In this document: positions 1 to 24,333 of the stretch, piece after piece
How the letters are laid out: each line of letters opens with the position of its first letter
How positions within the stretch are numbered: position 1 is the first letter of the stretch
From: a virus
Virus record (IMG/VR): IMGVR_UViG_3300020410_000060
Location: 1-24,333 of that record
Strand: one strand, 5' to 3'
DNA: 24,333 bases
Position numbers and translations under genes: made by a program
The notes under the pieces: generated by a model
What the model saw: the letters and a program-made list of their open reading frames with translations, nothing else
The model's database searches: none
Told to the model about the DNA's origin: nothing

Positions 1-110
1 AATAAGGGATCAGTTCGAAATATTACAGCACGACCCAATCGGTCTTGTTCACCGATTGATATGTAGAACAAGCACATAACCATAATCCACCCTATTATAT
101 AGTCGTTCAT
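1..110 (-). CDS. Partial small membrane protein (5' part only)
   Basis: The start ATG (108-110) overlaps the upstream stop TGA (107-109) as an ATGA junction. The frame stays open to the window edge, giving 36 codons. The N-terminus is hydrophobic (YIIGWIMVMCLFYISIG, about residues 4-20) and is then polar and basic, which looks like a single membrane segment with a cytoplasmic tail. This is the last visible member of a run of four overlapping short membrane-protein genes. The rest of the gene lies outside the window. Function is unknown; a lysis or envelope role is possible but unsupported. The reading frame is convincing because of the coupled start. Confidence 0.6.
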   Translation of the reverse strand, partial: MNDYIIGWIMVMCLFYISIGEQDRLGRAVIFRTDPL

Positions 111-376
111 GAGAATGCTATCTGATTGATGTACATGATTGCACCCATAAAAGCTAGTGCAGACATCTGAATGATTACTGCAATTGCAACGATATGAAGT
201 TGACGGTCTCCCCACCATGCTAATTCTTTTTCTTGCCACTCTTGAGCTTCCTGTGGAGTTGCATCGCGTGGTTTGAAATGAAGTTCTAATTGTTGTTCGT
301 ATCCACTCATTACATTAGCTGCGTCATCTACTGCAGAAGGAAGTTGCCTTTTCCATACTGGATCGTAGTCAGACAC
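107..376 (-). CDS. Small protein with C-terminal membrane segment (89 aa)
   Basis: This 89-aa protein has a charged N-terminal part rich in Glu, Gln and Trp (about residues 25-58) and one clear hydrophobic helix near the C-terminus (about residues 60-86, containing HIVAIAVIIQMSALAFMGAI). The annotated start is GTG at 374-376, which overlaps the stop of the 33-aa gene upstream by 8 nt. No good Shine-Dalgarno sequence precedes it, so translation is probably coupled. An internal ATG at codon 23 is an alternative start but would discard much of the soluble part. The next gene overlaps by ATGA. I do not recognise the family. Its topology suggests a tail-anchored membrane protein. Confidence 0.7.
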   Translation of the reverse strand: MSDYDPVWKRQLPSAVDDAANVMSGYEQQLELHFKPRDATPQEAQEWQEKELAWWGDRQLHIVAIAVIIQMSALAFMGAIMYINQIAFS

Positions 377-470
377 TTGGAGAGACCCCCATAATAGAAA
401 GTAAAAAGATGCTCACCAGTATCCCCAGTTCTGCATTTTCTTTTATTTTTTCTATTCGTTTCTCTGACAT
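369..470 (-). CDS. Tiny membrane protein (33 aa)
   Basis: This 33-codon frame has an ATG one base after the TAA of the preceding 57-aa gene and a stop inside the start region of the 89-aa gene. The protein has a basic, lysine-rich N-terminus (MSEKRIEKIKENAE) followed by a hydrophobic stretch (LGILVSIFLLSIMGVS, about residues 15-30). That is the pattern of a minimal single-span membrane protein. The evidence that it is real is its packing between two genes with no intergenic space and its plausible topology. There is no clear Shine-Dalgarno sequence, so translational coupling is inferred. Function is unknown. Confidence 0.5.
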   Translation of the reverse strand: MSEKRIEKIKENAELGILVSIFLLSIMGVSPSV

Positions 471-471
471 C

Positions 472-645
472 TTAGAGACCGTTAGTCCCGAGCCAGATTA
501 TTCCAAATGGTATAAGTATCGGAAGAGATAGTAGTGTGATGAACTCTACACCATCGATTAGCTTTGATACAATCTCTGATCTTCTCAAGTTTTCGATTTC
601 AGACACCATGCTCTTCACAACACATTTCAATGTTGTAGTTGTCAT
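472..645 (-). CDS. Small membrane protein (57 aa)
   Basis: This is the first gene of the left-end cluster. The ATG at 643-645 is preceded by AGGA about 9 nt upstream, and a TATAAT hexamer lies about 20 nt upstream at 665-670. The protein has a short soluble N-terminus (about residues 1-33, mixed charge) and a hydrophobic segment (FITLLSLPILIPFGIIWLG, residues 35-53). It ends four residues later, so it is probably tail-anchored. It is followed by the 33-aa gene with a one-base gap. I do not recognise a family. Confidence 0.6.
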   Translation of the reverse strand: MTTTTLKCVVKSMVSEIENLRRSEIVSKLIDGVEFITLLSLPILIPFGIIWLGTNGL

Positions 646-664
646 GGTTTTATTTCCTAAAGTC

Positions 665-670
665 TATTAT
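665..670 (-). promoter_or_regulatory. Candidate sigma70-type -10 box before the small membrane-protein cluster
   Basis: The coding strand reads TATAAT here, a perfect -10 hexamer, about 20 nt before the ATG at 645. The predicted start leaves a short leader that carries the AGGA ribosome-binding site. I see no good -35 at standard spacing; TTGAGT lies too far away (23 nt). The 122-nt gap (646-767) also holds a small palindrome, GTTAC-ccaat-GTAAC, at 729-743. T4-type phages use modified host RNA polymerase, so a -10-only middle-type promoter is possible. Confidence 0.35.
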
Positions 671-767
671 AAACACATTGAATAATATGATATAACTCAA
701 AATTATTCGATAGTATATATGTATTCGCGTTACCCAATGTAACACATATGTAATAAAAAAATTATTT

Positions 768-1295
768 TTAATGAATCTTTTTTTTGTCGGTAGGTGGAAG
801 TGCAGATTCAAAGTCTGCAAGAGTTTCATCTAGTTCGTCCCACTCTTCTTCTTCCAATCTTCTGAGCATTCTTTCTTCTTGCTCAGTCATAGGGCCACCT
901 GTTGCATTCATAAGGTCTTGAACTATTCTATCAAGGTATGCTCTTCTCACTTCCTTTCTGTTTCCAGTTAAAGGTATTTTCTTATTGTCGACCATGTCGA
1001 ACCACCTTGATGAAGCTTCATCATAATAAGGGATGAATTGTTCATGTAATCTATTTCTATGTGCAACCATATCGTTAGGTATAGTTACAGTTGCATCTGC
1101 TGATAGGGCTGCATAAGGATAAAAAGTTGCAAGGGTTTGATTCCCTTCGGGATTTATAACTTCCAATCTACAAATCATAGGAAGTGTTACTTCAATTCCT
1201 TTGTGCGTGTCTCTAGTCATTCCAACAACTTCGGAACCACTTCTGAGTTTCAATACTTCGTATTGAGTTGGTATGATATCTTTAGGACTTGTCAT
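768..1295 (-). CDS. Conserved-looking hypothetical protein, possible Sm-like fold (175 aa)
   Basis: The 175-aa protein directly follows uvsW and overlaps its 3' end by 14 nt. The N-terminal segment (about residues 12-50, pattern YEVLKLRSGSEVVG followed by a turn and GIEVTLPMICRLEV) resembles the beta-strand rhythm of Sm/LSm-type RNA-binding proteins: strand, glycine turn, then a strand carrying a bound ligand site. The C-terminal third is strongly charged and helical (EEQEERMLRRLEEEEWDE-type composition), ending in KKK. The fold call is inference from pattern only. Its position next to uvsW could mean a nucleic-acid role. A TATAAATA octamer lies 48 nt upstream inside uvsW. No strong Shine-Dalgarno sequence is seen at the ATG. 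Confidence 0.7.
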   Translation of the reverse strand: MTSPKDIIPTQYEVLKLRSGSEVVGMTRDTHKGIEVTLPMICRLEVINPEGNQTLATFYPYAALSADATVTIPNDMVAHRNRLHEQFIPYYDEASSRWFDMVDNKKIPLTGNRKEVRRAYLDRIVQDLMNATGGPMTEQEERMLRRLEEEEWDELDETLADFESALPPTDKKKIH

Positions 1296-2700
1296 TTAAT
1301 TCGAACTGCTTAATTTCGTATGAAAATTTTTCTTCGTTGTAAATATTTATACGATCTTTCAGGTGAGAAAGAGTATAATTGTCACATTGTAAATCGTCTG
1401 CAATATCGAATAATCTCATCTTATCTTTTCCATCCACCCTACGAAGACCTCTACCAATCGATTGTAGATTTCGTATTCTAGATTTAGATGGACTTGCAAA
1501 TACTATATTGTCTATTCTTTTTATATTAACACCAGTAGAGAATGTTCCATAAGATGCAAGTATGGTATCGTTCTTTGCCTTCTCTACTATCTCTCTAACA
1601 GCTTCTCTGTCTTCCGTATCTGTTCCACCATATACATAGTGTAAGTTTTCACCCAGTCTCTTGAACATTTTCTCATGTAGAAGAACTCCATGTTTTTCGA
1701 CATATTGGAATAATACGAGTGTATTTCCCGATAAACTGTACACAAGATTACAGATGAATTCGTTTCTTGCTTCATTAGAAACAAGGTAATCCATCTCTTC
1801 TTGGTATGTCATTTTCTTCTGTTTAGTATGACATAGTATGACACAATCTATAGATAAATTTGCAATCGTTCCTTCATCTATCAATTCTTTTGTGCTTATG
1901 ACCTTTTTGACTGGGCCGAACATTCCCTCTAGTTGCAATCTATGACATTCAGAACCATCTAGTGTACCAGTGGTTCCAAACCTAATTGCAGTCTTCCTCA
2001 TTTTTTCGAGGATTCCTTTGAGGACTGTTGCTTTGAAGAGGTGTGCTTCGTCTCCAACGACAACCTCGAATTTTTCCATGACATCTTTAGGAGCCTTACT
2101 AAATGACTGCCATGTTGTAATCGTGATGTCTGAATCAAATACAGGCTGACCACTATAAATCTTACAAATTTCTTTATCATATCCATACTCTTTAAAATCC
2201 TTTGCCATCTGTTCTACAAGTGATGTAGTAGGAACTATGATAACAGTTTTCTTATTATAATATCTTGCAAGTAAATAAATGATAAGAGACTTACCACTTG
2301 CAGTGGGTGAAAGTAATAGTTGTCTACCATATTGTACTGCAGTTCTAAATGCATCTAACTGATAGTTTCTAGGTTCAAAAGGTAAACCCAGTTCTTTTAT
2401 AAACTCTTCATCAGGCTGTCTCTCTTTATCACCAATGATATCATTTATACCTACAATATCATATCCTCTTTCTCTGCAGAACTCATCTACATAAGGAAGT
2501 AATCCGATATAAATTTTATTTGTTTTGATTGAAAATAGACGAACCTTACCATCCCAGTATCTATTCTTAACTGAGGGCATGAACTTTGCGTTGGGAACTG
2601 TGAATGAGAAGAAGTCAAACAAGTCTCTTGCCAGACCATCATCACATTGTACTTGCATGAAGACCTCATCGACCTTCTTAAGAATTATTTCAGAGGCCAT
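1282..2700 (-). CDS. uvsW: UvsW-like RNA/DNA helicase (superfamily 2)
   Basis: UvsW is the T4 helicase that unwinds R-loops and branched recombination intermediates and switches replication from origin-dependent to recombination-dependent mode. This 472-aa protein has the expected order. An N-terminal small domain (about 1-100) is followed by a Q-motif region (RNYQLDAF, 111-118), Walker A SPTASGKS (131-138), DEAH (217-220), motif III region TTGTLDG (243-249), and in the second RecA domain TFSTGVNIKR (386-395) and motif VI QSIGRGLRR (413-421). T4 UvsW is about 503 aa, so the length fits. The ATG follows GGAATAAAGG and overlaps the upstream oxygenase by 16 nt. The uvsY-uvsW neighbourhood matches T4, apart from an oxygenase inserted between them. 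Confidence 0.95.
   Translation of the reverse strand: MASEIILKKVDEVFMQVQCDDGLARDLFDFFSFTVPNAKFMPSVKNRYWDGKVRLFSIKTNKIYIGLLPYVDEFCRERGYDIVGINDIIGDKERQPDEEFIKELGLPFEPRNYQLDAFRTAVQYGRQLLLSPTASGKSLIIYLLARYYNKKTVIIVPTTSLVEQMAKDFKEYGYDKEICKIYSGQPVFDSDITITTWQSFSKAPKDVMEKFEVVVGDEAHLFKATVLKGILEKMRKTAIRFGTTGTLDGSECHRLQLEGMFGPVKKVISTKELIDEGTIANLSIDCVILCHTKQKKMTYQEEMDYLVSNEARNEFICNLVYSLSGNTLVLFQYVEKHGVLLHEKMFKRLGENLHYVYGGTDTEDREAVREIVEKAKNDTILASYGTFSTGVNIKRIDNIVFASPSKSRIRNLQSIGRGLRRVDGKDKMRLFDIADDLQCDNYTLSHLKDRINIYNEEKFSYEIKQFELNDKS
1344..1351 (-). promoter_or_regulatory. T4-type late promoter octamer inside uvsW
   Basis: The coding strand reads exactly TATAAATA, the T4 late promoter element recognised by gp55-loaded RNA polymerase. 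It lies inside the 3' end of uvsW, 48 nt before the start of the 175-aa gene at 1295, a sensible place for a promoter that separates late expression of that gene from uvsW. It is AT-rich sequence, so chance occurrence is possible. Confidence 0.45.
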
Positions 2701-3377
2701 CCTTTATTCCATACGACTAATGATTTTCTTAGTCCTCTCGTAACTGGTGTAACCTGATGGTGTAACCATGATGGGAATACAATTAGAGAACCTAATTCTC
2801 TTCCACTAAAAGGTGCAGAATGTATTAACTCATCTAGAGCTATGTCTCCACTTCTTTGTTTAATACGGTCAAAAACTTTATGTGATTCTATCCATTGAAA
2901 ATGACCACCCTCATAATCATCGGGGTCTGATAGTTGAACTGAACAAGATATCTTTCTTATATCTCCAGCTGGATATGGGTCTACTCCTGCGTCTGTATGC
3001 CATGTATAGAAATCACCAGTTGGTTTATCAGGTTGATATTCATATTGAGTATATTGCCATGTTTCCATACCTGTAATATCATAGTTCCATCCACTTTGGA
3101 CATTTGCTTGAACCATACCATCAAATATTTTTTGTTTGAGTTCTACATCAAATTTAGGGTCATTATGGTCTAACCATTTATTAGTAGATTGTCTAATAAC
3201 ATTATCAGTTGTACCTGACTCACCGTCTCTAGCTCTTGCACTATCTTTATCGTCTTTCATTCCATGACCTATCCTAGAGTCTGCAACTTCAAGACTATGT
3301 GCATATGAATGTATATAATCTACCTCTGTCTTAGTTAGATATTTTTCAAGTATGCAACAATAGGTATGATATATCAT
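2685..3377 (-). CDS. 2OG-Fe(II) oxygenase, prolyl 4-hydroxylase/PKHD-like
   Basis: Members of this family use 2-oxoglutarate, O2 and Fe(II) to hydroxylate protein side chains or other substrates. In this 230-aa protein the HxD iron motif is WHTDAG (H127, D129), the core strand is EGGHFQW (156-162), the distal histidine is in FPSWLHHQVTPV (most likely H207), and the 2OG-binding arginine is in RGLRKSL (R217). All catalytic residues are present. I chose ATG at 3375-3377 because it overlaps the uvsY stop as TAATG. The longer reading from TTG at 3404 would run 27 nt into uvsY. Lying between uvsY and uvsW, it is co-transcribed with recombination genes, although the substrate cannot be told from sequence. 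Confidence 0.88.
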   Translation of the reverse strand: MIYHTYCCILEKYLTKTEVDYIHSYAHSLEVADSRIGHGMKDDKDSARARDGESGTTDNVIRQSTNKWLDHNDPKFDVELKQKIFDGMVQANVQSGWNYDITGMETWQYTQYEYQPDKPTGDFYTWHTDAGVDPYPAGDIRKISCSVQLSDPDDYEGGHFQWIESHKVFDRIKQRSGDIALDELIHSAPFSGRELGSLIVFPSWLHHQVTPVTRGLRKSLVVWNKGWPLK

Positions 3378-3820
3378 TATGAACCCGCCATGAACTTTCT
3401 CCAATCGATTGTATTCTTAATCGTTTGGTGTCTCCATGTTATATTCTCCATACATCTTTTCAAAAAATCTATGGTTGCTTTTTGATATTCAGTTTGTGCA
3501 TTCAGCTTTTGTAAGTCTTTATCTGCATCAAAGAATACATGCATATCATTCTTCATAATCTTGAGACCATCAAACGGGTCATCTTCCCATCCAAGTTCTC
3601 TAATTCTTCCCTCATCCATTTTACCATTGAACCACATCCATTTATCTTTCAACATGGTTTGGTATTTTAGTTGTAGGGATTTATGCTTGACTATTGCATC
3701 AGTCAAGTATTCTGAGTATTTTGCGTGGAGTTTAGGAACTTCTAGTGATGATTTATCTAGTTCGATATCATCAATTTCACAATCCTTTTTCCACTCTGCT
3801 TTCAAATCATCGAGTGTCAT
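3377..3820 (-). CDS. uvsY: UvsY-like recombination mediator
   Basis: UvsY loads the UvsX recombinase onto gp32-covered single-stranded DNA in T4. This 147-aa protein (T4 UvsY is 137 aa) begins MTLDDLKAEWKKDCEID, closely matching the start of T4 UvsY (MRLEDLQEELKKDVFID as I recall it). It keeps the long helical, lysine-rich middle and the DADKDLQKLNAQTEYQK segment that corresponds to SADKDVLKVDTSLQYW in T4. Position beside uvsW also fits. The ATG lies 17 nt downstream of a CATAAATA octamer and just after a TATAAT hexamer, with no Shine-Dalgarno sequence visible. It overlaps the downstream oxygenase by TAATG. Confidence 0.9.
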   Translation of the reverse strand: MTLDDLKAEWKKDCEIDDIELDKSSLEVPKLHAKYSEYLTDAIVKHKSLQLKYQTMLKDKWMWFNGKMDEGRIRELGWEDDPFDGLKIMKNDMHVFFDADKDLQKLNAQTEYQKATIDFLKRCMENITWRHQTIKNTIDWRKFMAGS

Positions 3821-3828
3821 AATGTACC

Positions 3829-3845
3829 ATTATACCATATTTATG
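3829..3845 (-). promoter_or_regulatory. uvsY: Composite promoter before uvsY (late octamer plus TATAAT)
   Basis: On the coding strand CATAAATA (3845-3838) is followed a few bases later by TATAAT (3834-3829), inside the 30-nt gap between the tail-tube-like gene and uvsY. The octamer is a T4 late-type element. The hexamer is a sigma70 -10 box that would start transcription within a few bases of the ATG at 3820. UvsY is an early/middle protein in T4, so a promoter usable before late transcription would make sense. A small palindrome ACCATAAATATGGT surrounds the octamer. Confidence 0.4.
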
Positions 3846-3850
3846 GTATT

Positions 3851-4393
3851 TTAGGAAGTGGAATTTATGTCGTAATATGTAAACCTGAATTCTACGGTTG
3901 CAAGTACAGCTTCATTCTCTGACCCTGACTCCAATTCGATTCCACTTAAAGATATAGGGAATGCATCATGGAACCTAAAGAATTTATTAGGTATGTTTTT
4001 GTTTGTATTTGTTACTAGAGTTATATCTGAATATTGATTTAGGTCATTGTCAATAGCAGACAGTTGCCCGTCTGCTGTTTTCTGTGAACCGACATAAGCT
4101 GCAAATGCAGAAGGGTCGGATACTGGAACAATCTGATCCATCCAATCGTAAATCTCTTTGAAGTTTCCTAGGTCTTCATCGACTAAGAATCCGACACTGA
4201 GAGTATCGAATGAAACTTTGTCGCCTGGAAAGAATGCATCTAATCCAATACCAGCAGCTTGAACTGTCTCAGTGAACTGCAGGCCTGGAATATTTACACT
4301 CTTTACAAAGAACTCTACATTTGGAATCTTATCTATAAGTAATCTAAAATTATTTTTACTTAATAGAGATTTATTAATTATCGGATCAGCCAT
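3851..4393 (-). CDS. Tail-tube-like virion structural protein (180 aa), gp19-related fold
   Basis: The 180-aa protein starts MADPIINKSLLSKNNFRLLIDKIPNVEFFVKSVNIPGL. Its layout resembles gp19-family tube proteins: an N-terminal NxFRxxI strand, a xxxxxVNIPGL segment (about residues 28-38), a middle DTLSVGFLVDEDLGNFKEIYDWM helix region (about 63-87) comparable to the RTFEDWSVTIINDSEFSARSALEAWQ region of the gp19 here, and a C-terminal EAVLATVEFRFTYYDI strand. Many marine T4-like phages carry such a second tube-like protein, possibly a tail initiator, terminator or baseplate component; the exact role is inference. The start ATG lies exactly 5 nt after CATAAATA with no Shine-Dalgarno sequence, so a leaderless message is predicted. 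Confidence 0.75.
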   Translation of the reverse strand: MADPIINKSLLSKNNFRLLIDKIPNVEFFVKSVNIPGLQFTETVQAAGIGLDAFFPGDKVSFDTLSVGFLVDEDLGNFKEIYDWMDQIVPVSDPSAFAAYVGSQKTADGQLSAIDNDLNQYSDITLVTNTNKNIPNKFFRFHDAFPISLSGIELESGSENEAVLATVEFRFTYYDINSTS

Positions 4394-4398
4394 AATAC

Positions 4399-4406
4399 TA
4401 TTTATG
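4399..4406 (-). promoter_or_regulatory. Late promoter with predicted leaderless start (tail-tube-like gene)
   Basis: The coding strand reads CATAAATA-gtatt-ATG. The octamer matches the T4 late -10 element except for the first base, and the GTATT after it resembles the extended T4 consensus CTATT. With the octamer at -13 to -6, +1 falls on the A of the ATG at 4393. The gap to the upstream stop is only 14 nt and has no Shine-Dalgarno sequence. Confidence 0.65.
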
Positions 4407-4407
4407 G

Positions 4408-4623
4408 TTATTTCTCGTTTACAAACTCATTGAGTTGTCTTGCAACTGAAATAACTTCTTCTGTTGACACGAACTGATCACCATAAGGTTTCTTATCATT
4501 CGGGAAACTATCATTATGTGTAACAATAGCTTCGTTAGAACGATAGATGTTTCCTTCTAGTAGTCCTTGTGCTTGATTAAGTAAGTCGGCTCGGATTTCG
4601 AACCCTGATTTTCCTTGAGACAT
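4408..4623 (-). CDS. Small conserved-looking phage protein (71 aa)
   Basis: This 71-aa protein has a strong Shine-Dalgarno sequence (AGGAG about 7 nt before the ATG at 4621-4623). It has a two-helix look: an N-terminal amphipathic segment (FEIRADLLNQAQGLLEGNIY, about 8-27) and a C-terminal one (TEEVISVARQLNEFVNEK, 54-71), joined by a polar, Pro/Asp-rich linker. I recall similar small proteins encoded near the capsid and tube genes of marine T4-like phages, but their function is not known to me. It sits between the 39-aa microprotein and the tail-tube-like gene, so late virion-related expression is likely. Confidence 0.7.
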   Translation of the reverse strand: MSQGKSGFEIRADLLNQAQGLLEGNIYRSNEAIVTHNDSFPNDKKPYGDQFVSTEEVISVARQLNEFVNEK

Positions 4624-4667
4624 ATTTTCTCCTGTGTGTTTTGCATGTGTGTGTTATAAAGTAGGTC

Positions 4668-4693
4668 GGGGGTATCTGACATGCCAGACCCCC
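4668..4693. other. G/C-rich hairpin in the gap between two small genes
   Basis: The plus strand reads GGGGG-ta-TCTG-acatgc-CAGA-CCCCC, an inverted repeat of nine base pairs with a two-base bulge and a six-base loop. It lies between the stop of the 39-aa gene (4723) and the start of the 71-aa gene (4623). Read on the coding strand it is followed by GACCTACTTTATAAC, with no T-tract, so it is not a standard terminator. It may be an RNA-processing or stability element, or protect the 3' end of the microprotein message. Confidence 0.45.
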
Positions 4694-4722
4694 CTTGCCT
4701 TTCGACTATAGTATATAGTGTA

Positions 4723-4842
4723 TTAAGCAACCCACTTAGAACCACGGTATATACCCTTGGTCTGTGGCTTTGACTTAGTGACTTCACCGTTGTGACGAAC
4801 ACCACGATATACTAACTTGAGGTCAGCTTTCTTTTTAGTCAT
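4723..4842 (-). CDS. Basic microprotein with YRG motifs, DUF4278-like (39 aa)
   Basis: This short frame begins with ATG at 4840-4842 behind a good ribosome-binding site (CGGAGAATGGAA). The 39-aa product is basic (start MTKKKADLKLVYRGV) and repeats a YRG motif: LVYRGV near residues 10-15 and IYRGSKW near 31-37. This is the layout of DUF4278-type proteins of cyanobacteria and their phages (L-x-YRG-V-x-Y ... YRG). The family link is by motif memory and is tentative. The gene lies between the gp23 terminator and the 71-aa gene, with its own predicted leader of roughly 90 nt. Function is unknown. Confidence 0.7.
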   Translation of the reverse strand: MTKKKADLKLVYRGVRHNGEVTKSKPQTKGIYRGSKWVA

Positions 4843-4940
4843 TTCCATTCTCCGTATTAAAGGTTGAACAAAAATGCGTTCCTTCGGCCCCATGCCTACT
4901 TCCGTTCACTGCTACATTTAGAGTGAATGAACGATTGTAT

Positions 4941-4948
4941 TATTTAGG
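4941..4948 (-). promoter_or_regulatory. Degenerate late-promoter octamer just after the gp23 terminator
   Basis: The coding strand reads CCTAAATA immediately after the T-tract of the terminator, so a transcript could restart here for the 39-aa gene at 4842 and the genes beyond. One mismatch lies inside the core relative to CATAAATA. The leader that would result (about 4843-4935) contains an inverted repeat CGTTCA ... TGAACG around 4911-4936. Support is positional only. Confidence 0.3.
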
Positions 4949-4949
4949 T

Positions 4950-4978
4950 AAAAAAAACCCCTCGAAAGAGGGGTTTTT
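4950..4978 (-). terminator. Rho-independent terminator after gp23
   Basis: On the coding strand AAAAA-CCCCTC-tttc-GAGGGG is followed by eight T residues, a textbook intrinsic terminator. It lies 20 nt past the gp23 stop at 4998. Read on the plus strand it also has a GAAA tetraloop and a T5 tract, so the element is symmetric. It closes the gp22-gp23 transcript and separates the highly expressed capsid gene from the small genes downstream. Confidence 0.92.
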
Positions 4979-4997
4979 AATTCGAAACGAAATCCGA

Positions 4998-6314
4998 TTA
5001 CAGAATGTTGGACACTGCCATTTTTCTGTAGTAGAAGTTTGTTCCAGCAGATGCAAGACCGTCAGAAGGTGTGCTTCCTACGAATGGGTTTGAAACCATA
5101 CCGTATCTAGTCTTAAATCCGATTTTTGGTTGGAATGTATTCTCACCAACTGCTCTCACCATTTGTAGTGGAACATATGGGCAATAGAACATACCAGCGT
5201 CATAAGGATTTGATCCTCTGTAACCAACTGTCATGTAGTCAACAGATGCATAAGGGTCAATGTAGACCTTTACTCTTCCGTTAAGAACACCAGCAAATGT
5301 GTTACCAGTGTCATCAACATTGATGTTAGTGTTTAACGCAGGTGTGTAATCCAATACACCAGCCATAGAAAGTGCAGATGCAACATCACTAGAACATAGG
5401 ATAAAGTTACCTTTTCCTCTTCTAGTTTCTTTTGCAATTACATTGCTCTCTCTTTCGATTTGGAACAATAGTCCTTTGAATTTCTCAACAGACCATCTAC
5501 CGTTTGCATCAACATCTAAGTTGAATGTGCCAGAAGATGCAGTTGCTGACGCACCTGTTTTAGCTTGTAAGTTTACATTTCTTACAACTTCTCTGTTGAT
5601 TTCAGCAAGAATCTCACTTGACAAAATATTTGCAAGTTCTGATTCTGCATCAAGACCGTGGATTGCTTTGAGGTCTTGTGCTAATTCTAAAGTGTACTCT
5701 GCTTTGAGTGCTCTTGATTTTGCAGTTACAGTTGCTTTCTCAATAGTGAAAGACATCTGTGCAAAATTCTCGTAACCTGATGTAGAACCATCACCTAAAG
5801 CCTCAGATTGTGCAGTAGTCATACCACCTGATGTGTCACCAGCGTATGTCTCTGGGCCTGAAGCGTCGAATGGGTCTCCGACTGGGTCGTTGTCAGCAGG
5901 GCCTGCAGTTTTTGCTCCAGCAGCAGAAACACCTGTTCGTGCTTCGTTGAACAAGGCTTCACTGTTGTTAAGTCTTGTTTCTGTTGGATAGTCGTTGTAT
6001 CTTGCTTTCATAGCAAAGATAAGACCTGTAGGGCCTGTCATAGGTTGAACACCGCAAATGTCGTATGCAACGAGATTTGGCATAGCTCTTCTAACTAGGG
6101 ATATTAAAATCGGATCCCAGTTAGAAATACCGCTACCAGTAGAGTTTAAAGGTGCAGCTTCCTCAAGAGCAGCTCTATCTTCGTTAAGTGCTTTCTCTTG
6201 GTTTTCGAGTATTACTGCAGTGACAGCTTTCTTGTAGTTGTCTTCGATCTTAGGAAGATCGGAGTGCTCTAGAATCGGCTCCCATTTCTCTTGTAAGTTT
6301 TCTGATAAAAACAT
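4998..6314 (-). CDS. gp23: Major capsid protein gp23
   Basis: gp23 forms the hexamers of the T4-type capsid. The 438-aa protein begins with a helical prepeptide, then STGSGISNWDPILISLVRRAMPNLVAYDICGVQPMTGPTGLIFAMKARY (split here by position: about residues 58-106), the signature region of gp23. It also carries the EFAQMSFTIEKATVTAKSRALKAEYT-type segment in the middle and a C-terminal KIGFKTRYGMVSNPF region. A gp21-type cleavage motif (L-x-E) occurs at L50-E51-E52, before Ala53, and would remove about 52 residues. T4 gp23 is 521 aa, so this is a compact version as in marine relatives. The start has AAGGGGAA about 8 nt upstream. It is read with gp22 and ends at a strong terminator. Confidence 0.96.
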   Translation of the reverse strand: MFLSENLQEKWEPILEHSDLPKIEDNYKKAVTAVILENQEKALNEDRAALEEAAPLNSTGSGISNWDPILISLVRRAMPNLVAYDICGVQPMTGPTGLIFAMKARYNDYPTETRLNNSEALFNEARTGVSAAGAKTAGPADNDPVGDPFDASGPETYAGDTSGGMTTAQSEALGDGSTSGYENFAQMSFTIEKATVTAKSRALKAEYTLELAQDLKAIHGLDAESELANILSSEILAEINREVVRNVNLQAKTGASATASSGTFNLDVDANGRWSVEKFKGLLFQIERESNVIAKETRRGKGNFILCSSDVASALSMAGVLDYTPALNTNINVDDTGNTFAGVLNGRVKVYIDPYASVDYMTVGYRGSNPYDAGMFYCPYVPLQMVRAVGENTFQPKIGFKTRYGMVSNPFVGSTPSDGLASAGTNFYYRKMAVSNIL

Positions 6315-6333
6315 TTTACAGTTCCCCTTTAAA

Positions 6334-7719
6334 TTAACCTAATGGTTTTAATTTTGATAATGCCTCTGAATACCTTGCAATTGATGGGTCAAGAACTTTC
6401 TCTTCGTCAGAAGCGAATTCTCCTGTTCCTTCTTCTTGCACTGTTTCTTCAGCAATAGTCTCACCTTCTACACCGAAGTAAGCTTCTTTGATTTCTGCAA
6501 CTTTCTCTTCGAAATCTGCTTCGTCTGTGAAGTCTACACCGTTAGATAGTGAAACCATTTTCTCTTTTTGTGATTCAGACAAGTCTTCACATGCCTTAGT
6601 CACAACATTTTGTCTCTTAAGACTTCCTAACTCTTCTGTTATTTCCATGTTCTTGGAAACTTCAGCATCAAGTTTGGATTCCATCTCGTCAAGACGATTT
6701 GCAAGTTCATCCATGACATCGTACTTATCTTCTGGCACTTCAACATAGTGTTCTACGAACAACTTCTTGAGACCTTCGATAAAGTTTTCTGTCATTTCTG
6801 ACCTTAAACCCCTTTCTATTGCAAGTTCGTTTTCTTTCGTCCACTCTTCAGCACAATATGTTAGATACTTATCTACAGAAGAAGTTAATTCTTCTTTGAT
6901 AGTTTCTACTTGGGATTTTAATTCTGATTGATAATGCTCTTCTAGTTGAGCTTTTGCTTCTTCAACTTTGCTGTTTACTGCAGCCTTGAAGATAGTCTTA
7001 GCTTTCTCTGCATTTTCTTCTGATAATTCTAATGATTCAGAGATTTTTGATAGGTCGTCATCTATTTCAATCTCAACTAATGAAGATTCGACTTCTGTTT
7101 CAGCTTGTTCTTTCTTGACTGACTCATGCTCTTCGTCTTCGTCCTCGTCATCGTCATCATCATCGTCATCTTCCATATCTTCTTCGTCCTCATAACCCAT
7201 TTCTTTAACGAGTTTTGAGACTTCTTCTAATGATAATGCTTTCAAAGCTTCTACAATGTTTCGTGCTATCTCTGCTTTAGTCAAGGATTCATCGACCTCG
7301 TCCTCTGATAAAGAAGAAAACAATTTGTTTAATTCTTCTTTGTTCAGTTTTTTCATACTGTCGACTGCAGCCTTGATTAGTTCCATTTTAGAGGCACCTT
7401 TCTCAACGATTGTGTCTTCTGTCTCGGAATCTTCATCTTCTTTTAATTTGTCTGCTTTGCTGTCTCCTTTTTCTGCACCTTTGTTAACTGCATCAGATAC
7501 AGGTTTAGTACCTTTCTCTGCAGCTTTAATGCTTGCAACAGCCTTGTCAACAGGATTTTCTTCGGGTTTGACGACTTCAGCTTTACCTGATTCTATTTTT
7601 TCCTCAGAGCTGGAACCTTGCTTGTGAGCAGATTTGTCACCTTTTTCTGCACCGTCAGTAGGGGCCTTCTCGACCACCAACTCTTCGGTGTTCTCTACTT
7701 GGTTATCTAAATCTGACAT
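6334..7719 (-). CDS. gp22: Prohead core scaffold protein, gp22-like
   Basis: gp22 is the main internal scaffold of the T4 prohead and is degraded by gp21 at maturation. This 461-aa protein is very acidic and low in complexity, with long Lys/Glu-rich coiled-coil-like stretches. A run of Asp/Glu at about residues 178-198 contains at least eight consecutive Asp. The C-terminal half (about 230-400) is predicted helical, with EELTSSVDKYLTYCAEEW and a FIEGLKKLFVEHYVEVPED segment typical of marine gp22 proteins. It is much longer than T4 gp22 (269 aa), mostly through the acidic N-terminal half. An AGGAG site and a TATAAATA promoter lie upstream. It sits in the canonical place between gp21 and gp23. 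Confidence 0.85.
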   Translation of the reverse strand: MSDLDNQVENTEELVVEKAPTDGAEKGDKSAHKQGSSSEEKIESGKAEVVKPEENPVDKAVASIKAAEKGTKPVSDAVNKGAEKGDSKADKLKEDEDSETEDTIVEKGASKMELIKAAVDSMKKLNKEELNKLFSSLSEDEVDESLTKAEIARNIVEALKALSLEEVSKLVKEMGYEDEEDMEDDDDDDDDEDEDEEHESVKKEQAETEVESSLVEIEIDDDLSKISESLELSEENAEKAKTIFKAAVNSKVEEAKAQLEEHYQSELKSQVETIKEELTSSVDKYLTYCAEEWTKENELAIERGLRSEMTENFIEGLKKLFVEHYVEVPEDKYDVMDELANRLDEMESKLDAEVSKNMEITEELGSLKRQNVVTKACEDLSESQKEKMVSLSNGVDFTDEADFEEKVAEIKEAYFGVEGETIAEETVQEEGTGEFASDEEKVLDPSIARYSEALSKLKPLG

Positions 7720-7748
7720 AAATTTCTCCTGTTTAAAGATTACTTTTT

Positions 7749-7756
7749 TATTTATA
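7749..7756 (-). promoter_or_regulatory. T4-type late promoter for gp22-gp23
   Basis: An exact TATAAATA on the coding strand lies in the gap between gp21 (stop at 7759) and gp22 (start at 7719). Predicted transcription starts about 25 nt before the ATG, leaving room for the ribosome-binding site AGGAG. This is the conventional T4 late layout and would drive scaffold and capsid expression. Confidence 0.8.
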
Positions 7757-7758
7757 TG

Positions 7759-8412
7759 TTAAAGGTTCTCAACAAACCTTTTCCATAGGTTCAATTTGGT
7801 TTCTTCAAGTTTATTGAGTCTAGCAGTCTTCATTTCCTTCTGCATTTCGTCAATATCTTTTGCTTTTAAGATACCACTTTCATAAACCCACTCAACACCT
7901 TCCATAATACCTTCTACGAAGGCCTCAGGTGCAGACGGGTCTGCGACGATATCTCCTGCCGTAGCAAGTTGGAAATCGTCTTTTACATACTGTGCATTTC
8001 CTTTAGATTCTAGTGAACCTAGACCTCTAGAAGAAACACCCAGTTTGGCACCATCATCTATCAAATTCTTTACAATTTGACCGTTTGGTGTACTCAAAAT
8101 CTTTGCTCGTCCCACGAAATTGTTTCCATCTTCTTCTAATTTCGTTATCATGTGGGACACTTTGTCTAAATTAATTGTAGGCCCTTCGGGATGTCCTAAC
8201 TCTCCGAATGCTCTATCTTGTTCTACAAATTCTTTGTTATACCTTTTTACTTCTTTCTGTATAACTTCTTTAGGGTATATCCTACCATTACGGTTTTTAA
8301 TTTCGGATTGCATAAAGATACCTTCGATAAAGTAATCTTTCTTACCGTTCTCGTTTGATTCGACAATAACTGGTTCGACAGCGTAGTCGTTAAATTCCGA
8401 TATTAATTTCAT
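7759..8412 (-). CDS. gp21: Prohead core protease gp21
   Basis: gp21 is the serine protease that cleaves scaffold, core and capsid proteins at (L/I)-x-E sites. The 217-aa protein (T4: 212 aa) carries the FIEGIFMQSEIKNRNGRIYP entry segment (28-47), the catalytic histidine in GELGHPEG (H74), the nucleophile in GVSSRG (S127/S128) and the GDIVADPSAP segment (153-162). The C-terminus (from about 180) is charged and helical, with possible self-cleavage sites. The ATG at 8412 overlaps the preceding gene by 23 nt, and GAGGGA precedes it at about 6 nt. Gene order between the core genes and gp22 is canonical. Confidence 0.95.
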   Translation of the reverse strand: MKLISEFNDYAVEPVIVESNENGKKDYFIEGIFMQSEIKNRNGRIYPKEVIQKEVKRYNKEFVEQDRAFGELGHPEGPTINLDKVSHMITKLEEDGNNFVGRAKILSTPNGQIVKNLIDDGAKLGVSSRGLGSLESKGNAQYVKDDFQLATAGDIVADPSAPEAFVEGIMEGVEWVYESGILKAKDIDEMQKEMKTARLNKLEETKLNLWKRFVENL

Positions 8413-8689
8413 TTACTATTCCCTCTATTGATATACCTTCATCGGCCATGTCTTTTAACATATTCTTCACTGATTGCATACCAACTTTTAAGGACTCTTC
8501 GTCCTCGAAGGTTTCTTGTATATCCTGACCGTTTAGAAATACTGTTATACCTTCTTCACACTCGGTGTAAATTATATTTATAGTTTCTTCACCGAATTTT
8601 TCAACTTCTCTTTTAATGACTACATGACCTTCGGGGCAATCAAACTTTGCCTCATGAAGCTCCTCAGACATATCGGAGAATGTTTTCAC
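8390..8689 (-). CDS. Small acidic protein in the gp68 position (99 aa)
   Basis: In T4 the portal is followed by the small core proteins gp67 and gp68, then gp21; this 99-aa gene holds the gp68 position. It is acidic, with a FDCPEGHVVIKREVEKFGEETINIIYTE beta-rich N-terminal half (split: about residues 16-43) and a helical C-terminal half (about 60-95, SLKVGMQSVKNMLKDMADEG). The start is GTG at 8687-8689, overlapping the upstream stop as GTGA. An internal ATG at 8671 is an alternative. Similarity to gp68 is not visible in sequence, so the role is inferred from position only. An exact TATAAATA lies inside the gene at 8575-8582. Confidence 0.7.
   Translation of the reverse strand: MKTFSDMSEELHEAKFDCPEGHVVIKREVEKFGEETINIIYTECEEGITVFLNGQDIQETFEDEESLKVGMQSVKNMLKDMADEGISIEGIVNEINIGI
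8575..8582 (-). promoter_or_regulatory. Internal late promoter octamer ahead of gp21
   Basis: An exact TATAAATA on the coding strand lies inside the 99-aa gene, 163 nt before gp21. It could give gp21 a transcript independent of the portal operon. Being inside AT-rich coding sequence, it may also be fortuitous. Confidence 0.35.
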
Positions 8690-8865
8690 TCTTCTGATTC
8701 ACCTTCATTAGGTGTTTCTAACCAGTTCACTGACTTCTCAACTCTCTTCATGTCAACTGTTTCTGCAGCCTTTCCCTTGATACCGTCAAAGATACTATTC
8801 TTTGCTTGTTCAAGTTTCCCTGCTTCAATCTCGTCAACAATCTTTCTACTGATGTCTTCACTCAT
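8686..8865 (-). CDS. Small prohead core protein candidate, gp67 position (59 aa)
   Basis: This 59-aa frame begins at ATG 8863-8865, two bases after the portal stop, with GGAGGA 8 nt upstream. It ends in a GTGA overlap with the next gene. The protein is highly charged and helical (start MSEDISRKIVDEIEAG, then LEQAKNSIFDGIKGKAAETVD), like the small internal core protein gp67 of T4 that sits at the same place after gp20. The strong ribosome-binding site, tight packing and position make it a real gene. The gp67 identity is inference. Confidence 0.75.
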   Translation of the reverse strand: MSEDISRKIVDEIEAGKLEQAKNSIFDGIKGKAAETVDMKRVEKSVNWLETPNEGESEE

Positions 8866-8867
8866 TA

Positions 8868-10400
8868 TTAAAATCCTCCAAATCCGTCATCATCTTCTCC
8901 ACCTTCATCACCACCCTCATCTTTTATTTGAGCATCGATGATCTTGATGTCTTCCTCAGTCTGTCTTAGTACATACTTTCTAACATATTCGTTTGAATAG
9001 TATTTACCAATGTAGTCTGCTATTCCTCCAAGGGTATCTAATCTTTCCCTTAGAATCTCTGCTTCCTTCAACTCTGTAAAGTGGTTGTCGGTTGCAAATT
9101 CATACTGGATGAAGTCTTTGAATTTATCAAACTCTTCTCCAGTTACGATTTCCTTAAGAACTAAATGAGTCTTAAGAATATCTGTAAAAACTCTTGCAAA
9201 CTTCTTTTGAAGTCTGTTTGTGAACTTATTAAACTTAAGTTCATCTCTAGATATCTCTGAAGCTCTACCCATGTTAAAACCATTGTCAGCTTCTAATCTA
9301 GTTGCAGGCACATTAAGTGATTGATATAACTTCTTCTTGAAGTATTCTATATCATCTATGTCTGCAAGATTCTGTCCGCCTGGAAGTGTGGTAATCTCTG
9401 TTCCTCGACCACCCTCTCTTCTAGGTAACCAAAAATCTTCTAACATCGACATGTGTTTACGATCATCTTTGATCTCACCTGTCTCTGCGTTATACACTAA
9501 TTTATTTCTATATTTGTGCATAACATCGGCAAGGTATTGTTCTGCCTTTGCCTTTGGAAGGTTACCCACATCAATGTAGAATATCCTTCTTTCAGGAGCT
9601 CTTGATATTCTGTAAATAACAAGTGCATCCTCCATCATTGCTAACTGATTTGCAGTTTTCAATGCTTTGTGCAAGTATCCGATTACAACATTTCTACTGT
9701 AATCTAATAGTCCACTGGTAGTAAAACAGATTGCTTCAGGAGCAATCTTTACAACATTACCATCAGTTGCACTAGACTTATCGAATCCTTTATCATTGAA
9801 CATGTAGAATTCTTCTATCTTCTCTACTCGTTCAATCTTAGTCTTCGGGTCTTTACCCTTTTCAATATTCCTAACCTTCTTAATTTTAAGAGGGTCAATA
9901 TTTCTTAGGTCTACTATACCTAACTTTGGTCGTTTGCTATCAACGACCTTATGGAAGTATATTCTTCCATCTACATACCACTTTCTGAATATTTCATGAG
10001 AGTTCTGATTGAACTTCATTAAGGATAAGATGTGAGCAAACTCGTCTTGCATCTTGTTCTTGATGCTGTCCGAGAGTTTGACATCTCGGAGGTCGAGTGC
10101 AACAATCCTATCTGTAATATCAGAAGTAATACACTCATTGACTATATCTTCTATAGCCGAGTCACATTCAGGTACTAATGATGTTTCACGGTATCTTCGA
10201 ATAAGTTCAGACTCATTCTTGATACCACCTTCCATATCGACATATGCACCATATGCTCCGCCAGATATGTACCCCGCCTGTTGTTGTATAACAGGGGTGC
10301 CATCATCGTCAACAGGAGGCACAAACGACTTTGCGCTTTGTGTCTCCTTGACTCTTAACTCGTCTTTCTTACGAGTTATTTCGAACCCGAATAATTCCAT
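8868..10400 (-). CDS. gp20: Portal protein gp20
   Basis: gp20 is the dodecameric portal at the packaging vertex, the initiator of head assembly and docking site of the terminase. The 510-aa protein (T4: 524 aa) shows typical segments: AIEDIVNECI (about 82-91), FRKWYVDGRIYFHKVVD (about 139-155), the IDPLKIKKVRNIEK strand region, SGLLDYSRNVVIGYLHKALKTANQL helix region, and LPGGQNLADIDDIEYFKKKLYQSLNVP (about 340-366) ending in the conserved clip-to-stem part. The C-terminus is acidic and Gly-rich. The ATG lies exactly 5 nt after TATAAATA. The only purine-rich run (AGGGG) is about 18 nt upstream, too far for a normal ribosome-binding site, so a leaderless message is predicted. Confidence 0.96.
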   Translation of the reverse strand: MELFGFEITRKKDELRVKETQSAKSFVPPVDDDGTPVIQQQAGYISGGAYGAYVDMEGGIKNESELIRRYRETSLVPECDSAIEDIVNECITSDITDRIVALDLRDVKLSDSIKNKMQDEFAHILSLMKFNQNSHEIFRKWYVDGRIYFHKVVDSKRPKLGIVDLRNIDPLKIKKVRNIEKGKDPKTKIERVEKIEEFYMFNDKGFDKSSATDGNVVKIAPEAICFTTSGLLDYSRNVVIGYLHKALKTANQLAMMEDALVIYRISRAPERRIFYIDVGNLPKAKAEQYLADVMHKYRNKLVYNAETGEIKDDRKHMSMLEDFWLPRREGGRGTEITTLPGGQNLADIDDIEYFKKKLYQSLNVPATRLEADNGFNMGRASEISRDELKFNKFTNRLQKKFARVFTDILKTHLVLKEIVTGEEFDKFKDFIQYEFATDNHFTELKEAEILRERLDTLGGIADYIGKYYSNEYVRKYVLRQTEEDIKIIDAQIKDEGGDEGGEDDDGFGGF

Positions 10401-10405
10401 AATAT

Positions 10406-10413
10406 TATTTATA
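10406..10413 (-). promoter_or_regulatory. gp20: Late promoter with predicted leaderless start (gp20)
   Basis: The coding strand reads TATAAATA-atatt-ATG: a perfect T4 late octamer with ATATT following it, close to the T4 extended consensus CTATT. With the octamer at -13 to -6, transcription would start on the A of the gp20 ATG. It lies in the 42-nt gap after gp19. Confidence 0.75.
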
Positions 10414-10442
10414 CCCCTATTCTAGAGGCTATTTCACTATTA

Positions 10443-10940
10443 TTACTTGACTCTTTCCCAGTGAGAATATGTGAAATCAACTGTGAATTCCTCCAATGCA
10501 TCTACTGTTTCGTAATTTAATTCGATAGCAGCAATGTTCTTTGGAAACATGTTGAAGAACTCATATCTCGCAAGGACAGCGTCGTCTTTACCTAATTGTT
10601 CGACAAAAGCTCTAGACAATAGGTAGTCATTAGATGCCATACCTACACCTGAGTCTAGTTCTTGAATGTCTTGTTGCCATGCTTCTAGAGCAGACCTTGC
10701 AGAAAATTCACTATCGTTTATGATGGTCACTGACCAATCTTCGAATGTTCTATCTCCTGCTAACTTTAGGATGTGACCCCTAAAGTTTACTGGAATCTCA
10801 CCTAGGGTAGCAGCGGGAATTGCAGCTCCTTTACAAAGGAACTCAATACGGTTTCCACTTCTAGGAATGAAGACTCTGAATCGGTTAGGTCTTGGGCCAC
10901 CACCAATCAGTTGTGCTTTAAATTCGTCTATTGTTGCCAT
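10443..10940 (-). CDS. gp19: Tail tube protein gp19
   Basis: gp19 hexamers stack to form the inner tail tube. The 165-aa protein (T4: 163 aa) has the family pattern: N-terminal MATIDEFKAQLIGGGPRPNRFRVF, the FLCKGAAIPAATLGEIPVNFRG segment (about 34-55), the RTFEDWSVTIINDSEFSAR strand and helix (about 64-82), and the C-terminal ALEEFTVDFTYSHWER strand. A strong AAGGAG site overlaps the end of gp18, and the 10-nt gap places it in the gp18-gp19 transcript. Confidence 0.95.
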   Translation of the reverse strand: MATIDEFKAQLIGGGPRPNRFRVFIPRSGNRIEFLCKGAAIPAATLGEIPVNFRGHILKLAGDRTFEDWSVTIINDSEFSARSALEAWQQDIQELDSGVGMASNDYLLSRAFVEQLGKDDAVLARYEFFNMFPKNIAAIELNYETVDALEEFTVDFTYSHWERVK

Positions 10941-10950
10941 TCTTTACTCC

Positions 10951-12924
10951 TTAAACTGCTCCGTAGATTTCTTCAAACTCAACCCCTGACCTTGCAGCCA
11001 CGAAGTTAAGAGTGATAAAGTTAATACTTCTAGCAGGTTTCACGAATATTGAACAAACAAATTCGTTTCTGTCGATGACTGAATCAGTATTATTAGTTTC
11101 ATCACATAATACTGAGAAGTCTACTAGACCCCTTCTGTTCTTAACATCTCTTAGGAAAGGTTCTACTGCAGCTCTAAATTGTGCTCTAGTGAATGCATCA
11201 TTGAATTCAAAGAGTTGTGATTTAGCTGCAACTGCAATTGCCTTTTCTAATACGATGAATAACCTTCTGACATTGATTCTATCGAATGCAGATGGTGTAC
11301 TTAGTGCAGTTTTATCACCGAAAAGAACTGTTCCTTGGCCTGGGAATGTTACGATAGGATTAATTCTTGCTTGATAAAGATCATCTCTTGATCCTTGTGA
11401 TGGGTTGAAAGCAAGTTTTGTAATTCCTAGGTATTGTCCTCTTGAGAATCCTGCTGGTGAGAACCATGGGTCTCTCAATAAGTCTGACCTTGCCATGATA
11501 CCTGCTGTATGACCGTTGCCGGGCACCCAACAGTATTTGTCGTTGTATCTGTCGTATTGGTATACCCAACCTGAATCTAGAACTGCATAAGAACTAGATG
11601 TTACTGAGGCGTAGTCTGCAATAACATTTGAACTTTGAGTTGACTCAGAAGCAACATTAACGACTGATGCTCTCCTTGGAGAAGCAATTACCATACAGTC
11701 TTTACGATTTTCTGCGACTTGGATTAATTGATTTACGATTGAATTGTGGTCTGCAAGAATGTCACCATTCGAAGTTCTAGTTGAACCTACTATTAAGAAT
11801 GATAAATCCTGAGTTTCTGCGTCACCGAAGTTATCCACATATCCAGCATATTTAACTGCTGGTGATGGTAAACCTCCATCAGCTCCGTCTGCAAGTGAAC
11901 TACTAATTGGTGCAGAAGGTCTACCGAATGCAGTAGAACCTGATAATGCATGAGTGTGAACACTGTTTGCAGCTGGGTGAGTTGATGTACTGTGACCAGT
12001 CCACCATATCCAATCTGATTGATTATTGATTACATTTTTGTAGTAATTTGAAGCACCTTCTGCGTTCTTCGCGTCTGATGCACATGAAACAAATCCGTAA
12101 GTTTCTAGGACTTCGTGTTGTTTTCCTGAGATAACTCCGTCTTCGTCTACAACTACTACATGAATTTCGTCTGCACTACCTGAAGCTGCAGTTGCAGATG
12201 CAGATGTGCCTGGAGCTTTATCAAATTGATTATAAAACTCCCAATATCTGTGAACTTGTGTTGAGTTAGCAACTGTGCTAACTAGACCAGTTCCAGCTGG
12301 TTGATTGAGGGCTTCTACGGTAATTGTTCCTGTTGCTGTTGCAGTAACACGATACTCTTGAGTATCGGTTCCGAACCTAACAATATCCCTGATTTGGAAT
12401 CCTGCTTCAGATGTAACTGAAATTACTGTTTGACCAGCAGCTTCTTCTGCATCTAAAGTAGTCACATTGTCATTGAAATATGCATCAGGAGATGCACAAA
12501 CACTAACTTTTAGTGAGTTTCCAATTGCGCCTGGATATTTTGCAGCCCATTGACCTATTGTACCAGCTGCACCACCGTCTTCAAAACCTGACTGGTATGC
12601 ATCTAGATTCTTAATGCTTGCATCAGTGTCACCACCATTGTTTGCATTATAGGCTGTTGAACTTGCAACACGAACAACTTTTAATGATGAACCATATCTT
12701 AAGAAAGCCTCTGCAGAATAGAAATCCTCCGCACCTGCGTCTGTATCGGCGGGTGTGTAGAATGCGTCTACTAAACCTTTGCTATCTGAAACTGATACTA
12801 CTTCATCAACAGGGCCCCATCTAAATGAACCTGCGAATGCTCCTACTGTAGAAGATACTGCAGGCACAACATTTGTCAAGTCAACTTCTTTGACTTGTAC
12901 GCCTGGTGATACTTGAAATGCCAT
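10951..12924 (-). CDS. gp18: Tail sheath protein gp18
   Basis: gp18 forms the contractile sheath. The 657-aa protein (T4: 659 aa) starts MAFQVSPGVQVKEVDLTNVV, the typical sheath start. It continues with VGAFAGSFRWGPVDEVVSV, and ends with the conserved C-terminal handshake region: AFNPSQGSRDDLYQARINPI, LFGDKTALSTPSAFDRINVRR, then ECPFLRDVKNRRGL-like and FVKPARSINFITLNFVA segments. The middle (about 150-270) holds a less conserved, beta-rich, Thr/Ala-rich part that is likely exposed on the tail surface. AGGAG precedes the ATG, and a TATAAATA promoter sits 38 nt upstream. Confidence 0.96.
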   Translation of the reverse strand: MAFQVSPGVQVKEVDLTNVVPAVSSTVGAFAGSFRWGPVDEVVSVSDSKGLVDAFYTPADTDAGAEDFYSAEAFLRYGSSLKVVRVASSTAYNANNGGDTDASIKNLDAYQSGFEDGGAAGTIGQWAAKYPGAIGNSLKVSVCASPDAYFNDNVTTLDAEEAAGQTVISVTSEAGFQIRDIVRFGTDTQEYRVTATATGTITVEALNQPAGTGLVSTVANSTQVHRYWEFYNQFDKAPGTSASATAASGSADEIHVVVVDEDGVISGKQHEVLETYGFVSCASDAKNAEGASNYYKNVINNQSDWIWWTGHSTSTHPAANSVHTHALSGSTAFGRPSAPISSSLADGADGGLPSPAVKYAGYVDNFGDAETQDLSFLIVGSTRTSNGDILADHNSIVNQLIQVAENRKDCMVIASPRRASVVNVASESTQSSNVIADYASVTSSSYAVLDSGWVYQYDRYNDKYCWVPGNGHTAGIMARSDLLRDPWFSPAGFSRGQYLGITKLAFNPSQGSRDDLYQARINPIVTFPGQGTVLFGDKTALSTPSAFDRINVRRLFIVLEKAIAVAAKSQLFEFNDAFTRAQFRAAVEPFLRDVKNRRGLVDFSVLCDETNNTDSVIDRNEFVCSIFVKPARSINFITLNFVAARSGVEFEEIYGAV

Positions 12925-12962
12925 ATTTTTCTCCTGTTAATGTAAAAAGTTGTTTACTGTTT

Positions 12963-12970
12963 TATTTATA
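12963..12970 (-). promoter_or_regulatory. T4-type late promoter for gp18-gp19
   Basis: An exact TATAAATA on the coding strand lies between the gp17 stop (12991) and the gp18 ATG (12924). The predicted start leaves about 33 nt of leader with an AGGAG ribosome-binding site. This is conventional late layout, consistent with very high sheath and tube expression. Confidence 0.8.
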
Positions 12971-12990
12971 ACTTTATAGTTTCTAAAGAA

Positions 12991-14595
12991 CTACCATTTT
13001 ACTTCATTACCCATCTCTTTTGAGTACCAGCGAGTTCCCTCACTGTCTACAAAGGTAGAATCTTCGGGTTTTACTTCTCCAAAGACCCCTGCTGGGAGTA
13101 TATCGTCTTCTATCATCTTTTGTTGTTCTGCATATAACAAATCTTTCACTTGTTTATCAGTAAGGTGATAGAAGTATTCTGTGGTTATAAACCAACTGAA
13201 TAATACTAAATTCATTACCATGTCATCATGATATCCTCTGTCAGCCTCATATGAGTTTCCCTTAGTGACAAAGGTCATCAATTCTGTTATCGTTGCACGA
13301 TCTACAAGATGTAATCGTTTTTCTTCTAACAATTCCTTGAGTGTAGAGCATCCTACCCGTTTAATCTTTTTATTAACGGTTACTCCAATATCCTCTGCTT
13401 TTAATTGTCCTTGTACAAAGACATTTGGATATTCAATATCATAGTGCAACTGAGTTGCAACCATTCCACCCTCTGCATTATTTTCTATAATTACTAATGC
13501 TTCGTTGTAAGCTCGTACATACTTATTTATAATATCGGGAAACAGCATAGGACTTATCATACTGTCACGATATGTTGCAACCTGTTCGAAAGGTTGTGTT
13601 GATACATCAAATACTGTGAATGTAGAGAAGTCCATACCTCTACCTTTTGCAACATCAACCGTACAGATGTAATCATGTCCCTCTTTGGGTTTTTTATATA
13701 TGTTGACACCATCCCTGTTCCATTCAGGTTCCCATGCTTTCATACCTAACAAGGTGTCTGAGTTAATTAATGTATTACCAGTACCTAAGAATGAGTTACC
13801 ATACTCTTGTTCAAACTGGGCCTCTGAGGTGTTTGCTATGGTCATCTCTTTCCATTTTTCATCACGGCCCGGCACATCGTACCAGTGTATTATAAAGTGC
13901 TTGTATTCTGACTGTTCATGTACTGCAGACTCGTATATTCTATGGAACATATTACCCACACCGTTTGCAGTTGAGGTTATAATAACTTTTGAATCTTTAC
14001 CTGATGTAATAACGGGATATGTTGCAGTGTAGAATGTATCTGCATCATCTACGAATGCAAACTCATCGAGATATAGTAAGTTGATTGACATACCACGAAT
14101 CGAACTTGAAGATGTTGCAGCTGCAACTACTTTCGAATCGTTTGAAAATTCTATTGAACCTTTGTTAAGAATCTTGACGCCTGGTTGTAAAAAGAATGGT
14201 ACAGACTCTAACATGGTTACGATTCTTGCAATCATCTCCCTTGCAATTGCACCTTTGTTAGCAAGAACAGCGACAGTTACTTCGGGATGAAATAGTAGAT
14301 ACCATAGTAAGTATGCACATGATGTAATTGACTTACCACTCTGTCTAGATGCAAGAACTATATTGAATCTGTTCTGATCGTAAAACTCTATTAGTTCTTC
14401 TTGATATCCACGAAGTTGAAAAGGAACCATACCCTCATCTAGGGATATGATTTGAGTATAATTTTCGATGAAATGAACTGGGTCTTTAGAACACTTTAAG
14501 TATTCATTCAGTTCTTCCTCGGTATACTGTGTCTCGACACCAGCTCTCTTGATGAGAGTATTGCCGAGATATCCTTCGTTTACTGGTTTAACCAT
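12991..14595 (-). CDS. gp17: Terminase large subunit gp17
   Basis: gp17 is the packaging ATPase and headful nuclease. With the ATG at 14593-14595 it has 534 aa. ATPase: Walker A SRQSGKS (83-89), Walker B LLYLDE (173-178), coupling motif TSTA (207-210). Nuclease (RNase H fold): D314 in CTVDVAKG, E371 in IIENNAEGG, D457/D458 in HDDMV; the D-to-E spacing of 57 equals that of T4 D401-E458. I chose this ATG because the conserved part begins at about residue 9 (YLGNTLIKRAGVE). It overlaps the upstream gene by 16 nt. A TTG at 14616 would add seven residues. An internal TATAAATA lies at 13524-13531. Confidence 0.96.
   Translation of the reverse strand: MVKPVNEGYLGNTLIKRAGVETQYTEEELNEYLKCSKDPVHFIENYTQIISLDEGMVPFQLRGYQEELIEFYDQNRFNIVLASRQSGKSITSCAYLLWYLLFHPEVTVAVLANKGAIAREMIARIVTMLESVPFFLQPGVKILNKGSIEFSNDSKVVAAATSSSSIRGMSINLLYLDEFAFVDDADTFYTATYPVITSGKDSKVIITSTANGVGNMFHRIYESAVHEQSEYKHFIIHWYDVPGRDEKWKEMTIANTSEAQFEQEYGNSFLGTGNTLINSDTLLGMKAWEPEWNRDGVNIYKKPKEGHDYICTVDVAKGRGMDFSTFTVFDVSTQPFEQVATYRDSMISPMLFPDIINKYVRAYNEALVIIENNAEGGMVATQLHYDIEYPNVFVQGQLKAEDIGVTVNKKIKRVGCSTLKELLEEKRLHLVDRATITELMTFVTKGNSYEADRGYHDDMVMNLVLFSWFITTEYFYHLTDKQVKDLLYAEQQKMIEDDILPAGVFGEVKPEDSTFVDSEGTRWYSKEMGNEVKW
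13524..13531 (-). promoter_or_regulatory. Internal TATAAATA in gp17, uncertain
   Basis: An exact late octamer on the coding strand inside gp17, about 600 nt before the next gene start (gp18, which has its own promoter). It encodes part of an Ile-Ile-Asn-Lys stretch. It is probably fortuitous, recorded because exact copies were seen only on the coding strand. Confidence 0.2.
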
Positions 14596-15137
14596 AAATT
14601 TTCTGGCGGTGTCCAAGACCCCGTGTATTCATATCTATTTGGATACGGATTATTTGCACAATCAGTTTCCAATGTCAAAATTTTACTTGGAAACTCAGTG
14701 TAAATATCTTGTATCATATCGTGTTGAGTTTTTAATCGTTGATAACTTGCATTTAAAAGATCATCGTTGATCTCGTATCCATCTAATCGTGCTGTTCTAG
14801 CTCTTGATGATGCAAGTGAATTTGGTCTAGGCCCATCTGATGTCATTGAAATAGCATAACTAACAACTTGTTCTAAAGTGTTTTCTCTTTGTAAATAAAA
14901 GATTACATCGGCAAATTCAATTACCTGTCTATGGTTTCCACCTTCCCATTGTATAGGATGAAATTTACCTACAATGTCATTTGTTTTTGTCAACCAATTA
15001 TTGACCTTTGTAGTTCTATCCTCATAAAAGTCACATGATATTTCTCCTAAACCTTCATGAGATGGTGTACCATTTACAATCTCGTCATGTAAGTACCAAC
15101 TACCAACTCTAAAGTTACTAATTATTAATCGTCTCAT
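14580..15137 (-). CDS. Small sulfotransferase-like protein (185 aa)
   Basis: Sulfotransferases move a sulfuryl group from PAPS to hydroxyl or amino groups. The start MRRLIISNFRVGSWYLHDEI has the form of the 5'-phosphosulfate-binding loop after beta-strand 1 (RVGSWYL, residues 10-16), comparable to the RSGST-type loop of Stf0-like enzymes. FYLQRENTLEQVVSYA (80-95) fits the 3'-phosphate-binding motif, with R84 and S93 nine residues apart. The protein is short and the loop lacks a lysine, so catalysis is uncertain. The ATG at 15135-15137 overlaps the methyltransferase stop as ATGA, with GGAGGA 7 nt upstream; the TTG at 15155 is therefore rejected as start. It lies between gp16 and gp17, unlike T4. 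Confidence 0.65.
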   Translation of the reverse strand: MRRLIISNFRVGSWYLHDEIVNGTPSHEGLGEISCDFYEDRTTKVNNWLTKTNDIVGKFHPIQWEGGNHRQVIEFADVIFYLQRENTLEQVVSYAISMTSDGPRPNSLASSRARTARLDGYEINDDLLNASYQRLKTQHDMIQDIYTEFPSKILTLETDCANNPYPNRYEYTGSWTPPENLWLNQ

Positions 15138-15700
15138 ACATAGTCCTCCATCCAACCTAATCGGATTAATTCTTTGAATGCTCTATCATGTTTATTTACA
15201 TAATCGATCATTCCCTCTTGTTCTTCTCCATCACCATCCATATACTCCTGTGGAAATACTCTACCATTGACTTCTAACATATTTGTTTTGTTTATCAATG
15301 CATCTATCTCAGGTATACCTTTGTGTAGGTATATGTCTGCTTCAGGCCACTTACCCATTTTGAAAAAATCATGATGTATAATATCCCAATGAGGGTACAT
15401 ACCTTTTGTATATACACAAGCCCATGGGTTATTATCTATACTGATGCATTTTTCAGCACCGTAATATTCTGCAAGATGGAGTAGAACACCTGTCCCACCT
15501 CCTAGATCACATACAGTTTTACCAGCTGCATGTTCCTTTAACCAGTTTTCATATGGATTGTAATCCTCTACATTATCAATATCTTTCCAGTAATCAGTTT
15601 GATGACGGGTCAGATGTCCCAAAGCTAATAACCAAAAGGCTTCTCCTTCCTTTACTTCGGGTATAGGTATCGATTTATATTCTTCAAGTTTCTCGAACAT
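15134..15700 (-). CDS. Class I SAM-dependent methyltransferase (188 aa)
   Basis: The protein has the Rossmann-type SAM motif I VCDLGGGTGVL (about 63-73), the acidic end of beta-2 in CISIDNNPW (D89), and a post-II HHDFFK segment (109-114) with D111. The C-terminal part (NTNMLEVNGRVFPQEY region) looks like the usual late strands. No DNA-methyltransferase catalytic motif such as DPPY/NPPY or a PC cysteine motif is visible, so a protein or small-molecule substrate is more likely than DNA. The ATG overlaps the end of gp16 by 17 nt, and the stop is coupled to the sulfotransferase-like gene by ATGA. So both enzymes are embedded in the terminase operon. Confidence 0.82.
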   Translation of the reverse strand: MFEKLEEYKSIPIPEVKEGEAFWLLALGHLTRHQTDYWKDIDNVEDYNPYENWLKEHAAGKTVCDLGGGTGVLLHLAEYYGAEKCISIDNNPWACVYTKGMYPHWDIIHHDFFKMGKWPEADIYLHKGIPEIDALINKTNMLEVNGRVFPQEYMDGDGEEQEGMIDYVNKHDRAFKELIRLGWMEDYV

Positions 15701-16097
15701 CTTTCTTAGACTCCTTTTTCAGGAACTTTTGCAACTCACTTGTTGAACCTACATACAAATGATTATGTTGTGTCCTGACTGAACTATCCTCCTTCTCAAG
15801 GTCTTTTAATTTCTTCTGTATATCTATCAACTTTTCTGCAGTCTCAGATACAGTTTTAATTAATTGACCAGCAACCTCGTATGCACGCGGGTGTTCTGTT
15901 TCTTTGGAAAGTTCTAGTATGCCATCTATTGCATCTTGTCCTCTCTCAACGAGGTCATATAAATTCTCACGGGCATACCTGTAGTCTGTTTCGATATTCT
16001 TATCCCTATCAGGAACTTTGACTAATTTAGTTTCTTGTTTGATATCACTATTGATATCTAGAAGATTATCTAATTTTTGATCTATCTCTTTTGTCAT
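15684..16097 (-). CDS. gp16: Terminase small subunit gp16
   Basis: gp16 recognises DNA and regulates the large terminase. This 137-aa protein (T4: 164 aa) is mostly coiled coil: DTRYRYAREN-like helix (about residues 37-48), NLYDLVERGQDAIDGILELSKE (about 46-67), then ETAEKLIDIQKKLKDLEKE (about 86-104). The central RAYEVAGQLIKTVSE is the hallmark helix of the family. The C-terminus is polar and basic. It starts two bases after the gp15 stop. The gene order gp15-gp16 is the T4 order. Confidence 0.9.
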   Translation of the reverse strand: MTKEIDQKLDNLLDINSDIKQETKLVKVPDRDKNIETDYRYARENLYDLVERGQDAIDGILELSKETEHPRAYEVAGQLIKTVSETAEKLIDIQKKLKDLEKEDSSVRTQHNHLYVGSTSELQKFLKKESKKDVRET

Positions 16098-16099
16098 AA

Positions 16100-17149
16100 C
16101 TAAGCATCACCAGCGAGGTCTTCACTATATGTAGTACCCCCACCTTCATCATAAAAAGTTACCGTTTCTGCAACTACAAATGAATCTGATGGATCAACTG
16201 AACCAACAAATTTCAATGTAGTATTTGCATTTATTGTGATTGCATTATTCAATACTATTGACAACTTATCACTTGCAATACTTTCAACGGTAGGATTCGT
16301 TGTTAAATTGGTTCCGAATACTTCGTCACCAACACTTATCTTACTATTTATTGCAGTTGCAAAGGTCACTCCTTGAGAATTAGAAACTGCATTTGCAACT
16401 TCACCGAAAGCTGGTTCATAGTGTTTAACCTCTTTAACCAATCCTGAATTGTTAATTTGAGTTGTGGTAAACCCAGCTTTCAAATCAGTATTGATATAAT
16501 CTCTTTCGATAACATTCTTGATAACCTCTCCAGTATAAACAGGGCCAAAGAAGTATGTCTTCATAGTAAATTCTAATGTATATTCTATAACTCTTCTTTC
16601 TTCAAATGAACCTTCATACATATCTTCCATTGCAATTGAGTTAAGTATGACTGGTACATCTCTTACTTCACTCATACTGTCAACCATTTTCATTGCAACG
16701 GTATATTCAGGTTGGAAGTAAGGAACTATTTGTTCTACTATTTGAAGTGCATCGATAGCGTTCTTTGCAAGTATTGATAAAGAGAAGTTAATATTGTAAG
16801 GTGATGGTTGATATTGGAATCCTCTTTTTCCAACATCACTCGTTTCCATTACAGTCTTTTGTGTTCTTATAATTTTATTTTGTTGTCTACTCGGATCATA
16901 TTCTAATCCAGTCATTTCAAAAGCCATACGAGGTAGAGATATAGAAGTTACTGCACCATCTCTTTGTTTTGCATCTTCTGTCAATCTCAATAAAAATTTT
17001 TGTTTTGGGCCATAGGATATAGGTACTTTCTGTTGAGTGAGTACAGTCCCATCTGATTGTGTTTTCTTAATATCAATGTTATTGAACAATGTACCGAAAA
17101 CTGAAATCGATCTTTTTATAGTTTCGTTGTAAAAATAAGTTCCAAACAT
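16100..17149 (-). CDS. gp15: Tail completion/sheath stabiliser gp15 with C-terminal beta module
   Basis: gp15 caps the tail and joins it to the neck. The 349-aa protein starts MFGTYFYNETIKRSISVFGTL and keeps the VPISYGPKQKFLLRLTED (about 42-59) and SLPRMAFEMTGLEYDP (71-86) segments, the family signature. T4 gp15 is 272 aa; the extra length is a C-terminal module at about 255-316 with the pattern ISVGDEVFGTNL ... PTVESIASDKLSIVLNNAIT. This is a short beta-rich unit common in marine phage structural proteins and plausibly surface-exposed. The ATG overlaps the gp14 stop as TAATG. Confidence 0.93.
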   Translation of the reverse strand: MFGTYFYNETIKRSISVFGTLFNNIDIKKTQSDGTVLTQQKVPISYGPKQKFLLRLTEDAKQRDGAVTSISLPRMAFEMTGLEYDPSRQQNKIIRTQKTVMETSDVGKRGFQYQPSPYNINFSLSILAKNAIDALQIVEQIVPYFQPEYTVAMKMVDSMSEVRDVPVILNSIAMEDMYEGSFEERRVIEYTLEFTMKTYFFGPVYTGEVIKNVIERDYINTDLKAGFTTTQINNSGLVKEVKHYEPAFGEVANAVSNSQGVTFATAINSKISVGDEVFGTNLTTNPTVESIASDKLSIVLNNAITINANTTLKFVGSVDPSDSFVVAETVTFYDEGGGTTYSEDLAGDA

Positions 17150-18009
17150 TATGGTTCACCAAACGGATTTACTTCACTAAAGTCTAAGTAATCATTATCT
17201 TTAGCTTCGAACTCTACATTCTGTGCAGAATGGTCTGTACCAAATGTCATGACATCTGTAATTGCAGCTATTACTCTTGCACAACTTGATGATGCACCTG
17301 TTAGTGTATCACCCACTTGTAGTGTTCTAGTGTTATCCTTAATTGAAAGTTTTCTAGATTGTGGTTGCCATAGCACAACCTCTCCAACTGTCGTTGCAAC
17401 ACCGTTGATTACTGTTGTTAGATTCTCTCCGACTGTATAGTTTCCAGTACCAGTTTGCATAGTTAGTTCTATTGTGTAAGCTGAATCTGCCTCTACCAAG
17501 TCTGCAGATGTTCCTGTATCGAAATCTTCTCCACCGTATGAGAAGAGTGAACATCTCATCTTAAAGACAAACATTTTTCCTAATTGGAAGAAAGGGTCTT
17601 GGTCTTCTACAAAATTTATTTCAAACATTGAACCTGTGAGAGGAAAATATATTACATCCCCTTCATTAGGTCTAAGTGATGTTGCAAGATTTGAGTCTAG
17701 AGAAATAAATCTCTCCCATGTTCTGAGAGACATTACAAATGTTGCTTCCTCTTGAATTTGAACACCAAACTTAGAAACTAGGTCTCCTTCTCCTTCGAAA
17801 CCCTCAGTGTTCTCTAGATACATCTCGACAGAATAGGCGTCACCGAATCTTGACTGAACATCGTCATTCAATATACTGTCTTCCTCTATAATTTGTCTTG
17901 GTAGATATAAGACATCGTGTCCATAGAATCGTAATGACTCTACTACCAAATCCTCATAGAGGTGCTGTTCTGTCTTTACAGCATGATTAAAATAATTATT
18001 TGTAGGCAT
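17149..18009 (-). CDS. gp14: Neck protein gp14 with inserted beta module
   Basis: gp14 works with gp13 to complete the head neck so that the tail can join. The 286-aa protein (T4: 256 aa) has the family start (NNYFNHAVKTEQHLYEDLVVESLRFYGHDVLYLPR, about 4-38, described here by position) and SRFGDAYSVEMYLENTEGFEGEGD (53-76). FELNFVEDQ-like and FQLGKMFVFKMRCSLFSYGGE (141-161) segments follow. An extra beta-rich module sits at about 180-252 (NYTVGENLTTV ... VVLWQPQSRKLSI ... LQVGDTLTGASSSCARV), a type of repeat found in exposed parts of marine phage proteins. The start is four bases after the gp13 stop. Confidence 0.93.
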   Translation of the reverse strand: MPTNNYFNHAVKTEQHLYEDLVVESLRFYGHDVLYLPRQIIEEDSILNDDVQSRFGDAYSVEMYLENTEGFEGEGDLVSKFGVQIQEEATFVMSLRTWERFISLDSNLATSLRPNEGDVIYFPLTGSMFEINFVEDQDPFFQLGKMFVFKMRCSLFSYGGEDFDTGTSADLVEADSAYTIELTMQTGTGNYTVGENLTTVINGVATTVGEVVLWQPQSRKLSIKDNTRTLQVGDTLTGASSSCARVIAAITDVMTFGTDHSAQNVEFEAKDNDYLDFSEVNPFGEP

Positions 18010-18013
18010 TCAC

Positions 18014-18829
18014 TTACCCCATTAAGTCCATGACGGGAAGTTCGTAATTTAATCGAGACTCCTCTTCTAGTTTTGTTATCTCCTCTTGTGCTTGTGCTTT
18101 CATTTCTGATGCATTTAAAGTCACCCCGCCAGGCAATGCAACCCCCTCAAACTTGGATAGATTTTCTCCCCATTGATACTTCACTAATGCAGTTGAATAT
18201 CTTTTCAACCACATATCATTGTAGATATCTGTGAAGTCTGTTGGGTCTATTTTTCTATGACATTCTATGATTATGAATTCGTTACCACTTAAAGCTTCGA
18301 TATCCATATCAAGATACAATCTATTCATGTGTTGTTTATATCTTATTGGTACTTGACCAACAAGTATATTATCCATCATGGTAATGTGTTGTTGTACCAT
18401 TTCGTAGTATAATATATTTGTTGCAGATAAATCATAAAGGTCATTCAACCTTAACTGATATCTTAAATCAAACATGTTTAAATTATGTTTGTCATTGAAA
18501 GGGAAGATTCTATTTACGGCTAATACAAACTCAGGTAAAACGATATAATTTTGTTGTTGTTTTACTTGTTCATTATCATACGCATGAGTTCCAGCCACAT
18601 TCTCTGTGAATGTTTCATCTGATCTCATCGTAGTTTTCTTTGCGTCTGTTATTTGGTGCTTGAGATAAACTCTGATAGAACCGTCATAATGGTACTCTTG
18701 GAAGTATTGAATGGCCTCATCCAGTCTATCATCAAACTGGTCATCGTCCACATTGATATCTAAAACTGGAGCTCCCAGTTTTCTTTTAACATATTCTTTT
18801 AATGATGCTTTACTGTTTGGTATTGCCAT
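18014..18829 (-). CDS. gp13: Neck protein gp13
   Basis: gp13 is the head-completion neck protein that binds the portal after packaging. The 271-aa protein (T4: 309 aa) has the typical opening with SKASLKEYVKRKLGAPVLDINVDDDQFDDRLDEAIQYFQEYHYDG (residues about 6-50, given by position) and the later YLDMDIEALSGNEFIIIECHRKIDPT (about 171-197) and WLKRYSTALVKYQWGENLSKFEG (about 208-230) segments. A TATAAATA promoter and an AAAGGAA site precede the ATG. It heads the transcript gp13-gp14-gp15-gp16. Confidence 0.95.
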   Translation of the reverse strand: MAIPNSKASLKEYVKRKLGAPVLDINVDDDQFDDRLDEAIQYFQEYHYDGSIRVYLKHQITDAKKTTMRSDETFTENVAGTHAYDNEQVKQQQNYIVLPEFVLAVNRIFPFNDKHNLNMFDLRYQLRLNDLYDLSATNILYYEMVQQHITMMDNILVGQVPIRYKQHMNRLYLDMDIEALSGNEFIIIECHRKIDPTDFTDIYNDMWLKRYSTALVKYQWGENLSKFEGVALPGGVTLNASEMKAQAQEEITKLEEESRLNYELPVMDLMG

Positions 18830-18854
18830 AAGTAGTATTCCTTTCGTATACTAC

Positions 18855-18862
18855 TATTTATA
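18855..18862 (-). promoter_or_regulatory. T4-type late promoter for the neck/terminase operon
   Basis: An exact TATAAATA followed by GTAGT on the coding strand, in the 39-nt gap between the 86-aa gene and gp13. Predicted transcription starts about 20 nt before the gp13 ATG, leaving an AGGA ribosome-binding site in the leader. Confidence 0.78.
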
Positions 18863-18868
18863 CCTTTT

Positions 18869-19129
18869 CTATTCTTGGAAATAAGTTTTATGCTGAAGAC
18901 GGTCAAGTTTCTCATCTATCTTCTGAATCGATGATAAAACTCTCTCAAAATCGGCCTCGATTTGTTCTCTTGTTGCGTAATCTCTTGCGATTTCTTCTCT
19001 TGTTTTATTGACGAGAATGTCTAGTCTTTTTTGCTCAGATAAAACATTACGAATCAGAAACCCAAGTGGGAGAATGATTACCGTCATCAATAGATTCCAA
19101 ATTATGTAGGGTGATATCGTAATTTCCAT
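18869..19129 (-). CDS. Membrane-anchored coiled-coil protein (86 aa)
   Basis: The 86-aa protein has an N-terminal hydrophobic helix (about residues 6-27, YIIWNLLMTVIILPLGFLIR) followed by a charged helical domain. The later heptad-like part (about 58-78, FERVLSSIQKIDEKLDRLQ) suggests a coiled coil. I recall similar small proteins in marine phages but know no function; an anchored spanin-like or holin-regulating role would fit the topology but is speculation. The ATG is exactly 5 nt after CATAAATA with no Shine-Dalgarno sequence in the 17-nt gap, so a leaderless message is predicted. It is followed by gp13. Confidence 0.75.
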   Translation of the reverse strand: MEITISPYIIWNLLMTVIILPLGFLIRNVLSEQKRLDILVNKTREEIARDYATREQIEADFERVLSSIQKIDEKLDRLQHKTYFQE

Positions 19130-19134
19130 ACGAT

Positions 19135-19142
19135 TATTTATG
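19135..19142 (-). promoter_or_regulatory. Late promoter with predicted leaderless start (86-aa gene)
   Basis: The coding strand reads CATAAATA-atcgt-ATG. The octamer-to-ATG distance is 5 nt, identical to gp20 and the tail-tube-like gene. The element sits in a 17-nt gap after the oxygenase stop (19147) and no ribosome-binding site is visible. Confidence 0.65.
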
Positions 19143-19146
19143 TAAT

Positions 19147-19818
19147 TTAACCCTTTACTTTAGGGTCATCTATATGAAATCTATTCCATTGATAATCAAT
19201 AGGTATATCAGTATCACCACCCATTCGGTGTGTAACTGTATTAAATGCAACACTATATCGGTCTTTACTGGTTGTATTAGGTTCAACCATGTGTATAAGA
19301 CCGCTAGGGAAGAGTAGAAGGGTTCCTGTTACTGGTGATACCTCGAATGATTCTCTCTGTTTGTTATTATGTGGGAAGTCACTAACTGTATCTGCACCTT
19401 CTTTTATTGCAACAAAATTACCCTCATCACCGTCTGCATGTACATAAAATGCACCACTTAACCAACAACCATTATGTCTATGAGGTTTATTCCATGCACC
19501 TTTGTCATTTATATTACCCCACATATTACCCAAACTTACACTTGCCTGAGTTGTATCCACGGCTAACCAAGGAAGAACTTTATGATTATATTTGTCCTTG
19601 ATTACACGGTTGAGTTTAGCCCAGGCGGGGCGATTTTCGAAGCCATCGTTTGATTGCCAACCTGTATATGCGTTAGATACTTGTCTACCGACTGGGTCTT
19701 TCTTTCTCACTGTATCCATATCATTTTTCAATGATAAAAGATATTCCTCTGTTACCAATCCTTCCTCTACGAGATTAAACTCGAACAAGTAAGTAGGAAA
19801 CAATAATCTAACTGACAT
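19147..19818 (-). CDS. 2OG-Fe(II) oxygenase, TIGR02466/2OG-FeII_Oxy_5-like
   Basis: The 223-aa protein matches the layout of the putative 2OG-Fe(II) oxygenase family common in marine bacteria and phages. It has SLGNMWGNINDKGAWNKPHRHNGCWLSGAFYVH with the metal-side histidines at H113/H115 (about residues 95-127, by position) and GTLLLFPSGLIHMVEP with the distal H176. R187 follows in DRYSVAFN as the 2OG anchor. The N-terminus FPTYLFEFNL is also typical. The substrate is unknown. It starts three bases after the upstream stop and is part of the accessory operon. Confidence 0.88.
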   Translation of the reverse strand: MSVRLLFPTYLFEFNLVEEGLVTEEYLLSLKNDMDTVRKKDPVGRQVSNAYTGWQSNDGFENRPAWAKLNRVIKDKYNHKVLPWLAVDTTQASVSLGNMWGNINDKGAWNKPHRHNGCWLSGAFYVHADGDEGNFVAIKEGADTVSDFPHNNKQRESFEVSPVTGTLLLFPSGLIHMVEPNTTSKDRYSVAFNTVTHRMGGDTDIPIDYQWNRFHIDDPKVKG

Positions 19819-19821
19819 AAT

Positions 19822-20739
19822 CTATTCTCTATCTATTTTTTCTGACTCCGAACCATCCCAATTCAAATCAGTCAACTCACGCTGCTTATCTTTGAAGCTT
19901 TGGTGAGCTGGACATTCAGGTGGTGGTGTTTCTCCCCCATCTGTAGGTTTACCATAGAGTCTTGATTTGGGTTTCCAAATCTTAGCACTTCTATATCCAC
20001 CTATATTTAATTGGTCATTCGGTAGTCCAGTTTCATCATCCACCAGTTTTAACTCCCTTTGCCATTTTTGCATACTATCAGGATGTATTGCATGTTGTCC
20101 ATGCCATGCTTCTGCATCTTGATAATAATATGTAGATGCCCATTCTTCCCTCTTGAAAGGAAAAATTTGTACAAGCGGTGTTCCCGCTTCTATTGTAAAC
20201 GAATGATTAACCTTTGGATAAAAAATAATTTGTGCATTATCCATATTAATATTGAAGCGGTCAGAATCAATCACTCCTTGCCAACATGCGAAGTATTTAT
20301 TTGAGAACATAAATGGATCAAGAAAGAGGACTGAATAACCTTCGGGTGTAATCATGTTCCAGTTTGAAGATATTTTAAATGCATCTTTCACTGGGCCATC
20401 TGCACCCATATATTCTATAGAATCTTGTAGTTGTGCTGAAGGATGTGATTGTGAAAAATGACTTGCAGTCGGAGAAGTTGAAAATTTTTCTGAATCATCA
20501 GGCCAATCCCAATCAGGCCCATTCATTACATCTATATCCTCTGTTGCAAGAATATAGTATCCCATAGTTAACCAATCTTGCATAGAAGGACAAGAACGAA
20601 TAGTCTGAGCCATTCTTCCTCTATGATCTACACGAACCTTTTGTTTCTTCCACCATTCAGGTTGCATCTCTCTAGCTGCAACTGGTCTAGTGTTTGCATA
20701 TGATTCTTTGTTAAATGTTCTAAACTCAATAGTAGGCAT
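19822..20739 (-). CDS. DUF6065-like protein (305 aa)
   Basis: The N-terminal part has a compact domain with RSCPSMQDWLTMGYYILATEDIDV (about 48-71, by position). A second part has NWNMITPEGYSVLFLDPF, then FACWQGVIDSDRFNINMD, then IEAGTPLVQIFPFKREEW (about residues 127-213). This pattern (CPS-x-x-DW-x-x-MGY, TPxGYSVLF, GxxDxDR, GxPLxQxxPFxR) is what I associate with DUF6065, a family seen near oxygenases in phages and bacteria. I know no biochemical function; the second half looks like a cupin-like beta fold. The C-terminus is polar and Pro-rich. The start overlaps the upstream oxygenase by 14 nt, suggesting coupled translation. Confidence 0.72.
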   Translation of the reverse strand: MPTIEFRTFNKESYANTRPVAAREMQPEWWKKQKVRVDHRGRMAQTIRSCPSMQDWLTMGYYILATEDIDVMNGPDWDWPDDSEKFSTSPTASHFSQSHPSAQLQDSIEYMGADGPVKDAFKISSNWNMITPEGYSVLFLDPFMFSNKYFACWQGVIDSDRFNINMDNAQIIFYPKVNHSFTIEAGTPLVQIFPFKREEWASTYYYQDAEAWHGQHAIHPDSMQKWQRELKLVDDETGLPNDQLNIGGYRSAKIWKPKSRLYGKPTDGGETPPPECPAHQSFKDKQRELTDLNWDGSESEKIDRE

Positions 20740-21433
20740 ACTTATCTCTCTCGTCTTTTAAAACTATCTCGTCACCTCTAATTACAATAGACTTTCTATC
20801 TATATATCTTGCAGATTCATGTGGTGCTTCTGCACCATGTGGTAATCTTCCATCAAACATCAATAGTCTATTTGGTACAAAATCAACTGTACCAGTTTCA
20901 TACTCATCCATAAAATCTAAAATTCCACCGTGAATTATCTCACTGTAAAATCTTAATTTACCACCCCAGTTTGGATTCCAAAATGTGTTAGGATAATATA
21001 GAAAGGAAAGATTCCAGTCATCTTCTTTTTCACAATCTGAATGACAAGTTCCATGTTGTCCATGAGTTTGTGAGTTACCACCAGCATATTGAAATCTAAC
21101 CCAATCAAATCCAAAGTCTGTTCTTATTTTTCTATCAAGGTATCTAATTAGATAATTAGGATAACCGTTCATTCCATTCAAATGACCATCTCTCATATCA
21201 TGTCCTTGAAAGAAATTACATCCCCATAACTGATGATTAGGTAAACCACCTCTCCCATCATTAGGATTACCATTTACTTGATTTGTTTTTTGCCAAGCAC
21301 AATGAGTCATGTCCCGATTCACTGCATGGAATACAGCATCTTCAAGATAATCATCTAAAACATAAACATTGTTACCTAGAGGCATTTCCTTGATATGGAA
21401 AGGCTCATCAATGTGTACAACATTGATATCCAT
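20726..21433 (-). CDS. 2OG-Fe(II) oxygenase (235 aa)
   Basis: The double-stranded beta-helix iron site is clear. HSD (H131, D133) is followed by LSFLYYPN and NWGGKLRFYSE (about 156-165), then NRLLMFDGRLPHGAEAP with the distal H199, and R213 in the DRKSIVIR strand. This is the organisation of P4H-like phage oxygenases that hydroxylate proteins or small molecules. All catalytic residues are present, so it is likely active. It differs from its neighbour at 19147-19818 in motif form and is not a recent duplicate. The ATG lies one base after the previous stop. Confidence 0.88.
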   Translation of the reverse strand: MDINVVHIDEPFHIKEMPLGNNVYVLDDYLEDAVFHAVNRDMTHCAWQKTNQVNGNPNDGRGGLPNHQLWGCNFFQGHDMRDGHLNGMNGYPNYLIRYLDRKIRTDFGFDWVRFQYAGGNSQTHGQHGTCHSDCEKEDDWNLSFLYYPNTFWNPNWGGKLRFYSEIIHGGILDFMDEYETGTVDFVPNRLLMFDGRLPHGAEAPHESARYIDRKSIVIRGDEIVLKDERDKYAYY

Positions 21434-21434
21434 T

Positions 21435-22001
21435 TTAACCCATGGTAAACCGCATGCCAGGGCCTGATGAAGGTGGTGGAAGTGTTAGTAAGTAATCTTC
21501 TATGGGTTTTAGAGTATCTTCTCTTGTAATTGAAATTTCTTTATACAACCCTTCTGCAACATTTGCTATTGCATCGAAATATTCTAAAGCTCTTCTTGCA
21601 TCCGATCTATGTGGATGTGCTGACCCTTCTCTTGCAGCCAGTAGAACTTCAACCATATTATCAAATCCATACTTCTCGGCTTGTTGATGTTGATTGTTTT
21701 GTACTACTTCATTGATTCTACCAACATATTGTTGATTTAAACTGACACCATGAGGAGGTTCTGCATTATTGATATACGCTTCAATTGCATCCTTCTCAGT
21801 TTCAGATAGAGGTAATCTATCTTGTTGTTCTAACTCTACTTCGTCATTCCATTTTTCGACTTTACATTCTATATCATCATAGATAAGAACATCGTATTCG
21901 AAACCTAACTCAGGTTTGTCTACATTTTTGTGTTCCCATTCTAAACCATTTGGCTTTCTTATCCAAAGGTTTCCGTTTTCGCAATAAATTAATGCATTCA
22001 T
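21435..22001 (-). CDS. Hypothetical protein (188 aa)
   Basis: I do not recognise a family. The N-terminus (MNALIYCENGNLWIRKPNG) looks like a short beta hairpin unit. The middle is acidic and helical, with a sequence pattern LSETEKDAIEAYINNAEPP (about 65-83). The region NQQYVGRINEVVQ to DARRALEYFDAIANVAEGLYKEI (about 89-158) is helical, and the C-terminus is Pro/Gly-rich (LPPPSSGPGM). Its small N-terminal domain plus helical body recalls phage tail-fibre accessory or assembly proteins, but that is only an impression. A CATAAATA lies 70 nt upstream, and GGAG lies 6 nt before the ATG. Confidence 0.65.
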   Translation of the reverse strand: MNALIYCENGNLWIRKPNGLEWEHKNVDKPELGFEYDVLIYDDIECKVEKWNDEVELEQQDRLPLSETEKDAIEAYINNAEPPHGVSLNQQYVGRINEVVQNNQHQQAEKYGFDNMVEVLLAAREGSAHPHRSDARRALEYFDAIANVAEGLYKEISITREDTLKPIEDYLLTLPPPSSGPGMRFTMG

Positions 22002-22021
22002 AATATCTCCATTATAACATA

Positions 22022-23608
22022 TTAGGTGCTGTTTGGCAATCCTCTTTTATGTTTTTCATATAAGTCTAACATATTTATGTGGGAATAATCCATGTCTTTT
22101 ATCCAAGGCCCACCCCTTGTATAATGGATTGCGTGATGAGTCTCATTGAAAGAATCATCGTATCCCTCAGTACAAATTTTATCATGAGGAATCTTACTAA
22201 TTTTATCTGTCCATTTGAATTGATGTAAAAACATTCCACTCTCGTTATTAACTACTTCGGGTGTAAGTTTTCTACAATCTTCGTGACCGTTGTTGAATAT
22301 CATCATACTAGACCATAACTTCATAGGATATGATACATTTTTCTCACCACCCATTTTGTTTTCATCATGATGTTTGAAATCATATTGAACACATGCAACA
22401 GCATTATCAGGGTCTAAGAAGTAAAACAAACTCATAGGATTATGTTTCCATATGTAGTCATCGTCTATGAAGAAGCTGAATCCCTCATAATTTTCTAGAT
22501 ATGGAATTAAGAATCTACTGTAAGTAAATTCAGTAGATTGATTTGCATACTCTCTAGTATATTCCGATATTGCATTGATGTCAAGTTTTTTAACTTCTAC
22601 TTTATAATCATTGAAGTATTCTTCTCCAACACCACCTGATTTTATATTCTCAATACTATCATGTATAGATTTTTCTGCAACATCAAATAAATTTGAATGA
22701 TTTGAATCATACCCTAAGTAAATGTTAACTGGTTTTTTCTTAGTTAACTTCGTAACCTTTTTATTGAACTCAAAAACTTCTTCTCTAAAATTTAGACCAG
22801 CCACAGATGATAATGAGAATTCTAACTTTCCATCATCTACCCATATTGCAGATAAACTATTGTGTTTTGATTCACTACCTATACTGAGTTCTTCCCAAAA
22901 ACTTATTATTTCATCACCACTCAATGCTTTACATTCAGAAAAACAATCTGCATAATCGGTTACTATAGTTTGAAATTCAGGCTCGTCCATTGCCTCAAAT
23001 ACTTTACATCTAATAGAGCCTGGATGTATAGATAATTTATATTTGAATCCACTTCCTAAACCTAAGTTTGTATGACCTTGTATAGGATGTCTCAATCCTT
23101 CTTTCTGAATATTGTTTACCAACCAATGACCTTTGGCAGCGTGATAGTATACTGAGTTTACAGAATTTTCTTCTTCATCATCTAACTCATTACAATCGGG
23201 ATGGTCACTAACAGTTGATATTTTTTGATATTCATCATCATAGTTCATGAAGTCCATAGCACCACCACCTAAAGGATGATTAGGTCTTAAAGATGCAGTC
23301 CATCCATGATGTAAATATCTTTGATACTGTATTGCATTGTGATGTAATTGACCAAAGGTTTGTATCTCTTTTGCATCTATCTTTGGTTTTATATACTTCC
23401 AAGGGACTATTCTGATTGGTGGTAATTGTCTGACAATATAATTTAGAACTTCTCTAAAGTTTTTAGAACCTTCCGTGTCGGGTCTCAAAAAATCTATGGC
23501 ACCGAGACTATACGCCTTAGGGCCAAATTGATTATGAGAAGCCTCTTCTAAGGTCATTCTAAAGTTATGATTGCGTGCTTTTTCAAGTGTGTCGATGTTC
23601 TCTAACAT
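22022..23608 (-). CDS. Two-domain protein: ParB-like N-terminus plus GT-A glycosyltransferase
   Basis: The C-terminal half (about 293-505) has GT-A features: a start strand VNIYLGYDSN, a TYSRFLIPYL segment (362-371), the metal-binding acidic triad DDD at 382-384 in FFIDDDYIW, WSSMMIFNNG (432-441), and HAIHYTRGGPW (492-502) like the C-terminal His-x-x-G-x-x-PW of GT8-type enzymes. The N-terminal half contains a ParB/Srx-like pattern: WLVNNIQKEGLRHPIQG (162-178) then SIRCKVFEAM and FQTIVTD (198-218), where ParB-like NTPase folds bind nucleotide. The product probably transfers sugar to a phage or host target. The ATG lies 5 nt after the degenerate octamer ACTAAATA with no Shine-Dalgarno sequence. 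Confidence 0.75.
   Translation of the reverse strand: MLENIDTLEKARNHNFRMTLEEASHNQFGPKAYSLGAIDFLRPDTEGSKNFREVLNYIVRQLPPIRIVPWKYIKPKIDAKEIQTFGQLHHNAIQYQRYLHHGWTASLRPNHPLGGGAMDFMNYDDEYQKISTVSDHPDCNELDDEEENSVNSVYYHAAKGHWLVNNIQKEGLRHPIQGHTNLGLGSGFKYKLSIHPGSIRCKVFEAMDEPEFQTIVTDYADCFSECKALSGDEIISFWEELSIGSESKHNSLSAIWVDDGKLEFSLSSVAGLNFREEVFEFNKKVTKLTKKKPVNIYLGYDSNHSNLFDVAEKSIHDSIENIKSGGVGEEYFNDYKVEVKKLDINAISEYTREYANQSTEFTYSRFLIPYLENYEGFSFFIDDDYIWKHNPMSLFYFLDPDNAVACVQYDFKHHDENKMGGEKNVSYPMKLWSSMMIFNNGHEDCRKLTPEVVNNESGMFLHQFKWTDKISKIPHDKICTEGYDDSFNETHHAIHYTRGGPWIKDMDYSHINMLDLYEKHKRGLPNST
22072..22079 (-). promoter_or_regulatory. Late promoter octamer near the end of the glycosyltransferase gene
   Basis: CATAAATA on the coding strand, 70 nt before the 188-aa gene. 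The predicted leader contains the GGAG ribosome-binding site just before the ATG at 22001. It would start the transcript carrying the unknown protein, the two oxygenases and the DUF6065-like gene. Confidence 0.45.
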
Positions 23609-23613
23609 ACTTG

Positions 23614-23621
23614 TATTTAGT
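23614..23621 (-). promoter_or_regulatory. Degenerate late octamer 5 nt before the glycosyltransferase ATG
   Basis: The coding strand reads ACTAAATA-caagt-ATG. Two mismatches to TATAAATA (first two bases) weaken it, but the 5-nt spacing to the start codon repeats that of the three clearer leaderless promoters, and no ribosome-binding site is present. Confidence 0.4.
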
Positions 23622-23629
23622 GGGTTAAA

Positions 23630-24333
23630 TTATGAGGTAATTGGAGTCCCTGGCCACTGTTGCTGAACTGCACCATCCCATCTAGGTTCAGGAGTTCTTC
23701 CCTGTCTTGCATATGTAGAAGGACTTCTATGGTTATATGGGTTCTGCGTATTTGCAATCACCTGATATGTTGACGGACTTCTATATGAATAGGTATCAGG
23801 TGTCTGCCCTTGTCTTGCATATGTAAACGGTGACCTATGATCGTAAGTAAACGGAGTCTGATTGTTTCTAATATTAGGTTCCTGTGCATTTCTAATATTA
23901 GGTTCTTGTTGGTTTCTAATATTAGGTTCCTGTGCATTCACTGGATTTCTATAGGTGAATGGTGACCTGTAGTTATAAGTGAATGGTGTTTGATTGTTTC
24001 TAATATTAGGTTGTTGAGCATTCTTAATCGTAGGTTGTTGATTATTCCTAATATTAGGTTCCTGTGCATTCACTGGATTTCTATAGGTAAATGGTGACCT
24101 ATAGTTATAAGTAAATGGTGACCTATGGTCGTAAGTAAACGGAGACCTATAGTTGTATGTAAATGGACTCTGTTTATTTCTTATAGTAGGTTGTTGAGCC
24201 GATACTGGATTCCTATATGTAAACGGCGACCTATAGTTATATGTGTTCGGTTGTCGAGCTGGTGTCTGATATGTGAACGGATTCTGATAGTTCGCAGGAT
24301 AAGTAAATGGATTCTGTGCATTATAAGTAAACG
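23630..24333 (-). CDS. Octapeptide-repeat structural/fibre-like protein, partial (3' end)
   Basis: The frame is open to the right window edge, giving 233 residues of the C-terminal part. A GTG at 24073 lies within the repeats and is not the true start. Almost the whole segment is built of eight-residue units with Pro at position 5: units of type NNQxPNIR (or NAQEPNIR) alternate with units of type NYRSPFTY, DHRSPFTY and SYRSPSTY. The C-terminus (about 20 residues, EPRWDGAVQQQWPGTPITS) is non-repetitive. Similar Q/P/N/Y-rich repeat proteins occur in marine T4-like phages, with likely fibre or surface roles. The composition is low-complexity, hydrophilic and aromatic, with regular Tyr. The role is inferred. 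Confidence 0.85.
   Translation of the reverse strand, partial: FTYNAQNPFTYPANYQNPFTYQTPARQPNTYNYRSPFTYRNPVSAQQPTIRNKQSPFTYNYRSPFTYDHRSPFTYNYRSPFTYRNPVNAQEPNIRNNQQPTIKNAQQPNIRNNQTPFTYNYRSPFTYRNPVNAQEPNIRNQQEPNIRNAQEPNIRNNQTPFTYDHRSPFTYARQGQTPDTYSYRSPSTYQVIANTQNPYNHRSPSTYARQGRTPEPRWDGAVQQQWPGTPITS
23700..24333 (-). repeat. 24-nt tandem coding repeats with 132-nt higher-order duplication
   Basis: The repeat protein is encoded by a 24-nt period. On the plus strand the unit around TTTCTAATATTAGGTT plus eight variable bases recurs between about 23865 and 24070, and the unit with GTAAACGG/GTGACCTAT recurs either side. A longer block beginning CCTGTGCATTCACTGG and running about 50 nt is present at 23929 and again at 24061, a shift of 132 nt, differing by a few A/G changes. 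This points to unequal recombination or slippage shaping the gene. Confidence 0.85.

Follow-up and report, generated by a model that had tools for sequence, protein, structure and literature searches.

The present study examined a window of 24,333 bases (the whole stretch of DNA analysed), an IMG/VR virus record from an uncultured T4-like phage in which two complete ORFs, A and B, stand between the terminase genes gp16 and gp17. The reading to which we give a probability of about 0.6 is that this junction is a cargo site, that ORF A derives from a protein arginine methyltransferase (PRMT), has been eroded and has changed its role, and that ORF B, a homologue of Stf0 sulfotransferases, was inserted later. 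Profile searches and a structure model show the cargo gene at this junction in many relatives as a predicted full-length PRMT-like methyltransferase, with a SAM Rossmann domain, a double-E loop and a barrel-like C-terminus that carries a THW loop. In one clade of the tree of the large terminase subunit, to which the window belongs, the double-E residues, the barrel and the THW loop have been lost, while the gene stays open under purifying selection.

Gene organization around the terminase junction

Family matches identify the surroundings of the junction as a T4-like structural module, which runs from genes for the head-tail adaptor, head closure and sheath stabiliser through gp16, ORFs A and B and gp17, and continues with sheath, tube, portal, protease, scaffold and major head protein; beyond the last of these lie a second tube gene, UvsY and a helicase. 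The features of the junction are as follows.

15684–16097, minus strand: gp16, terminase small subunit (TerS), 137 aa (PF11053, 7.7e-8; phrog_445, 7.9e-44)
15711–15714, minus strand: GGAG, Shine-Dalgarno-like sequence within gp16, upstream of the ORF A ATG
15134–15700, minus strand: ORF A, putative short-form PRMT-derived SAM-fold protein, 188 aa (short-form profile, best match PRMT3, 1.1e-6)
15145–15149, minus strand: GGAGG, Shine-Dalgarno-like sequence within ORF A, upstream of the ORF B ATG
14580–15137 (from its ATG), minus strand: ORF B, probable Stf0-like sulfotransferase homologue, 185 aa (hhalign to Stf0)
12991–14595 (from its ATG), minus strand: gp17, terminase large subunit (TerL), 534 aa (PF03237, 1.3e-23; PF17289, 1.4e-14)

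Neighbouring genes overlap throughout: gp16 and ORF A by 17 nt, ORFs A and B by 4 nt (ATGA), and ORF B and gp17 by 16 nt. An earlier note on this DNA had given these overlaps, together with the coordinates, frames and motifs of both ORFs, and all were correct. Its claim of two genes inserted between gp16 and gp17 was also confirmed, as both are complete, real genes under purifying selection, with low dN/dS in independent contigs of close relatives (0.13–0.23 for ORF A, 0.16–0.30 for ORF B); values for the flanking gp15, TerS, TerL and gp18 are lower still, at about 0.03–0.10. Frames maintained at low dN/dS in independent contigs, and GGAG and GGAGG preceding the ATGs, indicate that the two ORFs are more than chance. 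Since they belong to the late operon, each beginning behind one of these motifs within the gene before it and ending within the gene after it, they are probably produced together with the packaging proteins.

Elsewhere in the window, the single structural module contains two tail-tube (phrog_45) paralogues (10443–10940 and 3851–4393), two 2OG-Fe(II) oxygenase genes lie one on either side of the late structural module (2685–3404 and 19147–19818; phrog_61 and phrog_81), and an Endonuclease V-like gene (phrog_274) is found at 20726–21433.

ORF A and its full-length relatives

Two motifs of ORF A bear on its origin.

15488–15511, minus strand: CDLGGGTG, SAM loop, residues 64–71, kept in the window clade
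15308–15325, minus strand: HKGIPE, residues 126–131, at the position of the PRMT double-E loop (alignments and motif table)

The earlier note had called ORF A a SAM methyltransferase, and the SAM fold is borne out: CDLGGGTG is a GxGxG-type motif I, as in the SAM-binding Rossmann domain of PRMTs, and the first 15 matches of a profile built from short forms only, the window's included, were all PRMTs. At the double-E site, alignments and the motif table place K and I at the two Glu positions, in a shortened loop, and the chain stops at residue 188, without the THW loop and C-terminal beta-barrel that long relatives have. Identity is 26–36% to full-length PRMT-like relatives and 44% to an intermediate form, L019. 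We infer from these comparisons that ORF A is PRMT-derived and not a canonical arginine methyltransferase. In PRMTs, the double-E and THW loops act in substrate binding (PMC8226133); the double-E loop binds the substrate guanidinium. The kept SAM loop of ORF A could reflect a different methyl acceptor rather than lost catalysis.

Neither ORF received a confident name from Pfam, NCBIfam, PHROGs or PADLOC, and tblastn searches of 50,697 phage records, with ORF A, ORF B and the long forms as queries, returned nothing, or generic methyltransferases only. Two other assignments of ORF A were rejected. The sole PADLOC match, mad2 (6.2e-5), is weak and covers the SAM domain only, which speaks against a defence system. 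As for a DNA methyltransferase, ORF A has no DPPY/NPPY-type motif IV, the profile and fold lists consist largely of PRMTs, and matches to phrog_3820 ('DNA methyltransferase') are weak and limited to the motif I region.

Arginine methyltransferases are known mainly from eukaryotes. Members of the present family occur, with few exceptions, between gp16 and gp17 of uncultured T4-like phages, and the full-length ones have 235–322 aa. A profile of ten longer relatives (nine full-length forms and L019) matched PRMT1 in the PDB at 8.2e-21, with an alignment spanning the SAM domain and the double-E region, and PRMTs made up 58 of the 60 matches listed. An AlphaFold2 monomer model of one long form, L086 (pLDDT 81, pTM 0.83), matched PRMT1 in Foldseek (2.6e-11), and VIA gave Z of about 16–17.7 over residues 11–264, with an rmsd of about 3 and about 200–214 residues aligned; all 50 rows listed were PRMTs. 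Another structural relative, in a viral library, is the unnamed D6PIP9 (E 3.4e-23, 34% identity). A motif survey of 58 distinct proteins of the family found E-x8-E in every complete member of at least 235 aa except L019, and THW/SHW in the same members except L019 and a form located at nrd genes, so that all complete long forms at the junction, bar L019, have both.

The long forms thus match class I PRMTs (PRMT1, 3, 6 and 7; yeast HMT1) over the full length, through the SAM domain, a double-E loop of identical 9-residue spacing, THW/SHW and a C-terminal barrel-like domain. Unlike class I PRMTs, the family is phage-encoded and sits mostly at the terminase junction, and the form in the window, at 188 aa, has neither double-E nor barrel nor THW. 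PRMT-like proteins are also present in some class-level relatives of L173, a contig binned with a Rhodobacteraceae MAG, among them the alphaproteobacterium L206, whose 400-aa ORF carries HEQIGDNLFNE (HE-x8-E) and THW; such bacterial proteins are a possible source of the phage family. The nrd-located member (278–282 aa, HEIFGTVLYEE, no THW) lies between the genes for the large and small subunits of ribonucleotide reductase, with copies in L173 (3211–4044) and on the phage contigs L141 (3791–4627), L142 (3920–4756) and L146 (3908–4756). No description of phage PRMTs was found in the open-access literature, and it seems that no arginine methyltransferase has so far been recognised at this place in related phages.

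Erosion to short forms

The short forms (149–200 aa in the motif survey of 58 proteins) all lack both double-E and THW. On the TerL tree they fall, together with L019, into one clade (19 rows, 100/99), whose sister consists of 4 long-form rows (99/91). L019 has kept the C-terminal domain, with G/D instead of E/E and TSF instead of THW. As the domain is retained while the catalytic residues are changed, this one sequence suggests that the catalytic residues were lost before truncation. Decay of the SAM site across relatives, which the earlier note had named as evidence against its reading, was found in part: the window clade retains the glycine loop, which has decayed in some short forms. In the two shortest (149–150 aa; L030, 3056–3508, and L035, 585–1034), the Asp of motif I is also gone (ILG and VLG), which is a further erosion step.

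ORF B, a homologue of Stf0 sulfotransferases

ORF B had been described as a short protein with PAPS-type motifs (RVGSWYL, residues 10–16; R84; S93), a description that a profile-profile match to Stf0 upholds. Its motifs are located as follows.

15096–15113, minus strand: FRVGSW, residues 9–14, resembling a 5'-phosphosulfate loop; collinear with PRSGS of Stf0, at low confidence
14859–14888, minus strand: R84-x8-S93, putative 3'-phosphate-binding motif, aligned to R-x8-S of Stf0

When the ORF B alignment was compared by hhalign with thirty Stf0 proteins from genomes of one bacterial family, the score was 38.4 (4.2e-5). The highest of 150 column shuffles gave 19.1, so that none reached the Stf0 score, and the reversed alignment gave 12.8. 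The match is anchored on R84-x8-S93, while the collinearity of F-R10-V-G-S13 with P-R-S-G-S of Stf0 belongs to a low-confidence part of the global alignment. A candidate for the catalytic base (His or Glu) is E32: by eye, the invariant GLGE that contains it is similar to a G-x-P-x-E region present in some Stf0 proteins. Among the defining residues, a review lists the 5'-loop Arg (in Stf0) and the Ser of the 3'-phosphate helix (PMC11625862). Homology of ORF B to Stf0 sulfotransferases is supported by these alignments. Like Stf0 (PF09037), ORF B would have an Arg-containing 5' loop (the part aligned at low confidence) followed by R-x8-S, in conserved order. It differs from Stf0 in its length (185 aa against a domain of 244 positions), in lacking parts of the stretch that separates the two motifs and in falling under the Pfam cut-off: the window's copy gives no match at the gathering score of PF09037, and the copy in L027 scores 17.6 bits (0.0028), under the 22-bit cut-off. 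Sequence searches of the PDB with ORF B were empty, and a structure model, the check that the earlier note had proposed, was of low confidence (pLDDT 41) and had no meaningful match there.

Besides the window, five IMG/VR contigs carry ORF B, four at 91–92% identity and L027 at 49%, and it was found only in the window's clade and this near relative. On the TerL tree, these form two branches within the short-form clade, and this limited occurrence indicates that ORF B arrived after ORF A had shortened. Its distribution shows that the Stf0-like gene entered the window's lineage later, between ORF A and gp17. The TerL tree is compatible with two gains and also with a single gain plus a loss in L108.

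The gp16–gp17 junction across relatives

The junction was surveyed in the closest TerL relatives and the closest ORF A relatives in IMG/VR. Frequencies refer to the best 80 loci per query and are not population estimates. Four states occur: empty, long, short, and short with the sulfotransferase-like gene. Among contigs with both terminase genes, 49 carry a full-length member with double-E, 28 a member without it (4 of the 28 with ORF B) and 37 no insert. The family is strongly, not exclusively, tied to this junction, where 77 of the best 80 relatives of ORF A lie, the other 3 being between nrdA and nrdB. On the same contigs, identity falls to 29–69% for ORF A, against 71–100% for TerS and 80–99% for TerL.

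Among named phages, C48C1 has no insert between gp16 and gp17 and S-PM2 has three unrelated ORFs; in Methylophilales phage Melnitz (L013, 1912–3945), TerS and TerL are separated by the gene for a 677-aa F5/8 type C protein. The interval from g15 to g18 has been described as a hyperplastic region in cyanomyoviruses and marine T4-like phages (PMC2984593). In cyanomyoviruses, as here, accessory genes are inserted among the structural genes g15 to g18; their cargo includes plastoquinone and carbon-metabolism functions (PMC2984593), whereas the present group, a different, uncultured T4-like one, has one recurrent methyltransferase family. The 37 empty contigs, the other cargo in named phages and the published hyperplasticity together point to the junction as a cargo site.

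Discussion

In the reading we prefer, the gp16–gp17 junction of this T4-like group would be a cargo site within the late structural operon. The window's ORF A would bind SAM and serve in a changed role, as a pseudoenzyme, a scaffold or an enzyme for another acceptor. ORF B would be a sulfotransferase that depends on PAPS and is expressed late in infection, along with the head and packaging genes; its acceptor would probably be a hydroxyl group on a glycan or protein of the host or the virion. The overlapping starts may couple translation of both ORFs to that of gp16 and gp17.

The earlier note saw two active enzymes, coupled to packaging and acting on a virion component, packaged DNA or a host-surface molecule. 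The SAM loop and the PAPS motifs are indeed conserved within the window clade, both ORFs are under purifying selection at an overlapping late-gene position, and marine phage proteins, a terminase small subunit and a portal among them, carry Lys and Arg methylation, first reported in 2026 and ascribed to host enzymes because those phages are not known to encode any methyltransferase (PMC13288928). Of the proposed group-transfer pair, the SAM fold and the Stf0 homology stand, but with double-E, THW loop and barrel lost a working enzyme cannot be assumed for ORF A, which lacks the PRMT substrate-binding loops. Moreover, most short-form relatives are without ORF B, so the two ORFs are separable, and we consider joint activity improbable. 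Somewhat better placed, although still doubtful, is the view that these are hitchhiking cassettes, which recombination through homologous flanks maintains at a hyperplastic site and whose roles, for instance anti-defence or superinfection exclusion, have nothing to do with packaging. It accords with the published g15–g18 region, the contigs without insert, the different cargo of S-PM2 and Melnitz, the family member between nrdA and nrdB and the divergence of ORF A beside conserved terminase subunits. Apart from that divergence, these same observations weigh against the tight integration with the packaging motor that had been proposed, of which the gene overlaps remain. An anti-defence role, however, has the one weak PADLOC match confined to the SAM domain, and the concentration of the closest family members at one junction would also suit a functional link to the terminase.

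It is very unlikely, in our estimation, that the long forms are true phage PRMTs and that the short form serves a PRMT-like enzyme of the host as a prozyme or substrate adaptor. There is a precedent in trypanosomes, where PRMT1 pairs with TbPRMT1-PRO (TbPRMT3), a PRMT that lost both loops and became a catalytically dead prozyme (PMC8226133); 6dnz appears in the VIA list of L086, and the alphaproteobacterial L206 protein has both motifs. As in ORF A, the double-E and THW residues of the prozyme are lost and the gene is kept (PMC8226133). The prozyme, though, has all four PRMT domains and an active paralogue, whereas ORF A is truncated and lacks the barrel domain, which bears the dimerisation arm in PRMTs (PMC8226133). 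A second family copy is absent from all 10 related, family-bearing phage records; with one copy per record, a prozyme pair encoded by the phage itself was rejected.

A bolder reading is conceivable, and we hold it only tentatively: the long forms would be the first recognised phage-encoded protein arginine methyltransferases, kept at the junction by methylating a packaging or virion protein, and the window would represent erosion to a pseudoenzyme, with a sulfotransferase moving in beside it. More striking than the window is the intact long-form family. It recurs in phages beside the terminase genes with a complete, predicted PRMT-like active site, and so opens phage-encoded protein methylation to direct test; the graded series at this one locus, from intact to eroded, is a natural experiment in how an enzyme may become a retained, non-canonical protein.
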